Origin: Deltaproteobacteria bacterium
GTDB taxonomy: Bacteria > Desulfobacterota > Desulfobacteria > Desulfobacterales > SpSt-501
Assembly: GCA_016219005.1 (NCBI GenBank)
Contig: JACRCN010000031.1
Location: 62,001 to 126,000 of the forward strand
Direction: 5' to 3'
DNA length: 64,000 nt
In this document: in pieces, positions 1 to 64,000 of the stretch
How positions within the stretch are numbered: position 1 is the first letter of the stretch
Layout of the letters: each line of letters begins with the position of its first letter
Notes under the pieces: model-generated
The model's input: only the letters and a program-made list of their open reading frames with translations
The model's database searches: none
Told to the model about the DNA's origin: nothing
Translations under genes and position numbers: made by a program

Positions 1-2
1 TG

Positions 3-557
3 ATCGCCGGTGAGAACCCCCAGGTCTATGCCAGCGACATCCGGCTGTTCGGCCGCCGGCGCGGCTCGGGCGACAGCATCTACGACATTCGGCGCCGGCT
101 GGGGTTCATGTCCTGCGAGTTTCACCTGCGCCACACCCGGCGGCTGACCGCCTTCGAGGTGGTGCTCTCCGGCTTCTTCGATTCGGTGGGACTCTACCGC
201 ACGGCCGACGCGCGCCAGGCGGAAAGCGGCCGCAGCCTAATGGAGGCGCTTGGCATCGGCGGGCTGGCCGATCGGGTCTTCCCGCACTTGTCCTTCGGCG
301 AGCAGCGCATGGTGCTGCTCGCCCGCGCCGTGGTCAAGCTGCCGGAGCTGCTCGTTCTGGACGAGCCCTGCCAGGGGCTCGACCGGGTCAACCGCCGCCG
401 GGTGATTGAAATGGTCGACCGGATCTGCCGCTTGTCGGTCACCCACATCATCTACGTAACCCACCAACCCGACGAAATCCCGGCCTGCATCACGCACCGG
501 CTGGCGCTCCCGCCGGAAGTGGCGGGTGCCGCCGCTTTCTCCGCGAGCCTTGGCTGA
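3..557 (+). CDS. modF: ModF-like ABC ATPase, 3' part only
   Basis: This is the C-terminal 184 residues of an ATP-binding protein whose 5' end lies left of the window; the frame is open from base 3. It carries the tract LFGRRRGSGDSIYDIR and later DSVGLYR, typical of the second ABC domain of ModF (PhrA), then an ABC signature LSFGEQRM and a Walker B with following D-loop, LLVLDEPCQGLD. A switch histidine is seen in VTHQPDE. ModF proteins are soluble double-ABC proteins associated with molybdate uptake genes; their exact job is not well established. Two MoeA-family proteins in this window fit molybdenum or tungsten use, but they are 22 kb away, so a link is inference. Family assignment is confident, the function less so. 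Confidence 0.8.
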   Translation: MAGENPQVYASDIRLFGRRRGSGDSIYDIRRRLGFMSCEFHLRHTRRLTAFEVVLSGFFDSVGLYRTADARQAESGRSLMEALGIGGLADRVFPHLSFGEQRMVLLARAVVKLPELLVLDEPCQGLDRVNRRRVIEMVDRICRLSVTHIIYVTHQPDEIPACITHRLALPPEVAGAAAFSASLG

Positions 558-837
558 CGGCCCGATACTTGTTTCTCAGAAGGCCTGAAATCAATCTGAA
601 TATGCAGATGGCCGGAATCTAAAGCCTGTTTGGAACATTCGAAAATTTGAAATTAGGGATTGTATAGAATTTCGAACTTAGCGCTTCGAATGTTGTCGGG
701 TGATGGCCTCGGCAGGCGCTATGCCGGGCGATGCGCAGGTTGCAGCAGGCGCTGGGGTAAGTGCGCGGACAACGGGGGTGGACCCGAAACGCTCGGGGAG
801 TGCGCGCGGGCGCGGGCGGTGAGAGCCTGGCCGGCGA

Positions 838-945
838 TCAGAACAGTGTCAGCTGGATCAGGTAGCCGAGCCCGCTGAACAGCCCGATGCAGAACACCAT
901 CGAAAATATTGCCTTGAACCAGCCCTCTACGAATTTCTTGGTCAC
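838..945 (-). CDS. Putative 35-residue single-pass membrane peptide
   Basis: A short reading frame begins with GTG at 945 and ends with TGA at 838-840. GGAG stands 8 bases before the GTG, which supports this start. The product opens with a charged stretch (VTKKFVEGWFKA) followed by an unbroken hydrophobic run of about 22 residues containing FSMVFCIGLFSGLGYLI, so one membrane helix with the N-terminus inside is likely. It lies alone just downstream of the HD-GYP gene on the same strand (34 bases from its stop). I do not recognise the family. Codon pattern, ribosome site and hydrophobicity argue for a real small protein, but 35 residues is short enough for chance. Confidence 0.5.
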   Translation of the reverse strand: MTKKFVEGWFKAIFSMVFCIGLFSGLGYLIQLTLF

Positions 946-979
946 CGGTCTTGCTCCGCGGGAAATATCCACAACATCC

Positions 980-1672
980 CTATACTACCACCAAACGGGC
1001 GGATTGTAAATTCGTTTCAAGCGGTCGTTCCAGCCCGTTCTCCCGAACATCGGCGCTGAACACGCGGGTCAGCTCCGGGCATAGGTTACGGCCCACCAGG
1101 TGCTTCAGCGTCTGCAGGGCGTCCACGGGGCGTTTACCCCTTTGGTAGGGCCTGTCCGTGGTCAAGGCGTCGAAACAGTCGGCTACGCTGATGATTTTTG
1201 CGCCCAGGGGGATCTGGTCGGCCTTGAGGCCGCGCGGATAGCCCGTTCCGTTCAGGCGCTCGTGGTGATAGTACACGCAGTCGATCACCGGTTCTGCCAT
1301 GTTGAGCACCTTCAGAAGCTCCCGGCCGATCTCCGGGTGACGGCGGATTTCGGCCCGCATGGACGCCGACAGCCGCGTCCGGGTGTTGGTCAGCAGCTTC
1401 CGGCTGAAGGTGATCTTGCCGATATCGTGCAGCAGACCGCCGATGCGCAGGGTTTCGATCTCCTCGGCGGAAAGCCCGATGCGTCGCGCGATTCGCTCGG
1501 CATAGGCGGCGACCCGCCGGCCGTGCCCCTGGGTGTAGGCATCCTGGGAGCCCATGACAAGGGTGAGGGCCGCCAGGTTGCAGAAGGCCTCGGCGGAGGC
1601 CTGCTGGAACTCCTGAATACCGGTCACGGCGGCCGGAAAAACGAGTTTGTGGTTCAACGTTGTGGCATCCAT
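980..1672 (-). CDS. HD-GYP domain phosphodiesterase
   Basis: A 230-residue stand-alone HD-GYP protein, the family that hydrolyses cyclic di-GMP in the cytoplasm. About 50 N-terminal residues of unknown type precede the domain. The metal-site histidine-aspartate pair is in GGLLHDIGK (near residue 85), and the GYP signature is complete in HHERLNGTGYP (near residue 140), followed by the usual ISVADCFDALTTDRPY helix. All key residues are present, so activity is expected. There is no receiver or membrane domain, so the input is unknown. A strong sigma-70 promoter lies directly upstream (1737-1765). Together with the PilZ and GGDEF proteins further right it indicates cyclic di-GMP signalling in this organism. 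Confidence 0.88.
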   Translation of the reverse strand: MDATTLNHKLVFPAAVTGIQEFQQASAEAFCNLAALTLVMGSQDAYTQGHGRRVAAYAERIARRIGLSAEEIETLRIGGLLHDIGKITFSRKLLTNTRTRLSASMRAEIRRHPEIGRELLKVLNMAEPVIDCVYYHHERLNGTGYPRGLKADQIPLGAKIISVADCFDALTTDRPYQRGKRPVDALQTLKHLVGRNLCPELTRVFSADVRENGLERPLETNLQSARLVVV

Positions 1673-1736
1673 TCAATTCATATCCGGCCCGATAGCGCCG
1701 GAATGTCGATCGAATTAATAGAGTTCGAAGGGCCGG

Positions 1737-1765
1737 TCTATAGAGGAAACGCCGTTAGGTGTCAA
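1737..1765 (-). promoter_or_regulatory. Sigma-70 promoter for the HD-GYP gene
   Basis: Read on the minus strand, TTGACA (1760-1765) and TATAGA (1737-1742) are separated by exactly 17 bases. Transcription would start near 1730, giving a leader of roughly 58 bases before the HD-GYP start at 1672. The spacer contains GGCGTTTCC, a string also found at the same place in the gcdA promoter. Confidence 0.7.
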
Positions 1766-1926
1766 GGAAAAACGGGTTCCAGGGGGGCCAGGGATAGCGG
1801 TGCAGGCGACTGAAGAACGTTTGGTTGCTTCTTGATTGGCTTGATTCGTGCTTTGTGAGATGCCCTATAGGCTCCAATCTTCAGCCTTGACACCTGAGCG
1901 GTTGCATCGGTTCCACCCCTTTGGCA

Positions 1927-2895
1927 TCAGTCTCCGCTCAGGCGCTCGATCACCCGGATAAAGGTCAGCGGATTGACGTTGACCGAGTTGACTTTCACCC
2001 CCCAATGCAGGTGGGGCCCGGTGGCGCGGCCCGTGGCCCCGGCCAAGCCGACGGTTCGTCCCTTTTCAATCCGCTGGCCCACCTTGACGTCGATCCGGCT
2101 CAGGTGGGAATAGGAGGTGAACACCCCGGCGCCGTGGTCGATGACGACGGCGTTGCCGGAATAGAACAGGTCCTTGGTCAACCGCACCACCCCGGCGCCG
2201 GCCGCATGCACGGGGTCCCCGGTCTGTGCCCGGAAATCCATCCCGGTGTGATGGCTTTGAAGCTCGTTGTTGAAAAGCCGCCGGGTGCCGAAGGGGCCGT
2301 TCATCTCCCCCGGAACGGGAATCTGAAATTCCCCCTGCCACAGCCGGCTGCGGCTGCCGGAAGCATAGATCTGTTTCAATTCCTCCTGTTCACGGCGGAT
2401 GCGTTCGAGGTCCTTCGAACTCGGCCGGACATGGCGGGGATCGACCTTCAGGGTCTCTTCGCCGTAGGTGCCGGGTTTGATGACGAAGGCCACCGATTCG
2501 GAGCGTCTCTGAGCGCTATCGCCCCACGCCACCGTCAGCGCGGCCGGTCCTGGACGGGCCGAGAGGGGGATTCCCACCAAACCGGCATAAACCCTTTTGG
2601 TCTGGCCGGGGTGCGGGAAGAGGTAAACCTCCTGATCGCCGAAGGACACGTTCGGCATGCGGCCGGAGGCGGGCATGCGGCGGCAATCGATCTTGACGAG
2701 CAGGGTCCCGCCGGTCTCCGTTTCGACCGACGAAAGGCTCATCTGGGGGCCGGTTTCCACTGCGGTTGCCGGTGCCGACCCGAGAGCCATCGGCAAGACA
2801 CACGCTGCCAAGCCGATTCGCAACCATGCCGCCCAGCGGCCGAACCTAAGGCCGGCGCGGGAAAAATCGTGGAAGTCGTAACTACGCATACGCAT
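1927..2895 (-). CDS. M23 family metallopeptidase (LytM-type), exported
   Basis: A 322-residue protein with an N-terminal signal-type segment (WLRIGLAACVLPMAL, about residues 22-36) and a C-terminal peptidase M23 domain. The zinc motif pieces are visible: the first histidine in HHTGMDFRA and the HLHWG motif near the end, with SYSHLSR between them, so this member keeps catalytic residues and should cut peptidoglycan cross-links in the periplasm. The middle domain (about 55-170) is a beta-rich region common in exported M23 proteins. The frame stays open up to 3108, but that part overlaps the upstream carboxyltransferase; I chose the ATG at 2893-2895 because the hydrophobic signal then falls at the right distance. 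A second ATG lies at 2889. A GC-rich hairpin separates it from gcdA, so it may not share that transcript. Confidence 0.85.
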   Translation of the reverse strand: MRMRSYDFHDFSRAGLRFGRWAAWLRIGLAACVLPMALGSAPATAVETGPQMSLSSVETETGGTLLVKIDCRRMPASGRMPNVSFGDQEVYLFPHPGQTKRVYAGLVGIPLSARPGPAALTVAWGDSAQRRSESVAFVIKPGTYGEETLKVDPRHVRPSSKDLERIRREQEELKQIYASGSRSRLWQGEFQIPVPGEMNGPFGTRRLFNNELQSHHTGMDFRAQTGDPVHAAGAGVVRLTKDLFYSGNAVVIDHGAGVFTSYSHLSRIDVKVGQRIEKGRTVGLAGATGRATGPHLHWGVKVNSVNVNPLTFIRVIERLSGD

Positions 2896-2926
2896 GAGCT
2901 CGATGGGAGGATCGGGTGTCAATGAA

Positions 2927-2952
2927 GGGGTGCGGCCTTCAGACCGCACCCC
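2927..2952 (-). terminator. GC-rich hairpin after gcdA
   Basis: A perfect 9-bp stem (GGGGTGCGG paired with CCGCACCCC on the minus strand) with an 8-base loop starts 9 bases after the gcdA stop. Only a short T-rich stretch follows (TTCATT), so it is a weak intrinsic terminator or an mRNA 3' stabiliser, not a textbook one. Confidence 0.5.
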
Positions 2953-2960
2953 GCTTCGGT

Positions 2961-4694
2961 TCAGCCCTTGATGATCCGGGGCAGCATCATCTGGTGCTGG
3001 GGGCAGATGGAGCGCGGGTTCTGATAGGCGGCGCCGGCGAAGGCAGCGAGATAGCTGCGGATTTCTGTCATCCGGGCGACTTCGTCCACCATGCCGTGCT
3101 GAGCGCAATAGACCGGGCGCGATTTGTCGTGGTAGGACTTGACCAGCCGGTTCATCTCCTCGATCACCGGCTCAAGCGGCTTGCCGCTTTCCTTCTCCTT
3201 GACCAACCGGCGCGAATAGCTCGCAGCCGCGGCGGTCTCCCCGTGCATGACGTAAATTTCGGTCGTGGGGATGCCCAGGGTGAAGGCGTTGTGGCGGTTG
3301 GCTGTCGGCCCGCCCATGACGTAGTGGGCCGCGGCCGTGCCCTTACGCAGCACCACGAGCATCATGGGGACGTCGGTCTGCTGGATCGAGTAGATGAGTG
3401 ATTGGCCCAGGCCCAGCAGCTCCGCTTTCTCGGCGATGTCGCCGACGTCGATGCCGGTCGTGTCCTGGAACCAGATGACGGGCACGCGGTCGCGGCCGCA
3501 GTGCACCACGAACTCGTTCATCTTGATCAATCCCTGCCGGTAGAGCTTGCCCCCGATTCCGGGGTAGGAAGCGTATTCGGGGTACCCCTCGCCGAGAAAG
3601 CCCTGCCGGTTGCCGATGACGCCCACGAGAAAGCCGTCGATTTTGACCAGGCCCGTGTAGACCTCGGGGCCGTAGCCCGGCCGGTATTCCATGTGCTCGC
3701 TACCGTCCACCAGGCGCGCCAATACTTCGTCGAAGCTATACATCATCTTCTGGTTGAAGGGCACGAGGTAGTAGAGGTCCTCGGCAGGGAACCGCGGCTC
3801 GGCCGGCGCCGTTACGCGAAAAAATTTCGGGTGGTAGGCCGGCATGTCCTTCATGTAGTCCTTGAGGCCGTCCAACACCCCCTGCTCGGTGTCGTAGACA
3901 TATCGGAAGAAGCCGGTGGCGTCGTGGTGGGTCTTGACGGAGCCCGGGGGGTCGGCCTTGAACTGCTTGGCAGCTGCAATCAGCTGCTCGGCGCCCTCCA
4001 GGTCAAAAAACCCCTTGGGCGACATGCCGCTCAGGATCCCGCCGCCGCCGACAGCCATGTTCGCGTCCTTGTGGGCAAAGAGGATGGTGGGGCTGATGCT
4101 TTGGTAGCCGCCGCCGGCGGGGTTGGTTCCCCATACGCCGGCCAGGATCGGGACACCGGCCTGCTCCAACTCCGCGTGGCGGAAAAAAGTGGTGCCGCCG
4201 CCGCGGCGGTCGGCATAGAATTTTTCCTGCTCGGGCAGTTTGACGCCGCTGCAGTGCACCAGCCAGACCAGCGGAACATTCAGCCGTTTGGACAGATCCG
4301 TGGCCCGCAGAATGTTCTCCTGCTGGCCGGGCAGCCAGGCGCCTGCGAGCACTTTGTTGTCGAAGCCGATGACCACCGCCCATTTGCCGGAGATCTTGGC
4401 GAGGCCGTTGACCACGTTATTGGTGCCCTCTACGTTGCCGTGGGGGTTGTAGAGCGTGTTGAGCGGGCGCCAGGTGCCGGCATCGACCAGATAATCCAGG
4501 CGCTGCCAGACCGTGAACTGCCCGCGCTTGTTGATCTCTTTCTCGGGCAGCCCTGCGTTTTTGACCTTGGCGACGGCCGCGCCCATGCCGGCTTCCACTT
4601 CCTTGATCAACTTCACATTGGTTTCGCCGCTCTTGATCTTGCCGGCGGGCAGCACGCTGCCGAATTCCTTCATTTTCTCGAAGTACGGTTTCAT
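2961..4694 (-). CDS. gcdA: Glutaconyl-CoA decarboxylase alpha-type carboxyltransferase
   Basis: 577 residues, close to the length of GcdA, the carboxyltransferase subunit of the sodium-pumping glutaconyl-CoA decarboxylase; such enzymes move the carboxyl group between the acyl-CoA and biotin. Family hallmarks are seen along the chain: TWRPLNTLYNPHGN (near 74), RRGGGTTFF, GTNPAGGGYQSISPT, the C-terminal-domain tract IGGKLYRQGLIKMNEF, and RKGTAAAHYVMGGP. Both halves of the crotonase-like fold are complete. A divergently transcribed 71-residue biotin carrier begins 250 bases away, which supports biotin-dependent chemistry. No membrane beta subunit (GcdB) is in view. In related sulfate reducers such proteins act in glutarate, benzoate or amino-acid breakdown; propionyl- or methylmalonyl-type substrates cannot be excluded. 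The start has a GAGGGAGAGG ribosome site. Confidence 0.88.
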   Translation of the reverse strand: MKPYFEKMKEFGSVLPAGKIKSGETNVKLIKEVEAGMGAAVAKVKNAGLPEKEINKRGQFTVWQRLDYLVDAGTWRPLNTLYNPHGNVEGTNNVVNGLAKISGKWAVVIGFDNKVLAGAWLPGQQENILRATDLSKRLNVPLVWLVHCSGVKLPEQEKFYADRRGGGTTFFRHAELEQAGVPILAGVWGTNPAGGGYQSISPTILFAHKDANMAVGGGGILSGMSPKGFFDLEGAEQLIAAAKQFKADPPGSVKTHHDATGFFRYVYDTEQGVLDGLKDYMKDMPAYHPKFFRVTAPAEPRFPAEDLYYLVPFNQKMMYSFDEVLARLVDGSEHMEYRPGYGPEVYTGLVKIDGFLVGVIGNRQGFLGEGYPEYASYPGIGGKLYRQGLIKMNEFVVHCGRDRVPVIWFQDTTGIDVGDIAEKAELLGLGQSLIYSIQQTDVPMMLVVLRKGTAAAHYVMGGPTANRHNAFTLGIPTTEIYVMHGETAAAASYSRRLVKEKESGKPLEPVIEEMNRLVKSYHDKSRPVYCAQHGMVDEVARMTEIRSYLAAFAGAAYQNPRSICPQHQMMLPRIIKG

Positions 4695-4783
4695 CTCTTG
4701 GTCCTCTCCCTCTTCAATGGGTCAGCTGCGATAGGGTGGGTGCCATGCCACCTCGGACGGCAGACAGAAACAACTCCACCCGT

Positions 4784-4813
4784 CTATTAGCGGAAACGCC
4801 CGGTGCGCGTCAA
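4784..4813 (-). promoter_or_regulatory. Sigma-70 promoter for gcdA
   Basis: On the minus strand TTGACG (4808-4813) is followed after 18 bases by TAATAG (4784-4789), giving a leader of about 80 bases to the ATG at 4694. The spacer repeats the GGCGTTTCC string seen in the HD-GYP promoter. It overlaps back-to-back with the biotin-carrier promoter 25 bases to the right. Confidence 0.6.
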
Positions 4814-4837
4814 GGCCGGATTCCACGCATTGGCTGC

Positions 4838-4866
4838 TTGACATTCGACGCCCCTTCCAGTATCAA
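4838..4866 (+). promoter_or_regulatory. Sigma-70 promoter for the biotin carrier gene
   Basis: TTGACA (4838-4843) and TATCAA (4861-4866) are separated by 17 bases. The start of transcription would be near 4873, about 70 bases before the ATG at 4942. The first bases, TTGACATTCGACG, are the same as in the dnaJ promoter. Confidence 0.65.
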
Positions 4867-4941
4867 GCCACATTCATTCGTGTGGCGCAAGCCCCGCGGC
4901 ATGCTCGCGACTCAGCAATATCTCATAGGAGGTGAGACGTC

Positions 4942-5157
4942 ATGGCCAAACAGATTGAGGCTCCGATGCCGGGCAAAGTCATCGATATCCTGGTGAAAGA
5001 AGGGGAGACCGTGCTGGAGTATCAGGATGTGCTCATCCTGGAGGCGATGAAGATGGAAAACGCCATCCCCGCGCCCGAGGCTGGCAAGGTCAAGGAGATC
5101 AAGGTGAAGAAAGACGACGTTGTCTCCACCCGGCAAGTGCTAATGGTGCTGGAGTAA
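4942..5157 (+). CDS. Biotin carrier protein (biotin/lipoyl attachment domain)
   Basis: A 71-residue protein that is nothing but a biotinyl domain. The biotin-accepting lysine is in the canonical EAMKMEN motif (near residue 37), and the flanking APMPGKVIDILVKEGE and APEAGKVKEIKVKKDD strands complete the two-fold barrel. A strong AGGAGGTGAG ribosome site and a good promoter precede it. GcdC-type carriers usually have an Ala/Pro-rich linker in front of the domain; here that linker is missing. It is divergent from gcdA and is the obvious carrier for it, receiving carboxyl groups from the GcdA-type subunit. It could equally serve another acyl-CoA carboxylase. Confidence 0.93.
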   Translation: MAKQIEAPMPGKVIDILVKEGETVLEYQDVLILEAMKMENAIPAPEAGKVKEIKVKKDDVVSTRQVLMVLE

Positions 5158-5235
5158 ACCGCCGCTTTTAGGCTCCCCGCCTGTAGTGAACGCGAAAGAC
5201 CCGGCAGCATCCGGGACTTTCGCGTTTTGTCCGAT

Positions 5236-6546
5236 TCACGCCGCGGCCCAGTCGCCCGGCGCCACCCGGCGCACCGTGTCAAGCGCCCCCGAGAGGACCT
5301 CCCCCTTCAGTCGCGCCGCAAGCGCAGCCTCCAGCATCTCCGGCCGAATCACGACATTGAGCTTGGCCAGCACCCCCAGGGATGCCAGGGCCCAGTCCTG
5401 CGGCTTGAAGCCCTGGGCCTTGAAGTCCACCCGGTGGATTCGGGCTGCGCCTGCCGGAATCTCCACGCCGGCGGCCTGGATCACCACGCTTGCCGCCGTG
5501 AGGGTCTCGAAGATTTTCCGGCGCCGTGCCACGCCCTCCGGCCCCAGCGCCACCACCACCGTAGGCTGGCTCATGCCGGTGTACCCGATCGCCTCCGGGG
5601 ACAGGACCAGCTCGCTGATCGAAGGCCCCCGCAGGACGGTGATGTCGTAGTCGTTTTTCTGGGTGGCTTTCAGGCCGGCGTACAGACCCGCCAGGCAGAG
5701 CAGCTCGCCCGCCGTGAGGATGCGCTGGCCGGCGCTGCCGAGCAGCAGCACTTCCTGGCGCACGGCGCTGACGGGCGCGAACCGCGGGGTCACGGCGAGC
5801 GGGGGCGGGACCGCTCGCTGGGCTGCTGCGAGTTCGCGGTAGTGTTCTCCGAATTCACGGCGCTGGTTTGCGGCGATCAGACCCTCGGCCGGGGCGAGCC
5901 GGCCGACTGACTCCTCGATGGCCTTGGGTGTCAGGCGGTTGCGTTTCGAAAACCGGCCCGGGCAGATCCCCCAGATATCCACTACCGCAAACCCCTTGAA
6001 CTCGATCGCGCGCTGGATAACGTCGGGCAGATCGTTGCGGTAGGCCGAGCAGCGGACCCCATACGGGGCACCGGCCGCCTTCGCCACCTCGCACACATCC
6101 AGAGGCCGCTCCAACTGGTTCAGGAAACCCGAGCCCACCGCGGCGCCCGGCGGGGTGGTGGCGGAGTACTGGCCGCCGGTCATGCCGAAGTTGAAATTGT
6201 TCAGAACCAGAAGCGTCAGGTTCAGGTTGCGGCGGCAGGCCGCCAGCAGGTGGGCCCCGCCGATGCCTTGGCCGCCGTCGCCCATGGTGACCACCACCGT
6301 GAGCTCCGGCCGGGCGAGCTTGAGCCCCGCCGCATAGGTCAGGGCCCGGCCGTGCAGGCCGTGCAAGGCATGGGTGTGGAAAAAGGTGTCGAACAGCCCC
6401 GAGCAGCCGATGTCACTCACCATGCAGATCCGCTCGCCGGTGAGCCCCATCTGCCGAAAGGCCTTGTCCAGGGTGTGGGTGATGCGCTCGTGGGAGCAGC
6501 CCGGGCAGAACACCGGCGGCCGCGCCTCATTCAGTAAACTATCCAT
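5236..6546 (-). CDS. 2-oxoacid:ferredoxin oxidoreductase, beta-gamma fusion subunit
   Basis: 436 residues. The first 270 or so form the thiamine-diphosphate (beta) subunit: FCPGCSHE near residue 13, and the TPP motif from MGDGGQGIGGAHL (near 88) to VLNNFNFGMTGGQYS (near 115). After a linker of about 40 residues the rest resembles the gamma subunit (EVLLLGSAGQRILTAGELL, near 268), which in most organisms is a separate protein. Such complexes oxidise 2-oxoacids (2-oxoglutarate, branched-chain or aryl-2-oxoacids) to acyl-CoA and reduce ferredoxin in the cytoplasm. The start overlaps the end of the alpha gene by 8 bases, and GGAGG lies 10 bases before the ATG. No ferredoxin-like delta subunit is adjacent. 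The substrate cannot be read from the sequence. Confidence 0.85.
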   Translation of the reverse strand: MDSLLNEARPPVFCPGCSHERITHTLDKAFRQMGLTGERICMVSDIGCSGLFDTFFHTHALHGLHGRALTYAAGLKLARPELTVVVTMGDGGQGIGGAHLLAACRRNLNLTLLVLNNFNFGMTGGQYSATTPPGAAVGSGFLNQLERPLDVCEVAKAAGAPYGVRCSAYRNDLPDVIQRAIEFKGFAVVDIWGICPGRFSKRNRLTPKAIEESVGRLAPAEGLIAANQRREFGEHYRELAAAQRAVPPPLAVTPRFAPVSAVRQEVLLLGSAGQRILTAGELLCLAGLYAGLKATQKNDYDITVLRGPSISELVLSPEAIGYTGMSQPTVVVALGPEGVARRRKIFETLTAASVVIQAAGVEIPAGAARIHRVDFKAQGFKPQDWALASLGVLAKLNVVIRPEMLEAALAARLKGEVLSGALDTVRRVAPGDWAAA

Positions 6547-7657
6547 GGGTGACTGCCTCCAAAATGGTTTCCGGCGCGATCAGCTTGCCGTCCATCCGGC
6601 CGCAGAAGCTGACCACCCGGCCGGGCAGGACGCGTTCGATTTCGTGCACGTACTGGCCCAGGTTCATCTCCACCACCACGACCCGTTTCACGTCCCCGAC
6701 CGCACGCCGGATGGCGGCCTCCGGCACCGGCCAGAGAGTCTTGAGCACGAGCAGCGACACGGGCCGGCCCTGGCGGACCAGCATGCGGGCTGCGGCTCCG
6801 GCGGCCCGGGCGGTGACGCCGTAGGCGAGGATCAGGGTGTCGGCGCCTTCGGCCGGCACGTGTTCCACGAAGGAAAACCGCTCCACCGCGCCTTCCACTT
6901 TCTGTTTCATCCGGTCGAGCATGCGGGCGATCTCGGACGGCTCCGTGGTAATGTAGCCGTCCGGGCCGTGGGTCGACGAGGTCTGGCGCACGAGGGTCTG
7001 CCCGCCGATCGGCAGGAAGCCCGGCACCTGTTCGCCGGCTGCGGTCTGGAACGGGAGGTGGGGCCGGATGGCGGCCGGCGTGCGCTCGATGATCGGCGGA
7101 GCGTTTAGATGCTCCAACTCGACCGTCTCGCGGGTCATGGCGATTTCCTTGTTGGAGGCGACAAAGACCGGGCAGCGGTATTGCTCGGCCAGGTTGAAGG
7201 CGTGCACGGTGAGCGTGTAGCAGTCCGCCACGTCTGCAGGCGCCAGCACGATCACGGGCATGCCGCCGCTGTTGCCCCAGCGCAGGAAGTTGACATCCCC
7301 GTCCGCGCCCCGGGTGGCCGAGCCGGTGGAGGGCCCCAGCCGCTGGATGTCGACGATGACAATGGGGATCTCGCTGCCGACCGCAAAGGAGATCTGCTCG
7401 CTGTAAAGGCTGATGCCGGGGCCGGAGGTGGCCGTCAGGACCTTCATGCCCGCCATGGACGCGCCCAGGCACAAGCCGATCGAGGCGATCTCGTCCTCGC
7501 CCTGGATGCACACCCCGCCGAGCGGCGGCAGCATGGCCAGCATGTGATTTAAAATCGTCGTTGCCGGGGTGATCGGGTAGCCGGCGAAGAAGCGGCAGCC
7601 GGCCGCCACCGCCCCCCGGGCGATGGCCTCGTTGCCTTCCATCAGAGTCAAAGCCAT
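6539..7657 (-). CDS. 2-oxoacid:acceptor oxidoreductase, alpha subunit
   Basis: 372 residues with the family opening GNEAIARGAVAAGCRFFAGYPITPAT, which holds the conserved YPITP motif, then the pyrimidine-binding region around GEDEIASIGLCLGASMAG and TATSGPGISLYSEQ. The C-terminal 110 residues (about 262-372) form the transketolase-C-like domain. It pairs with the overlapping beta-gamma gene to form a KorAB/VorAB-type complex. GGGAGG sits 7 bases before the ATG. A possible promoter (TTGCAC at 7774-7779, 17-base spacer, TAAAAA at 7751-7756, minus strand) lies upstream. The exact 2-oxoacid is unknown; proximity to the glutaconyl-CoA-type carboxyltransferase suggests amino-acid or dicarboxylate oxidation, which is only inference. 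Confidence 0.88.
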   Translation of the reverse strand: MALTLMEGNEAIARGAVAAGCRFFAGYPITPATTILNHMLAMLPPLGGVCIQGEDEIASIGLCLGASMAGMKVLTATSGPGISLYSEQISFAVGSEIPIVIVDIQRLGPSTGSATRGADGDVNFLRWGNSGGMPVIVLAPADVADCYTLTVHAFNLAEQYRCPVFVASNKEIAMTRETVELEHLNAPPIIERTPAAIRPHLPFQTAAGEQVPGFLPIGGQTLVRQTSSTHGPDGYITTEPSEIARMLDRMKQKVEGAVERFSFVEHVPAEGADTLILAYGVTARAAGAAARMLVRQGRPVSLLVLKTLWPVPEAAIRRAVGDVKRVVVVEMNLGQYVHEIERVLPGRVVSFCGRMDGKLIAPETILEAVTHG

Positions 7658-7820
7658 GAATGTGCCTCCCAGATGTGTTCGAAGGGCTGCGTCGACCGAT
7701 GACCTGCGCCTTCCAAAACGGCATTCGCATGCTGCCCCATAAAATCAAATTTTTTAACAAGCATTGCTGCGCAGTGCAAGGATTAATCTGAATCGGGAGG
7801 TGGATGGGTATGCCGTCCTT

Positions 7821-9449
7821 CTATCGCTTGGCCGCCTGCTGCCACGGGTAGCGGATGCGGCCATGAAACATGCCCTCAAGGCCGTCCACCAGGGCCTCGG
7901 TGATCTTCTCGATCTGGATGGTGTCCAGATCGCATTCGCTGAACTGGCCGTCGGCGATCCGCTTGACAATGATCAACCGGACGAGCCGGTCGAAGGTGTG
8001 GCGGTTCGGCTGTTCCAGGGTGCGGGATGCGGCCTCCACTGCATCGGCAACCATCAGGATGGCGGCTTCGCGGCTCTGGGGTTTGGGCCCCGGATAGCGG
8101 AAGTCACGCTTGCGGACCTCCGTCTTGGATTCGCCTTTCACGGCTTTGGTGTAGAAATATTCAAGGAGCAACGTCCCGTGGTGTTGGGGGATCAGGTCGA
8201 CGACCATTTTCGGCAGGCGGTATTCGGCCGCGAGCCGGATTCCGTCGTTGACGTGCCGGAAGATGCGCTGCGTGCTTTCCCATGGGCTGAGGCTGTTGTG
8301 GGGGTTGGGGCCGTTGAACTGGTTTTCGATGTAGTCGTTCGGGGATAGCAGCTTGCCGATGTCGTGATAGTAGCCGCCGATGCGCAGCAGCAGCGAATCG
8401 GCATCCACCGCCTCACCCACCGATTGGGCAAGATGGGCTACCCCCATGGAGTGCTGATAGGTTCCGCGCGCATCGCTGAAAAGCTTCTTCAAGGCGGGGT
8501 GGTCGAGGTCCGCAAAGCGGCGCAGCTTGATGGCCGAGGACAGGTACCGGGTGGCTCGGAGCCCCGGCAGGAGCAATAGCGCCAGCGGACCCGCCAGGAA
8601 TCCGCCGCAAAAGGCCAGCGCCGTGCCGGTCACCACCGGCTGCGCCGCCAGCTCGGAGAGGGACGAATGGTCCAGGGGGGCGAGCGTGAGGGCCAGGCGC
8701 GCTGCGGCCTGCCAGTCGGGGGAATTCAGCACCGAGAAGACGATCGCATTGGCTGTTCCGATCAGGACGGCCGGCCAGAGAAACGCCAAGCGCTTGGGCA
8801 TGGTGTATGCCGCCGCCAGGGCCGTGAGGCTTGCGACCAAAATGGCGATCACCCCCGGGTACGACCGGTCCACAAAAAGGGATGCCAGAACCGCCGCAGC
8901 CAGCGAGACCCCCACGGCGGCGGCCCGGCTCTGGTTCAAAGCGACCAGCAGGAGCGGCAGCACCCCGAAGGGCAGCATGGCGGCGGGCAAAGGGGCGGCC
9001 AGCAGCAGCACCTTCAACAGCAGGAGGTGCAGGATCAACAGCGTCAGGACCAGGTTGGGGGAGGATGCGCTCCGGGACCCGGCCCGGGGAGGCAGATCGA
9101 GGAACACCGCGAGAAACCCCGCCATGAAGATCATGGTGAACAGGATGAAGGGCGCGTCGCGATGGTTGGTGGCGATCACGTCTCGGCGATAATGGCCGAT
9201 CAGCTGGAGGTCCTGTTCATCGAGTTTTTTCATGAACGGGACGACCGCCTGCGGGGGGTCGATCTGCCAGGCGCCGGTCGCCTGCCGGCCGTCGGGGAAG
9301 CCGAGGCCTGCGTCCGGCTGCGGCAATCGGAGGGTGACCGGGGCGCGTTTGCCCACCCGTGGATTCCAAAGGGTGAGAAAGGCATCCTCGAAGTAGCATG
9401 ACAGAAAGATGCTGATAATGAGGACGATATTGAGCAGAAGTCGAATCAT
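7821..9449 (-). CDS. 7TM-HD (PgpH-like) phosphohydrolase
   Basis: A membrane protein of about 542 residues. After one N-terminal membrane helix there is a short periplasmic part (about 80 residues, much reduced compared with classical 7TMR-HD proteins), then seven predicted helices (about 100-330), then a cytoplasmic HD domain. The HD motif is intact: YQHSMGVAHLAQ followed by GGYYHDIGK, and later LIPQHHGT and ILMVADAVEAASR. The family includes PgpH, which degrades cyclic di-AMP. The frame extends to a TTG at 9494, but I favour the ATG at 9447-9449, which begins MIRLLLNIVLIISIF, directly before the first helix. The nucleotide specificity is not shown by the sequence. Confidence 0.82.
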   Translation of the reverse strand: MIRLLLNIVLIISIFLSCYFEDAFLTLWNPRVGKRAPVTLRLPQPDAGLGFPDGRQATGAWQIDPPQAVVPFMKKLDEQDLQLIGHYRRDVIATNHRDAPFILFTMIFMAGFLAVFLDLPPRAGSRSASSPNLVLTLLILHLLLLKVLLLAAPLPAAMLPFGVLPLLLVALNQSRAAAVGVSLAAAVLASLFVDRSYPGVIAILVASLTALAAAYTMPKRLAFLWPAVLIGTANAIVFSVLNSPDWQAAARLALTLAPLDHSSLSELAAQPVVTGTALAFCGGFLAGPLALLLLPGLRATRYLSSAIKLRRFADLDHPALKKLFSDARGTYQHSMGVAHLAQSVGEAVDADSLLLRIGGYYHDIGKLLSPNDYIENQFNGPNPHNSLSPWESTQRIFRHVNDGIRLAAEYRLPKMVVDLIPQHHGTLLLEYFYTKAVKGESKTEVRKRDFRYPGPKPQSREAAILMVADAVEAASRTLEQPNRHTFDRLVRLIIVKRIADGQFSECDLDTIQIEKITEALVDGLEGMFHGRIRYPWQQAAKR

Positions 9450-9632
9450 CCCACGTCCCGGTGTTGCCAGTTTGTTGCTAAAGTTTTTGGCCAAACAGGC
9501 GATGATAATCTATAGGCGGAAAATCGTATATGGTTTGGCGCACCGAGTCAAACCGATCCGCCTTCAGCGGGGGCATATTTCCAAGCCCGATCCTCCTTTT
9601 TCGGAGGGGCCGCACAACAGGAGATCGCCGTC

Positions 9633-10274
9633 ATGACCGATAATCTTTGGGCAAAGTTGAAAAAGCGTAGCGATTCTGAACCGGACCGGGCTGCGGCCCT
9701 GGGGATCCCGGCCGGCGGTGTCGCCCGCATGATCAGCTCGTCGGGCCGGATCGGGCTGCCGGTGCTGCAGCAGGTGGCCCGATCCTTGTCCCGGGTGGAT
9801 TTCGTTCAGTTCATGCAGCAGCCGGTTCTGGCCGGCGCTGCGATCCATCTCGGCACCTTGTCCACGCGGTCCGGAGCCGGGTCCCGCACGCTGAACCGCA
9901 CGATCCTCTTCGAGCCCCTTGAGAGCTCCGCGGAGCCGGTTTCTGCCTCCGAGAGCCTGAAGCAGGCCATTTACCCCCTGGTGCGGGGTGAATTCGCGAC
10001 TTCGGCCGGGGCGATGTTCTCCATCGGCCGCATCGACGGCAACGACCTCATCATGCCCGACTATGCCATTTCCAGAAATCACGCGATACTCGAGATCAAG
10101 CGCGGCGACTATTTTCTGAAAGACTGCGGGTCTACGAACGGCACCACCCTGAAAAGCGCGCGGCTGCAGAACAAGCCGGTGCAACTCCACGACCGGGACG
10201 TCATCAGTTTCGCCCGCTACGAGTTTACCTTTCTGTTTCCGGGTTCTCTCTACGACATGCTGATGGCCGCGTAA
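9633..10274 (+). CDS. FHA domain protein
   Basis: 213 residues with a forkhead-associated domain at the C-terminus (about 120-205). The phosphothreonine-binding residues are recognisable: FSIGRIDGNDL (Gly-Arg), AISRNHAILE (Ser-x-x-His) and CGSTNGTTL (Asn-Gly). The first 115 residues are unassigned and predicted soluble. FHA proteins dock phosphorylated partners, but no Ser/Thr kinase is in view. CAACAGGAGATCGCCGTC before the ATG supplies the ribosome site. It is divergent from the 7TM-HD gene, and a REP-like palindrome lies 14 bases after its stop. Confidence 0.82.
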   Translation: MTDNLWAKLKKRSDSEPDRAAALGIPAGGVARMISSSGRIGLPVLQQVARSLSRVDFVQFMQQPVLAGAAIHLGTLSTRSGAGSRTLNRTILFEPLESSAEPVSASESLKQAIYPLVRGEFATSAGAMFSIGRIDGNDLIMPDYAISRNHAILEIKRGDYFLKDCGSTNGTTLKSARLQNKPVQLHDRDVISFARYEFTFLFPGSLYDMLMAA

Positions 10275-10288
10275 AAAGCCGATTTGCA

Positions 10289-10414
10289 GACGACTTCGCA
10301 AAAAGCCCAAATTTAAGGCGCGCGAATCTTGTGTCAGGAGGCGTAATGATTGTACGCCGCAGTGACAACGAGGTGAAGCGCCACGCCGAAGTTGGAGCTT
10401 TTTACAAAGTCGTC
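10289..10414. repeat. REP-like palindromic element 1
   Basis: A 126-bp element bounded by an 18-base inverted repeat with two mismatches: GACGACTTCGCAAAAAGC at 10289-10306 and GCTTTTTACAAAGTCGTC at 10397-10414. The interior is imperfectly palindromic (GTGTCA...GTACGCCGCAGTGACA). Its right edge overlaps the TGA stop of the hybrid kinase gene by two bases. A related left half is found at the pyrE stop. Confidence 0.7.
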
Positions 10415-13295
10415 AACACTTGTCCAGCTCGGCTCTGACGGCCCGGCCGAACGTTTCCAGCAGATACGGCTTTTTGACGTACGCGCCGGCTCCCATGAGT
10501 TGGGCCTCCCGCACCCGCACGGATTCGGAATAACCGCTGGCGATGACGGTTTTCTGCCCGGGCCGCAGACCGATGATGCGCCGGAAGGTTTCGAGACCGT
10601 CGATCCCCGGTTCCATGATCATGTCGAGCACCACCAGGTCCGCCGGCTGGCGGCGCAGGTGCTCCAGGGCGTCCTCGCCGCTGGCCGCGGTCGCCACCGA
10701 ATATCCCAGTTTGCCCAGGATCTCGCCGGCGATCTCGCGCTGCTCCTTGATGTCGTCCACGACCAGAACGGTCTCGCCCTTGCCTTTGAACGCATCCAGC
10801 GGCAGGCGTTCGTGCCGGCGCAGGGCCTGACGGGTGGCGGGGAAGTAGAGGGTGACGTCGGTGCCCTTTCCGACCCGGCTCGCGATGTCGATGTGGCCGC
10901 GATGGTCCTTGACGGTGCCCCATACCACGGCCATGCCCAGGCCGGTGCCGCTGCGGCCCATGGCCTTCTTGGTGTAGAACGGTTCAAAAATCCGTTCCAT
11001 GTCCTCGGGCGGGATGCCGATGCCGGTGTCGGAGACGACGAGGATGACAAAGTCCCCGGCCACGACCTCGTTGTATTCGATGGTGAGCCGGTCCAGATGA
11101 CGGTTCTCGGTGCGGATGATGATGCTGCCGCCGTCGGTCATGGCCTCGGCTGCGTTGACGACCAGGTTCATGATGGTTTTCGAGAGGTGGGCCGGCGAGC
11201 CGACGATGTTCAAGAGCTGGTCGTCGAGGTGGATCTCCGTCACCACATTCGGGTGGTCCAGCTTCAGTTTGGAGAACTCGGGGCTGGCGAGGTAGTCCGT
11301 CACGATCTGGTTCATATCCACCACCGCGGTCGTCTCAACCCCCCGCCGGGCGAGCGTCAGCAGGTCTTGGACGATGGCCGCCGCCCGCTCGCCGGATTTT
11401 TTGATGGTCAGGATCGGCTTGCGCAGCGGGCTGTCCTCCGCGACGTCCAGCAGCAGAAGCTCGGGATAGCTGACGATCCCCGACAGGATGTTGTTCAGGT
11501 CATGAGCGACCCCTCCCGCCAGGGTGCCGATGGCCTCCATCTTCTGCGCCCGCTGCAGCTGGATCTGCAGTTCCTTGCGCGCCTGCTCGGCGTGCTTGAG
11601 CTCCGTGATATCGTTGCCGATGCAGAGCATCTCCTGGAAGAGGCCGCGGTCGTCGTGGATCGGCCGATAGGCCCAGGCGATCCACACCGTCTTGCCCGAG
11701 CGCAGCGCGGTTTTGCTCTCTCCGACCGCCGGGCCCAGCGGGTCGCGGCTCATGGCCGAAATGAACTCGGGCAGACTCCCGGCGCCGGACCCGTCGGCCG
11801 GAAGAATGAACCCGGCGGCCTCCGCCCCCAGCAGCTCCGACTCGCCGTAGCCAAACAGCCGCTGGGCAAAATCGTTCACATACGTGATCCGGCCCTCGCC
11901 GTTGACCCGCAGAATGGCGCTGTTGGCTGTTTCCACCAACTCGCGGTACTTTTCTTCGCTTTTCTGGAGCCGTTCAAAAGACAGGGCGTTGACGATGCTG
12001 GTAGCGAGCTGCGACGCCACGCCGATCAGCAGGCTCATGTCGCTTTGGCGCAGAATTCTGTTGGATTGGCTGTTGTCCACGGCGAGAACGCCGAGGGATT
12101 CCTTTTCGTAAATGATCGGCACGCAGATCAGGGCCTGGGTCCCGATCTGGCGCGCGAATTCCAGACTCCGGGGGGACAGGGAGGTCTCGATCTGCCGGAT
12201 GTCGTCGACCAGGAACGGCCGGCGCTCGCGCATGGCGAGGACGAACACACCTCGGGAGTCGGGGTTGTCCAGGTGGAAGGCGGTTTGTCTGAGGAGGCTC
12301 TCCTGCTCCGAGGAATGGCCGAAGCCGGCGATGTATTTCAGCATGGTCTTCTCCTTGTCGGCCAGCATGATCATGCCCCGGTCGAAGCCCATGCGCTTTT
12401 CGATGATCACCAGCACCGCGGCGACCAGGTTGGCGATGTCCAGGATGGTGGAGGTCGCCTGCCCCATCTCCTGGATCAGCAGGGCGTTGTTGTACTGCAC
12501 CTCGCTTTGGAGCAGGGACTCCTCGGCTGAACGGCGCTGGTCGGCGATGGTTTGCATCAGCATTTTTCGCTCCAGCCGCTCGGATTGAAAGGCGCACAAG
12601 CCGACCAGCACCGCGAGCGTTAGGGCCATGAGGCTCCAGGTCTCGAAGGGCAGCGCAGCGTAGGATGCCGCGGTCAGCCCGAGGCCTCCGATGACGGACC
12701 AGTTGCGGATGCGGCGCCAGACGCGTGATGTGCCCTCCTTCCAAATGAGGACGTACCGGCAGTGCGCATCCCCCCGGTGAAAACACTCGGGGTGTTCGAC
12801 CGCGGCGAACCCGATGGTGAAGAGCGTCGGGAAGGCTTCGAAAAAGCCGGTGCGGTTGGCGCACTGATAGGGTTTCTCGGCCACTCCGGGCTTGGGTGTA
12901 GCAATGATCTCGATGGTGTGAGGGTTTTTAAAGTGAGTCGAGATACTCGCCCCCCGGCTGAGCAGAGGATAGTTCTTTTCCATGAGCTGGTAGATGGTGG
13001 CCGGGCTCATCAGGCCGAGGATGTACTGCTTGGCCGCTCCCATGACCTCGGAGGACACCGCAAAGCGCCCGGCTTTGCGCGAAATGTCCGAATCGCCGGT
13101 GTGCTGGGTCAGGGCCTCGTGAAAACCGTCCACCTCCGCCTGGGTGAACCAGTGCGCCGGGTCTTCGATCTGGTAGGGGGTGATGCCCGCCTGCCGCAGG
13201 ACGGAATCGATCTCCACGTCCGGGTAATAGCGCCGGACATACTGGATGTACGTCTTGGTCAGGCGGCTGTTATATAATGGCAGCGGGTCGCTCAT
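10413..13295 (-). CDS. Hybrid histidine kinase: V4R-like sensor, two TM, GAF, PAS, HisKA, HATPase, REC
   Basis: 960 residues. Residues 1-170 form a sensor region that ends in ECFHRGDAHCRYVLIW, reminiscent of V4R/heme-NO-type small-molecule sensors, but the match is only to the motif. Two membrane helices follow (about 208-250), then a coiled coil, a GAF domain (about 285-440), a PAS domain (445-560), HisKA with the phospho-accepting His in LAGGVAHDLNNIL (near 590), a HATPase domain (GTGLGMAVVWGTVKDH) and a C-terminal receiver whose phospho-Asp is in VVLDMIMEPG. Kinase and receiver residues look intact. No separate regulator sits beside it. A promoter was not found. The stop codon overlaps a REP-like element. 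The signal is unknown. Confidence 0.85.
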   Translation of the reverse strand: MSDPLPLYNSRLTKTYIQYVRRYYPDVEIDSVLRQAGITPYQIEDPAHWFTQAEVDGFHEALTQHTGDSDISRKAGRFAVSSEVMGAAKQYILGLMSPATIYQLMEKNYPLLSRGASISTHFKNPHTIEIIATPKPGVAEKPYQCANRTGFFEAFPTLFTIGFAAVEHPECFHRGDAHCRYVLIWKEGTSRVWRRIRNWSVIGGLGLTAASYAALPFETWSLMALTLAVLVGLCAFQSERLERKMLMQTIADQRRSAEESLLQSEVQYNNALLIQEMGQATSTILDIANLVAAVLVIIEKRMGFDRGMIMLADKEKTMLKYIAGFGHSSEQESLLRQTAFHLDNPDSRGVFVLAMRERRPFLVDDIRQIETSLSPRSLEFARQIGTQALICVPIIYEKESLGVLAVDNSQSNRILRQSDMSLLIGVASQLATSIVNALSFERLQKSEEKYRELVETANSAILRVNGEGRITYVNDFAQRLFGYGESELLGAEAAGFILPADGSGAGSLPEFISAMSRDPLGPAVGESKTALRSGKTVWIAWAYRPIHDDRGLFQEMLCIGNDITELKHAEQARKELQIQLQRAQKMEAIGTLAGGVAHDLNNILSGIVSYPELLLLDVAEDSPLRKPILTIKKSGERAAAIVQDLLTLARRGVETTAVVDMNQIVTDYLASPEFSKLKLDHPNVVTEIHLDDQLLNIVGSPAHLSKTIMNLVVNAAEAMTDGGSIIIRTENRHLDRLTIEYNEVVAGDFVILVVSDTGIGIPPEDMERIFEPFYTKKAMGRSGTGLGMAVVWGTVKDHRGHIDIASRVGKGTDVTLYFPATRQALRRHERLPLDAFKGKGETVLVVDDIKEQREIAGEILGKLGYSVATAASGEDALEHLRRQPADLVVLDMIMEPGIDGLETFRRIIGLRPGQKTVIASGYSESVRVREAQLMGAGAYVKKPYLLETFGRAVRAELDKC

Positions 13296-13388
13296 AACGA
13301 AAAATCGTCATCCATCCCGAGTTAACGGTTCGGGGGTACTACCATCCAAAACATGTTATCATTTTTTGAAATCGCTTGGAACAAGAAT

Positions 13389-14489
13389 CTACCCGGCCGG
13401 GCGGACCAGCGCCGAGGCGGGCACGATCTCCACCTGCTGGCGCAGCGCCGGGAGTTCTTCCTTGAGGATGGCGTAGGTGGCCTGGTGGGGGTGGGCGATC
13501 CCCACCGCCTCGCCCTTGCGGTAGGCGATCCGGACGAGCTCCCGGATCTGCCTGCGGATGAAGGCGGGGTCTTGCTGGTGATCTATGAAAACATCCCGCT
13601 GGGCGAACGGCAGCTGAAAAAGCCGCGCCGAGGGCTTGCAGATGCTCTCGTCGGTGGTGCGGCTGTCGATGAAATACAGGCCACGTTTTTTAAGGACGGA
13701 AAACACCTGGTACATCTGCTCGGAGCTTGCGGTCAGCCGCGACCCCATGTGGTTGTTCACGCCCTTGATGTGCGGGACCGCATCCAGGTCTTCCTCGAGC
13801 ACCTGCAGCAGCTCATCCGGCCGCATGCGGCTGTGCAGTGTTCCGGGGCCGGGGTTGATGTCGGGGTATTCCATGGGCTCCATGGGCAGGTGCAGCACGA
13901 GTTCGAGCCCGTTGGCCTGGGCAATGCGCGCGATGGCGTCCTGGTGGGGGCTGTGGGGCAGGATAGCGAGGGTGAACGGGGCGTTCAACCCGATCAGTTT
14001 TGCGGCGAGCGAACGGTCGTACCCCAGGTCGTCGATGATGATCGCCACGCGCGGAAGCTTGCGGCCGGGTGGCAGCTCCGGCGGTGTCGGCGGCAGGGCC
14101 GCGTGCAGCGTCTCCGATTCGCCGTTCTTGGATGCGGGCGGCTTTTCGGGAAATACCTCATAGGCCGGCAGCTTGGGTGGGGCCGGTATTTCTTCCGGGG
14201 CCGGGCGGGCCGGCGCCCGGTCGGCGGACGGTTTGTCAGCGGGTCTGGCGTCGGGCGGGCGGGGCCGGTCCGGCGGTATCTGCGCCTTCAGCGGGGGCTT
14301 TTTGCGTTCGGTCAGCGCCGGTCGCGGCTCCGGCGGCAACAGGAAACGCCCCACCACGACGGCGCCGAGGACGATCGCCGCCAGGACGGCTACGGCCCCC
14401 AGCGCCTTCAGCAGCGACACTCGGAAGCGGCCTTTTGGGCCGCCCGCACGGCGGCGTTTTCCTTTGCGGAGAGTTTTGGCTTGAGGCAT
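13389..14489 (-). CDS. Divergent polysaccharide deacetylase family protein
   Basis: 366 residues: a basic N-terminus, one membrane helix (about 26-50), a Pro/Lys/Glu-rich linker to residue 140, then a divergent polysaccharide deacetylase domain (DUF610, YibQ type). Typical tracts are RVAIIIDDLGYD, LAILPHSPHQ, LHLPMEPMEYPD, NNHMGSRLT and YFIDSRTT. The protein is anchored with the domain in the periplasm. Members are commonly encoded with ftsEX, EnvC-like and Ctp proteins, as here (31 bases after ctpA), and are thought to act on the cell wall or envelope polysaccharide. The substrate is not known. Confidence 0.87.
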   Translation of the reverse strand: MPQAKTLRKGKRRRAGGPKGRFRVSLLKALGAVAVLAAIVLGAVVVGRFLLPPEPRPALTERKKPPLKAQIPPDRPRPPDARPADKPSADRAPARPAPEEIPAPPKLPAYEVFPEKPPASKNGESETLHAALPPTPPELPPGRKLPRVAIIIDDLGYDRSLAAKLIGLNAPFTLAILPHSPHQDAIARIAQANGLELVLHLPMEPMEYPDINPGPGTLHSRMRPDELLQVLEEDLDAVPHIKGVNNHMGSRLTASSEQMYQVFSVLKKRGLYFIDSRTTDESICKPSARLFQLPFAQRDVFIDHQQDPAFIRRQIRELVRIAYRKGEAVGIAHPHQATYAILKEELPALRQQVEIVPASALVRPAG

Positions 14490-14520
14490 ACCAGAACTGT
14501 GGGCGCGCCGGCCTGGCCGA

Positions 14521-15885
14521 TCAGCTTTTCACGTTCTTGAGCACGTCGTGCCCCATGAGGATCTCGATCGCCCGCATCACCTGGTTGTCGGTTTGCAGGG
14601 ACTCCGCCTTGAGCGGTCCCACCCTGACGTCGGATTCCTTGAGGGGGGGCTTGGCCTTGTCGGTCTTTTCGGGCTTCTTGGGCGCGGGCTTTTCGGCCGG
14701 CTCTCCTTCGGCCTCCAGGTGGTTCTCCAGATCCTTTTCCTTGAAGCTCATCTCGTCCTTTTCGGCCGGATCCTCCGTCTCCGTGCGCTTGAACTTGAGC
14801 GCGATGTCGGGCTCGATCCCCTTGGCCTGGATGGAGCGGCCGCTGGGGGTATAGTAGCGTGCGATGGTGAGCTTGAGGCCCGAGCCGTCGCGCAGGTTTT
14901 CCACCGTCTGCACCGAGCCCTTGCCGAAGGAGGTGGTCCCGAGCACCAGAGCCCGTTTGTGGTCCTGGAGCGCGCCGGCCACGATTTCCGAGGCGCTGGC
15001 GGTCCCCCCGTTGATCAGCACTACGATCGGGTAGTTGCGCTGCGCGGCCGAAGGGGTGGCGTTGAAGACCTTGGTGTTTTTCTTGTCGCGTCCCTTGATG
15101 GAAAGGATCTGGCCCTTGTCCAGGAAAATGTCGGAAATGCTGATGGCCTGGTTGAGCAGCCCGCCGCCGTTGTTGCGCAGGTCCAGCACCAGCCCCTTCA
15201 TAGGGGGTGGGCTCGATTCCAGCTTTTCCAGGGCTTTTTCGAATTCCTGGGTGGTCGTGCCCGTGAAGTTGGAGATGCGCACGTATCCGTAGCCGGGTTT
15301 GAAGGAGATGGATTTCACGCTCAGAATCGGGATCTCGTCGCGGGTGAGCTCGAACTCGATGGGCTTCTTGATGCCGTTGCGCATGATGGTAACGGTCACC
15401 TTGGACCCTCTGGGCCCGCGCATCATCCGGACGGCCTCCCGCAGGTCCTTGGAAAGTTGGCCATCCACCTTGATGATGCGGTCGCCGGCCTCGATACCGG
15501 CCTTGTACGCCGGGGTGTCTTCGATGGGTGAGATGACCGTCACAAATCCGTCGCGCATGGTGATGTGGATCCCGATGCCGGTGAACTTGCCCTTGGTGTC
15601 GATCTGCAGGTCCTCGTAGGCGTCGGGAGGCATCAGGGAGGAGTGCGGATCCAGGCTCTGGACCATGCCCTGGATCGCCTTCTGGATCAGGTCCTTGGCG
15701 TCGACTTCGTCCACGTATTCGCGCTGGATGAGCTCGATGACGTCGGAGAAGAGTTTCAACCCCTCGTAGAGGTTGTCATTGGTGTTGGCCGAATTCGCTC
15801 GCTGGAAGCCCGCGCCCGCCATCCACACGACGACGGCGGCCACCATGACGAGCCACAGTTTCACGGGCCGGTTTCGTTTGTTCAT
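14521..15885 (-). CDS. ctpA: C-terminal processing peptidase (S41), exported
   Basis: 454 residues with a signal segment (KLWLVMVAAVVVWMAGAG), an N-terminal helical part, a PDZ domain (about 100-180, with the GIGIHITMRDG and GDRIIKVDGQ tracts) and an S41 protease domain. The catalytic serine is in NGGTASASEIVAGAL (near 295) and the lysine in TSFGKGSVQTV (near 325). A Lys/Pro/Glu-rich tail of about 90 residues is typical of delta-proteobacterial Ctp proteins. It cleaves C-termini of periplasmic substrates, often peptidoglycan hydrolases, which fits the EnvC-like gene 122 bases upstream. AAGGAG precedes the ATG by 8 bases. Confidence 0.93.
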   Translation of the reverse strand: MNKRNRPVKLWLVMVAAVVVWMAGAGFQRANSANTNDNLYEGLKLFSDVIELIQREYVDEVDAKDLIQKAIQGMVQSLDPHSSLMPPDAYEDLQIDTKGKFTGIGIHITMRDGFVTVISPIEDTPAYKAGIEAGDRIIKVDGQLSKDLREAVRMMRGPRGSKVTVTIMRNGIKKPIEFELTRDEIPILSVKSISFKPGYGYVRISNFTGTTTQEFEKALEKLESSPPPMKGLVLDLRNNGGGLLNQAISISDIFLDKGQILSIKGRDKKNTKVFNATPSAAQRNYPIVVLINGGTASASEIVAGALQDHKRALVLGTTSFGKGSVQTVENLRDGSGLKLTIARYYTPSGRSIQAKGIEPDIALKFKRTETEDPAEKDEMSFKEKDLENHLEAEGEPAEKPAPKKPEKTDKAKPPLKESDVRVGPLKAESLQTDNQVMRAIEILMGHDVLKNVKS

Positions 15886-16007
15886 ACCGGTTACTCCTTT
15901 TCATTCAATATGGCCGGCTACGATCGGTGTCACCCGCCGCCGGCTTTGGGACCAGTTCGGATTCATCTGTTCGCCGCCACAGGTGCCGCAGCACCCGCCG
16001 GGTGTGG

Positions 16008-17267
16008 TTAACCTTTTTTCAACCATTCTTTCGGGTCCAGGGATTTGCCGTGATGGCGCAGCTCAAAATAAAGCCCGGGCGTTCCCAGTGCCCCGGAGTC
16101 GCCCACCGTGGCGACCACTTCGCCGGCCTCCACCGGATTGTCAATGGATTTGAAAACGTCTTCCAGGTGAGCGTAGACGGTATAGAAGTTGCTCCCGTGA
16201 TCGATGATGAGGACGTTGCCGTATCCCTTGAACCAGCTCGCGTAGATGATTTTGCCGCTGTGAACGGCCTGCACCGGCTCGCCTCTGTCGGCCGCAATCT
16301 CGATGCCGCTGCGGAAGGTCTGGACGTTGAGTTGCGGGTGCCTGAACGGACCATACACCGATATGATTTTACCCTTAACCGGGGGGAGAAGCAAGCCCTT
16401 CGAGTCCGAAAACGGTTTGACGGGCCGATGCCCTCCGTCGGCGGCGGAAACGGCCCGCCGGCCCAGAGACTCGATTTGCTCGTCCAGCGCCCGGGCGGAT
16501 TGCCTCAGGTTGTCGATGGCGGCCAGCTGAAGCTCCTTGCGGGTGCGAATCAGGGCCAGCAGCTTTTCGCGGTTGGCGTTCTCCCGGGCGGCAGAAGCGA
16601 GCTGCCTCGCATGCTCGCCTGCCCGCGTGCGCTTCTCCGCCTGCTGGCGTTCCAGGTGCGCCCGCAGCTCCTCGAGTTCGGCGTGCTGGGCCATGAGGGC
16701 CTCGCGGGCCAGTTCATCCTGGGCGAGGATCTGCCCGAGAGCTTTCCGGCGCTGAACAAACTCCGCCACAGAGTCGGCCGAGGCCAGCAGCTGGGCGGTC
16801 CCGAGCGAGCTGACCTTGTACAAGGCGACCAGCCGCCGGGACATGGCGGCTTCACCGGCCCGGATGCGGCGGGAAAGATCCTCGACCGTGGCCGCCGTGC
16901 TGGCGATGTTCTCCTCGAGCTCGGTCAGTTCGGCCTTGAGTGCTGCCGCGCGCCGGCGATGACGCTGGAGGGCGAGCCCGGAGGCCTCCAGCGCGTCGGC
17001 GATATCGCCCTCATCGCGTGCGACCCGGTCGAGCTCGGCTTCCTGCTGCTGGATGTCCTGCCGCAGCGCGTCGGCCTCCTCGCGCAGGGTTTCGATAGCG
17101 GCGCGCTCCCCGGGGCTGCCTTTCGGTGACTGGGCGTCGACGTCCCCCAACGACCCTGCCAGGCACAGGATCAGGGCTGCGCTCAAGCACCGGGCGACCG
17201 CTGGCGACGCGGGTGTGGATGTCGTCATGCCAATCCAACGTTTCAGATGGGCTCTTTTAAGCGCCAT
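16008..17267 (-). CDS. EnvC-like murein hydrolase activator / M23 protein
   Basis: 419 residues: signal peptide (about 18-40), a long coiled coil (about 50-250, rich in Glu, Arg, Ala), and a C-terminal LytM/M23 domain. The zinc ligands are partly altered: the first histidine position reads FRSGIEIAADRG instead of an H-x-G-x-D form, and the end reads LYFELRHHGK instead of HLH, so it is probably a catalytically inactive EnvC-type activator of amidases. It follows ftsX directly: the in-frame ATGATG overlaps the ftsX TGA. GAGG lies 5 bases before the second ATG (17265-17267), which I chose; the first is at 17270. FtsEX-EnvC is the known ATP-driven switch for septal wall hydrolysis. Confidence 0.88.
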   Translation of the reverse strand: MALKRAHLKRWIGMTTSTPASPAVARCLSAALILCLAGSLGDVDAQSPKGSPGERAAIETLREEADALRQDIQQQEAELDRVARDEGDIADALEASGLALQRHRRRAAALKAELTELEENIASTAATVEDLSRRIRAGEAAMSRRLVALYKVSSLGTAQLLASADSVAEFVQRRKALGQILAQDELAREALMAQHAELEELRAHLERQQAEKRTRAGEHARQLASAARENANREKLLALIRTRKELQLAAIDNLRQSARALDEQIESLGRRAVSAADGGHRPVKPFSDSKGLLLPPVKGKIISVYGPFRHPQLNVQTFRSGIEIAADRGEPVQAVHSGKIIYASWFKGYGNVLIIDHGSNFYTVYAHLEDVFKSIDNPVEAGEVVATVGDSGALGTPGLYFELRHHGKSLDPKEWLKKG

Positions 17268-18148
17268 CATGACCTCAAGGATTGACTGAGGGACACGTAG
17301 CAGCCCAGCCACCCGACGATCATGCTGGTCGCGACGATGGCCGCAATCATTTCCGCGGAGAGGAAGCGGATTTCGAACAGTCCCACCACCGCGCTCTGCT
17401 CCGCGCCGGCCGCCAGGAGGCTGAAGACGGCGAACAAAATACCCAAGCCGATGACGGCTCCGGCGAATCCTTGGATCAGGCCCTCGATGTAAAACGGGGC
17501 CTTGATGAACCCCTCGGAGGCGCCGACCAGCCGCATGATCTCGACCTCCTGCTGGCGGGAGTAGATCACCAGGCGGATCGTGTTGGCGACGATCGCGACC
17601 GTTGCCAGCAGGAAAAGCCCGGCTGTCACGATACCGGCCAGCCGGAGCAGGTCGACGATGCTCCGGAAGGTCGCGACCCATTGCTGTCCGTATTCGACGT
17701 CGTCGACATCGGCGAAGGCGCCGATACGGGCCGCGATGCGCTCGATCCGCTCCCAGCCCTCATCGGTCGGCAACAACCGGATCTCGAATGCATCCGGCAG
17801 AGGATTTTCCGCGAGGTGATCGAACAGCGACGCCTGGCGCCGCATCTGGGCCCTGAGGTGGGCCAGGGCCTGGTCGCGCGGGATGAAGCGGGCCGTCGCG
17901 ACGCCGTCGATGGATTGGATCGCCCACTTCAGGCGTGGGACCGCGCCGGCCGTTGCGTTCGGCTTGAGATAGGCCATGATGCGGGCGCCGCGCTTCCAGG
18001 CTGCGAGGACGTCGCCGGTGTTCTCGACGAAGAGTACCCCAAAGCCTACGATCAGGATGGCGAGCGAGATCGTGGCGATGGTGACGGCGTTGAGGAAGCG
18101 GTTGGCGAGGATGTCCTCGATCGCCCGTTTAAAGTACCATGCGATCAT
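17267..18148 (-). CDS. ftsX: Cell division protein FtsX (permease-like)
   Basis: 293 residues with four predicted membrane helices: one near 22-45, then three in the C-terminal half (about 170-195, 222-250, 262-285), and a periplasmic loop of about 120 residues between helices 1 and 2 that would contact the EnvC-like protein. The RQQEVEIMRLVGASEGFIKAPF region (about 193-214) is the coupling segment typical of FtsX and MacB-like permeases. It overlaps ftsE by 20 bases and the EnvC-like gene at its stop, so the three are translationally coupled. Confidence 0.93.
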   Translation of the reverse strand: MIAWYFKRAIEDILANRFLNAVTIATISLAILIVGFGVLFVENTGDVLAAWKRGARIMAYLKPNATAGAVPRLKWAIQSIDGVATARFIPRDQALAHLRAQMRRQASLFDHLAENPLPDAFEIRLLPTDEGWERIERIAARIGAFADVDDVEYGQQWVATFRSIVDLLRLAGIVTAGLFLLATVAIVANTIRLVIYSRQQEVEIMRLVGASEGFIKAPFYIEGLIQGFAGAVIGLGILFAVFSLLAAGAEQSAVVGLFEIRFLSAEMIAAIVATSMIVGWLGCYVSLSQSLRS

Positions 18149-18845
18149 AGTGCCTCTCGACGTGGCCGGCGGCGTAGATCCTCCCCTGGTTCAGGTACAG
18201 CACACGTCCCCCGATGCTGCGGATCATGCCCTTGTCGTGGGTGGCGATAATGACGGTGGCCCCGCGGATGTGCGCCGTCTGCAGCAGATCCAAGACCGCC
18301 CGGGCGGACTCCTCATCCAGGCTGCCCGTCGGCTCGTCCGCCAGGATGATCTTCGGATCGCCCACGATGGCCCGGGCTACCGCCGCGCGCTGCTGCTCGC
18401 CGCCGGAGAGACGGGGCGGCAGCGCGTCCGCATGCCCTTCCATCCCCACCATGCGCAGCACGGCCCGGACTTTCTTGGAGATGAGGCGGCGCTCGCAGCC
18501 AGCCGCCTCCAGCACGAGGGCGACGTTCTCGAAGACCGTCCGGCCGGGGATCAGCTTGTAGTCCTGGAAAATGACACCGCACTTGCGGCGCAGCCGCGGG
18601 ACGCCGTTGCGCCGCAAGTGCGCGAGGGGGATGCCGTCAACGATCACTTCGCCGGCGGAAGCGCGGGTCCCGAAGTAGAGCAGCTTGAGCAGCGTGGTCT
18701 TGCCGGCGCCGCTCGGGCCGCTGATGAAAACCCACTCGTTCTTGGCGACGTCGAAGGTCAGGTCGGCGAGGGCCGTAAGGCGGCCGTAGGTGTGATGGAC
18801 ATGAACCAGGCGTATGATCGGGTTGTCCGCATCACGGTCTGTCAT
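18129..18845 (-). CDS. ftsE: Cell division ATP-binding protein FtsE
   Basis: 238 residues, slightly longer than the usual 222. Walker A is GPSGAGKTTLLK, the signature is LSGGEQQRAAVARAI, Walker B is IILADEPTGSLD and the switch histidine is in IATHDKGM. It drives FtsX at the septum. The start codon overlaps the TGA of the upstream TolC-like gene in an ATGA arrangement, so efflux-type outer membrane protein and division genes share one transcript here. Confidence 0.95.
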   Translation of the reverse strand: MTDRDADNPIIRLVHVHHTYGRLTALADLTFDVAKNEWVFISGPSGAGKTTLLKLLYFGTRASAGEVIVDGIPLAHLRRNGVPRLRRKCGVIFQDYKLIPGRTVFENVALVLEAAGCERRLISKKVRAVLRMVGMEGHADALPPRLSGGEQQRAAVARAIVGDPKIILADEPTGSLDEESARAVLDLLQTAHIRGATVIIATHDKGMIRSIGGRVLYLNQGRIYAAGHVERHYDRMVL

Positions 18846-20182
18846 TCAAGGGTTTCCTGGCCGATCGCCCGGAACAGGACGGCCTGGGCGATTTTGAAAT
18901 CGAACAGGGAATTGTAATAATTGGTTTCGGTCTGGGTGAGCAGCGTCTGGGCAATCAGGACATCGGTCTGGGTAGCCACCTGCTCCTTGTACTGTTCCTC
19001 GGTAATGCGCAGGTTCTCCTTGGCCTGCTCCACGGCCTTCTCAATGGTGACGATGTTGGTCTCGGCCTCCTTGGTGCGCAGCCAGGCCTGTTTCACCTGG
19101 AGGTTGATGGCGTCCAGCACCTCGGTTTTCTTGTACTTGGATTGGGCCAGCCGCGCCAGTCTCTCCTTGCGGTCGTAGCCCGTCCGTCCCCATTCCCAGA
19201 AGTTCCAGGTGGCAGTGGCCTGGACGTTCCAGCCCGCAGAGTCGCTGATGCCCTCGCCGCCGTGCGCCTGCCAGTCATCGCCGGTCCGGGCATAGGCTCC
19301 CGTGAGATTGACGGTGGGAAAATAGTCCTTCTCCGAGAGCGTCACCTGCTTTTGCGCGATCTCGATATCCACATCCGCCACCTGGATCTCGAGGCGGTTT
19401 TTCTGGGCCGTCGCCAGGCAGGCGTCCAGCGTCTGGGTGTCGCTGGTGTAGTCCAGCTCCTGCAAGAGGGACACCGGGGCGTTGACCGGCCGGCGCAGGA
19501 CCGTGTTGAACTGGGTCTTGGCGATTTCGAGGTTGTTCTGCGCCACGGTCAGCTGCTGCCGGGCGTTGGCCAATTGGACCTGGCTCTGCAGCAGGTCGTT
19601 CAGGGGGCTCAGGCCCACCTTGTAGAAGTTTTCGGACACCTCTTTCTGAGAGGAGATCGACGTGACGGTCTGATAGGAGACCTCCAGCAGCTTTTGAGCC
19701 TTCAGCACCGAAAAATAGGCGTTCTTGGCGTCCAGGATCACATCCTGGCGGGTGATCTTGGCCGAGGTCTCCGCCCGATCCAGGCCCAGCTCCGAAATCT
19801 TATACTGGTTGATGATCCCGAAACCGGCGAAGATCGGCTGGGTGAAGGAGGTCGTGAACGTGTACTGGTCATCCGGGGAGGTCACGATGGACTGTCCGGA
19901 TAGTAAACTGGGCTGGGTTCTTGCCTCGTTGCGGTGGATGTAGTTGTAGTTCGTGCCGAACGTCGGCAGGAAGTTGGTCATGTTCGAGTTGCGGTTGGCC
20001 TGGGCGGCGTTGATCTCTTCCGCGGAGCGCTTGATCTGAAGATTGGCCTTGAGGGCAAGTTCGATCGTGTCCTTCAGGGAAAGCGCCGGTTCGGCGGATT
20101 GCGCCGCGCCGCAAGCCGGAACCAGGATGCTGAGAAGCAGGCCTGCCGCCAGCGCCCGGAACCCGCAGTGAATGATATGCAT
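18842..20182 (-). CDS. TolC family outer membrane protein
   Basis: 446 residues: a signal sequence (about 8-28), then two repeats of the outer membrane efflux protein fold with long helices rich in Gln, Glu and Leu (for example ISELGLDRAETSAKITRQD and ENLRITEEQYKEQVATQTDV). TolC-type channels form trimers spanning outer membrane and periplasm. The sequence LVPACGAAQS near residue 24 holds a cysteine that could be lipidated, but the proline before it is atypical. It heads the ftsE-ftsX-EnvC-ctpA transcript; no pump partner is adjacent. AAAGGA precedes the ATG. Confidence 0.88.
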   Translation of the reverse strand: MHIIHCGFRALAAGLLLSILVPACGAAQSAEPALSLKDTIELALKANLQIKRSAEEINAAQANRNSNMTNFLPTFGTNYNYIHRNEARTQPSLLSGQSIVTSPDDQYTFTTSFTQPIFAGFGIINQYKISELGLDRAETSAKITRQDVILDAKNAYFSVLKAQKLLEVSYQTVTSISSQKEVSENFYKVGLSPLNDLLQSQVQLANARQQLTVAQNNLEIAKTQFNTVLRRPVNAPVSLLQELDYTSDTQTLDACLATAQKNRLEIQVADVDIEIAQKQVTLSEKDYFPTVNLTGAYARTGDDWQAHGGEGISDSAGWNVQATATWNFWEWGRTGYDRKERLARLAQSKYKKTEVLDAINLQVKQAWLRTKEAETNIVTIEKAVEQAKENLRITEEQYKEQVATQTDVLIAQTLLTQTETNYYNSLFDFKIAQAVLFRAIGQETLE

Positions 20183-20288
20183 AGCGTCCTTTCGGGAAGA
20201 AGCCCTGGGTTAATCGATTGACCCTTTTCGGCTAACCTGATATGAGAGCGGCGAGTCCAAGGAGGGCCGACTCCGGTTTTTCTTGCTC

Positions 20289-20344
20289 AAAGCCTCCACC
20301 TCGATCCCATGAAACGTGGCTTCTTCCAATCCGGTGGAGGCTTT
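20289..20344. terminator. Twelve-bp inverted repeat with T-run between tolC-like and pyrE
   Basis: AAAGCCTCCACC (20289-20300) pairs perfectly with GGTGGAGGCTTT (20333-20344) and is followed by further Ts to 20347. The 32-base loop holds a small inner hairpin with an AAA loop (CCATG AAA CGTGG). It lies 145 bases before pyrE on the plus strand, so it could be an attenuator in the pyrE leader or the terminator of an unseen short transcript. The rest of the 20183-20491 gap shows nothing else I can name. Confidence 0.5.
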
Positions 20345-20491
20345 TTTATATCCAATCGGCCTGACGAAATCAACCTTTAACGATTTCCGGGCAGGCCGCC
20401 CGGCGCGGGATATGGCGGCGGCCTCCGCTTCAGGGGCTCCGGGGCGGGCGCTGCGGCAGCGAGGCGGGAAGGCACCCGGGAGAAAATGACC

Positions 20492-21061
20492 ATGAAACGC
20501 GAACTCATCGACATGCTCTGCCGAAAATCGTTTCAGTACAGCGAGAAGCCGGTCTTCAAGCTGGTCTCCGGGCGCATGAGCCATTTCTACGTCAACTGCA
20601 AGCCCACCACGCTGAACCCGCGCGGGATGTATCTTGTCGGACAGCTCCTGTTCGAGCGCCTGCGGGATGCGGGAGTTGCAGCGGTCGGCGGACTCACCTT
20701 TGGCGCCGATCCCGTCGCGATGGCGGCGGCCTTCGCCTCGGAGCTCGGCGGAAAACCCATCCAGGCTTTCTCCATCCGTAAGACCCAAAAAGACCACGGC
20801 ATCGTGCGCTGGATCGAAGGCGACATTCAGAAGGGTGCGCGGGTGGCCATTGTGGACGATGTCGCCACCACCGGCGGATCAACCATCACGGCCATCGAGC
20901 GCGCGCGCTCGGAGGGGATCGAGGTGGTCAAGGCGGTGGTGCTGGTGGACCGACAGGAGGGCGGGCTCGACAACATCCGCGGGTACGTGGCGGACGCATC
21001 CGGCATCGTCACGCGGGATGAGCTCCTGGCGCGGTGGAAGGAGATCCAGGCGGCTTCGTAA
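20492..21061 (+). CDS. pyrE: Orotate phosphoribosyltransferase
   Basis: 189 residues from the chosen start. It converts orotate and PRPP to orotidine 5'-phosphate in pyrimidine synthesis. The PRPP-binding motif [15 protein letters not shown] is complete (near 118-132) and the orotate-contact region [20 protein letters not shown] is near the N-terminus. GGGAG at 20478-20482 is 9 bases from the ATG at 20492 but only 3 from an ATG at 20486, so I prefer the later start (MKRELIDML). The TAA stop lies inside the edge of a REP-like element (GGCTTCGTAAAA). The gene stands alone; a hairpin in its leader may attenuate it. Confidence 0.93.
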
Positions 21062-21142
21062 AAGGCCAAATTCCGGCCTTGCGCCTCGTGTCGCAGCCGC
21101 TGCGGCGTACTGACAGTGGCCTGTCTGCGCAGCCGCTGCACG
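21052..21142. repeat. REP-like element 2, left half
   Basis: GGCTTCGTAAAAGGCCAAAT at the pyrE stop resembles the left arm of element 1 (GACTTCGCAAAAAGCCCAAAT), followed by a similar CTTG...CTCGTGTC...GGCGTAC interior. No matching right arm is present; instead CGCAGCCGCTGC occurs twice. AAGGCC/GGCCTT also forms a short hairpin. The element supplies the pyrE stop codon. Confidence 0.5.
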
Positions 21143-21146
21143 CCCT

Positions 21147-21518
21147 TTAATCGACAATAAACGTCGCGCAGGCGTCCTCGGATTCCCAGGCGCTGACCCG
21201 GCTGACGCGGACGGCGGGGTGTTGGATGGCCTGCCGAAGCTCCGCAGCAATATAGGCCGCGATGCGCTCGGAGGACGGCTGCCGGTCCTGGAACATGGCG
21301 AGCTCGTTCAGATACTGATGGTCCAGCCGACCGATGATTTCCCGCAGGCGGGTCTTGATGTCGCCGAAGTCCATCACCACCCCGGCTTCATCCAGTTTTT
21401 CCCCGATCAGGAACACCTCGATCTTCCAGTTGTGACCATGCAAGTTTTCGCATTTCGTTCCGACCATCGTCAGCCGATGGGCGGCGGCAAAGCGGGTCAC
21501 CACCTTCAGTTCGTACAT
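21147..21518 (-). CDS. queD: 6-carboxy-5,6,7,8-tetrahydropterin synthase (QueD/PTPS family)
   Basis: 123 residues, the usual length. Zinc ligands are His15 (AAAHRL), His28 and His30 (NLHGHNW), and Cys24 (GTKCENLHG) is the usual catalytic cysteine. Later WESEDACATF carries the substrate-binding glutamate. It makes the queuosine precursor 6-carboxytetrahydropterin from dihydroneopterin triphosphate. GGAGG precedes the ATG. It lies 158 bases downstream of dnaJ on the same strand; no other queuosine genes are in view. Confidence 0.92.
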   Translation of the reverse strand: MYELKVVTRFAAAHRLTMVGTKCENLHGHNWKIEVFLIGEKLDEAGVVMDFGDIKTRLREIIGRLDHQYLNELAMFQDRQPSSERIAAYIAAELRQAIQHPAVRVSRVSAWESEDACATFIVD

Positions 21519-21676
21519 CCCCCGTTCCTCCCTTAAATCTTATTGCCCACGCATGCCCGGAACCGGGTACGCTTGCGGGGCAGGGGCCATGCCAAATCCG
21601 AATTTTGAATTTAATTCAGCAAGCTCGGGGTCTGGCGGGTAAAAAGCTTTTAACGGTTTCTGCTGATGATAACGGC

Positions 21677-22792
21677 TTAATTGGCGGCGCTCGACGAGTC
21701 GCCCTTGAGCATGTGTTTGAGCTTGTTGGAAAACTTGCCTTTTTCGAGCTTGGCGAATTCGCGCAGGAGCTCCTCCTGCTTCTTGGAGAGGTTGGTGGGG
21801 GTCTTGATCATGACCTGGATGACCTGTTCGCCCCGCTTGCGGTTTCGCAGCGACGGGATCCCCTCGCCGTGGAAGTAGAACACGTCCCCCGGCTGTGTGC
21901 CTTTCGGGATTTCCAGATTGTGGCTGCCCTCCAGGGTGGGTACTGCGATCGTGTCTCCCAAAGCCGCCTGCACGAACGAGATGGTCACCTGGCAAACCAC
22001 GTCGTTATCCCGGCGCTCGAAAAACTCGTGGGGTTGGACGTTGATGAAAACGTAGAGATCCCCGGGTGGGCCGCCGTGTTGCCCGGGTTCGCCCTCACCG
22101 TTCAGGCGCAGCCGGGAGCCGTTGTCCACCCCGGCCGGGATTTTCACGGATACGCGCTTGGTGACCCGGACCTGGCCGTTGCCGCGGCAGGCCGGGCAGG
22201 GCCGGGCGATCATCTGGCCGTTGCCGCGGCAGACGTGGCAGGTAGTCCGCACGGTGAAAAACCCCTGGGACCGTGAAATCTGCCCGGACCCGCCGCACTG
22301 CCGGCATATCTCGGGTTGGGTGCCCTTCTCGCAGCCGCTGCCGCGGCAGTCGCCGCAGGGTTCAAGCTTGGTGACGTCGATCTCGGTCTCGGTACCGAAC
22401 GCCGCCTGCATGAAGCTCAGGGTGAGGTCGTAGCGCAGGTCCGCGCCCCGCTGGCCCCGGGACCGGGACCGGCCCCGGGTGCTGAAGCCGAAGAAGTCTT
22501 CAAAAATGTCGCCGAAGCTTGAAAAAATGTCCTCGAACCCGCCGAAACCCGAGAACCCGGTCCGCTCGAGCCCCGCGTGCCCGAACTGGTCGTACAGGGC
22601 GCGCTTCTCGCGGTCGCGCAGCACCTCGTAGGCTTCGGCGGCTTCCTTGAACTGCTCCTCGGCCTGCTGGTTGTCGGGGTTTCGGTCGGGGTGGAATTTG
22701 AGAGCGAGCTTGCGGTAGCTCGATTTCAGCTCATCCTCGGAGGCGGTCCGGTTGACCCCCAAGACTTCATAGTAATCCCGTTTGCTCGTCAT
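21677..22792 (-). CDS. dnaJ: Chaperone DnaJ
   Basis: 371 residues with all DnaJ parts: a J domain with the HPD motif in [10 protein letters not shown] (about 33-35), a Gly/Phe-rich stretch (about 70-110, rich in F and G), four CxxCxGxG-type zinc repeats ([32 protein letters not shown]; about 147-205) and the C-terminal substrate-binding domains. It is the Hsp40 partner of DnaK, which is not in this window. A sigma-70 type promoter is present upstream; no CIRCE or sigma-32 site was seen. Confidence 0.96.
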
Positions 22793-22855
22793 AAGATTTC
22801 ACAGGCAATGATTGGAGTGTCGGAGACGGCCGTCGCCTGGTCTTCGACGGGGTTT

Positions 22856-22883
22856 ATGATAATGCGCGTACGTCGAATGTCAA
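22856..22883 (-). promoter_or_regulatory. Sigma-70 promoter for dnaJ
   Basis: On the minus strand TTGACA (22878-22883) and TATCAT (22856-22861) are 16 bases apart. The leader would be about 57 bases. TTGACATTCGACG is identical to the start of the biotin-carrier promoter. Confidence 0.6.
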
Positions 22884-22892
22884 TCTGTCCTT

Positions 22893-24827
22893 TCAGGATG
22901 CCGTTAGGTCGATCGTCGCGCCGGTGTTCTGGGTGCTGTAGCCCCCCAGGGCCTGCACCCGTTTCCTGAATTCCGCCGAGACGATGGTGTCGAGCAGAAT
23001 GCGGATGTTCTCCGTGTCGTAGTGTTCCGCGGGGATGACGAGGTCGTACTGTTCGGTGACCACGGGGATGAAGTCCAGGTCCAGGGCCTTGGCGGCCGCG
23101 AAGATGCCCAGGCCGGCGTCCGCACTCCCGCTCAGAACCGCAACGGCAACAGACATGTGCGTGAACTCCTCCACGCCGTAGCCGGTGATGCCGGCCGGAT
23201 CGATCCCCAGCTGTTGGAGGTGGTAGTCCAGCAGGATGCGCGTGCCCGAGCCGGATTGGCGGTTGATGAAGCCCACATCCGGCCGGACGAGGTCTGCGAT
23301 TCCGCGAATGCCCTTCGGGTTGCCGCGCCGCACGATCAGCCCGTTGTCCCGCAGGACCAGGGTGACGAGCTTGACGGGCCTGCCCGGCAGGTATTTGCGG
23401 ATGTAGGAGACATTGTAGGAGCCGTCCACGGTGTCCAGCAGATGCGAGCCGGCCAGGTGGCAGGCCCGGCGCTTGACGGCCATCAGGCCGCCCATGCTGC
23501 CGACGTGGCTGGAAGACAGGGACAGCCGGCCGCGGGCGGTCTTGAGCTGGTCGGCCAGCACGTCGAGCGTGTTGTCGTGGCTGCCGACGATGACGATGGT
23601 GCGTTTCAATTCGGCGGCCGGGCGCAGCAGGTCGGCCGCCACGCGCTCGTTTTCCTTGATACCCTCGGTGTTCGCGGGGATGCGGACGATGCCGTCTGCC
23701 TCGGTGATGGAGGTGATCTGGCCCGCCCCCCGGGGCAGGGGGGTCGCGACGATGCGGCCGCTCACCTCGCCGAGCTTGACGCGCACGAACTCCTCCAGGC
23801 CGAGCTTGGAGGCGATCTTGCGGGTGGGCTCCACGGTGATGGTGGTGCGCGCCGGCTCCGGCTGGCCTAGGAGTTCCGCGAGCAGGGGCCGCACCAGCTG
23901 CTCGAAAACGATGATGGCCGAGACAGGGTAGCCGGGCATGCCGAAGGCAGGCACGCTGCCGACCCGTCCGACCACGGCCGGTTTGCCGGGCATGATGGTG
24001 ACCCCGTGGACGAAGACCTCGCCGAGTTCCGCGATGACCGCACGGGCAAAGTCCTCCGAGCCCGCCGACGATCCGCCCAGGATCATGACCGTCTGATAGC
24101 CGCCGCCGAGCGCGGTTTCCACGGCGGCTTTGATCCGGGAGGTGTCGTCGGCGACCATCGGGTGCCGCGTGACTGCCCCCCCGCAGGATTCCACGAGCGC
24201 ACCCAGAACGAAGGAGTTGGTTTCCAGCACCTGCCCGGGTTTGACCGCTGCCAGCGGGGTCTCGCGCCAGTCGACCAACTCCGAGCCGGTGGGGATGATC
24301 AGCACGCGCGGCCTGGCTTTGACCGGTACGGCAAACACCCCGCCGGTCAGCAGCGCCCCCACGCAGTAAGGCGTGATCCGGTGGTGGCGCGAGAAGAGCA
24401 ACTCGGTGGCGACGATGTCCTCGCCGACCCGGCGCACGTGCTGCCAGGGGAAGGCCGGCGACTCGATGACGATGTGCTGCTCGTCGGCCACCTGGACGTT
24501 TTCGATCATGATCACCGCGTCGGTGCCGTCGGGCAGGAGGTTGCCGGTATTGACGAAGAAGGCCTGCCGCCCGGCCATCAGCGCCCGCGGCTGGGATTCG
24601 CTGGCGCCGTAAGTGGTCTCGGCCTTCACGGCGACTCCGTCCATGGCGGCGGCGTGGTAGTTCGGGGCGGAGATGGCCGCAAAAACCGGTTCGGCCAGCA
24701 CCCGGCCGACCGCTTCCGGGACCGGGACCGTCTCGGCGGCCAGGGACTGCAGCGGCGCCAGGCGTTCACGGACGATCGCCCGGGCCTCGTCGAGGCTTTT
24801 CATTTTCAAATATACGTTGCGTGCCAT
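22893..24827 (-). CDS. MoeA fused to a periplasmic-binding-protein-like domain
   Basis: 644 residues. The first 410 or so are MoeA, which inserts molybdate (or tungstate) into adenylylated molybdopterin: AMDGVAVKAETT, NTGNLLPDGTDAVIMIE, PTGSEL, ILGGSSAGSEDF and MPGKPAVVGRV...GMPGYPVSA are all present. The last 210 residues (about 430-640) resemble a PBP-like substrate-binding domain as in ModE/TupA-linked proteins (VGSHDNTLDVLADQL, NRQSGSGTRILLDY, GSADAGLGIFAAAK). The fusion may let the enzyme bind the oxyanion or a regulator ligand. AAAGGAAATA in front of ATG 24825-24827 fixes the start; the frame is open further up. A second moeA and a REP-like element lie just upstream. Confidence 0.9.
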   Translation of the reverse strand: MARNVYLKMKSLDEARAIVRERLAPLQSLAAETVPVPEAVGRVLAEPVFAAISAPNYHAAAMDGVAVKAETTYGASESQPRALMAGRQAFFVNTGNLLPDGTDAVIMIENVQVADEQHIVIESPAFPWQHVRRVGEDIVATELLFSRHHRITPYCVGALLTGGVFAVPVKARPRVLIIPTGSELVDWRETPLAAVKPGQVLETNSFVLGALVESCGGAVTRHPMVADDTSRIKAAVETALGGGYQTVMILGGSSAGSEDFARAVIAELGEVFVHGVTIMPGKPAVVGRVGSVPAFGMPGYPVSAIIVFEQLVRPLLAELLGQPEPARTTITVEPTRKIASKLGLEEFVRVKLGEVSGRIVATPLPRGAGQITSITEADGIVRIPANTEGIKENERVAADLLRPAAELKRTIVIVGSHDNTLDVLADQLKTARGRLSLSSSHVGSMGGLMAVKRRACHLAGSHLLDTVDGSYNVSYIRKYLPGRPVKLVTLVLRDNGLIVRRGNPKGIRGIADLVRPDVGFINRQSGSGTRILLDYHLQQLGIDPAGITGYGVEEFTHMSVAVAVLSGSADAGLGIFAAAKALDLDFIPVVTEQYDLVIPAEHYDTENIRILLDTIVSAEFRKRVQALGGYSTQNTGATIDLTAS

Positions 24828-24852
24828 TATTTCCTTTAGAAAAAATGCTGCT

Positions 24853-24997
24853 GGAAGCCATCTTAAAAATAAGCGGATCGCAGCCCAGGGCAAGGCGCAC
24901 GCCGCTGAAAAAGCGCAATCCGCAGCAAGGGGGAGAGCATTTTTCAGAGGCGCGCAACGCCGCCATCGACCGTCAGATGCATTTTTGAGATAGCTTC
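24853..24997. repeat. REP-like palindromic element 3 between two moeA genes
   Basis: GAAGCCATCTTAAAAAT (24854-24870) pairs with ATTTTTGAGATAGCTTC (24981-24997) with two mismatches; the 110-base interior is GC-rich. The right arm ends at the first base of the TAG stop of the upstream moeA gene. Its arms differ from element 1, so this is a second family. Confidence 0.6.
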
Positions 24998-26229
24998 TAA
25001 AAGAGCATCACCTCGACCTCGGCTCCCTTGTCGAGTCCCTCCACGTTCTTGTCGATTTCGATGACCCCGTCTGCCTTGATCACCGTGTTGAGCAGCCCGG
25101 ATTTGCCCAGGATCGGTTCGGCCCAGATCCCGTCTTCGCCACGCACGAGCCGGACGCGCACGAAATCCGTGCGGCCCTGGGCCGAGGCGACGTTGCGGTT
25201 CAGGCGGGCGGGGATGCGGGTGTCTTGCGACAGGGGGTCGAACACGCCGGCGATGTGGCGCAGAAACGGCCGCACGATGCGGGTGAAAACGACCATAGCG
25301 GAGACGACGTGGCCGGGCAGCCCCCAGAAGGGCTTGCCGAGGACCCGGGCGAGGATGGTGGGCTTGCCCGGGCTAATGGCGATCCCGTGCACGAGGATCT
25401 CCGAGCCGGGGAAGGCCGCGATGACCTCGACGGTGAAATCCCGCACGCCGACCGAGCTGCCGCCCGAGACCAGCAGCATGTCGCAGCGGTCCAGCACCCG
25501 CGCGCAGGCCGCGTGCAGTGCGGCGAAATTGTCCTTGACGATACCGAACGCGAGCGGGACCGCGCCGGACTCGGCGACCAGCCCGGCCAGGGTGTAGCTG
25601 TTGACATCTCGGATCTGGCCCGGCCCGGGGGCGGCCTCGGCGGAGACGACCTCGTCGCCGGTCGAGATAATACCGACCACCGGTCGGCGGGTGACCCGCA
25701 CGCGTGTGCGCCCGAAGGCCGCCAGCACGCCGGTGTCCTGAGGCCTCAGCCGGCGCCCGCCCAAGGCGATCACTGCGCTTTTTTCGAAATCCTCGCCGGC
25801 CGTGATGACGTGCTGACCGGGTGCGACGCTGCGCAGGACCTCGATGGTGGCCTCGTCCAGCGCATCGGCGTGCTCCAGCATCACGACGCTGTCGGCGCCG
25901 GGCGGCAGCATCCCGCCGGTGGCAATGCGGGCCGCCTGGCCGGCCGCGATGGAAAACGCCGGAGACTCGCCCATGGCGATGGAGCCAACCACCTGGAAGA
26001 AGGCGGGGCTGGCCTCAGCCGCACCGAAGGTCGAGGCGGCCTGAACGGCATACCCATCGACGGTGGAGCGGGCAAAGCCCGGAAGGTCGGCATCGGCCAC
26101 GACATCCAGCGCCAGGACCCGGCCGGTTGCTTCGGTGAGCGGAATGTCTTCCGCGGGCAGCCGGGCAAAGGAGGGGGCGAGCGCGAGCACCTGTCCGACA
26201 TCCAGGACTTTGAAGAACTCTTTCGTCAT
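24997..26229 (-). CDS. moeA: Molybdopterin molybdenumtransferase MoeA
   Basis: 410 residues, the normal length. Motifs seen: STVDGYAVQAAST, ATGGMLPPGADSVVMLEHAD, GIISTGDEV, LVSGGSSVGVRDFT, ISPGKPTILARV and WGLPGHVVSAMVVF. It completes molybdenum cofactor synthesis. The frame is open upstream to 26820, but that part overlaps the promoter and 5' end of the helicase gene on the other strand; ATG 26227-26229 gives the normal MoeA N-terminus. Organisms with two MoeA proteins sometimes split them between molybdenum and tungsten; here this one is plain and its neighbour carries an extra ligand-binding domain. Confidence 0.9.
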   Translation of the reverse strand: MTKEFFKVLDVGQVLALAPSFARLPAEDIPLTEATGRVLALDVVADADLPGFARSTVDGYAVQAASTFGAAEASPAFFQVVGSIAMGESPAFSIAAGQAARIATGGMLPPGADSVVMLEHADALDEATIEVLRSVAPGQHVITAGEDFEKSAVIALGGRRLRPQDTGVLAAFGRTRVRVTRRPVVGIISTGDEVVSAEAAPGPGQIRDVNSYTLAGLVAESGAVPLAFGIVKDNFAALHAACARVLDRCDMLLVSGGSSVGVRDFTVEVIAAFPGSEILVHGIAISPGKPTILARVLGKPFWGLPGHVVSAMVVFTRIVRPFLRHIAGVFDPLSQDTRIPARLNRNVASAQGRTDFVRVRLVRGEDGIWAEPILGKSGLLNTVIKADGVIEIDKNVEGLDKGAEVEVMLF

Positions 26230-26314
26230 CGAGGCAATCAAACCTTTCCGCGAATGTGCCAATCGGTTTACACTAACAGAAAGCCTGCGGCAACTCAAAG
26301 TCAATTTCTGCGCT

Positions 26315-26342
26315 TGCAAAATCCTGAATACAGGATATAATC
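26315..26342 (+). promoter_or_regulatory. Promoter of the helicase gene with a palindrome in the spacer
   Basis: TTGCAA (26315-26320), 16 bases, TATAAT (26337-26342). The spacer is almost wholly the perfect palindrome ATCCTG-AATA-CAGGAT (26322-26337), which could be an operator. The leader to the ATG at 26414 is about 65 bases. Confidence 0.6.
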
Positions 26343-26413
26343 CTCCGTCAACAGCGGTCCGGGCGGCTTCACGGCCGGCCGCAATTAGCACATGAGGAAG
26401 GTGACCTGATTTT

Positions 26414-28135
26414 ATGCTGGATGATTCGGAGGCGCCCGAGGCGCCTGATGTGACCCCGCGCGCGGATAAACCGGATTTCCTGACCGAGAAGCGGTTTGAC
26501 GGGTTCGAACTGCCGCCCGAGGTGCTGGCCGGCCTGAAGGATGCCGGGTTCGAACACTGCACGCCGATCCAGGCGCAGGCCCTGCCGGTCCTGCTGCAGG
26601 GCCGCGACGTGGCCGGGCAGGCCCAGACCGGGACCGGCAAGACCGCCGCCTTCCTGGTGACGGTCATCAGCCGGTTGCTGGCGATGCCGGAGCGCAAAAC
26701 CGGCCTGCCCCAGGCCCTGATCATGGCCCCCACCCGCGAACTCTCACGGCAAATCCACGAGGAGGCCCAGGTCCTCAGCCGGCATACGGACATCAGCCTG
26801 CTTGAGGTGGTGGGCGGCATCGACTACCGGGAGCAGGCCGAGAGCCTTAAAAAAGGCGTGGACATCGTTATCGGCACCCCGGGGCGGATCATCGATTATT
26901 TCAAGCAGGGTGTCTTCAAGACCACGGACATCAAGTTTCTGGTCATCGACGAGGCCGACCGTCTGCTCGACCTGGGTTTCGAAAAAGACATGCGCTACAT
27001 CCTGCGCAAGCTGCCTTTTTTCGAGAAGCGCCAGTCGATGCTCTTCTCGGCGACTCTGTCTTACCGGGTCCTGGAGCTGACCTACGAGTTCATGAACCTG
27101 CCCGAGTTCATTTCGGTGACCCCGGATGTGGTCACGGTCGACGGGGTCGAGCAGTCGCTCTTTCACGTCGGCAAGGACCGCAAGCTGGAACTGCTGCTGG
27201 GACTGCTCCAGCGCGAGGAATGGAGCCGGGTTCTCATGTTCGTCAACATGAAAGTGGCGGTGGATCGGCTTACCTACAAGCTGAAGGCCAACGGCCTGCC
27301 GGCCGAGGGGATCACCGGGGATCTGCCCCAGCGTCAGCGCTTCCAACTGATGGAACGCTTCAAGAACGGCCAGATCAGGATCCTGGTGGCTACCGACGTG
27401 GCCTCCCGCGGTATCCACGTGGAGGACATCAGCCACGTGATCAACTACGATCTGCCCCAGGAGGCGGAAAACTACATCCACCGCATCGGCCGGACGGCGC
27501 GGGCCGGCAAAACCGGAAAGGCCATCTCGTTGGCCTGCGAGGATTACGTCAGCCACCTCGAGGCCATAGAGACCATGCTGGGTCATAAGATTCCGGTGGT
27601 CTGGCCCGAGGATGACTGGTTCGTGGAGGACCGTGCGCTGCACGCGGAGCCGGCGCGCCGCGAGCGGCGCGGGCGGAGTGACCGACCCGAACGGGGCGGC
27701 GGGCGGAGAGCTCGTCCCGAGCGCGGCGCCGGGCGCAGGGGCAGGCCCGAGCCGGCCGGCGGGCACCGCGACCGGGACCGCGGGCGGGAGCGGCCGGCCC
27801 GCGAGGAGATGCCGAAAAAGCCGAAAACCAAACGCATCCCCGGGGCATTCTTCGGCTTCGGGCCGGCCCTGGCGGAGGAGCCTGAATTTTTAGAGTCTGC
27901 GCTCGAAGCTCCGGTTCGGGCTCCGGTCGAGGCCTTGATCGTTGTCCCGGCGGCGAGGCCGGAAGCAAGCGAAGGGGTCGAACCCGCGCCGCCCGAGCGC
28001 CCCAAAAAACGCCGGCGCCGCCGCAAGAAGAAAGCCGCCCCGGCCGGTGGCATTCCGGCGGCGAACGGTGGCGGCGCGCCGCTCGAACCAGGGGAACCGA
28101 AACCTTCGGAGGCAATGCCGGATCAGCCGGCCTGA
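26414..28135 (+). CDS. DEAD-box RNA helicase (RhlB/RhlE-like) with basic low-complexity tail
   Basis: 573 residues. Helicase motifs run in order: Q motif near FEHCTPIQAQALP, motif I AQTGTGKTAA, Ia PTRELSRQ, II DEADRLLDLGF, III SAT, IV-V region ATDVASRGIHVEDI and VI HRIGRTARAGKTG. After about residue 410 the chain becomes an Arg/Glu/Gly-rich tail (RRERRGRSDRPERGGGRR), then a Pro/Ala/Glu stretch and a basic end (KKRRRRRKKKA), typical of RNA-binding tails of cold-shock helicases. It would unwind RNA in ribosome assembly or decay. The promoter holds a palindrome that suggests specific control. Confidence 0.92.
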   Translation: MLDDSEAPEAPDVTPRADKPDFLTEKRFDGFELPPEVLAGLKDAGFEHCTPIQAQALPVLLQGRDVAGQAQTGTGKTAAFLVTVISRLLAMPERKTGLPQALIMAPTRELSRQIHEEAQVLSRHTDISLLEVVGGIDYREQAESLKKGVDIVIGTPGRIIDYFKQGVFKTTDIKFLVIDEADRLLDLGFEKDMRYILRKLPFFEKRQSMLFSATLSYRVLELTYEFMNLPEFISVTPDVVTVDGVEQSLFHVGKDRKLELLLGLLQREEWSRVLMFVNMKVAVDRLTYKLKANGLPAEGITGDLPQRQRFQLMERFKNGQIRILVATDVASRGIHVEDISHVINYDLPQEAENYIHRIGRTARAGKTGKAISLACEDYVSHLEAIETMLGHKIPVVWPEDDWFVEDRALHAEPARRERRGRSDRPERGGGRRARPERGAGRRGRPEPAGGHRDRDRGRERPAREEMPKKPKTKRIPGAFFGFGPALAEEPEFLESALEAPVRAPVEALIVVPAARPEASEGVEPAPPERPKKRRRRRKKKAAPAGGIPAANGGGAPLEPGEPKPSEAMPDQPA

Positions 28136-28361
28136 CGCTTTCCAAGCCCGCCTGCCAGAGCCGTCCGCCCGTCGCCGCTGAAATCCTTTCCCGCTTGATC
28201 CGGCCGGGCGAGTCGAGCCACACCCACCGTGCGTTTTTTACGCGGTGGCACGTTCAACGCCAGAAGACCTGACCTGCTTTTGCCGTTTCGGCCCTCGGCC
28301 GAAAATTCAGGCCATCCTGCGCATCGAGCCGGATGGCCGTTGCTTCCGTAACCGTGCGGCC

Positions 28362-29105
28362 ATGGGACACGTGTTCGATTTTCACGAAGCCTGCGCCTAT
28401 GAGAAGTGGCTGCAGCAACCGGAAAATCAGCTGGCTTTCGAATCGGAAGTCAAGCTGCTGCGGGAGATGCTGCAGCCGCGGGGCGGCGAATCCATCCTCG
28501 ACATTGGGTGCGGCACAGGCTCGTGCCTGCCGGCCTTCCTCGAGATGGGGATGAAGGTGACCGGCATCGACCCGTCGACCTACATGCTCGACTTGGCGCT
28601 GCGCAAGACGGGCAACCGCGCGGACCTCTACCGGGGGTACGCCGAAGACCTGCCGTTTGACGACAACTCCTTCAACTATGCCTGCCTGTTCACCAGCCTG
28701 GAGTTTGTGGACGATGCCCGGCAAGCCCTGGCAGAGGCCTGCCGCGTGGCCAAGGACCGGCTCTTCATCGGCGTCTTGAACCGCTATGCCATCAAGGGGG
28801 TCGAGCGCCGGGTCAAGGGGGTTTTTACCCCGTCGATCTATAACCACGCCCGTTTCTTCAGCGTGTGGGAACTGAAGCGCCTGATCTACGACCTGATCGG
28901 CCACGTACCGGTGACCTGGCGGACCGTCTGCCAGCTGCCGCTGCCCTCGGGCAAGTTCGCGGCCAGCTTCGAACAGACCTTTCTCCAGCACTGCCCCTTC
29001 GGCGCCTTTGCCGGCATGGTGGTCGTCCTCGTCCCACGCTTTCGGACGCGGCCGCTCACCATGCGCTACGAACCCAGCCACACACCGCGGGAAGTGCCGG
29101 GATGA
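28362..29105 (+). CDS. Class I SAM-dependent methyltransferase
   Basis: 247 residues from the ATG at 28362. The SAM-binding motif I is SILDIGCGTGSCLPAFL, with the acidic residue in VTGIDPS and motif II-III around AEDLPFDDNSFNYACLFTSLEF. This is the UbiE/type 11 group acting on small molecules, but the acceptor is unknown. The frame is open from 28245; the extra 39 residues show no family features, and neither start has a clear ribosome site. It precedes the radical SAM gene by 135 bases with a palindrome between them. Confidence 0.75.
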   Translation: MGHVFDFHEACAYEKWLQQPENQLAFESEVKLLREMLQPRGGESILDIGCGTGSCLPAFLEMGMKVTGIDPSTYMLDLALRKTGNRADLYRGYAEDLPFDDNSFNYACLFTSLEFVDDARQALAEACRVAKDRLFIGVLNRYAIKGVERRVKGVFTPSIYNHARFFSVWELKRLIYDLIGHVPVTWRTVCQLPLPSGKFAASFEQTFLQHCPFGAFAGMVVVLVPRFRTRPLTMRYEPSHTPREVPG

Positions 29106-29160
29106 CGCCGGCAGCTTCGCCAAAACGGCAGCGGCGCATTGCGCCATTTTATGTGGAACG

Positions 29161-29202
29161 AAATCCCCCTCGCGCCCTTTGCCGAAGGGGGTTGGGGGAT
29201 TT
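29161..29202. repeat. Palindromic repeat of the AAATCCCCC...GGGGGATTT type
   Basis: AAATCCCCC (29161-29169) and GGGGGATTT (29194-29202) form a perfect 9-bp stem, with an inner CCCTTTGCCGAAGGGGG pairing. Such palindromes are widespread between genes in several phyla. With the T-run it may act as a terminator for the methyltransferase. Confidence 0.6.
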
Positions 29203-29240
29203 TGGAATCGACTTCATCGGAGGGCGGGGAGCCCATCGCC

Positions 29241-30254
29241 ATGGAAGCGCTTCTGTATGACAAACTGGAGGGCCGCAAGGTCAGGTGCGCGCTGTGCAGC
29301 CACCGCTGCGTCATTGCCGAGGGCCGGCGGGGGATCTGCAGCGTGCGCGAGAACCGGGGCGGAATCCTGAACACGCTGGTTTACGGGCGTCTCATCGCCC
29401 GGCACATCGATCCCATCGAGAAAAAGCCGCTCTTCCATTTCCTGCCGGGCTCGCTTTCCTATTCCATCGCCACGGTGGGGTGCAACTTCCGCTGCCGGTT
29501 CTGCCAGAACGCCGACATCGCCCAGATGCCGGCTGACAGCGGCGGGGCCATCATCGGCGAGCAGGCCAGTGCTGCCGAGATCGTGGCGGCGGCCGAGGAG
29601 GGCGGGTGCCGGAGCATCTCCTACACCTACACCGAGCCCACTGTTTTTTTCGAGTTCGCCCTGGAAACCGCAACACTGGCCCGCGCCAGGGGCATCCGCA
29701 ACGTTTTCGTCACCAACGGCTACATGACCCGAGAAGCCCTGGAGATGATCGGCCCCTGGCTGGACGCCGCCAACGTGGACCTCAAGGCATTCACCCCGAA
29801 GTATTATCGGGAACTGTGCGGCGCGAAGCTCGAGCATGTGCAGGAAACCCTCCGCAACATGAAGTCCATGGGAGTGTTCGTGGAGGTGACCACCCTGATC
29901 GTCCCCGGGCTGAACGACAACCCCGACGAGTTGAAGGCGCTGGCGGCGTTTCTGGTCGACGACCTGGGGCCGGACACGCCCTGGCACATCAGCCGCTTCC
30001 ATCCCACCTACCGGCTGACCGACCGGCCCCCCACCCCCGTGCAGACCCTGCGCAAGGCGCGCGAGATCGGCCTGGCCGCCGGACTTCGCTATGTCTACAC
30101 CGGAAACGTGCCCGGGGACACCGGAGAAAACACCTTCTGCCCGGGCTGCGGCGAGCTGCTCATCGAGCGCCGGGGGTTCCGGGTCCAGAAATTGCGGTTG
30201 GAGGATGGGTGCTGCGGGAAATGCGGGATGAGGATCGATGGGGTGTGGGAATAA
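29241..30254 (+). CDS. amrS: AmmeMemoRadiSam system radical SAM enzyme
   Basis: 337 residues. The radical SAM cluster motif is CNFRCRFCQN (near 87-96), preceded by an N-terminal cysteine cluster (CALCSHRCVIAEGRRGIC) that marks this subfamily, and followed by ISYTYTEPTVFFEF and NVDLKAFTPKYYREL. The C-terminal CPGCGELLIERRGF...CCGKCG supplies further metal ligands. The AMMECR1 and Memo partner genes that name the system are not adjacent here. Its substrate is unknown; related proteins were once annotated as pyruvate formate-lyase activases. GGGGAG lies 10 bases before ATG 29241, so I reject the longer frame starting at 29139. Its TAA lies in the stem of a bidirectional terminator. Confidence 0.88.
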   Translation: MEALLYDKLEGRKVRCALCSHRCVIAEGRRGICSVRENRGGILNTLVYGRLIARHIDPIEKKPLFHFLPGSLSYSIATVGCNFRCRFCQNADIAQMPADSGGAIIGEQASAAEIVAAAEEGGCRSISYTYTEPTVFFEFALETATLARARGIRNVFVTNGYMTREALEMIGPWLDAANVDLKAFTPKYYRELCGAKLEHVQETLRNMKSMGVFVEVTTLIVPGLNDNPDELKALAAFLVDDLGPDTPWHISRFHPTYRLTDRPPTPVQTLRKAREIGLAAGLRYVYTGNVPGDTGENTFCPGCGELLIERRGFRVQKLRLEDGCCGKCGMRIDGVWE

Positions 30255-30278
30255 AAACAGTGCTAAGCTGTTTTTATT
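30250..30278. terminator. Bidirectional terminator containing both stop codons
   Basis: AATAAAAACAG (30250-30260), loop TGCTAAG, CTGTTTTTATT (30268-30278): a perfect 11-bp stem with A/T runs on both sides, between convergent genes. The radical SAM gene's TAA (30252-30254) is in the left arm and the MFS gene's TAG (30263-30265, minus) is in the loop. Confidence 0.85.
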
Positions 30279-31405
30279 TTCTGCACCGCCAGCAGCGACA
30301 CGACACCCATGGCGGCGCCGGCGAAGAAGGGGATGCGATAGTCGATGACCCAGAGCATCCCGCCGATGGCCGGCAGGAAGACGGCCGCCAGGTGGTTGAT
30401 GGTGAATCCCACGGCCATGCTCGGCGCGATATCCCTGGGGTCGCCCACCTTCTGGAAATAGGTGCGGATGGCGATGGCGAAAGTGAAGAATATCTGGTCC
30501 AGGATATAGATGAACGCGACGAGGAACTTCGAGTCGGTGGTCGCGTAGGCGGTGAAAATAAAGATGACGCTGAAATATTCCAAGGACAGGATTTTACGCT
30601 CGCCGAAACGGATGATGCTTTTTCCGACCAGGGGGCTTAAGAAATAATTGATCGTGTTGTTGATGATGAAAAGGATCGTCACTTCCTGCACCGTGTACTG
30701 GAACTTCTGAACCAGCAGCAGCACGGAAAAGGCGATGAAGATCTGGCGCCGCGCCCCGGCCATGAAAGTGAGAAAGTAAAAAAGCCAGTATTTCTTGCGC
30801 AGAACCATCTGTTTGCGCTGCGGGATGATGTTGACGTTGGAGGGGTCGCGGGTCAACAGCGCCCATAAGGCCGCGGCGGCGATCAGGACGCCGACGGCGA
30901 AGTAAACCTGGATGAAATCGAGAAACGACATCATCAGCCAGATGAGCAGACCGATCCCGATGCTGGTAGCGGCAGCGAGACTGGTGAGTTTGCCGAATAC
31001 CCAGGGGGACTCGTCCTTTTTGAAATACTGCAGGGTCAGCGACATGTTGGTGGTTTCGTAATAGTGAAACCCGAAGCTGCTGATGAGGGTGGTGACGGCG
31101 ACCCCGGCAAAGCTTGGGAAAAAGCCGGTCGCCGCCAGCCCGGCGCCGAGAATGAGAATGGATATGGCGGAGAGCCGATGCTCGCGGATGACCAGCAGGA
31201 CATACACCGCCAGCAGCGCCAGGAACCCCGGGATTTCGCGAATGGATTGGATCATGCCTACGTGGTTGCCTCGCAGCCCGACGACATCCACCGCGAAATT
31301 GTTGAACAGGGTGGTCCAGGTCTGAAGGCCGACGGTGGAGCTGATGGTCAGCACCACGAGGTACCAGAACATGGGGTTGCGTTTTATGGACTCGGTTTCA
31401 AGCAT
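30263..31405 (-). CDS. MFS-type transporter
   Basis: 380 residues, nearly all membrane helices (10 to 12 predicted), with a central loop (about 190-210, DPSNVNIIPQRKQM) dividing two bundles as in the major facilitator superfamily. An inter-helix RRQIFIAF and the repeated fold support this. Substrate unknown. It is convergent with the radical SAM gene. Upstream lies a 500-base A+T-rich stretch with no clear promoter. Confidence 0.8.
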   Translation of the reverse strand: MLETESIKRNPMFWYLVVLTISSTVGLQTWTTLFNNFAVDVVGLRGNHVGMIQSIREIPGFLALLAVYVLLVIREHRLSAISILILGAGLAATGFFPSFAGVAVTTLISSFGFHYYETTNMSLTLQYFKKDESPWVFGKLTSLAAATSIGIGLLIWLMMSFLDFIQVYFAVGVLIAAAALWALLTRDPSNVNIIPQRKQMVLRKKYWLFYFLTFMAGARRQIFIAFSVLLLVQKFQYTVQEVTILFIINNTINYFLSPLVGKSIIRFGERKILSLEYFSVIFIFTAYATTDSKFLVAFIYILDQIFFTFAIAIRTYFQKVGDPRDIAPSMAVGFTINHLAAVFLPAIGGMLWVIDYRIPFFAGAAMGVVSLLAVQKIKTA

Positions 31406-31785
31406 GTTAGAGGACCGATTTAAGGGTTAGGTGGAGTCGAACAAAATGGTCGTTCAAGTCCGTTAACAAAAATTTAATATAGTTATTTCAATTTGTTATG
31501 TTAATTTTCAGCGATAGTTGAAAATCAGGTTTAAATTTTTGAACCTTTGCCATTAATAAAAAAAATCATTAAATACAATAAGTTTTTGCAAGTCACCCCA
31601 AAATGGTTGCCTGCAGTGGTTTAAATTCTTGAACTCTGGCTTACCAAAAAGGTGCCTGCAGGGCGCGGCAGCCGGAGCAAGCACTGGGCGTAGCATTTAA
31701 ATAACTAATTGAATTTAAATATAATTAATTTTTATCGGTAAAAAAGCGTCCATTTACCTTTGATTGGCAAGCGATTTGCATTAGC

Positions 31786-31812
31786 TTATGTCAAGCCTAA
31801 TAATTTCTTCAT
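31786..31812 (-). other. Eight-codon reading frame with perfect ribosome site
   Basis: Read on the minus strand: GGAGGAGAACAG then ATG (31810-31812), encoding MKKLLGLT and stopping at TAA 31786-31788. The start looks like that of a signal peptide. It may be the remnant of a lost secreted protein gene or a leader peptide for the MFS gene 380 bases downstream. The hairpin 31826-31858 sits directly in front of the ribosome site. Confidence 0.35.
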
Positions 31813-31825
31813 CTGTTCTCCTCCT

Positions 31826-31858
31826 TAACGGCTAATTGGATTGTCCAATTAGCCGTTA
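31826..31858. terminator. Perfect 15-bp hairpin
   Basis: TAACGGCTAATTGGA (31826-31840), loop TTG, TCCAATTAGCCGTTA (31844-31858). On the plus strand CCATTTTG follows; on the minus strand TTAAGGAGGAG follows. It may terminate a transcript or be a two-fold operator. Confidence 0.5.
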
Positions 31859-31890
31859 CCATTTTGTGGCTCCCGCAGGACGAACATTTA

Positions 31891-31899
31891 TGCTATAAT
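31891..31899 (+). promoter_or_regulatory. Extended -10 promoter for the amidohydrolase gene
   Basis: TGCTATAAT is a consensus extended -10 element with no good -35. Transcription would begin about 31906, only about four bases before the ATG at 31910, and no ribosome site exists there, so the mRNA may be leaderless. Confidence 0.5.
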
Positions 31900-31909
31900 T
31901 GAGAACACA

Positions 31910-32749
31910 ATGATCATCGATTTCCACACTCACCTCTTCCCCGAATCGATCATCGCCGGGCGCGAATGCTATTGGGCCTCGGAGCCGGCCTTCGAATTGC
32001 TCTACCGCTCGCCCAAATCGCGACTTGTGAGTGCGCCCGAGCTTCTGGCGGCCATGGACCTTGATGGCGTCGACACATCGGTCGTTTTCGGGTTCCCCTG
32101 GCAAGACCCTGAGCTTTTCAAGATGCACAACGACCGCATCATGGAGGTTGTGCAGCGGCACCCCGGGCGCCTGATCGGATTCGGGTGTTTCGACCCCGCC
32201 AGCAGCGAGGCCCCCCGGGAGGCGGAGCGCTGCCTCGCCGGCGGTCTTGCGGGAATCGGGGAACTCGCTTTCTACCGCTGCGGAATCGATGGTGATGCCC
32301 TTGATCGCCTGGCGCCCGTCATGGACATCTGCCGCGAGCGCGGCCGCCCGGTCCTGATCCACACCAACGAGCCCGTCGGTCACGATTACCCCGGCAAAAC
32401 CCCCAACACCCTGGCCGAGATCTATCGGATGGTGGAGCGCTTCCCGGCGAACACCATCGTCCTCGCCCACTGGGGCGGCGGCCTGTTTTTTTTCAATCTT
32501 CTGAAAAAAGAGGTCAAGGACCGGCTGAAGAACATCTATTTCGACACCGCTGCCTCTCCATATCTTTACGACCCGGGTGTCTACTCCCTCGCCGTTCAAA
32601 CCATCGGGGCCGAAAAAGTTCTCTTCGGAAGCGACTTCCCACTCCTGCCCCCGAGTCGGTATTTCAGGGAGATGGAGGCAGCCCAAATCTCCAGCAAAGA
32701 TCAAGACATGATTTGCGGGCTGAACGCCGCCCGCCTGTTGAACCTTTAA
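31910..32749 (+). CDS. Amidohydrolase family protein (TIM-barrel metal hydrolase)
   Basis: 279 residues. Metal ligands of the amidohydrolase-2 (ACMSD-like) group are seen: the first pair in DFHTHLFPES, the next histidine in LIHTNEPVGHDY, then AHWGGG, and the final aspartate in LFGSDFPLLPP. It is a cytoplasmic hydrolase or decarboxylase with unknown substrate. The start MIIDFHTH is typical for the family, which supports the leaderless arrangement suggested by the promoter position. It stands alone, upstream of two decayed genes. Confidence 0.85.
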   Translation: MIIDFHTHLFPESIIAGRECYWASEPAFELLYRSPKSRLVSAPELLAAMDLDGVDTSVVFGFPWQDPELFKMHNDRIMEVVQRHPGRLIGFGCFDPASSEAPREAERCLAGGLAGIGELAFYRCGIDGDALDRLAPVMDICRERGRPVLIHTNEPVGHDYPGKTPNTLAEIYRMVERFPANTIVLAHWGGGLFFFNLLKKEVKDRLKNIYFDTAASPYLYDPGVYSLAVQTIGAEKVLFGSDFPLLPPSRYFREMEAAQISSKDQDMICGLNAARLLNL

Positions 32750-32886
32750 TATCCCACCCGCAGGGAGACTGTGTGACGCCGGTGAAGCCACACCTTTTCG
32801 AGCATCACCGAGGCCAAGACGTTGGAGACCCAATTGCGGCAGACCCAGTCTGAGATGGAAAAACGTGTGGAAAAAGCACACAACCG

Positions 32887-33105
32887 GTGGACCGCCAGGT
32901 CGGCGTCGTGTTTCTGGTGATCGGTAAAGTGGTGGGATTGGATGCCTTCGGCAATTCCGCGACTTGCTCTCGGGTCTTCAAATACCTGATCGAAAGCTAC
33001 CCCCTGGACACCATTGATAGTTTCGAGAAGGAAACCAATAGTGGGGAAAGGCGGCTTCTGATGTCCTCATGGCCGGGCCTGGAAGGCCGATTTTTTAGCT
33101 CTTAG
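32887..33105 (+). pseudogene. Fragment of an ARPP-1 (DUF6569) family gene
   Basis: A short frame encodes DRQVGVVFLVIGKVVGLDAF followed by a tract ending YLIESYPLDTIDSF. From memory of the family this matches the C-terminal part of ARPP-1 proteins (QVGLVV...VGLDLFD...LLRSYALDAL). The N-terminal two-thirds are missing and a stop (32851-32853) closes the frame upstream. In another frame just before it (about 32800-32920) is an orphan helical stretch, ITEAKTLETQLRQTQSEMEK, of unknown origin. The end runs into the ASCH pseudogene on the other strand. Confidence 0.5.
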
Positions 33106-33370
33106 GCAGTCGGCGAGGAATAAAGCGCTCAATTTCCGCAGGCACCGTCCAAATATTGAGGCCGCCCTTGCACAGTATTGGCTTTGATAGCGGCCTTGGA
33201 TTTTTTAGAACAAACCCAAAAGGGCCATCAAACCACTTTGATCGGCTGCTTTCGATCACATCTATCAAATCCACAATTCCTAATGATCGCGCTAAAATAG
33301 AGGTCTTCTTTAGTCGGCCTTCATGTATTATCGCCTAGGCCCAGAGTTGTCTTACGCTTATCGCTTTCAT
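33095..33370 (-). pseudogene. ASCH domain protein, decayed, with internal TAG
   Basis: Read from ATG 33368-33370 (AAGGAG 7 bases before it): MKAISVRQLWA, TAG, AIIHEG, then GIVDLIDVIESSRSKWFDGP, FGFVLKNPRPL and CKGGLNIWTVP, ending at TAA 33095-33097. Both ends match ASCH domain proteins (MKAISVRQPWA..., SPWFEGPYGFVLANPRPL). The TAG falls where family members often have tryptophan or serine, and the middle part (usually about 40 residues with NRSW and RGPLLIHA) is deleted. Two lesions make this a pseudogene. Confidence 0.7.
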
Positions 33371-33536
33371 GGCTGGCTCCTTGTCAGTAGATAATTTATC
33401 ATGCCCCGCCCGAGAGAATATTTAATGACCTATACAATCTTTGAACTATGCTCTCTCAGAAGCTTTCTAAGCACCGACCTATGGCATACTTTTTCGGCCT
33501 CGCAGTAGCTTCATGGCGTTCTGCATTTGGGGTTGT

Positions 33537-36002
33537 TTACAGGTCTTTTGTCATCGCTTTCTTCAACCGGTCGAACTGCGCATCCAGCTCGGCCATGTGT
33601 CCCCCGGCGGCGTCCAGGTCGCCGGCCCTGGCCGCTTTCTCCATCTCGAAGGCCACCGTGCACAGGGCCTCGCCGCCGACGTTGGCGGAGGCGCCCTTGA
33701 TGGCGTGTGCCTGGCGCTCGGCGCCCGGGGCATCCCTGGCCTCCAGGTATCCCCGCAGCATTTCGATCTGCTGCGGGATGTCTTCGAGAAAGCCTTCGGC
33801 CACCGTTTGAGCCAACTCCTCATCGTCCATCAGCCGGGCCATCATGCCCGCCTTGTCGAAGATGGGAGCTTGAGGCTCGGCGATTGAAACGTCTGTGACG
33901 CCACCGTCCCGCTGATCATTTCGCGCCTTTCGTAGTTCCCCTTCTTCCTTAGGCAGCCATTTGTCCAGCGCTTCCGCCAACGCCTGGGGAGCAATCGGCT
34001 TGGTGACGTAGTCATTCATGCCCGCCTCGAGGCAGCGCTCCCGGTCGCCCTGCATGGCGTGGGCGGTCATGGCGATGATGGGGACCTGGTGGTTCTGGAC
34101 TGCGGATTGAGCACTGCGGATGTGGCGCGTGGCTTCGAAGCCATCCATCACAGGCATTTGGACATCCATGAGCAGCAGATCGTAGGGGATGATCTCGAGG
34201 GATTTGAGCGCCTCCGCACCGTTGGCCACCGCGTCCGCGCGCAGGCCCAGTTTCTTCAGGATGCCCAGGGCCACCTGCTGGTTGGTGATGTTGTCCTCTA
34301 CCAGCAGGATGCGGACGGCACTCAGACGGGCGCCACTGGCCGCGGGGGCCGCGGCGACGTGCTCCGCGGTGTCGACTCCCCCAAAATACTCGCGCAACTG
34401 CGCGTCGATCAGCGCGACCTGCTGCCGCGCTTCGCAGACGTCATCCAACAGGGTATGGGATGCCATGTTGCTCGCAGCGATTCGCTGCAGCGTTCCGTCG
34501 ACGCTGCCGAGAATTGGGAGGACGTCATTGGAGAGATTTCTCAGTGCCCGTTGGGCCTGGCCGGTCAGGATGCCCGACAGCCCCGCCCCCGCTCGCTGCA
34601 CGTGGAGACCCTGGCTGTCTATGTGGAACTCTCGCAGTTCTTTGGTGTGATCGCTGCCGGCGTGCTTCACGATAGTGACAAAGCGGCGCAGCGATCCTTC
34701 GACCTCAGCCATCGAGAACTTGATAGAACTGGCCGCCAGATGAGCAAGCCAAAGCAGGTCATCGTCAGATTCCCCTCCCATGCGCCGGGCGTCCTGGATG
34801 AACAATGATGTCACTCCAGCCGCGAGAAGAATATCCGTCATCACCAACACATGCTGGCGAAGACTGTCGTGACTCCCGGCGATCTGAGCGAGGCCATCGA
34901 CGCTGTCGCAGATGAACCGGTCGGGCCTGGCGCGACACACCTCATAGATCAGCTGATCGACGACTTCTTCGATCGAGATCCCCAATGGGTGGAAATGCAG
35001 AATGCGCAGTTGGCCCGATACGACGGCCGGCCGCCAATCCATCCCCAGCGACTCAGCGCCTGCCATGATGCCCTCAGCGTCGTCCTTCAAACTCAGGACT
35101 ATACCCTGGCCACCGCTTTTCAAACCCCTATCCAGAAAGTGACTGCTCAACACCGTTTTGCCACACCCGGCGTAGCCGCTGACGACCGCCTGCGAGCCGG
35201 GCAGAAGCCCGCCACACAGCATGGCATCAAGGCCCTTGACCCCGAAGGTCACCCGCTCCCGCGAGGCGGGTGCTGATGTCGGAAGGACCTTTCTCACGTC
35301 TTTGGCGCGCAGCCGCGGAAAAATGCGGAAGCCGCCAGTGTCGAGCTGGAAGGGATGCAGGCCCGACACATGCCCATGGCCGCGGGTCTTGCGAACCTCG
35401 AGATACCGGGTGTTTTCGCCGTGCGCTCCCTCGCTCTTGTTGTGCAGCCGCAGCGAAGCGTCCACCAGATACTCTTCGAACGCGATCGTTTCTTCGTCCT
35501 GCCGTTCGAGTTCTTTCACCAGTAGCGCATTGACGCCAGCGATCTTGAGGTTGGTCAGGATGCCCGAGAGAATCTCGCGCAGCTTGATCTCGTCGGAGGA
35601 CACGCGCTTGAAATGGGTAATGCTGTCGATCAGCAAACGCCGTACGCCGATTTCCTTCACGATCTTCTCGACCAAATCGCTCTTGCCGCGAAAACTTTCC
35701 AGGACTCTCGACGGCGGAGTCCAGATGACACGCAACATGCCGGCTTCTTCGAGCGCGTGAATATCGATGCCGTAGTTCAAGGCTTCGGCATAGACCTGCC
35801 GGGGGAATTCCTCAAATGTGACGAGCAGTCCCGGCTCTTGATACCGGGTGGCGCCCTCGTAAAGAATCCTGACGCCCAGGGTGGATTTCCCGCTTCCCGG
35901 GGGCCCTTCAATGAGCAGACTATTCCCCCGGACGATACCGCCCTCGAGCAGTTGATCGAGTCCAGGTATCCCCGTCGGCATGAGTTGGGACGCATCGCTC
36001 AT
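33537..36002 (-). CDS. Dual KaiC-like ATPase fused to receiver and HPT domains
   Basis: 821 residues from ATG 36000-36002. Domain 1 (about 10-240) is KaiC/RAD55-like: Walker A IEGPPGSGKSTL, catalytic glutamates in VTFEEFPR, and the terminal VRKTRGHGHVSGLHPF. Domain 2 (about 250-500) has Walker A GYAGCGKTVLSS but KDD where the glutamate pair should be. A linker leads to a receiver (about 564-680, phospho-Asp in [13 protein letters not shown], Lys in VTKPI) and an HPT domain (about 720-815, phospho-His in QAHAIKGASAN). It could couple ATPase state to a phosphorelay. The REC-HPT part is a near-identical copy of the end of the hybrid kinase at 38746. The start overlaps the TGA of the GspE-like gene by one base (TGATG), so the two are coupled. 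Confidence 0.9.
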   Translation of the reverse strand: MSDASQLMPTGIPGLDQLLEGGIVRGNSLLIEGPPGSGKSTLGVRILYEGATRYQEPGLLVTFEEFPRQVYAEALNYGIDIHALEEAGMLRVIWTPPSRVLESFRGKSDLVEKIVKEIGVRRLLIDSITHFKRVSSDEIKLREILSGILTNLKIAGVNALLVKELERQDEETIAFEEYLVDASLRLHNKSEGAHGENTRYLEVRKTRGHGHVSGLHPFQLDTGGFRIFPRLRAKDVRKVLPTSAPASRERVTFGVKGLDAMLCGGLLPGSQAVVSGYAGCGKTVLSSHFLDRGLKSGGQGIVLSLKDDAEGIMAGAESLGMDWRPAVVSGQLRILHFHPLGISIEEVVDQLIYEVCRARPDRFICDSVDGLAQIAGSHDSLRQHVLVMTDILLAAGVTSLFIQDARRMGGESDDDLLWLAHLAASSIKFSMAEVEGSLRRFVTIVKHAGSDHTKELREFHIDSQGLHVQRAGAGLSGILTGQAQRALRNLSNDVLPILGSVDGTLQRIAASNMASHTLLDDVCEARQQVALIDAQLREYFGGVDTAEHVAAAPAASGARLSAVRILLVEDNITNQQVALGILKKLGLRADAVANGAEALKSLEIIPYDLLLMDVQMPVMDGFEATRHIRSAQSAVQNHQVPIIAMTAHAMQGDRERCLEAGMNDYVTKPIAPQALAEALDKWLPKEEGELRKARNDQRDGGVTDVSIAEPQAPIFDKAGMMARLMDDEELAQTVAEGFLEDIPQQIEMLRGYLEARDAPGAERQAHAIKGASANVGGEALCTVAFEMEKAARAGDLDAAGGHMAELDAQFDRLKKAMTKDL
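33552..34315. repeat. REC-HPT duplication, copy A
   Basis: This segment aligns base for base, without gaps, to 38764-39527 at a constant offset of 5212 (checked at both ends and in the middle). The encoded receiver and HPT domains differ at roughly 20 of 255 residues. Similarity stops abruptly at the first receiver strand (RILLVEDN) and near the last codons of both genes. Confidence 0.9.
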
Positions 36003-37951
36003 CACAAACCACCTCCGCAGAACGGACAGGAATCCCGCTTGCCGGCCAGGGGTGCCTGGCAATGCGGACAGTAGGTTTTACGCAACTCGCTTTCGACTTC
36101 CAGGCCGCAGTTCGGACAGGCTTCCCAGGTCGGGTCGAGCGGGTGTTCGCAGCCCGCGCATTTCTCCTTGAGCACGTGCTGGCAGAAAGGACACACCGCG
36201 AAATCCAGACTGACTACCTGGCCGCAATGGATGCACAATTGCTCGCGACCCAAATCCGTAAGAACAGCCCGCTGAATCTCAGCGACCGACGTCGTCCCGC
36301 TCAGGACGGCGCGCTTCGCGAACTCAGACATTGGGATCATGCCGCTTTGCCTGGCGGCATGTTGGATGGCAAACGACGAGGCACGTTCAATAATCAACTT
36401 GAGAATGTTCTCGGACACCGGCAGGTATTCGTAGATGGCCGAGCGGCCCTTGAAGCCCGTGCCCGAGCACGTTTTGCACCCTCGACCGCGATGTAGTTCG
36501 TTGATCTTGGGATAGCCGAGCACGGCCAGTTCCGATTGGTTTGGCGTGTACGTCTCTTTGCAGTCTATGCACAGAACGCGAATGAGCCGTTGCGCCAGCA
36601 CCCCTTTGAGCGTCGCTGCAACCAGGTAGGGCGGCGCGCCCATCTCGACCAAGCGGGGAATAGCCTGGGCGGCGTCGTTGGTGTGAATGGTGCTGAAAAC
36701 CTTATGTCCCGTCAGCGCGGCTCGACAGGCAATCTCGACCGTCGCGGCGTCGCGGATTTCCCCAATTAGAATTACATCAGGATCTTGCCGCAGGAACGAC
36801 CGCAATCCAGAGGCAAATGTCAGTCCGATGTCCTCACGCACCTGTACCTGGGTGATTCTCTGAAGCGAATATTCGATCGGGTCCTCGAGCGTCACGACAT
36901 TGACCGACTCGCAGTCTATCGCGTTAAGCGTGGCATAGAGCGTGGTGGTTTTGCCGCTGCCAGTGGGGCCGGTGACCAGGAAGAACCCCTGGGGGGTTCG
37001 CAAGAGATCGGCGTAGCCTTCGCTGACCGCCGGAGGCATGCCCAGGTTGTCCAACTCAAGCAGCCCCTTAGCCTTGCTCAACAGGCGAATGACGACCTTT
37101 TCGCCGAATTGCGAGGGAATGCTGGATATCCGCAAATCGAGCAGGTGGTCCCCCTTTTTCAGGGTATGGCGTCCATCCTGTGGCATTCGTCGTTCCGCGA
37201 TGTCCATCCCCCCGAGGATCTTGACACGCGACACCACAGAGGCGGATACACTCGCCGGCAGTATCGCCGCCCTGCGCAACACGCCGTCGAGGCGAAAGCG
37301 CACGACCAGTTCGTGTTCCTTGGATTCAATGTGAATATCCGTGGCGCCGCGCATGCTGGCTTCGTCAACCAGTTTGTCCACCAGGGCGGTCGCGGACTGC
37401 TCGCCCTCTTTGCTAAACGACAAGAGCACGTCCGAGCGATCTCCAACCTGCGTCCGCCGGTCTGTCGGCACTTGTCGTGCCTTGCCATTGTTGCCGCGTG
37501 CCGACGCCGACAGTTCGCGCTCCATGTCGTCGTAGCGACGCTTGATCGTATCGCGCAAGTCGTGCCGAAGAGCCACCATGGGCGTGACAGTCCGGTTGGC
37601 AATCTGCGAAATGGCTGCGCTGGTCTTGGCGTCGGAGGGATTGAAGAATGCGACTTTCATTGCCTGGCCGTCCGTGCCCACGGGGAAGACCAGGTGTCTG
37701 GCCGCCAGTCTGCGTGGAATAACCGAAAGCAGCGCTGGATCGCCAGGGGTTTCCTCCAGGTCAACGGCCGGACAGAAATATTCGTTCTCGAGGATCTTGA
37801 GCAACATCTTGCGCGGGAATTTTCGCTTCCGGATCAGAATCTCTTCCAGAAAGCAGTCCTCTGACCTTGCCTTGGCCAGCGCGTCCCGGCAATCCATAAG
37901 CGTCAGAAACTGCCTCTCGACGAGTATATGTCCCAAGGGATCGTCAATCAT
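36002..37951 (-). CDS. GspE/PilB-type ATPase with MshEN-like N-terminus and zinc-ribbon tail
   Basis: 649 residues. The first 140 (PLGHILVERQFLTLMD..., FLEEILIRKRKFPRKMLL) look like an MshEN/GspE-N pair, a fold that binds cyclic di-GMP in MshE. The ATPase core has Walker A VTGPTGSGKTTTLYA (near 325), the Asp box ITLEDPIEYS-like TLEDPIEYS, Walker B ILIGEIRDAATV, a His box STIHTNDA, and the C-2 zinc module (CIDC ... CKTC). Unusually, about 85 residues follow with paired CxxC ribbons (CIHCG...CPFC, CAGC...CPNCG, CPHC...CPFCG). It would power pilus or type II secretion-like assembly; only one pilin-like gene is nearby. Coupled to the KaiC-like gene. Confidence 0.88.
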   Translation of the reverse strand: MIDDPLGHILVERQFLTLMDCRDALAKARSEDCFLEEILIRKRKFPRKMLLKILENEYFCPAVDLEETPGDPALLSVIPRRLAARHLVFPVGTDGQAMKVAFFNPSDAKTSAAISQIANRTVTPMVALRHDLRDTIKRRYDDMERELSASARGNNGKARQVPTDRRTQVGDRSDVLLSFSKEGEQSATALVDKLVDEASMRGATDIHIESKEHELVVRFRLDGVLRRAAILPASVSASVVSRVKILGGMDIAERRMPQDGRHTLKKGDHLLDLRISSIPSQFGEKVVIRLLSKAKGLLELDNLGMPPAVSEGYADLLRTPQGFFLVTGPTGSGKTTTLYATLNAIDCESVNVVTLEDPIEYSLQRITQVQVREDIGLTFASGLRSFLRQDPDVILIGEIRDAATVEIACRAALTGHKVFSTIHTNDAAQAIPRLVEMGAPPYLVAATLKGVLAQRLIRVLCIDCKETYTPNQSELAVLGYPKINELHRGRGCKTCSGTGFKGRSAIYEYLPVSENILKLIIERASSFAIQHAARQSGMIPMSEFAKRAVLSGTTSVAEIQRAVLTDLGREQLCIHCGQVVSLDFAVCPFCQHVLKEKCAGCEHPLDPTWEACPNCGLEVESELRKTYCPHCQAPLAGKRDSCPFCGGGL

Positions 37952-38006
37952 GACTGCCTCGTCTTTTCATGTTCCGTCCCCGTACGGCCGCTCCTACCAG
38001 GGGCCG

Positions 38007-38246
38007 TCATTGACTCCTCGAGGAACCGATGGTGAGGGGATTGCGGATGCGGCTCAGAACCTCCAGTCCATCCATTACCGGCATCATCCAGTCGAGAATG
38101 GCCAGCTTGGGCGCACCGGGTCTCTGCAGCTTATCCCACGCCTCGGCGCTGTTGACGGTTTCCACCACCTCATGCCCGCCATTTTTCAACACGCTCGCCA
38201 GCACGGTGCAGGACGTGAAATCTTCTTCGGCAATCAGGATGCGCAT
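38007..38246 (-). CDS. Truncated receiver domain protein
   Basis: 79 residues from ATG 38244-38246. The first half of a receiver is clear (MRILIAEEDFTS with acidic residues, phospho-Asp in AILDWMMPVMDGLEVL), but the chain ends after LSRIRNPLTIGSSRSQ, so beta strands 4 and 5 with the conserved Thr/Ser and Lys are missing. The frame ends 55 bases before the GspE-like start, too short for the rest. Either a recent truncation or a decoy phospho-acceptor. The frame is open up to 38297. Confidence 0.6.
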   Translation of the reverse strand: MRILIAEEDFTSCTVLASVLKNGGHEVVETVNSAEAWDKLQRPGAPKLAILDWMMPVMDGLEVLSRIRNPLTIGSSRSQ

Positions 38247-38299
38247 TGGAAAACCTTCTTGCCATTTGACACGCATTAGATTGCGTAGCTCCACCACAT

Positions 38300-38719
38300 T
38301 TAAGAGGCATCCAAATTGCCCGGTGATGAGATCACCCTCATCTTGCGCAGTTCTGGCAACAGTTTTGCTTTGTCGATGGGTTTGATCAAGTAGTAGTCAC
38401 ATTTATGCTCACGGGCCTTCATAACGTTAGTTTTATCGGCAAGGGCTGAGGTCATGATGATTTTCACACGGTCCGGACCTGCGATGCCTTTCGTCTCTTC
38501 CATCAGCCGAATTTCCTTTAGTGCTTCCTGTCCGTCCATTTCGGGCATCATGATGTCCAGGCAGATCAGGTCGTAGGGTTCGCCCGCCTTCAGTGCCAGA
38601 CGTACGGCCTCAAGCGCCTCCTTGCCGTTGACGGCGATATGGATCGTGCCATACAGTTTCAAAATTTCCTGCAGCAGCAGGCGACTGGTGAAATCATCTT
38701 CGACGATCAGTGCTTTCAT
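38300..38719 (-). CDS. Single-domain response regulator (CheY-like)
   Basis: 139 residues from ATG 38717-38719 (a GTG at 38743 is a possible earlier start). Receiver residues are complete: MKALIVEDDFTS, phospho-Asp in LICLDIMMPEMDG, Thr/Ser in IIMTSA, Lys in LIKPIDKAK. No output domain. It follows the hybrid kinase closely on the same strand, so it is a likely acceptor from the HPT domains of this cluster. Confidence 0.88.
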   Translation of the reverse strand: MKALIVEDDFTSRLLLQEILKLYGTIHIAVNGKEALEAVRLALKAGEPYDLICLDIMMPEMDGQEALKEIRLMEETKGIAGPDRVKIIMTSALADKTNVMKAREHKCDYYLIKPIDKAKLLPELRKMRVISSPGNLDAS

Positions 38720-38745
38720 GGTTGCTTTCGCCTTTCGTGTCACTT

Positions 38746-41700
38746 CTAATTGATGAATTCATCCATCGCTTCCTTTAACCGGTCGAACTGCGTATCCAGC
38801 TCGGCCATGTGTCCTCTGGCGGCGTCCAGGTCGCCGGCCCTGGCCGCTTTCTCCATTTCGAAGGCCACCGCGCGCAGGGCCTCGCCGCCGACATTGGCGG
38901 AGGCGCCCTTGATGGTGTGTGCCTGGCGCTCGGCGTCCGGGGCATCCCTGGCCTCCAGGTATCCCCGCAGCGTCTCGATCTGCTGCGGGATGTCTTCGAG
39001 AAAGCCTTCGGCCACCGTTCGAGCCAACTCCTCATCGTCCATCAGCCGGGCCATCAATCCCGCCTTGTCGAAGATGGGAGCTTGAGACTCGACGATTGAA
39101 ACGTCTGTGACGCCACCGTCCCGCTGATCATTTCGCGCCTTTCGTAGTTCCCCTTCTTCCTTAGGCAGCCATTTGTCCAGCGTTTCCGCCAACGCCTGGG
39201 GAGCAATTGGCTTGGTGACGTAATCATTCATGCCCGCCTCGAGGCAGCGTTCCCGGTCGCCCTGCATGGCGTGGGCGGTCATGGCGATGATGGGAACCTG
39301 GTGGTCCTGGACTGCGGATTGCGCACTGCGGATGTGGCACGTGGCTTCGAAGCCATCCATTACAGGCATCTGGACATCCATGAGCACCAGATCGTAGAGG
39401 ATGGTCTCGAGGGATTTGAGCGCCTCCGCACCGTTGGCCACCGCGTCCGCGCGCAGGCCCAGTTTCTTCAGGATGCCTAGGGCCACTTGCTGGTTGGTGA
39501 TGTTGTCCTCGACCAGCAGAATGCGCGCCTTGCGGCCGGCGAACCAGTTCAGCGTCTCGCGCGCCGTGTGGCGGGTAACGATGGGCTGCGGCGTCGGTTC
39601 CGCCCCGGCTCGCTCCGCCAGCGCCAGGGACAGAACGACCTTCAGTTCCTGGTGCCGTATCGGCTTGGTCGCATATGCCGCGAAACCGATCTCCTGAAAG
39701 CGCCGGGCGTCGCCCCGCGTACCCAGGGACGTCAGCATCACCATCCGGGTGTCAGCCAAGCGCACGTCCGCCTTGATGGCCCGGCCCAGAGCCTCACCGT
39801 CCATGCCCGGCATCTGCATATCGATTATGGCAATCCGGAAGGGGTCGTGCTCGTCCAGCGCCCGAAAGAGGGCCTCGAGCGCCCCGGGGCCGTCCTGCGC
39901 CTCCGCCGGGCGCAGGCCCCAGGAGGTCAGGCGGGTGGTGAGGATTTCGCGGCTGGTGCCGTTGTCGTCCACGATCAGCGCGTGCACGCCGAGCAGGTCG
40001 GCGGGCGGACGACTTGCCACCTGCGCCCCGTCAGCCTGTGTGCCCAGGCGCGCGGTGAACCAGAACTCCGAGCCTTTGCCCTCTTCGCTAATTACGCCGG
40101 CCTCACCGCCCATCAGCTCGGCCAGTTGCTTCGAGATGGCCAACCCCAGGCCGGTGCCGCCGAACTTGCGCGTGGTGGAGGCATCCACTTGGCTGAACTT
40201 GTCGAAGAGCAGGCCGAGTTTGGCTGCCGGGATGCCGATGCCCGTGTCGCGTACCGAGAAGCGGAGCAGTACGTTATTTTGATTTTTTCGCGCTGTTTGC
40301 GTGTTTCGTAGTCCCATCTCTTCCACCAGCGAGACGCGGACCGCCACCTCCCCGGCGTGGGTAAACTTGACGGCGTTGCCCGTAAGGTTGGTAAGAATCT
40401 GGCGCAGGCGGCCCGGGTCGCCGCGCAGCCGCGTGGGGACCGATGGATCGGCGGCGCAGAGCAGCTCCAATCCCTTCTCGTGAGCGCGCACGGCCAGCGT
40501 GGCGGTGAAGTCTTCCAGCAGGCTCGAAAGATCGAACTCCAACATCTCCAGGTCGAGTTTCTTCGCCTCGATTTTCGAGAAGTCGAGGATGTCGTTGATC
40601 AGGCCGAGCAGGGATTCGCCGCTGGCGCGCACGGTTTCGGCATAGCGGCGCTGCTCCTCGTTGAGCTCGGTGTCCAGCAGCAGGCCGGTCATGCCGATGA
40701 CCCCGTTCATGGGTGTTCGGATCTCGTGGCTCATGTTGGCCAGGAACTCGCTTTTGGCACTATTGGCCATTTCCGCCTGGGCGGCCATGCTGTTGGCGCA
40801 CGCGGTGGCCTCTTCAAGACGCAGATTGGTATCAAGCAGTTCATTCTCCGCCTGCTTGCGCGCCGTGATGTTATGAAAAATGCCTAACACGTGCTGCTGG
40901 CCCTGATGTTTAACAGGAAATCCCGTTGACTCTACATAGACCGGCTGACCGTCCAGAGTAATAAGACGGTGCTCTCTCATAGGGGCGGGCTGGTTTTCCA
41001 TACTACTGCGTTGGGCTCTTTTTGCTGATTCTTCCCGATCTTCGGGGTGGACCAAATTCAAATAGTCTTGTCCCACCAAATCTTCTGCCTTAGAAGCATG
41101 GAAGAGCGTGATGGCGGATGGGTTCGCATAAACGATTTTTCCCTCGATGTTCCGCAACAGCATCGACTCGGAAGAGGCTTCTACCAAAACTCGATAACGC
41201 TCCTCGCTCTCCAGCAGGTCCTTTTCTGCCCGTTTGCGCTCGGTGATGTCCTGAACCAGAGAGATAAAGTATAGTGGCTTTCCACTTTGATCACGCTGGA
41301 CACTGGCATTGATGAGAGTCCAGACCACCGAACCATTTTTGTGTACGAACCGCCGTTCTTGTTCACCACAGACGATTCTGCCTTCGATCAAATCTCTGAG
41401 AAATTGAGCACGCCGCCCCGAGTCGTCAGGGTAGGTGAAGTCAGTCACCGGCATTCCAATCAGCTCAGCTGGGCTATAACCTAATGTGCGTGTCATGGCC
41501 GTATTTACTTCACGGTAAATTCCATCAAGGCTCACTCTGGTTATACCAATAGATGCATTCTCGAAAATTCCCCGATACAACCCCTCACTTTGCAGCAGCA
41601 CTTCTTCAGTCCGCTTACTCTCGGTGATGTCGCGTGCCGTCGAGAGTGCGCCGGTCATTGTGCCTTGAGCATCCTTGAGAGCCCGGCACCACCAGGCAAG

Positions 41701-42483
41701 CAAGCGCTTCTGACCATCCCGTCGCCGCTGCCAGCTCTCAACATAGAACACCTGGTCGTCGCCGTTGAATAACGGCTGAACGGTGCCGTAAATGTCCTGT
41801 TCGCCTTCGAAGTAGAAGGCGGCTTCCTTGCCGATCACGTCCTCCCCGAAGAACTCAACACCGGCCCGATTGGCCCACGTGTAGACCTTATTGCAGTCCA
41901 CTTCCATGATGATTTCGGGAACGGCCACCAAGATGGCTTCCTGGCGGAGGGAAAGCTCCCGCAACAACTCTTCCGCTTGCTTGCGATCGGTGATGTCGCG
42001 GGTGATTGAAAGAATCACCTTTTCCTGATTCAAATCCAAAACTCGGGCGAACATAAGAGCAGTCTTGATCTGTCCATTTTTTCCTCGGAATCTGGACTCA
42101 AAATTTTTAGCAACGCCCTCGGTTATGAGGTCGTTAACCAAGCGTTCCCTATCTATCGGGTCATGCCAAATGTTGAGCTCAATAGAGGTTTTTCCGATAG
42201 CATCCTCGCGGGTATAGCCTGTTAACTTTGTGAAACCTTCATTGATATCAATATACATCCCATCGGAAAGCCTATTAAAACATATCGAGTCTGGGCTTGT
42301 TTGAAAAGCCAACCGGAACTTCTCTTCACTTTGGCGTAGTGTTGTTTCAGAATCCAGAAGAATTTTTGTTTCGTGAGGAACAACGCTTTTATGTTGAGAA
42401 GCCTTTCGCTTCTGCTGCAGCTTTAGAACTTCGGCTTTGAGATCTTCAACTTGGCGGCGCAGGCATTCCATTTCATTCTTCAT
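38746..42483 (-). CDS. Hybrid histidine kinase: four PAS, HisKA, HATPase, two REC, HPT
   Basis: 1245 residues, no membrane helix, BarA/ArcB-type phosphorelay kinase. A coiled coil (1-45) is followed by PAS domains at about 50-165, 175-290, 300-420 and 425-545, HisKA with the His in [14 protein letters not shown] (near 592), HATPase (about 690-810, [18 protein letters not shown]), receiver 1 (about 830-955, [11 protein letters not shown]), receiver 2 (about 988-1105, [13 protein letters not shown]) and HPT (about 1145-1240, [11 protein letters not shown]). All phosphorylation residues are present. Receiver 2 and HPT are duplicated in the KaiC-like protein. It heads a run of minus-strand genes: receiver, truncated receiver, GspE-like, KaiC-like. 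The PAS ligands are unknown. Confidence 0.92.
38764..39527. repeat. REC-HPT duplication, copy B
   Basis: Partner of 33552-34315. It encodes receiver 2 and the HPT domain of the large hybrid kinase. Because this protein has the standard kinase-REC-REC-HPT order, it is the more likely donor, and the KaiC-like gene the recipient. Confidence 0.9.
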
Positions 42484-42661
42484 TAAACTGGGTCTCCGAT
42501 AGTTTCCGATATTTCTAGCTTAAATTTTATTTGTTAATTTTACCACATACCCCAATTTAATTAAATTTATTTTTTAACGGTGGCCTCCTACAAGACCTGC
42601 GATCAAAACTGCCCCTGGTAATCTTTTCTTTGTGATTAATAATTGGTCCAAAAGATTTCAC

Positions 42662-43078
42662 TTAATCAGACGACATCTTGGTGATTTCCCACTTGGCCGG
42701 AGAATTCGCTGTGGAGGGTTTGCGATCTAATTTGACCATCAGGTCCTTATAATGGACTTTTCCCCCGTCGAGTTTGGCGTTTGGGCTCCACTTATAATCT
42801 GGTCCTAAGCCCGTATCCATTTTTGCAAAAACCCCTTCGTCTTCAACCCATCCGGTGTTCGATAATTTTACCTTTGACCAAGTCAATGACTCTCGACCGT
42901 TAAGTTCAGTGACCGAACAAATTAATGCCTGCTTGGTGGCGTTTGATCCAAGGTCGATGAAGCGTGGGATAGACAAAGAGGCAAGGATACCAAGAATCGC
43001 GAGGACCGCGATTATTTCAATGAGGGTAAAGCCAGAGTTTTTCGATATGGATAAAATGATATAGAAAAACTTTTGCAT
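42662..43078 (-). CDS. Type IV pilin-like / pseudopilin protein
   Basis: 138 residues with a class III signal: a short basic and hydrophobic leader, then SGFTLIEIIAVLAILGILAS, where cleavage would fall between Gly and Phe, leaving the conserved Glu at position 5. The C-terminal globular part (about 55-138, charged, TWSKVKLSNTGW, DYKWSPNAKLDGG) has only one cysteine. It would be processed by a prepilin peptidase and assembled by a PilB/GspE ATPase, of which one lies 4.7 kb downstream. No other pilus genes are near. Confidence 0.85.
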   Translation of the reverse strand: MQKFFYIILSISKNSGFTLIEIIAVLAILGILASLSIPRFIDLGSNATKQALICSVTELNGRESLTWSKVKLSNTGWVEDEGVFAKMDTGLGPDYKWSPNAKLDGGKVHYKDLMVKLDRKPSTANSPAKWEITKMSSD

Positions 43079-43673
43079 ATGAATTCAAGATGATGAGCGC
43101 AAGAGTATATATGCTAAGGCACTCATGATTTGACTTTGCTTTATTCTTTATCGGGTTATTAGTGAGGCTATCATACTATAAGAGTCAAGCAACAAGTGGC
43201 CTTCTGACAGTATAATTTCGCCATTTTTTGCCTCATCCACCCCAATTATATAAGTTCCTGATGGATATTATCGGCCCGTATTTCCTTTTCATAAGGGTTT
43301 TAATCGAGAGCCTGCAAGGGCAATTAGGCTCATTGCATTGAATCCTCCTCAAGATTTTTCGTTAAAGCGCCGATATTCGCAATAACGGAGGGTGCTCTCG
43401 CAGTAAATCAGCCAAAGCAGGAGATTGTGCGTATGATATCAGGGCTGATCGGGGTTAGTCGAAATAATGCAAGGACTAAGGAGGTAAAATTTCGTGTTGC
43501 AATTTTAGAGTAAATACTTTCGTAGTGCAATGGAGGAGATGAGGTTTGTGCAATCTAAGCCCGAAGTTGTTCGATTTCTTAATTTCAATGAACCGGAAAC
43601 CGTACCGCAAATGATGGCAAATTGAGTAAAGTCATATAGTTTAATTCTGTTCAGAGGACAATATTTTGTTTCG
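43079..43673. other. A+T-rich intergenic stretch, no gene recognised
   Basis: About 600 bases between divergent pilin-like and PilZ genes. I see only a distant CGAGAGC/GCTCTCG inverted pair (about 43301 and 43395) and a purine-rich ACTAAGGAGGTAAA (43477-43490) not followed by a useful frame. The base composition suggests decayed or acquired DNA. Confidence 0.5.
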
Positions 43674-43682
43674 GTGTTCGGA

Positions 43683-44015
43683 ATGAAAAGCAATCTCGAA
43701 AGAAGAAAGGGCGCACGTTTACCCCACCTTTCACAAATCAAAGTTAGAGAACTGAACAGTGGTGTTTTTGTTAGAGGCAGGATGTTCAATTACAGCGATA
43801 ATGGTCTATACTTCGAAACTGACATTTTGTTTAATACAGGCGCTGAAGTCTTCATTGCAATTGAGGATTCACCGTTTTGCATATCAGCCACTGGCCATGA
43901 ATTTTATTATGCTGTTATCAAGCATTGCAGCGAATTAGATGATTCCCATTTTCGTTATGGATGTGGTGCTCAGATAGTTGATTCTTTTGGATCAGTTACC
44001 TTCGACCCAAAATAG
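43683..44015 (+). CDS. PilZ domain protein
   Basis: 110 residues, a lone PilZ domain. Both cyclic di-GMP-binding motifs are present at the right spacing: RxxxR in ERRKGAR (near residue 6) and NxSxxG in NYSDNGLYF (near 37). The rest is the beta barrel (AEVFIAIEDSPF, RYGCGAQIVDSF). It should bind cyclic di-GMP and pass the signal to a partner. I chose ATG 43683; a GTG at 43674 adds three residues. It lies beside a GGDEF protein and near an MshEN-type ATPase, which makes a common cyclic di-GMP circuit plausible. Confidence 0.85.
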   Translation: MKSNLERRKGARLPHLSQIKVRELNSGVFVRGRMFNYSDNGLYFETDILFNTGAEVFIAIEDSPFCISATGHEFYYAVIKHCSELDDSHFRYGCGAQIVDSFGSVTFDPK

Positions 44016-44524
44016 AACGATTAATGTAATTGTATTAAATGCATCGATTGAATAGAGACCGTTGCAAAAAACAGAGAGTAATACCCTTGGGTATCCTTCT
44101 TTATAGGCTGTTGATTGTAGGTTTGGCGATAACAATCATGCCTAATAATAAAGGTTTGTTTTGACCATCAACTGCCTTTCTCACACTATAAGCCGATTTA
44201 AACCAGTATAATTATAGACGCCGATCCGGAAATTGCCCCAAGTCCATTCCAAACCAAACATTGCGCCAAAGCAGCCATCTCCTCTGAATATGCATATCAA
44301 TTAAAGTTTTTCAGCGAATTGCCGATCTAACCAGCAGATAAAATCCACAAAACGGGAGGGGTCTTAAATAAAATTCTGCTGATGTATAGTCAGGTCGCTC
44401 CACTGGGCGGAGTGCACGCACCCGAAATTACCCAAGGTTCAGAAACCGGTGGGAAACAATCAGCCTGGATGAAGCAGTCTTACAACAAGACAGTTCGGAC
44501 AATGGCCTTAGCAGGAGGAAATTG
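44016..44524. other. Intergenic stretch, possible structured leader
   Basis: About 500 bases without a gene. The last 130 bases (from about 44385) look structured: CTCC/GGAG in CGCTCCACTGGGCGGAGTGC, GGTTCAGAAACC and the 5-bp hairpin GTCTT-ACAAC-AAGAC (44478-44492), ending in the AGGAGG ribosome site. It does not match a cyclic di-GMP riboswitch that I can recognise. The first part shows nothing. Confidence 0.4.
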
Positions 44525-46390
44525 ATGCATTCTCAAAGGGATTTAAAAGACATATCAAAAAAAATCGGAAGACTGCCGACATTACCCGGCGTAGCGATGC
44601 AAATCCTGCAGGCCATGGGCCGGGACACTCCTAACATCAGGGAAATTTCTGAGATCATTTCGGCTGATGCACCGCTGAGCGCAAAAGTATTGAAGATGGT
44701 CAACTCGCCCTTTTACGGCCTTTCCAACAAGATTATTTCCGTCCATCAGGCAATGGTGTACCTGGGGCTGAATACGGTAAAGAATCTGGCCCTTAGCTTT
44801 TCTCTGATAAAAACGTTTGAACATAAAAACAAATCATCTTTTGACTACGTTCAGTTCTCGAAAGACTCGCTTGTGGGTGCTATCGCTGCCAAGTTAATAG
44901 CCGAAAAAACAAACCAGAAGCATGGAGAAAACGCATTCTTCCTGGGTCTTCTCCAGAATATCGGCATGCCGATCATGGCTGGGAGCATGCCCAATCAATA
45001 TGAAGAAGTCATCATGAAAACTAAGTCATGCAGGGAATCCTTCCACGAAGTTGAAAGCAAGCTTTTAGGATTAAATCACATGGAGGTCGGCGAGTACGTC
45101 ACTCATGCTTGGGGGCTACCCGTCAGCATGACGGAGCCTATCGGGGCGCATCATAATCCAGGGCCTATGACGTCCGGTTCGGACGATATTGAATCTTTAA
45201 TAAAAACACTCCACCTGTCTTCCTTGTACATAAATTTATATAACAGCTCAGACACCAAAGCTAACTATGCTGAAATCGAAAATTGTATCCGAGCTTATGG
45301 ACTCAATTCGATGATAAATAATTCAGCCACAGTAAAGGAGATCACTGAAGGCATTAAAAACCTTTTTCCCATATTTGAGATAAAAATAAATGAGAAGAAG
45401 TATATCGACATCATCGAGACAGCCAGATACGAGTCGGATAAACTATCAAGCGACTTGCTCGATCAGCTACACAATCAAAGCGAGTGCTTGAATCAACTCA
45501 CACAACAAGTATGCCTTGACGGCATGACTCAGCTTAATAATCACAAGAGCTTCCTGGAGATCATGCACCAGGAAATCAAACGTGCCACCCGCTACAAGAC
45601 ACCCTTAAGCATCATAATAGCGGATGTGGACCATTTCAAATCAGTTAACGACTTTTTCGGGCATCAGGCTGGAGATCATGCATTGAAGTGTGTGTCTGCT
45701 CATCTCAAAAAACTGTTACGCGACTCAGACCACATCGCCCGATATGGAGGTGAGGAGTTTGGTATTATTCTGCCCATGACACCACTCAAGGAGGCAATAC
45801 AAGCCGCCGAGAGATTGAGAAAGTCTATAGAATCAGAAAAGATTGTTTACCGAGATCGATCAATTTCAGTTACCATGAGTTTTGGCGTTGCATTTTTAGA
45901 AACCAACCGACAAATCGATGTCGAAGGCCTTATCAAAATGGCCGATGAAGCTTTATATGATGCGAAGAATACCGGTCGAAATAAGTGCTGTCATTACAAA
46001 CTACAGAATCCGGAGAAGACGGCTGTACCCACCGTGCTGGTTATCGATGATGAAGAGCTCGTTCTGGTGACCGTTACCAAAATGCTGGAGCGATTAGGAT
46101 TCGCGGTATTAGCCGCTACATCTGGTCGGGAAGCCTCAGATCTATTGCATCAAAAGGGGATAAAGATCGACATGGTGATCATGGACATGGTTATGCCCGA
46201 CACAAGCCCCGATAAAATGCTAAAAGATATTCGCGAAATTCATTCCGAGAGCAAAGTGGTGCTTACAAGTGGCCATAATTTGAGCAGTGGAAGTAATCAA
46301 AATCTTTTGAATAAAACAAACGGTTTTCTGCAAAAACCATATCAATTGACTGAATTGTCACAAATCGTTCAAGCAACATTGAACAGTTAA
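44525..46390 (+). CDS. HDOD-GGDEF-receiver protein, diguanylate cyclase
   Basis: 621 residues. HDOD domain at about 10-210 (LPTLPGVAMQIL, SAKVLKMVNSPFYGL), a helical linker, a GGDEF domain (about 325-490) with active-site GGEEF in ARYGGEEFGI and an RxxD inhibitory site (RDSD) five residues before it, then a receiver at the C-terminus (about 500-621, VLVIDDEELV, MDMVMPD, QKPYQLTEL). It should make cyclic di-GMP under product inhibition. A receiver behind the GGDEF domain is an unusual order. AGGAGG stands 6 bases before ATG 44525. Its codon use is more A+T-rich than the flanking core genes. Confidence 0.92.
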   Translation: MHSQRDLKDISKKIGRLPTLPGVAMQILQAMGRDTPNIREISEIISADAPLSAKVLKMVNSPFYGLSNKIISVHQAMVYLGLNTVKNLALSFSLIKTFEHKNKSSFDYVQFSKDSLVGAIAAKLIAEKTNQKHGENAFFLGLLQNIGMPIMAGSMPNQYEEVIMKTKSCRESFHEVESKLLGLNHMEVGEYVTHAWGLPVSMTEPIGAHHNPGPMTSGSDDIESLIKTLHLSSLYINLYNSSDTKANYAEIENCIRAYGLNSMINNSATVKEITEGIKNLFPIFEIKINEKKYIDIIETARYESDKLSSDLLDQLHNQSECLNQLTQQVCLDGMTQLNNHKSFLEIMHQEIKRATRYKTPLSIIIADVDHFKSVNDFFGHQAGDHALKCVSAHLKKLLRDSDHIARYGGEEFGIILPMTPLKEAIQAAERLRKSIESEKIVYRDRSISVTMSFGVAFLETNRQIDVEGLIKMADEALYDAKNTGRNKCCHYKLQNPEKTAVPTVLVIDDEELVLVTVTKMLERLGFAVLAATSGREASDLLHQKGIKIDMVIMDMVMPDTSPDKMLKDIREIHSESKVVLTSGHNLSSGSNQNLLNKTNGFLQKPYQLTELSQIVQATLNS

Positions 46391-46409
46391 AAAAAAGAAG
46401 AGCGAATAA

Positions 46410-46576
46410 ATGAAGGAAGCTATCATTCTTAAGCGAATAGCCCTGAACCTCAATATAAAAAATACATCGAAATTGAGGTCCTTGGTGACGAGATTTTGAA
46501 ATCGATTGATGCGGATTCAATAGATTTCGAAAAAGTCGTGAAACAAAAAGTTATCGAATACATCAAATCGTTGTAA
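46410..46576 (+). pseudogene. Remnant of a small hypothetical gene
   Basis: From ATG 46410 one frame reads MKEAIILKRIALNLNIKN and stops at TGA; the frame one base off continues with YKKYIEIEVLGDEILKSI and ends VVKQKVIEYIKSL at TAA 46574-46576. The second half has protein-like composition but no start. A frameshifted small gene is the simplest reading; chance cannot be excluded. The following 46577-46903 shows nothing I recognise. Confidence 0.25.
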
Positions 46577-46903
46577 TCAAGTGGCAAAAATATCCAGTGA
46601 CTAATAGAATTATTGGGGACCTTTGATTTCTGGTGGTTTCCTCGAAGTAATCGCTAGCGAACGGATTTCATGAAGAATTCGAATATCATCCCCATTTGGG
46701 GTAGGCACGATAGACGATGTTTCCTATCAAAATCTGCATCGATCCGGCAGTGAATCGCTCAACGCTCTTAGAAGATGGGGTCCGGGCGGAGGCTTCCGCA
46801 TGAGTGTTCATTAGAGAAAAATAGCGCTCAAGAGACGCGAATCAAGAAACGGGCAAGTCGTTGCGAAGCAAGGGGGACGGATTTACTCTGGGGGGACTGG
46901 CGC

Positions 46904-49900
46904 ATGACAGATCGAACGAGCATATCAGGCATCACCGAGCCTCGCTCCGTATTCGTCAAGCGGCTCCTTGCGATCGTCGTGGTGACGAATTTGTTCATTA
47001 TCGGCCTGGCGGGTCTATTGCTGCAGCAGGCCAGGCAGCAATACGAGGAACGCGCCGAGATTACGACGCAGAACTTGTCGCATGCGTTGGCGGGACACAT
47101 CACCGACGCGGTCGACAAGATCGATCTGACCGTGCTCACGGTGGCCGATGAAGTGGAGAAACAGCTTGCTGGGGGCGGCATCGACGCACAGACGCTGAAT
47201 GCGTTTATTGTCCGGAACCATGCCCGCCTGCCGGTTTTGGACGGCCTGCGCGTGGTAAACGCTCAAGGGGAGAATGCGTACGGCATCGGCATAACTCCTG
47301 GCGCGCGGACCAGCGTTGCCGATCGTGCCTACTTCGCACGCCTGCGCAGCGACCCGAACGCGGGGGTGGTTATCTCTGAGCCGGTGGTGGGACGAATCAG
47401 CAAGAAATGGTCGATCATCCTCGCACGCAGGGTCAATCAGCCGGATGGTTCGTTCGCCGGGCTGGTCTACGGTGCGATTGCGCTGGAGCACTTTTTCACG
47501 ACATTCTCCTCACCTCGATGTCGGCAAGCACGGGTCGATTGCATTACGCGATAAGGAACTGGCTCTTATTGTGCGCTATCCGGAACCACAGGAAGCCAGC
47601 AAGGCAGTCGGGACGAAGAATGCCTCCTTCGATCTGCAGAACGCGATTCAGGCACGAAAGGATGCCGGAAGTTATCGCTCCGCTCATGCTTTCGACAATA
47701 TCCCACGAACCTACTCGTACCACAAGGTATCCGATCGCCTCCTCTACGTCATCGTCGGGCTATCATACGAGGACTATCTTGGCGCATGGTGGAGTGAGGC
47801 TGCTTGGGTTTCAGCACTGGTGGCGCTCTTCATCCTCGGCACGCTCATTTCGTCATGGTTGGTTTACCGTGGCTGGATGCGCAGAGCCAACGCTGTCAAA
47901 GCCCTGGCGCGCCAAGAAGAGGCGGTGCAGGAAAGCGAGGAAAAATATCGCGCGCTCGTCGAGAACATTAATGACGTCGTTTTCACGGTGGATATTCAGG
48001 GGCTGTTCACATATCTGAGCCCTGTTATTGAGAAAATCAGCGGATACACCTCCGAAGAGATGATAGGGCAGTCCTTCTCCAGGTTCATTTTTCAGGATGA
48101 TCTGCCCATGCTGATGGAACGATTCCATAGGATGGTTGCCGGAAAAATTGGTCCGGCCGACTATCGGATTGTAACCAAGACCGGTGAGGTTCGCTGGGTG
48201 CGATCATCCAGCCGACCCATGATTGTGGACGGCAAAGCAGTGGCAATTCAGGGCTTAATTAGCGATATCACCGAACGCAGGGGCACTGAAGAAGCGTTGC
48301 GGGACAGCGAGGAACGGCACCGCAGAATAGTTGAAGCCTCGAGCGACGCCTTTCTCCTCCGATCCGGGGGAATAGTCATCTACGCGAACCCGGCCGCGTT
48401 CAAACTGTTTCGGGCGAATCATCCAGGAGATTTGATTGGAAAACGATACTTAGGCTTGGTTCATCCCGACGACCGGGCCCTATCAGTCGAACGGGTGAAA
48501 AAGAGCATAGACGAAAACTGGATTGCATCTCCCCGCGAACACCGAATTTTAGCTCTTGATGGGCAGGTTGTGGAAGTTGAATCCACTGGAGTGCCGGTTC
48601 AGCACCAAGGCGAGACCCATATTTTTGGAGTTTTCCGCGATATTACCGAACGCAAGCAGGCCGATCAAGAAAAGAAGAAACTTGAGGGACAGCTTCAGCA
48701 AACTCAGAAAATGGAGGCCATCGGAACGCTGGCTGGAGGGATTGCCCATGATTTTAATAACATCTTGAGCGTGATCATCGGAAACGCCGAGCTTATGAAT
48801 TTTACGGGCGATATTAGCCCATCCGTAAGGACCAGCTTGGACCAGATTCTTGCTGTTTCTCAGCGCGCAAAGCAGCTGGTTCGTCAAATTCTTGCCTTCA
48901 GTCGGCATGGAAGACAGGAAAAGATTGTTATGAATCTGAAATCTGTTGTCAAAGAAACCTTGGAGTTCCTGCGAGCTTCCCTGCCTGCTTTCATTCAAGT
49001 GCGTCATTACCTGGAGCAGGATTCCGGTACCATCATGGCTGACCCCACCCAGATGCAGCAGATCTTGATGAACTTGTGCACCAATGCCAGTCACGCCATG
49101 GAAAAAAACGGAGGGGTCTTGCAAATCATTCTGGTCAACACGCCACTCACCGAGGAAGATGTGCGCATTCATCCGGAGGTGGAGCCGGGAAACTACGTGA
49201 AGATCACCGTTTCGGATACCGGTCACGGAATGGAGCCGTCGGTGCTGGAGCGGATTTTCGATCCCTATTTTACCACCAAAGAACCGGGCAAGGGAACCGG
49301 TTTGGGATTGGCGGTTGTGCACGGAATCGTCAAGTCCCACGGGGGGATGATCAAGGTTTATAGCGAGGTCGGGAAAGGGACAGCTTTCACGATCTACCTG
49401 CCACGGGCCATGGGCTTTGAGAAGGTCGCCGATTCGCCCATGCAACCACTTGTCATGGGAACCGAGAGGATACTATTCGTTGACGATGAAAAAGCACTGG
49501 CTGATCTTGGCCGACAATTGCTTGGAGAACTGGGGTATCAGGTGGAAACCAGGGCCAGCTCGATTGAAGCGTTTGAGGCATTTCGGGCGAACCCGGAGAA
49601 GTTTGATCTCGTGATCACCGATTTGGCCATGCCACAGATGACCGGATTGAATCTGGCAAGAAAAATCATGGAAATCCGACCCGGCATGCCCATCATTCTT
49701 TGCACCGGTTTCAGCGAGCAGGCCAATGAACAAGCCGCGGGTGCCATTGGGATTCGCGCGTTTCTCTATAAACCGCTGGTGATGCGGGATATCGCCGATG
49801 CGGTCCGCAACGCCCTTGATTCACACTTACAAAAGCCGGATAGACACGCTTTCGGGTTCCAACACGGCAGAGACAAGCTGATTGCCAATGATTATAGTGA

Positions 49901-49907
49901 GTGCTGA
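46904..49907 (+). pseudogene. Hybrid histidine kinase (dCache, two PAS, HisKA, HATPase, REC) split by a frameshift
   Basis: Frame 1 runs from ATG 46904 (GGGGG ribosome site) through a membrane helix (RLLAIVVVTNLFIIGLAGLL) and the dCache domain (DRAYFARLRSDP, ILARRV), then leaves the family at 47513. Frame 2, one base later, resumes with LDVGKHGSIALRDKE and continues to 49907: second membrane helix (about 47797-47875), PAS, PAS, HisKA (LAGGIAHDFNNIL), HATPase (GTGLGLAVVHGIVKSHGG) and a receiver (DLVITDLAMPQMTG). Deleting one C of the pair 47513-47514 restores a 1000-residue protein reading FSSLDVGKHG. Either a real inactivating insertion or a sequencing error; everything else is intact. Its kinase-receiver half is a paralogue of the next gene. 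Confidence 0.8.
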
Positions 49908-50000
49908 TCATCGCCGCCCTTTCCCTGTCCTTCTATTCTCCGTGTCGCGACGTTTTCCTCCTGCAGACGGACGGCTTCAAGAATCAACCGGAGCGCTGGC

Positions 50001-53000
50001 ATGCGAAAAGCTGTTCGCAGCGTCATCCTGTTTCTCGTCGTTTGTTTTTTCGATGGCATGGTATCTGTGCCGGAGGGCCTGCCGGCCGATCGGCCGCCTG
50101 CCGTGTTGGTCCTCAGCTCCTATCACCAGGGCTATGAATGGTCCGATAGGCAGATCGAAGGACTGATAGCGGGCCTCCAAGCGGTGTACCCGACGATTTC
50201 TCCATTCATCGAATACCTGGATTTAAGAAGATTCCCCGAGGAGAGCTACGCACAGCAGTTGAAAGCGCTTCTTGCGGAGAAGTGCCGCGGCCGGAACCTT
50301 GATGCCGCGATCGTCCTGGACAATCCCGCCTTTGACCTGATCCTGGCTCATCGCGCGGACATCCTGCCTGAAGTCCCCGTCGTATTTGCCGGCATCGACG
50401 GCTTCAAACCGGCCATGCTGGAGGGACAGCGCCGGATCACGGGCATTGCGGAGGTCCGGGACTATCAGGGCACGCTGGCCCTAGCCCTTGCGCTGCACCC
50501 CGGCACCCGCCAGGTCTTCGCCGTCAACGACCACACGCCCAGCGGCATGGCCGTGCGCCGTGAGATGGAGGCCGTTCGTCAGGCCTTCCGGGACCGGGTT
50601 GAGGTGGTTTTCAACGCGCCCGCCACCTATGAGGAATTGGAGGCACAGATCGCCGACCTGCCCCCGCATGCCATCGTCTTTATAGCGGGTTTTTCCACGG
50701 ACCGGGAGGGGGTGACGCTCAACCTATCGCTCAGCACCGAAAAGCTGACCGCCCGGGCCCGTGTGCCCGTTTATGCCACGCATGACACCCGCCTGGGTCA
50801 CGGCATCGTTGGTGGAATGCTCATCGGGTCGCAGGAACACGGCCTGCACGCCGCGGCGCTGGCGCTGAGAGTGCTGGCGGGTGAGGAACCTGACTCGATT
50901 CCGGTGGATACCCGCGGCACCTCCCGGCCCATGTTCGACTATCGCCAGTTGAAGCGATTCAACATCCCGGTCGATGCGCTGCCTGCCGGCAGCATGATCA
51001 TGAATCGGCCCGTTTCCTTTTACCAGAAACACAAGGATGTCCTATGGACGGGAGCCGGCGTAGTGGCGGCGCTGCTTTCCCTGGTGCTTTGTCTTGCGGC
51101 GCTTCTGGCCAGAAAAAACCGGGCAGAGCGAGCGTTGCGGGAAAGCGAAGACCGCTACCGGCTGCTGCTGAACGTCGTTCCGGACAGCATCTCCGTGTTC
51201 GTGGATGAGCGGTTCGTTTTCATCAACCCAAGCGGCCTCGAGATGCTCGGAGCCAAATCGGCTGATGAAGTCCTGGGTCGGCCGATATGGGATTTCTGCC
51301 ATCCCGACTACCGCTTGCTGGGCGAGCAGCGGTTCCGTCAGTGCCTGAAGGAAGGAGTCTGTCAGCCATTGGCTGAATTCGAAATCACTCGACTGGATGG
51401 GAAGGGCGGAACCGTGGAATCAGCGGCGGTACCGGTGATGTACCAAGGCCGAAATGCGGTCCTGGCAGTGTGGAGAGACATCACCGATAGCATCCAGGCT
51501 GAGCGGTCGCTTCGGGAAAGCGAAGCCAATTTTCGTCTGCTCGTGGAAACCGCGCCGGAGGCCATTTTCATTCAGACGAAGGGCCGGTTTGCCTATCTGA
51601 ATTCAGCCGCTTTGAAGCTGTTCGGAGCCGAGTCAGCGGACCAGTTGCTTCGCCGGCCGGCGTTTGAAAGGATTCATCCGGATTTCCATCGTGCCGTGCA
51701 TGAAAGAGCGCAGATCCTGACCAGGGAACAAAGGCCCGTACCCTCCATGGAAGAAGTGTACCTGAAAATGGATGGAGGCCATATTGATGTCGATGTCAGC
51801 GCCGTACCATTCAAGTTTCAGGGACAAAACGGCGCGCTGGTGTTCGTCCGGGACATCACCGGACGCAAGAAGGTGGAAGCAGCCCTCCGAGAAAGCGAGG
51901 AGAACTACCGGCTGTTCTTCGACAATGCGCTCGATGCCATCTTCATCGCCCAGGACGGGGTTATCAAGTTCCCCAATCAGAGAGTTTTAGACTGGTCAGG
52001 TCTGAGTGCCGAAAAGTTGAAACACGTAGCCTTTGAAACCTTTATTCATCCTGAAGATCGTGCTGCGGCTGTGGAACGCTACCAACGCAGGCTAAGGGGC
52101 GAGAATATCCCCATGCCCAATGTCTTCAGGCTCATCCATCCAAAGGGTCAGGAATTCTGGGTCCAGGCCAGTGCCGTGTCAATCGACTGGGAGGGCAGGC
52201 CGGCCCAATTAAATTTTGTCAGGGACATCACCGCGCAGAAAAAGCTCGAAGACCAGCTGGTCCAAGCTCAAAAAATGGAGGCGATCGGCAGCCTCGCAGG
52301 AGGGATCGCCCACGATTTCAACAACATCCTCAGCGTGATCATCGGCAACTCGGAGATTCTCGACCTGACGAACGCCGTGGAATCATCGGCAAAGGACAGT
52401 TTAAGCCAGATCATGGCCGCCGCCCAAAGAGCCAAGCAGTTGGTCAAGCAGATCCTGGCCTTCAGTCGCCACACCAAGCAGGAGAAACATATAATCAACC
52501 TGAAGCCGATCGTGAAAGAAACCATAGAATTTCTACGGTCCTCCCTGCCTGCGGCCATACAGTTGAAATATCATCTTGATCCGAACTCCGGCCAGGTCCT
52601 GGCGGACACCACCCAGATGCAGCAGGTGCTCATGAATCTGTGCACCAATGCCAGCCATGCCATGGAAACGGAAGGCGGTGTCCTTGAGATCGATCTGCGC
52701 AATGTGGAACTCGCTGAAGAAGATGTGCGGTTTGAATCGGAAGTGGAAGCCGGGGGTTATGCCAGGCTGACCGTATCGGACACCGGCCACGGCATCGATC
52801 CCACCATACTGTCGCGGATATTCGAGCCCTACTTCACCACCAAGGAGCAAGGCAAGGGAACCGGATTGGGGCTGTCCGTCGTGCACGGGATCATCAAATC
52901 CTACGGGGGCATGATCAGGGTTTACAGCGAAATGGGCAAAGGCACGTCTTTCAGGGTCTATGTTCCGCTGGCCGGGGACCTCGCCATGTCCGAAGCAGCC

Positions 53001-53438
53001 CCCCCAGGGCCTCTGCCAACGGGTGATGAGCGGATACTCTTTGTCGACGATGAACCGGTATTGGCCGACATCAGCCGCCGGATGCTCGGCCGATTGGGTT
53101 ACCGGGTTGAGGTCCGAACCAGCCCGGTCGAGGCCCTGGAAGCATTTCGGGCGAACCCGGGAAAATTCGACCTGGTCATCACCGACATGAACATGCCGCA
53201 AATGACCGGCCTAAAGCTGGCTAGAAAGCTGACCGAGATCAGGCCCGGCACGGCCATTATTTTGTGCACCGGGTTCAGCGATCAAGCCAACGAGGAGAGA
53301 GCCCAGGCCATGGGAATTCGAGCCTTTCTGCTGAAGCCTATGGTCATGCGTGATCTCGCCGAAGCTGTGCGGAAAGCCCTTGACGAGCCTTGGCGACAGA
53401 ACGCAGCCGCCCATGAAGAGCGCAAGAACCCATCTTAA
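50001..53438 (+). CDS. Hybrid histidine kinase with periplasmic ABC-substrate-binding sensor, three PAS, HisKA, HATPase, REC
   Basis: 1145 residues. A signal segment (1-28) leads to a periplasmic binding-protein domain of the ABC_sub_bind type (about 30-325: VLVLSSYHQGYEWSDRQ, DAAIVLDNPAFDLIL, GGMLIGSQEHG), a membrane helix (about 348-372), PAS domains at about 380-495, 503-625 and 630-750, HisKA (LAGGIAHDFNNIL), HATPase (GTGLGLSVVHGIIKSYGG) and a receiver (DLVITDMNMPQMTGL). It should sense a small ligand outside and signal through its own receiver. It follows the frameshifted kinase by 93 bases and shares its C-terminal half, so tandem duplication is likely. Confidence 0.9.
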   Translation: MRKAVRSVILFLVVCFFDGMVSVPEGLPADRPPAVLVLSSYHQGYEWSDRQIEGLIAGLQAVYPTISPFIEYLDLRRFPEESYAQQLKALLAEKCRGRNLDAAIVLDNPAFDLILAHRADILPEVPVVFAGIDGFKPAMLEGQRRITGIAEVRDYQGTLALALALHPGTRQVFAVNDHTPSGMAVRREMEAVRQAFRDRVEVVFNAPATYEELEAQIADLPPHAIVFIAGFSTDREGVTLNLSLSTEKLTARARVPVYATHDTRLGHGIVGGMLIGSQEHGLHAAALALRVLAGEEPDSIPVDTRGTSRPMFDYRQLKRFNIPVDALPAGSMIMNRPVSFYQKHKDVLWTGAGVVAALLSLVLCLAALLARKNRAERALRESEDRYRLLLNVVPDSISVFVDERFVFINPSGLEMLGAKSADEVLGRPIWDFCHPDYRLLGEQRFRQCLKEGVCQPLAEFEITRLDGKGGTVESAAVPVMYQGRNAVLAVWRDITDSIQAERSLRESEANFRLLVETAPEAIFIQTKGRFAYLNSAALKLFGAESADQLLRRPAFERIHPDFHRAVHERAQILTREQRPVPSMEEVYLKMDGGHIDVDVSAVPFKFQGQNGALVFVRDITGRKKVEAALRESEENYRLFFDNALDAIFIAQDGVIKFPNQRVLDWSGLSAEKLKHVAFETFIHPEDRAAAVERYQRRLRGENIPMPNVFRLIHPKGQEFWVQASAVSIDWEGRPAQLNFVRDITAQKKLEDQLVQAQKMEAIGSLAGGIAHDFNNILSVIIGNSEILDLTNAVESSAKDSLSQIMAAAQRAKQLVKQILAFSRHTKQEKHIINLKPIVKETIEFLRSSLPAAIQLKYHLDPNSGQVLADTTQMQQVLMNLCTNASHAMETEGGVLEIDLRNVELAEEDVRFESEVEAGGYARLTVSDTGHGIDPTILSRIFEPYFTTKEQGKGTGLGLSVVHGIIKSYGGMIRVYSEMGKGTSFRVYVPLAGDLAMSEAAPPGPLPTGDERILFVDDEPVLADISRRMLGRLGYRVEVRTSPVEALEAFRANPGKFDLVITDMNMPQMTGLKLARKLTEIRPGTAIILCTGFSDQANEERAQAMGIRAFLLKPMVMRDLAEAVRKALDEPWRQNAAAHEERKNPS

Positions 53439-53604
53439 AAATTGCATCTGATGCCGCCTTCGGTCAGGCGGGGATCGCGGCCGATGCCGTCCTCATTGAG
53501 AAGATGGGTGAGCTCCCGGGCCTTTTTAGAGCCGCTATGCCGACCGAGCAGAGTTCGGGGAGGGGCATTTCTGAATTGCGACGCAGCAGTCAAATCTGGT
53601 TTGT

Positions 53605-54306
53605 CTATATCCGGATCGCTCTCAGTTTGCTCAGGATCGGCTCGATCCGCTTCCGCTGCCCGGGAGGCAGCATCAACACCTTCATGGGACGGTTGGCGAT
53701 CAGGCCGTTTCCGGTGCAATGCAGGGTGCCGCCGGCGCAGGCCGTGCGCTTTTCTTCACTTGCCAGGACCTCCAGCACATCCAGCAGGTTCCCGCTGCAC
53801 CCGTCTGCATCCACGTGCTCGACGGTCTGAAGAAAAAGGGTATTCACCGCCAGCGCTACCTCGTCGACGTCGGCAAACCCCTTCTCCCCGCAGGGCGTGC
53901 GCGAGATGAAGCAGCGGCAGTTAAACGGCCTCAAGGCGTAAATCGAACACAAATCTTCCGCCAGAAGCGGGCATTTTCCCTTGGCGGACGCCTCGTTTTC
54001 TGCAGGCAGGTCATCATCCTCGGCGCACAACTCGGCCAGGGCATTGGTGGTGACCGCCGGCTGGAACCGTTTGAGCCCGCTTGCCTCGCGGACTCGCCTG
54101 AACAGTTTTTCGCGTTCCCCGGGCGGCAGGGTTTCGCAGATTTTGTATGCCTCCAGGGTGGTCAGGGTGACATGGGTGGTGCAGCACTGGTGGCAGTGCA
54201 TTTTGCACGCGGTTTCCTGCACGCGGATGAATTCGTCGTAGACGGCATAGATCCGGTCGAGGGCCTTGAGCTTGCGGGCGATTTCCATTTTTCTTCTATA
54301 ATGCAT
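53605..54306 (-). CDS. YkgJ-family cysteine-cluster protein
   Basis: 233 residues. The cluster CKMHCHQCCTTHVTLT (near 34) and the second group CPLLAEDLCSIYALRPFNCR (near 112-131), followed by FISRTPCG, match the zinc- or iron-chelating YkgJ/CxxCxxCC family, whose function is unclear. It is soluble. The ATG at 54306 abuts the stop of the GT9 gene; a second ATG at 54288 has a weak AGAAG ribosome site and may be the true start. It is the last gene of the glgP-GT9 operon, an unusual setting. Confidence 0.8.
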   Translation of the reverse strand: MHYRRKMEIARKLKALDRIYAVYDEFIRVQETACKMHCHQCCTTHVTLTTLEAYKICETLPPGEREKLFRRVREASGLKRFQPAVTTNALAELCAEDDDLPAENEASAKGKCPLLAEDLCSIYALRPFNCRCFISRTPCGEKGFADVDEVALAVNTLFLQTVEHVDADGCSGNLLDVLEVLASEEKRTACAGGTLHCTGNGLIANRPMKVLMLPPGQRKRIEPILSKLRAIRI

Positions 54307-55260
54307 TTAACGGGTGCGGACAACCCGTTGGAAAGCCTCCATGACATTTCCGGGGGTGATCCGCGCCAGGCAGTCTGCCGCCGCGCAATTTTCAGCCGCA
54401 GTCTCGAAACAGGGCACGCAATCGAGCGGCGGCTGTACGATCTCGACAGAGCGTCCCCGCGGTCGCCAGCGCATGGGATCGGTCGGCCCGAAGATCACGA
54501 CACTGGGTAGTTGCGCCCAGGCCGCAAGGTGGCTCGCGCCGGAATCATTGCCGATATAGGCCGCGGCGGATCGCAGCAGGGCCAGCAGTTCGATGCTGCC
54601 GCCCGGGCGGTGAACGGTGGCTTCGCGGCGCGCAAGCCCCGGCAGCAGGTCCTGTTCGGCCGGACCGATCACGAACTCCGGGCTCAGCCGGAGGTCCCCA
54701 AGCTGCCGGGCGACATCCCAAAAACCCGAAAGCGGCCAGCGTTTGCGCCGGCTGCCGGCGCCGGGGTGGATGAGGACGGTCTTTGAGCGGTTTTTTTCGA
54801 CCGGAGGGGCCGTAAATGGGACCGTTTCCGGAAGCGTGCGCTCCCGCTCCGGCAGAAGGCCGCATCCCCGGATGTGCTCCAGTGCGTGCTCGGTCACGTG
54901 GATGCGCTGATCGGCCGGCGGCCGCGGCGGGATTCGGCAGACGCGGGTGTCGCCGATGCGCTGAAGGGCTGAGACCAGAGTCTGCGACCGGGAAAAGACC
55001 AGGAAGTGCGTATACGGGGCAAGGAGGCGCCGGGCTTCGAGTCCGGCCGCACCCGCGAAGAGGGAGGCTGTCCAGGCGGCCTCGATCGGAAACCAGGCTT
55101 CGACCAGTCCCTCGGCCGCGGCCAGCCGTCCCAGGTGCTCTTGGCAGAGTATGCCGACCGGGCAAAAATAGCGCCGGAGCGCGGCGATGACCGGGAAGAT
55201 GCAGACGAGATCCCCCAATGCTCCCTGATGTACGATGAGCAGTGCGGGAAGCCTCGGCAT
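54307..55260 (-). CDS. Glycosyltransferase family 9 (heptosyltransferase-like)
   Basis: 317 residues with the two-domain GT-B fold. Typical tracts: VHQGALGDLVCIFPVIAAL at the N-terminus, VLIHPGAGSRRKRWP, FVIGPAEQDLL, RSAAAYIGNDSGASHLAAWA and SVVIFGPTDPMRW. Such enzymes add heptoses to the lipopolysaccharide core. It starts 3 bases after the glycogen phosphorylase stop, so the two are co-transcribed and probably coupled; the metabolic link is not obvious. No other lipopolysaccharide gene is in the window. Confidence 0.88.
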   Translation of the reverse strand: MPRLPALLIVHQGALGDLVCIFPVIAALRRYFCPVGILCQEHLGRLAAAEGLVEAWFPIEAAWTASLFAGAAGLEARRLLAPYTHFLVFSRSQTLVSALQRIGDTRVCRIPPRPPADQRIHVTEHALEHIRGCGLLPERERTLPETVPFTAPPVEKNRSKTVLIHPGAGSRRKRWPLSGFWDVARQLGDLRLSPEFVIGPAEQDLLPGLARREATVHRPGGSIELLALLRSAAAYIGNDSGASHLAAWAQLPSVVIFGPTDPMRWRPRGRSVEIVQPPLDCVPCFETAAENCAAADCLARITPGNVMEAFQRVVRTR

Positions 55261-55263
55261 TCT

Positions 55264-57813
55264 CTATTTTCGCGCCTGGCGCGGGGCCGCATCCGCTTTG
55301 GCGGCCGCGGGCCCCGATTTTTGTTGCTCGATGTGGTTGCGCTCGATGGGCACCGGCTCGGCGTGCCAGATGTCCTGGTTGTACTCGAGAATGGTGCGGT
55401 CCGAGGAGAACTTGCCGATGCGGGCGACGTTCAGGATGGATTTCTTCGTCCAGGCCTCGCTGTCGCAGTACAGGGCGTCGATCTCCATCTGGGCGCGATG
55501 ATAGGCGTCGAAGTCGGCCAGCACCATGTAGCGGTCGTCGTTCAGGAGCAGGTCGACGAGCGGCTGAAACAGCCCGCGGTCATCCGGGCTGAAGAAACCA
55601 TCGCGGAGCAGGTCGATCGACTGCTTCAGAAACGGGTTGCCGGCGTAATAGTCATACGGGCGGTAGGAGGGCCGCGTGGCGACGACTTCCTCGGTGGTGA
55701 GGCCGAAGATGAACAGGTTCTCCCGGCCGACCTCTTCCATGATCTCGATGTTGGCGCCGTCGAGGGTCCCGATGGTGAGGGCGCCGTTCATGGCGAACTT
55801 CATGTTGCTGGTGCCGGAGGCCTCGTAGCCGGCGGTGGAGATCTGCTCGGAAACATCCGCGCCGGGGAAAATCACCTCGGCCAGGGTGACGCGGTAATTC
55901 GGGAGAAAGACCACCTTGAGGCTCTGGTTGGTGGCGGTGTCGCGGTTGATCATGTCGGCCACGTGGCAGATCAGCCGGATGATCAGCTTGGCCGTGTGGT
56001 AGGCCGGGGCGGCCTTGCCGCCGAAGAAAAAGGTGTGGGGGTGGATCCGGAATTCCTTGTCCTCCTTGAGTTTCAACCAGAGATAGACCACGTGCAGGAT
56101 GTTCAGGAGCTGGCGCTTGTATTCGTGGATGCGCTTGACCTGCACATCGAAGATCGAATCCGGGTCGAGCCGCTCGCCGGTGATCTTGAAGGCCAGGTCC
56201 GCCAGGCGCTGCTTGTTGCGGCGCTTGATCTCGCGCCACTCCCGGCGGCAGTCGGCATCCTCGGTCAGCGGCTCGATGCGCTTGAGCTCGAAGAGGTCCT
56301 TGGCCCAGCCGCTGCCGATGTGGCGGGTGATCAGACCGGACAACTCCGGATTGGCGGCCAGCAGCCAGCGGCGGGGGGTGACGCCGTTGGTCTTGTTGTT
56401 GAAGCGGCCGGGGTACATCTCGTCGAAGTTCCTTAGCTCCTTTTCGCGCAGCAGCCGGCTGTGGAGCGCGGCCACCCCGTTGACCGAGTGCGAGCCGACA
56501 ATCGCCAGATGGGCCATGCGTACCCGCTTCTCCGGCCCTTCCTCGATCAATGACATGTCGCGTTTGCGGTCGCCGTCGTGCATGAAGCGGATGGATACAT
56601 CCTTGATAAAGCGCCGGTTGATCTCATAGATGATTTCCAGGTGCCGGGGCAGAAGCCGCTGGAACATGGGCAGCGACCATTTTTCCATGGCCTCGGAGAG
56701 CAGCGTGTGGTTGGTGTAAGCACAGGTGCGGGTGGTGAGGTCCCAGGCCTTTTCCCAGCTCATGTTGTAGCTGTCCAGGAACAGGCGCATCAACTCGGCG
56801 ACGGCAAGCGAGGGGTGCGTGTCGTTCATCTGGATGGCGACCTTGTCGGGGAAGGCGTCGAAGTTGTCGTGGTTGACGAGGTAGCGCCGGACGATGTCCT
56901 TGATCGAGCAGGAGACGAAAAAATACTGCTGCTTCAGCCGCAGCTCTCGGCCCTCGTAGAACTCATCGCTGGGATAAAGCACTTTGGAGATGTTTTCAGA
57001 GACGTTCTTCTCTTCCACGGCCTTGAGATAGTCGCCGTGCTGGAAATAGTTCAGATCGAACTCCTTGGATGCTCGAGCCGACCACAGTCTCAAGGTGTTC
57101 ACCGTGTTGTTGCCATAGCCGGCAATAGGAATGTCGTGTGGAATGCCCACCACGTCGTTCGTGTCGACCCACTCGCTCTTGAGCGTGCCGTCCGGCAGCC
57201 GGGTCTGCTTGACCCGGCCGTAGAAATGGACCGTGAAGATGACTTCCGGATGGGCAATTTCCCAGGGGGTTCCGTAGCGCAGCCAGTTTTCGGGCAGTTC
57301 CACCTGTTGCAGGTTGCGGATCTCCTGGTCGAAAATTCCGAACTCGTAGCGGATGCCGTAGCCCATGGCCGGGATTTCGAGCGTCGCCAGCGAATCCAGG
57401 AAGCAGGCGGCCAGGCGGCCCAGGCCGCCGTTGCCAAGCCCCATGTCCGGCTCCTCGGCCGCAAGCTCCTCCACATCGATGGAGAGTTCCTCCATGGCCT
57501 TGCGGGATTCTTCGTACATGCCCAGGTTGATCAGGTTGTTGACCAGCACGCGGCCCATCAGGTATTCGGCGGACAGGTAGTAAACCCGCTTGACGTTGTC
57601 GGTGTAGTATTTCTGCTGGGTCTTGATCCAGCGTTCGATCAGCCGATCGCGGGCGGCGAGGGCCAGTGACAGGTAAAGGTCGCGGTTGGTGGAGGTATGC
57701 TGGTCCTTGGAGAGCGAATACTCCAGGTGGCTGGCGAAGGAAAGCTGAATGCTCTGGGCGTCCAACCCTTTGCGGAAAGTACCCCACGATTGGAAGAGTT
57801 TGCTCTTCTTCAT
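55264..57813 (-). CDS. glgP: Glycogen/alpha-glucan phosphorylase
   Basis: 849 residues, the full length of the GT35 family. It releases glucose 1-phosphate from alpha-1,4-glucans using pyridoxal phosphate. Seen along the chain: YYLSAEYLMGRVLVNNL (near 78), DMGLGNGGLGRLAACFLDS (near 122), QMNDTHPSLAVAELMR (near 330), and the cofactor region ASGTSNMKFAMNGALTIGTLDGAN with the PLP lysine in SNMKF (near 673). It heads the operon glgP-GT9-YkgJ and has a textbook promoter. Confidence 0.96.
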   Translation of the reverse strand: MKKSKLFQSWGTFRKGLDAQSIQLSFASHLEYSLSKDQHTSTNRDLYLSLALAARDRLIERWIKTQQKYYTDNVKRVYYLSAEYLMGRVLVNNLINLGMYEESRKAMEELSIDVEELAAEEPDMGLGNGGLGRLAACFLDSLATLEIPAMGYGIRYEFGIFDQEIRNLQQVELPENWLRYGTPWEIAHPEVIFTVHFYGRVKQTRLPDGTLKSEWVDTNDVVGIPHDIPIAGYGNNTVNTLRLWSARASKEFDLNYFQHGDYLKAVEEKNVSENISKVLYPSDEFYEGRELRLKQQYFFVSCSIKDIVRRYLVNHDNFDAFPDKVAIQMNDTHPSLAVAELMRLFLDSYNMSWEKAWDLTTRTCAYTNHTLLSEAMEKWSLPMFQRLLPRHLEIIYEINRRFIKDVSIRFMHDGDRKRDMSLIEEGPEKRVRMAHLAIVGSHSVNGVAALHSRLLREKELRNFDEMYPGRFNNKTNGVTPRRWLLAANPELSGLITRHIGSGWAKDLFELKRIEPLTEDADCRREWREIKRRNKQRLADLAFKITGERLDPDSIFDVQVKRIHEYKRQLLNILHVVYLWLKLKEDKEFRIHPHTFFFGGKAAPAYHTAKLIIRLICHVADMINRDTATNQSLKVVFLPNYRVTLAEVIFPGADVSEQISTAGYEASGTSNMKFAMNGALTIGTLDGANIEIMEEVGRENLFIFGLTTEEVVATRPSYRPYDYYAGNPFLKQSIDLLRDGFFSPDDRGLFQPLVDLLLNDDRYMVLADFDAYHRAQMEIDALYCDSEAWTKKSILNVARIGKFSSDRTILEYNQDIWHAEPVPIERNHIEQQKSGPAAAKADAAPRQARK

Positions 57814-57912
57814 GAAAATCTCCTTGCAGTGCAGAAACGACAGGTTCGCTGTCTCAGATCAGAATGGCACCTCGGGAAGGGAATAAAGATAAGCGTCCAT
57901 TCTTAATAGAAA

Positions 57913-57941
57913 ATTTTATCATGACGATGGTTGAGAGTCAA
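57913..57941 (-). promoter_or_regulatory. Sigma-70 promoter for glgP
   Basis: On the minus strand TTGACT (57936-57941), 17 bases, TAAAAT (57913-57918). The leader is about 95 bases before ATG 57813. No operator was recognised. Confidence 0.7.
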
Positions 57942-58021
57942 ATTGTTACGGTCCGAATCCGGTTGTGCGGGGGGCTGTTATGATCTAAGATGAGTCCGCA
58001 GGACAAGGATCCCCAACCCTC

Positions 58022-59278
58022 ATGTTGAGAGAGCAAAAACCCATGGCAGAACCCGTTGAACCGTCATCCGCCGTCTGGCCCGCGGTTGAGATATCCCCGC
58101 GTGCGGCCAAGAAGATAGCCTCCGGGGTTTTGTGGGTCTATTCGAACGAGGTCGAGAGCCGGGACGAGCAGCCGGCGACCGCCTACCTGTGCCGCTTTAC
58201 GCGCAACGGCCGGGCGGTTGCAGCCGGCTACTTCAATAAGCACTCCCTGATCGCCGGCCGGGTGCTCACCTTCGGCGATGCGCCGGACCTCGATCGACTG
58301 GTCACCCGGCGGCTGCGGGAGGCCTTCGCGCGGCGGGCGACGGGCGTTGCCGGCGACGCGGCGCGGCTGGTCTTCTCGGAGGCGGACTTGCTCCCCGGGC
58401 TCGTGCTCGACTTCTACCCGCCCGATGCCGTCCTGCAGAGCGGCACCGCCGGCATGGACCTGCTGCTGCCGGTCCTGGAGGGCTGCGTGCCGCACCTGAT
58501 CGAAGAGGTGTTCGGCCATAAGCTGCAGGGACTGGTGGTGCGGTGCGATGCGGGTGTCCGCAGGCTGGAGGTGGTCGACATGTTCAGCCGGGTGTGCTTC
58601 GGAGACCGGGAGCGCCTGGCCCTGGCGACCGTGGCCGAACACGGAGTGCGGGTGGTCGCCGATCTCGTCGGCGGCCAGAAGACCGGCTTCTTCCTCGACC
58701 AACGGGACAACCGCCTGTTCTTGGGCAGCCGGGTGCGGCAGATGCCCGGCGCCCGCGTGCTGGATCTCTTCTGCTACTCCGGGGGATGGGGACTGCGGGC
58801 GCTGCGGGAAGGCGCCGGGCACGTGACCTTCGTCGACCAGAACCGTGAGGCCCTGCATCTGCTCGAAAAGGGCTTGGCCGCCAACGCGGTCCCGCCGGAG
58901 GCCGCCGAGCCCGTCCGGGCGGATGTCTTCGAGTTCCTCGCCCGCGATCAGGCGCTCTATGACGTGGTCGTGGCGGACCCGCCGGCGTTCGTCAAATCCC
59001 GGAAGAACCTGGCCCAGGCGATCAAGGCCTATCAGAAGCTCAACCGGCTGGCCTGGCGCCGGGTCAGGCCCGGCGGACTGTTGATCACCTGCAGCTGCAG
59101 TCACCACCTGGCCGAGGGCGATTTCCTCAACCTGCTGGCCGCCGCTGTCGCCCGGGAGGAGGGGCTGGCCCAGATCGTCCACCGGGGCGGGCAGGCCGCA
59201 GACCATCCGGTTCTGTTGTCCATGCCCGAGACCGCCTATCTCAAGTGCGTCGGGCTTCTGAAAATGAAACCGGAATGA
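58022..59278 (+). CDS. Class I rRNA (cytosine-C5)-methyltransferase, RlmI-like
   Basis: 418 residues. An N-terminal PUA-like domain (about 20-95: AAKKIASGVLWVYSNEV) is followed by the RlmI central domain (DLLPGLVLDFYP) and the SAM-dependent Rossmann fold: VLDLFCYSGGWGLRAL (near 247), FVDQNREAL, VVADPPAFVKSRK (near 318) and the catalytic region LITCSCSHHL (near 357). RlmI methylates cytosine in 23S rRNA. A second in-frame ATG at 58043 is a possible start. Solitary gene, divergent from glgP. Confidence 0.9.
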   Translation: MLREQKPMAEPVEPSSAVWPAVEISPRAAKKIASGVLWVYSNEVESRDEQPATAYLCRFTRNGRAVAAGYFNKHSLIAGRVLTFGDAPDLDRLVTRRLREAFARRATGVAGDAARLVFSEADLLPGLVLDFYPPDAVLQSGTAGMDLLLPVLEGCVPHLIEEVFGHKLQGLVVRCDAGVRRLEVVDMFSRVCFGDRERLALATVAEHGVRVVADLVGGQKTGFFLDQRDNRLFLGSRVRQMPGARVLDLFCYSGGWGLRALREGAGHVTFVDQNREALHLLEKGLAANAVPPEAAEPVRADVFEFLARDQALYDVVVADPPAFVKSRKNLAQAIKAYQKLNRLAWRRVRPGGLLITCSCSHHLAEGDFLNLLAAAVAREEGLAQIVHRGGQAADHPVLLSMPETAYLKCVGLLKMKPE

Positions 59279-59463
59279 CGTCGGGGCATGCAATGTCAAT
59301 CGGGTGCAACATTTTGCTTGCTTTTGAATTGCGTCTGTCATATCGGGTCTCGTCGGTCCGGGACCCGAACGCCGGCCGGAGAGCACCCCGCCCCTGAGGC
59401 CTGGGCGCACTCCTGCCCGTTTTGGCCTCGACACGATGGGCTCAAAGCGGAAAGGATAAGCCC

Positions 59464-60723
59464 ATGACCGCCACTCATAAAGATTTTTATTTCTTCAGCG
59501 AGTTCCTGGCGCGCAAGCTGTACCACCCGGACGGCAGCTGTCTCGGCCGGGTCGTCGACCTGGTCGCCGAGAGGGTCGAACCTTACCCGGTGGTGACGGG
59601 CCTGATGATCCGCCGGGGAGTTCGGGGGCCCAGGGCGTTTCTGCCATGGTCCGCCGTGAGCCGTATCGACCCGCACCTCATGGTTTCCCCGGATTCGATC
59701 CAGCAGTCCGAAGCGCCCGAGCGCGGTGGGAAAATGGCATTTCTGCGGGAAGAGGTCCTGGACAAGCAGATTGTGGACACCTTCGGCGCCAAGGTCGTCC
59801 GGGTCAATGATCTTCAGTTTCTGAGCCTCGAATCCCAACTGCGGCTGGTGCATGTGGATGTGGGGTTCCGCGGGCTGATGCGCCGGGTGGGCTGGAAAAA
59901 TTGGGTCTCCGCGGTGCTGCGCTGGTTGTTTGCATACGAACTGCCCGATCATTTCATCCCGTGGAAGTATGTTCAGCTCCTTTCCGCCGGCTCCGGCCCC
60001 CTGCATTTGAGCGTCTCCCAAAAAAAGCTCGGACAGCTTCATCCTGCTGAGTTGGCGGACATCCTTGAGGATTTAGGCGGCCGCGACAGGTCCGCGATTT
60101 TTCATGCCCTGGACACCGAAACCGCGGCGGACACCCTGGAGGAAATCGATGACCCCAAGCTGCAGAAGGCCCTGATCGAAACCGTTACCGTTGAGAAAGC
60201 CTCCGACATCATCGAGGAAATGTCGGAGGCCGACGCGGTCGATCTGCTGGCGGACTTGCCTCAAGATACCGCCGATGAAATCCTGGACAGTATGGAAGAG
60301 GAGTGGGCGGACGATCTCCGGGAGCTTTTGGTTCACCCGGAGGAAACCGCCGGCGGCATGATGACCACCGCCTATCTCGGTCTGGCGCCCGACATGACCG
60401 CGGCCGCCGCCTGGCAGCATCTGAGGGATGATGCGATCGACCTGGAAGTCATCGATTATGTGTATGTGGTGGATGGGCAAGACGTGCTGCAGGGGGTGGT
60501 GAGCATCCGCGACTTGCTCACCAGCCCGCCGCAGAAGTGCCTCGCCGACATTCAGTCCTCCCGGCTGGTCACGGTCGCACCGGACGCGGACAAGGACGAG
60601 GCCGTCGAATTGCTGGCCAAGTACGGATTCAAGGCCCTGCCGGTCGTGGACGAGCAAAATCGCCTGACGGGAGTGATCAGCTTTCGCAGCGCGCTGGAGG
60701 TCTTGGCTCCGGATGCCGGCTGA
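59464..60723 (+). CDS. Soluble PRC-barrel / MgtE_N / CBS protein
   Basis: 419 residues without any membrane helix. Two PRC-barrel-like segments (about 8-75 and 90-170: YHPDGSCLGRVVDLVAE, FGAKVVRVNDLQFL) precede an MgtE N-terminal helical domain (about 185-285: LHPAELADILEDLG, ADAVDLLADLPQDTADEIL) and a pair of CBS domains (about 290-415: ETAGGMMTTAYLGL, YVVDGQDVLQGVVSIRDLL, LPVVDEQNRLTGVISF). These are the magnesium-sensing domains of the MgtE channel without the channel. The Nramp-related transporter starts 111 bases on, on the same strand, so this is probably its cytoplasmic regulator. AAGGA precedes ATG 59464. Confidence 0.88.
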   Translation: MTATHKDFYFFSEFLARKLYHPDGSCLGRVVDLVAERVEPYPVVTGLMIRRGVRGPRAFLPWSAVSRIDPHLMVSPDSIQQSEAPERGGKMAFLREEVLDKQIVDTFGAKVVRVNDLQFLSLESQLRLVHVDVGFRGLMRRVGWKNWVSAVLRWLFAYELPDHFIPWKYVQLLSAGSGPLHLSVSQKKLGQLHPAELADILEDLGGRDRSAIFHALDTETAADTLEEIDDPKLQKALIETVTVEKASDIIEEMSEADAVDLLADLPQDTADEILDSMEEEWADDLRELLVHPEETAGGMMTTAYLGLAPDMTAAAAWQHLRDDAIDLEVIDYVYVVDGQDVLQGVVSIRDLLTSPPQKCLADIQSSRLVTVAPDADKDEAVELLAKYGFKALPVVDEQNRLTGVISFRSALEVLAPDAG

Positions 60724-60834
60724 CGAAGGCGCGCGGCGGTTTCACCGCCGTCCCGGCGGCCCTGCGGCGTATGCCGGCATGAACCCTTCGCGCGTTGCGG
60801 CTGCCGCTTTTCCGGATTCCTGGGGATATGACGC

Positions 60835-62097
60835 ATGCACGCATATTGGAAATGGATGGCCAACCCGAACAGGCCTTTTTGGAAGAACCTCAGCCTTTTC
60901 TTCATCCTCATGGGCCCCGGGATCATCACCTCGAACGTGGACAACGACGCCGGCGGCATCACCACGTATTCCCTGGCGGGCGCCCAGTATGGGCTCAAGT
61001 TGATCTGGTTGCTGATCCCGATCATGATTTCCCTGATCGTGGTGCAGGAAATGTGCTCGCGCATGGGAGTCGTGACCGGCAAGGGCCTCTCGGACCTGAT
61101 CCGCGAAAAGTTCGGCGCCAAGATCACGTTTTATCTCATGATCGGCATGTTTCTGACCAACATGGGCAACGTGATCTCGGAGTTCGCCGGGGTCGCCGCC
61201 GGGATGGAGGTGTTCGGCGTCAGCAAATTCATCTCGGTGCCCATCAGCGCCGTTCTGGTCTGGGCCATGGTGGTCAAGGGCACCTACAAGCAGATTGAGA
61301 AAATTTTCCTGGCGGCCTGCGTGTTCTACATCGCCTACGTCGTCACGGGCGTCATCGTGAAGCCGGATTGGAGCGAGGTCCTGGGCCAGTTGGTCCACCC
61401 CCGATTGAGCCTCGATCCCTCCGAGATGACCATGGTCGTCGGTCTGGTCGGAACGACCATCGCGCCCTGGATGCAGTTTTATCTCCAAGCCTCCATCGTC
61501 GAGAAAGGCATCCGGATGGACGAGTACAAATTCGCCCGGTTCGACGTCGTCATGGGCTCGATCGTCGTCCACGTGGTGGCCTTCTTCATCATCCTGGTCT
61601 GCGCCGAAACCCTGCACAAGCACGGCATCGCGATCGAAACCGCCAAGGACGCCGCGCTTTCCCTGGCCCCGCTGGCGGGTGATTACTGCACTTTCCTGTT
61701 TGCGTTCGGCCTGGTCAATGCCTCCCTGTTCGCCGCCTCCATCCTGCCGCTGTCCACCACCTACCTGATCTGCGAAGGGCTGGGGTGGGAAACCGGGATC
61801 GACAAGAAGTTTGTCGAGGCGCCCGAGTTCTACGGGTTTTACTCGTTGATGATTTTTCTCGGGGCGGGCATCATCCTGCTGCCCGGCATGCCGCTGATCG
61901 CCATCATGTATGTCTCGCAGGTCATCAACGGCATCGTGCTGCCGGTGGTCCTGATATTCATCCTGCTGCTGGTCAACGACCGCAACCTGATGCAGGATCA
62001 CACCAACGGCCCGCTGTTCAATACCGTGGCCTGGCTGACCACGGTGGTGATGATCGTTCTGACGGGGGTGCTTCTCGTGGGAACGCTTCAGGCGTGA
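60835..62097 (+). CDS. Nramp-related divalent metal transporter
   Basis: 420 residues, 10 to 11 membrane helices, SLC11/Nramp fold. Helix 1 carries SNVDNDAGGITTYSLAGAQY where classical Nramp has DPGN, and helix 6 has TIAPWMQFY where classical Nramp has MPH, so the metal-binding methionine is replaced by alanine. These changes are expected for Nramp-related magnesium transporters and argue against manganese or iron as the substrate, although this is inference. GGGGA lies 8 bases before the ATG. Its partner is the upstream soluble MgtE_N/CBS protein. It converges with the DHS-like gene. Confidence 0.88.
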   Translation: MHAYWKWMANPNRPFWKNLSLFFILMGPGIITSNVDNDAGGITTYSLAGAQYGLKLIWLLIPIMISLIVVQEMCSRMGVVTGKGLSDLIREKFGAKITFYLMIGMFLTNMGNVISEFAGVAAGMEVFGVSKFISVPISAVLVWAMVVKGTYKQIEKIFLAACVFYIAYVVTGVIVKPDWSEVLGQLVHPRLSLDPSEMTMVVGLVGTTIAPWMQFYLQASIVEKGIRMDEYKFARFDVVMGSIVVHVVAFFIILVCAETLHKHGIAIETAKDAALSLAPLAGDYCTFLFAFGLVNASLFAASILPLSTTYLICEGLGWETGIDKKFVEAPEFYGFYSLMIFLGAGIILLPGMPLIAIMYVSQVINGIVLPVVLIFILLLVNDRNLMQDHTNGPLFNTVAWLTTVVMIVLTGVLLVGTLQA

Positions 62098-62226
62098 TGA
62101 TTTTCGAAGTTGGGGACGGCCCTGTGCGGGATGCGCAACACTCCCGGAAAGCGGTATTGCACGGCCGCGGGAAAGCGGGATTGCGGAATGGCTTCGCGCG
62201 AACCGGCCGCCGTGGCGGGTTGTCTT

Positions 62227-63243
62227 TCAGCCGAACAGCTTGCTCCACTCGCGGCGCTTACGCTTTTTCCAGCCCTTCTGGTGGTAGAGGTGGCTTACGA
62301 TGAGCGGCACAACGGTGGTGGCCTCGGCGAACACCATCTGCTCGTAGGTCGTGTCCACCTTGCCCCAGGAGGCGGCCTCCTTGAGGGTCGAGCTCGAGCA
62401 GGCGCCATCGCGCGCGTCGGCCACCGTGATCTGCACGGCGTACTGGTGCATGGGGACTTGCCTGCCGAGCACCTCGGCGCAGATGACGGTGTCCTGGACG
62501 AAGTTCTTGGGCACCCCGCCGCCGATCATGAAAAGCCCTGTGGCCTTCGCCTCCATTTTGATCCGGGTCAGTTCGTAAAAATCGCGCACGGAATCGATGC
62601 TCACATGCTGTTCGGGGCGGTCAATCTGGTGCTTGACCAGGCCGAAGCCGGCGCTCGAGTCCGTGAAGGCCGGGCAGAAGATCGGCACGTTGTGCCGGAA
62701 GGCGAGCTCGACGAGAGAGCCCTTTTTGACGGCGTGCCGGGTCAGGTAGCGGCCCATCTCGCGGATGAACTCCCGGGAGGAGGTGGGCCGGGGCTCCAGG
62801 CCATCGGCAATTTTCTTCACGGTCATGTCACAGGTCTGCAGCTGCCCCTCGTCGATGTAGGTGTCGTAGATCCGGTCGATGTAGTGCTTGCGCAGCTCGC
62901 GGTCGTCTGCGAAGGGGCTGCCCTGATAGTGCTTGAACCCCAGGGCTTCGAAGAAGTCCATGTCCACGATGGCCGCACCGGTCGACACCACCACGTCCAC
63001 CATGTTGTACCGGATCATGTCGGCATAAACCTGCATGCAGCCGCCGGCGCTGGTGCTGCCGGCCAGCGTAAGCACGATGGTGCAGCCCCGGTCCCTGAGC
63101 ATGCGTTCAAGGATGTCGGCCGCGGCGGCCGTGTCCCGCGAGCTGAAGGACATCCCGCGCATGGCCGCGATGATGGGGGTGGCGTTGAACGACGCGATGT
63201 CGACGTGCTTGACCGTCTTCTTGAGCAAGCCTTTCTTCTGCAT
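62227..63243 (-). CDS. Deoxyhypusine synthase-like protein
   Basis: 338 residues. Bacteria lack eIF5A, yet this protein keeps the deoxyhypusine synthase fold: TLAGSTSAGGCMQVYADMI, VSTGAAIVDMDF, FCPAFTDSSAGFGL and the catalytic lysine motif EAASWGKVD (near 307). Bacterial homologues are reported or suspected to act on polyamines, for example in homospermidine-type synthesis from spermidine or putrescine. It lies 5 bases after the agmatinase gene on the same strand, which strongly supports a polyamine role. GAGGGAT precedes the ATG. The real substrate cannot be told from sequence. Confidence 0.88.
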   Translation of the reverse strand: MQKKGLLKKTVKHVDIASFNATPIIAAMRGMSFSSRDTAAAADILERMLRDRGCTIVLTLAGSTSAGGCMQVYADMIRYNMVDVVVSTGAAIVDMDFFEALGFKHYQGSPFADDRELRKHYIDRIYDTYIDEGQLQTCDMTVKKIADGLEPRPTSSREFIREMGRYLTRHAVKKGSLVELAFRHNVPIFCPAFTDSSAGFGLVKHQIDRPEQHVSIDSVRDFYELTRIKMEAKATGLFMIGGGVPKNFVQDTVICAEVLGRQVPMHQYAVQITVADARDGACSSSTLKEAASWGKVDTTYEQMVFAEATTVVPLIVSHLYHQKGWKKRKRREWSKLFG

Positions 63244-63248
63244 GCGGA

Positions 63249-64000
63249 TTATCCCTCGAACCGGTAACTCAATAGTTTGTAAATCAATTTCGCCGCCAGA
63301 AAATCCGGCGCTTTGTCATGCTCGCCGGGGCACAGCTCGACCACATCGAAGCCGACGACGCGGCAGCGGCGGCTTACCGCCCGCAGGAGCCGGGTGACGT
63401 CGTACCAGAACAGGCCGCCCGGCTCGGGTGTCCCCGTGGAGGGCATGAGCGCGGGGTCAAACACGTCCAAGTCGATCGTGATGTAGCAGTTCTTCCCCAG
63501 CCGCGACACCCGCGACACCACCGCGTCGATCCAGCCGGGGGTCTCGGCCATCTCGTGCGCCCAGAACACACTTGCGTCCGGGAGGCTCTGGCGTTCGCCG
63601 GCGTCCATGCTGCGGATGCCGACCTGAACGATCGGGCAGAGCTCGCGCACGCGGGCCATGACGCAGGCGTGGTTGAAGGGGCTGCCCTCGTACGCGTCCC
63701 GCAGATCGGCATGGGCGTCGAGCTGCAGCACGCACAGATCCGTATGGCGCGCCGCGTGAGCCTGGACGGCGCCGATGGTCACCGAATGCTCGCCGCCGAC
63801 GGTGACGACGAACTGTTCCCTCTCAAGGCAGTCCGAGACCCGCTGGCGCACGGCGGCGACCATGGCCTCCGGCGTACGGTTTTCGGTGACGGGCTCGGCG
63901 GTGAAAATGCCCCGGCGGTAGACCTCGCTTCCGGTCTCGATGTCGTAGAGTTCCATGTTGGCCGAGGCCGCGATGATGGCCGCCGGGCCTTTATCGGCGC
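63249..64000 (-). CDS. speB: Agmatinase / ureohydrolase family, 5' end outside window
   Basis: About 250 residues visible; the frame is open through the right edge, where KGPAAIIAASANMELYD precedes the internal Met at 63956, so that Met is not the start. Manganese ligands of the arginase fold are present: VTVGGEHSVTIG, LQLDAHADLRDAYEGS and TIDLDVFDPALMPSTGTPEPGG. Agmatinase makes putrescine and urea from agmatine. It is followed by the DHS-like gene; an arginine decarboxylase might lie further upstream, outside the window. Confidence 0.9.
   Translation of the reverse strand, partial: ADKGPAAIIAASANMELYDIETGSEVYRRGIFTAEPVTENRTPEAMVAAVRQRVSDCLEREQFVVTVGGEHSVTIGAVQAHAARHTDLCVLQLDAHADLRDAYEGSPFNHACVMARVRELCPIVQVGIRSMDAGERQSLPDASVFWAHEMAETPGWIDAVVSRVSRLGKNCYITIDLDVFDPALMPSTGTPEPGGLFWYDVTRLLRAVSRRCRVVGFDVVELCPGEHDKAPDFLAAKLIYKLLSYRFEG

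Follow-up and report, generated by a model that had tools for sequence, protein, structure and literature searches.

A soluble MgtE-like sensor and an NRMT-type transporter as a candidate two-protein magnesium uptake system in a deltaproteobacterial genome

Our analysis of a 64,000-nucleotide stretch of deltaproteobacterial DNA (hereafter the window) points to a two-protein magnesium uptake system, in which the importer P0002 would be under feedback inhibition in trans by a dedicated cytosolic sensor, P0001, the two having replaced an mgtE gene by horizontal transfer. We assign this reading a probability of roughly 60%. An earlier note on the same DNA had taken the first gene for a soluble protein with MgtE_N and CBS domains and no membrane domain, and the second for an Nramp-fold transporter with replaced motifs, and had proposed that the two act together on magnesium; this interpretation is partly supported. 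Both open reading frames are present, at 59464-60723 and 60835-62097 on the forward strand, and both descriptions are confirmed. A more far-reaching formulation holds that the Mg-sensing gate of MgtE, freed from its channel and fused to a membrane-docking tandem of PRC-barrels, now acts in trans on a transporter of the unrelated LeuT fold, the two proteins forming an obligate Mg2+ importer. On this view the module moves from one bacterium to another and takes the place of mgtE, in the present genome at the very mgtE locus and downstream of a portion of the mgtE leader; we give it an even chance. If true, one Mg-sensing gate would serve two unrelated transport folds, in cis once and in trans once.

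The sensor gene P0001 (59464..60723, +; 419 aa) encodes tandem PRC-barrels (residues about 1-176; 59464..59991, +), a linker (residues 177-183 with pLDDT below 50), an MgtE_N domain (residues 192-294; 60037..60345, +; 83 bits in Pfam) and a CBS pair (residues about 295-419; 60346..60720, +; 67 bits). The Pfam search gave no match to the MgtE membrane domain (PF01769) in P0001, and the score against the NCBIfam MgtE equivalog TIGR00400, 155.5 bits, lies under the cut-off of 232.75. The protein is soluble and devoid of a channel domain; its last residue, 419, directly follows CBS2, where the plug helix of MgtE would start, and the plug helix is absent. In a fold search with the predicted structure, the MgtE_N-CBS part resembles the cytosolic domain of MgtE (Z 26). 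The N-terminal PRC-barrel half was absent from the domain list of the earlier note. Searched alone, this part matches Pfam PRC (PF05239) at 22.2 bits against a cut-off of 21.2, whereas the whole protein scores 19 bits, under the cut-off; the match is found in 40/40 members of the sensor family. The PRC fold is also indicated by structure matches to 8QZO and 1PM3: residues 7-175 align with 8QZO_F at Z 12.2 (rmsd 3.3 over 130 residues), and PRC1 alone with reaction-centre subunit H at Z about 6. The likeness to these two, the tandem PRC-barrel proteins CdpB1/CdpB2 (8QZO) and the reaction-centre PRC domain, is one of fold; sequence identity to CdpB is 13-18%, and the setting differs. Our literature search returned no paper on a PRC-barrel together with MgtE. 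Separately, recoding was considered for eight Acidobacteriota sensors with internal stops; in the six inspected the stops lie near the end of the model, with no sign of recoding.

Compared with the MgtE channel of T. thermophilus (2YVX/2YVY), with which it has a homologous N domain and CBS pair in common (fold Z about 26), the sensor lacks both the plug helix and the channel domain and has gained the tandem PRC-barrels, while its Mg6 and Mg7 residues are mostly kept and those of the plug-bridging Mg4 and Mg5 sites are relaxed. In the alignments, E59 and D95 of the channel correspond to D223 and D260 of the window sensor. The Mg6 residue D95 is kept in 55/55 and 58/58 sensors, a conservation that may instead have a structural cause, and the Mg7 residue E59 occurs as E or D in 54/55 and 45/58. 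The CBS residue D226, which belongs to the plug-bridging Mg5 site, is kept in only 8/55 and 7/58; the window sensor carries A, G and S at the positions of D91, D226 and D247, and the ATP-site residue F227 is often L in sensors. Because the plug helix is absent and the plug-facing Mg ligands are relaxed, control by the sensor cannot be MgtE's own gating.

To judge from its sequence, P0002 (60835..62097, +; 420 aa) is an NRMT and a probable magnesium importer. It matches Pfam Nramp at 330 bits and carries the metal-site signature of NRMTs, DxxG in helix 1 (NDAGG) and TxxA/T in helix 6 (TTIAPW, within TTIAPWMQ), as this signature is defined in the accessible portion of PMC8806188. Its closest solved relative is EleNRMT (PDB 7QIA; Ramanadane et al. 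2022, PMC8806188), with an E-value of 1.2e-109 over 403 residues, against 4.6e-28 for the top classical MntH. The two transporters belong to the same clade, share the DxxG/TxxA site and have replaced helix-6b histidines, with W and L in P0002 where EleNRMT has W and N. They differ in context, as EleNRMT was studied alone, with no sensor partner mentioned in that portion of the paper, whereas a sensor gene adjoins P0002. A second Nramp in the same genome retains the classical DPGN/MPH motif.

The pairing of sensor and NRMT, and the idea of feedback, have been known since 2014. As far as the available text of Shin et al. 2014 (PMC4072509) goes, NrmT transporters were reported there beside an MgtE-like fragment (Ca_c0685, Acp2976/Acp2977) and feedback regulation was proposed, the role of the fragment being left open. 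As in that system, the Nramp-related transporter of the window adjoins a gene resembling the N-terminal cytoplasmic part of MgtE. An M-box lies upstream of some members of the published system only and is not required for membership; the window has none. Relative to that text, what is new here is the PRC-barrel half, the co-occurrence of unlinked genes, the rarity of MgtE channels beside the pair and the presence of mgtE at the relatives' locus. Judged by titles and the beginnings of abstracts, none of the later papers found in a search on the pair deals with the MgtE-like fragment.

The earlier note had proposed conservation of the gene pair as a check and a pair that is not conserved as a refutation. 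The refutation failed: in a sample of 446 genomes the two genes go together, unlinked cases included, so that the partnership is well supported. In its own phylum (247 genomes), 55/55 sensor genomes also hold an NRMT and 192 have neither gene; in a second phylum (199 genomes), an NRMT occurs in 56/56 sensor genomes, neither gene in 142, and an NRMT alone, truncated at a contig edge, in one. Across both samples, 0/111 sensor genomes lack an NRMT, and the three NRMTs with no sensor detected in the assembly (G395, G256, G258) are all cut at a contig edge. Co-occurrence also holds when the genes are unlinked, being 100 and 199 kb apart in two cases and on separate contigs in 8 and 12, some of these owing to contig breaks, and it holds for three named loci with no adjacent sensor. 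Other arrangements include convergent genes (8), reversed order (2 and 11) and spacings of 0.7-5.6 kb (12). Weaker Nramp matches in non-pair genomes, classified by motif (18 in 16 genomes of the second phylum, four in three of its own), contained one true NRMT, the contig-edge-cut G395, the rest being DDPSG-type, DPGN or other Nramps; the motifs of second-tier matches within pair genomes were inspected in part. The pairing is more than chance, since genomes with homologues of the one gene hold homologues of the other again and again in both phyla. CBS modules are versatile, and the genome carries two CorA-family genes, so the sensor might control another partner, such as CorA, a kinase or some other system, its link to the NRMT being indirect; we regard this as very improbable, given the near-exclusive co-occurrence in two phyla, which extends to unlinked genes. 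The two CorA-family genes also mean that the pair need not be the sole Mg importer. No sensor-NRMT gene fusion was seen in 80 related loci. Some long open frames in these loci are stop-to-stop frames, the sensor sitting in another frame.

The distribution of MgtE channels complements that of the pair. In its own phylum, an MgtE channel is found in 4/55 genomes with the pair versus 143/192 others and, within 11 mixed families, in 0/20 with the pair versus 32/36 without; in the second phylum, five to eleven of the 56 pair genomes have MgtE channel domains. The genome under study has no MgtE channel (PF01769), and mgtE stands at the same locus in 6/6 genus relatives (five copies are complete, and the sixth runs off a contig end). 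Synteny is marked by two flanking genes outside the system, one encoding an RlmI-like rRNA methyltransferase (58022..59278, +) and the other a deoxyhypusine-synthase-family protein (62227..63243, -). The leader at 59343..59475 (+) aligns with the mgtE leaders of four of these six relatives at 76-81% identity; homology stops within the first four codons, and of a short upstream ORF of the relatives this leader retains the 3' end but lacks the start. The assembly is 98.5% complete and 4.7% contaminated, and a contaminant contig is unlikely, as the flanks are syntenic with genus relatives and their best matches have about 79-82% DNA identity. The position at the mgtE locus and the partly shared leader could suggest that the sensor is what is left of a degenerating local mgtE, with an unrelated Nramp as its accidental neighbour. 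This possibility is vanishingly small and already contradicted: the full-length identity of the sensor is 61-65% to sensors of two other families and 32-35% to genus MgtEs, PRC-barrels stand in place of the channel, no break interrupts the reading frame, and sensors of this same architecture are found in different phyla. In a tree of 41 sensors and 22 MgtEs, which rejects the remnant, the window sensor groups with two sensors of those families at 100%; sensors and MgtEs are parted by a single split with weak support (40). We infer that the cassette was gained by horizontal transfer and that mgtE was lost.

The magnesium role claimed by the earlier note holds up in part, and magnesium as the main substrate of P0002 is suggested by indirect evidence. 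It is favoured by the NRMT signature, by the M-box riboswitches that precede some related operons and by the displacement of mgtE. Among 80 related loci with NRMTs at 53-60% identity to P0002, 56 were scanned and an M-box Mg riboswitch was found upstream in 13/56, a biased rate, since the loci were picked for spread and for Geobacter-like members; the operons so preceded belong to Geobacter-like bacteria and Firmicutes. Cultured bearers of an M-box pair include Pelotalea chapellei DSM 13688 and Geomonas sp. Red32. In the window itself no Rfam element, M-box included, reached the gathering score; a scan of 59200-60900 gave nothing up to E 1, and stretches with the genus mgtE leaders gave no Rfam elements. 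The pair might instead handle Mn or several divalent metals, its MgtE-like module sensing Mn2+ or divalent metals in general. According to the available text of Shin et al. 2014 (PMC4072509), the homologous transporter of A. capsulatum (Acidobacterium) fully rescued a mutant in Mn uptake and gave partial Mg rescue, to which co-expression of the MgtE-like partner added nothing, and EleNRMT carries Mn2+ as well (PMC8806188, in its accessible portion); NRMTs of Acidobacteriaceae and Terriglobia, at 57-60% identity, are as close to P0002 as the M-box-bearing ones. We nevertheless consider a manganese or general-metal system improbable, in view of the DxxG-TxxA site, the Mg riboswitches ahead of related operons, mgtE at the same place in genus relatives and the classical Nramp that the genome carries at another locus.

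Feedback control becomes a sharp hypothesis in the light of how rarely sensor and NRMT occur apart and of the natural exchange with mgtE. In the proposed mechanism, P0002 would import Mg2+, possibly with some Mn2+, and P0001 would be a cytosolic sensor dedicated to it. The MgtE_N-CBS half would read cytosolic Mg2+ (perhaps ATP too) and close when Mg2+ is high, the half made of tandem PRC-barrels would dock either on the transporter's cytoplasmic face or on the adjacent membrane, and closing would throttle uptake. The cassette would have arrived horizontally, taken the mgtE locus and kept part of its leader. Gating of P0002 in trans is plausible, and direct contact of the two proteins, as well as inhibition as the sign of control, would follow from this model. 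The sensor is unnecessary for transport, because in the available texts Ca_c0685 functions in B. subtilis (PMC4072509) and EleNRMT in liposomes (PMC8806188) without one. Alternatively, the sensor may be no gate but a metal chaperone or buffer, or control the amount, folding or turnover of the transporter. Chaperone activity was given as an alternative by Shin et al. (PMC4072509, text available in part), and PRC-barrels are found in contexts as different as those of RimM, reaction-centre H and CdpB, so that contact could serve otherwise; we rate this unlikely, as the retained module is the one by which MgtE converts Mg2+ into channel closure and its N-CBS Mg-site residues are kept.

For feedback inhibition in trans, the likely docking part can be named as PRC2 with R140 R141. 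In a module mirror-tree, the PRC tandem follows NRMT distances best (Pearson 0.71 vs 0.51 and 0.61), a suggestive pattern only, which is weaker by rank (Spearman 0.46, 0.36, 0.34) and confounded by shared ancestry. PRC2 is the slowest-evolving module of the sensor; it has a helical insert at about 135-156, and R140 R141 are present in 58/58 aligned sensors.

The sensor gene (P0001, window 59464-60723) encodes an MgtE_N domain and a CBS pair, and a domain search of the protein detected no membrane domain, which bears out the soluble, channel-less architecture that an earlier note had read from the sequence. It is followed in the same direction, after 111 bases, by an Nramp-family gene (P0002, 60835-62097), for which EleNRMT is the closest solved structure. 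The altered metal site that the same note described is confirmed, as P0002 carries both DxxG and TxxA, the NRMT metal-site signature given in an excerpt of PMC8806188. The AlphaFold model of the whole sensor was confident (mean pLDDT 89.8, pTM 0.59), its pTM being attributed to a flexible linker (residues 177-183) between two halves. The C-terminal half is predicted to fold like the cytosolic domain of MgtE (Foldseek, 2YVY, E 5e-21; VIA-align, Z 26.2, rmsd 2.9, 240 residues), while the N-terminal half, modelled separately with a pTM of 0.84, has the predicted fold of a tandem PRC-barrel, with CdpB1/CdpB2 (8QZO) as its top match (Z 12.2, rmsd 3.3, 130 residues) and single PRC-barrels next. All 40 sensor family members scanned matched Pfam PRC.

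We analyzed the co-occurrence of sensor and NRMT in two phyla. Within 247 genomes of the own phylum, the sensor was present in 55 at a threshold of at least 199 bits to P0001, MgtE channels scoring at most 145 bits and over the MgtE_N-CBS part alone; three of these sensors (G117, G133, G158) are cut by contig ends. An NRMT match was found in 54 of the 55, and in the remaining genome (G048) an NRMT gene end lies on the sensor's own contig, with 63% identity over 164 residues to another NRMT. The Nramp matches of three further genomes of this phylum (G011, G125, G176) lack the NRMT motif. The 54 pairs comprise 36 sensor-then-NRMT, 8 convergent and 2 NRMT-then-sensor arrangements, together with 8 on different contigs, some of which reflect contig breaks (a gene at the contig edge in G133 and G143) and others of which lie inside longer contigs (G103). 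In the second phylum, that of an Acidobacteriaceae record (199 genomes), the sensor occurred in 56 genomes and the NRMT in the same 56, so that the gene pair is conserved in 55/55 and 56/56 sensor genomes, respectively. In 30 of these 56 pairs the genes are adjacent, with the sensor leading in 19 and the NRMT in 11; a further 12 are separated by 0.7-5.6 kb, two by 100 and 199 kb, and 12 are on different contigs. The NRMT threshold here was 440 bits; all 18 lower matches, from 16 other genomes, were checked, and one, cut at a contig edge, is a true NRMT (G395), in whose assembly no sensor was found. Of NRMT loci in named genomes, the top 80 among 585 confirmed matches included 73 with an adjacent sensor, whole or partial, and four with the upstream side cut by a contig end, whose genomes gave a sensor match in two cases and none in the other two (G256, G258). 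The last three loci had no sensor within 5 kb in either direction (for L233, 2.3 kb in one direction), and all three genomes encode one elsewhere. Since genomes are related by descent and not independent, Fisher values of this co-occurrence are not probabilities.

The idea of pairing and regulation is not new, because it was published by Shin et al. in 2014 (PMC4072509). Excerpts of that paper name NrmT, report a gene resembling the MgtE N-terminal cytoplasmic domain in the genomic context of most members, speculate on feedback regulation or chaperone activity for this fragment, and call its role still unknown. They also report that Ca_c0685 rescued magnesium uptake without the fragment, and that the A. 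capsulatum transporter rescued manganese uptake fully and magnesium uptake only in part, with no improvement from its fragment. The observation in the earlier note is confirmed and enlarged, and its interpretation, an MgtE-like sensor gating a magnesium transporter in trans, is partly supported: co-occurrence favours the sensor-NRMT partnership, and some of the published evidence, that on A. capsulatum, counts against magnesium for this one homologue. The window pair belongs to a published, unexplained pairing, for which there is now strong evidence of dependence and of mgtE replacement.

MgtE channel domains were found in 4/55 pair genomes against 143/192 others in the own phylum, and in 11/56 against 105/143 in the second phylum, or 5/56 against 104/143 on a stricter count that omits, by hand choice, seven genomes whose sole match was judged weak and short. 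In 11 families holding both states, counted over genomes with a listed family code plus six genus relatives, with 29 genomes without a match left outside, MgtE occurred in 0/20 pair genomes against 32/36 others, and all 9 informative mixed families pointed in the same direction.

The clearest example of the proposed exchange is a single locus in the window's own genus. Four genus relatives carry, on a single contig, an rlmI-like gene, mgtE and a deoxyhypusine-synthase-family gene, and the remaining two share this order as far as their contigs reach; a contig end truncates the mgtE of G004, and the other five copies are complete. In the window, the sensor and NRMT genes occupy the place of mgtE. 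The window's leader (59343-59475) shares 76-81% identity with that of mgtE in four of these six genomes, with homology ending within the first four codons. No MgtE channel match was found in the window's own genome (98.5% complete). P0001 shares 61-65% identity with sensors of families f16 and f47, and in the tree it joins two of these at 100%, apart from the genus MgtEs. We infer that the cassette was gained horizontally and mgtE lost at the same locus.

Upstream of mgtE, all six relatives (L281-L284, L286, L287) have a conserved ORF of 37-41 codons, M(N/Q)xGDPGSSPxHR..., that stops shortly before mgtE (leader example, L287:3544-3669, + strand) and is a candidate magnesium-responsive leader peptide. 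An Rfam search of these leaders was negative up to E 1, and the word mgtE was absent from the 12 matches listed, out of 83, in a full-text literature search. Its 3' end (...NAGRRAPRP*) persists ahead of the sensor at window 59340-59396, with the start and the conserved GDPGSSP segment missing, which would fit loss of some leader sequence during the swap. Downstream (62227-63956, minus strand), the deoxyhypusine-synthase-family gene lies beside an arginase-family gene; the same two adjoin mgtE in three relatives (G002, G003, G005) and are likely a polyamine gene pair by the magnesium locus.

Excerpts of PMC5882242 assign MgtE Mg4 (D91/D247; T. thermophilus numbering) to the N domain-plug bridge, Mg5 (D226/D250) to the CBS-plug bridge, Mg7 (E59) to the N-CBS bridge, and D95 to Mg6. 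Among the 55 own-phylum sensors, D95 is present in 55, E59 as E/D in 54, D91 in 28, D247 in 26 and D226 in 8; the corresponding counts are 58, 45, 42, 39 and 7 in the 58 sensors of alignment A3, a partly overlapping set, and 18, 18, 21, 19 and 17 in 22 MgtEs. Sensors thus largely keep the Mg7 N-CBS residue and have largely lost the CBS side of the Mg5 plug bridge, which is what a sensor lacking the plug would be expected to show; D91 and D247 fall in between. At the ATP site, Y170 and R187 (R/K) are retained in most sensors, with L frequently found at F227. PRC2 is the slowest-evolving module (mean distance 0.96; MgtE_N 1.09, CBS 1.28, PRC1 2.23), the PRC tandem tracks NRMT distances best over 63 sensor-NRMT pairs (Pearson 0.71 versus 0.51 for MgtE_N and 0.61 for CBS; Spearman 0.46, 0.36 and 0.34), and R140 and R141 (sensor numbering) are present in all 58 aligned sensors. 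Because of these three features, we propose that PRC2 might dock on the transporter or the adjacent membrane, and that magnesium-dependent closing of the MgtE-like half would hold the transporter in a low-activity state. Here, we infer the sensor-transporter contact, the sign of control and the conformation. NRMTs that work alone are in keeping with a brake rather than a required subunit, and the lack of gain from co-expression in B. subtilis agrees with a brake; both fit the proposal short of proof.

Regarding the metal, an M-box (RF00380), the magnesium riboswitch, was found upstream, in the same orientation, at 13 of the 56 distinct loci scanned, drawn from the best 80 of 585: three in Firmicutes, one in an unplaced bacterium and nine in Geobacter-like bacteria or Deltaproteobacteria. 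At 12 of these loci no more than 0.4 kb separates it from the first gene, and at L240 it lies 1.2 kb upstream; the NRMTs of these loci are 53-60% identical to P0002. The scan found no M-box in the window or in the close relatives L163 and L165. The own genome also encodes a second Nramp, of the classical DPGN/MPH type, and two CorA-family genes. PyrR-binding-site matches lie on the opposite strand just upstream of three sensors (L168:3472-3576, L170:3445-3547 and L176:3438-3542, all minus).

Several other loci were seen alongside. The sensor frame is split into two ORFs at L181:3714-4920 and L204:3632-4949 (both +), which may reflect a sequencing error, a pseudogene or a division like the one described for C. 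acetobutylicum. L142 has a non-NRMT Nramp (DDDPSGIGTYS; 3885-5258, minus) with two small upstream genes (5940-6398 and 6495-6878, minus), assigned by eye as PRC-barrel-like, and is perhaps another PRC-Nramp association. Several Acidobacteriota, some of them pair genomes, encode short MgtE-like proteins, including L279:1155-2213 (+) and weak PF01769 matches in open reading frames some 330-440 aa long; the L279 protein, the one read, matched the sensor model over its CBS part alone, followed by a hydrophobic C-terminal part. Some Acidobacteriota with the ordinary pair also encode a second, NRMT-like paralogue whose site is altered (DNDAGAV, ENDGPSM; L261, L262, L263).
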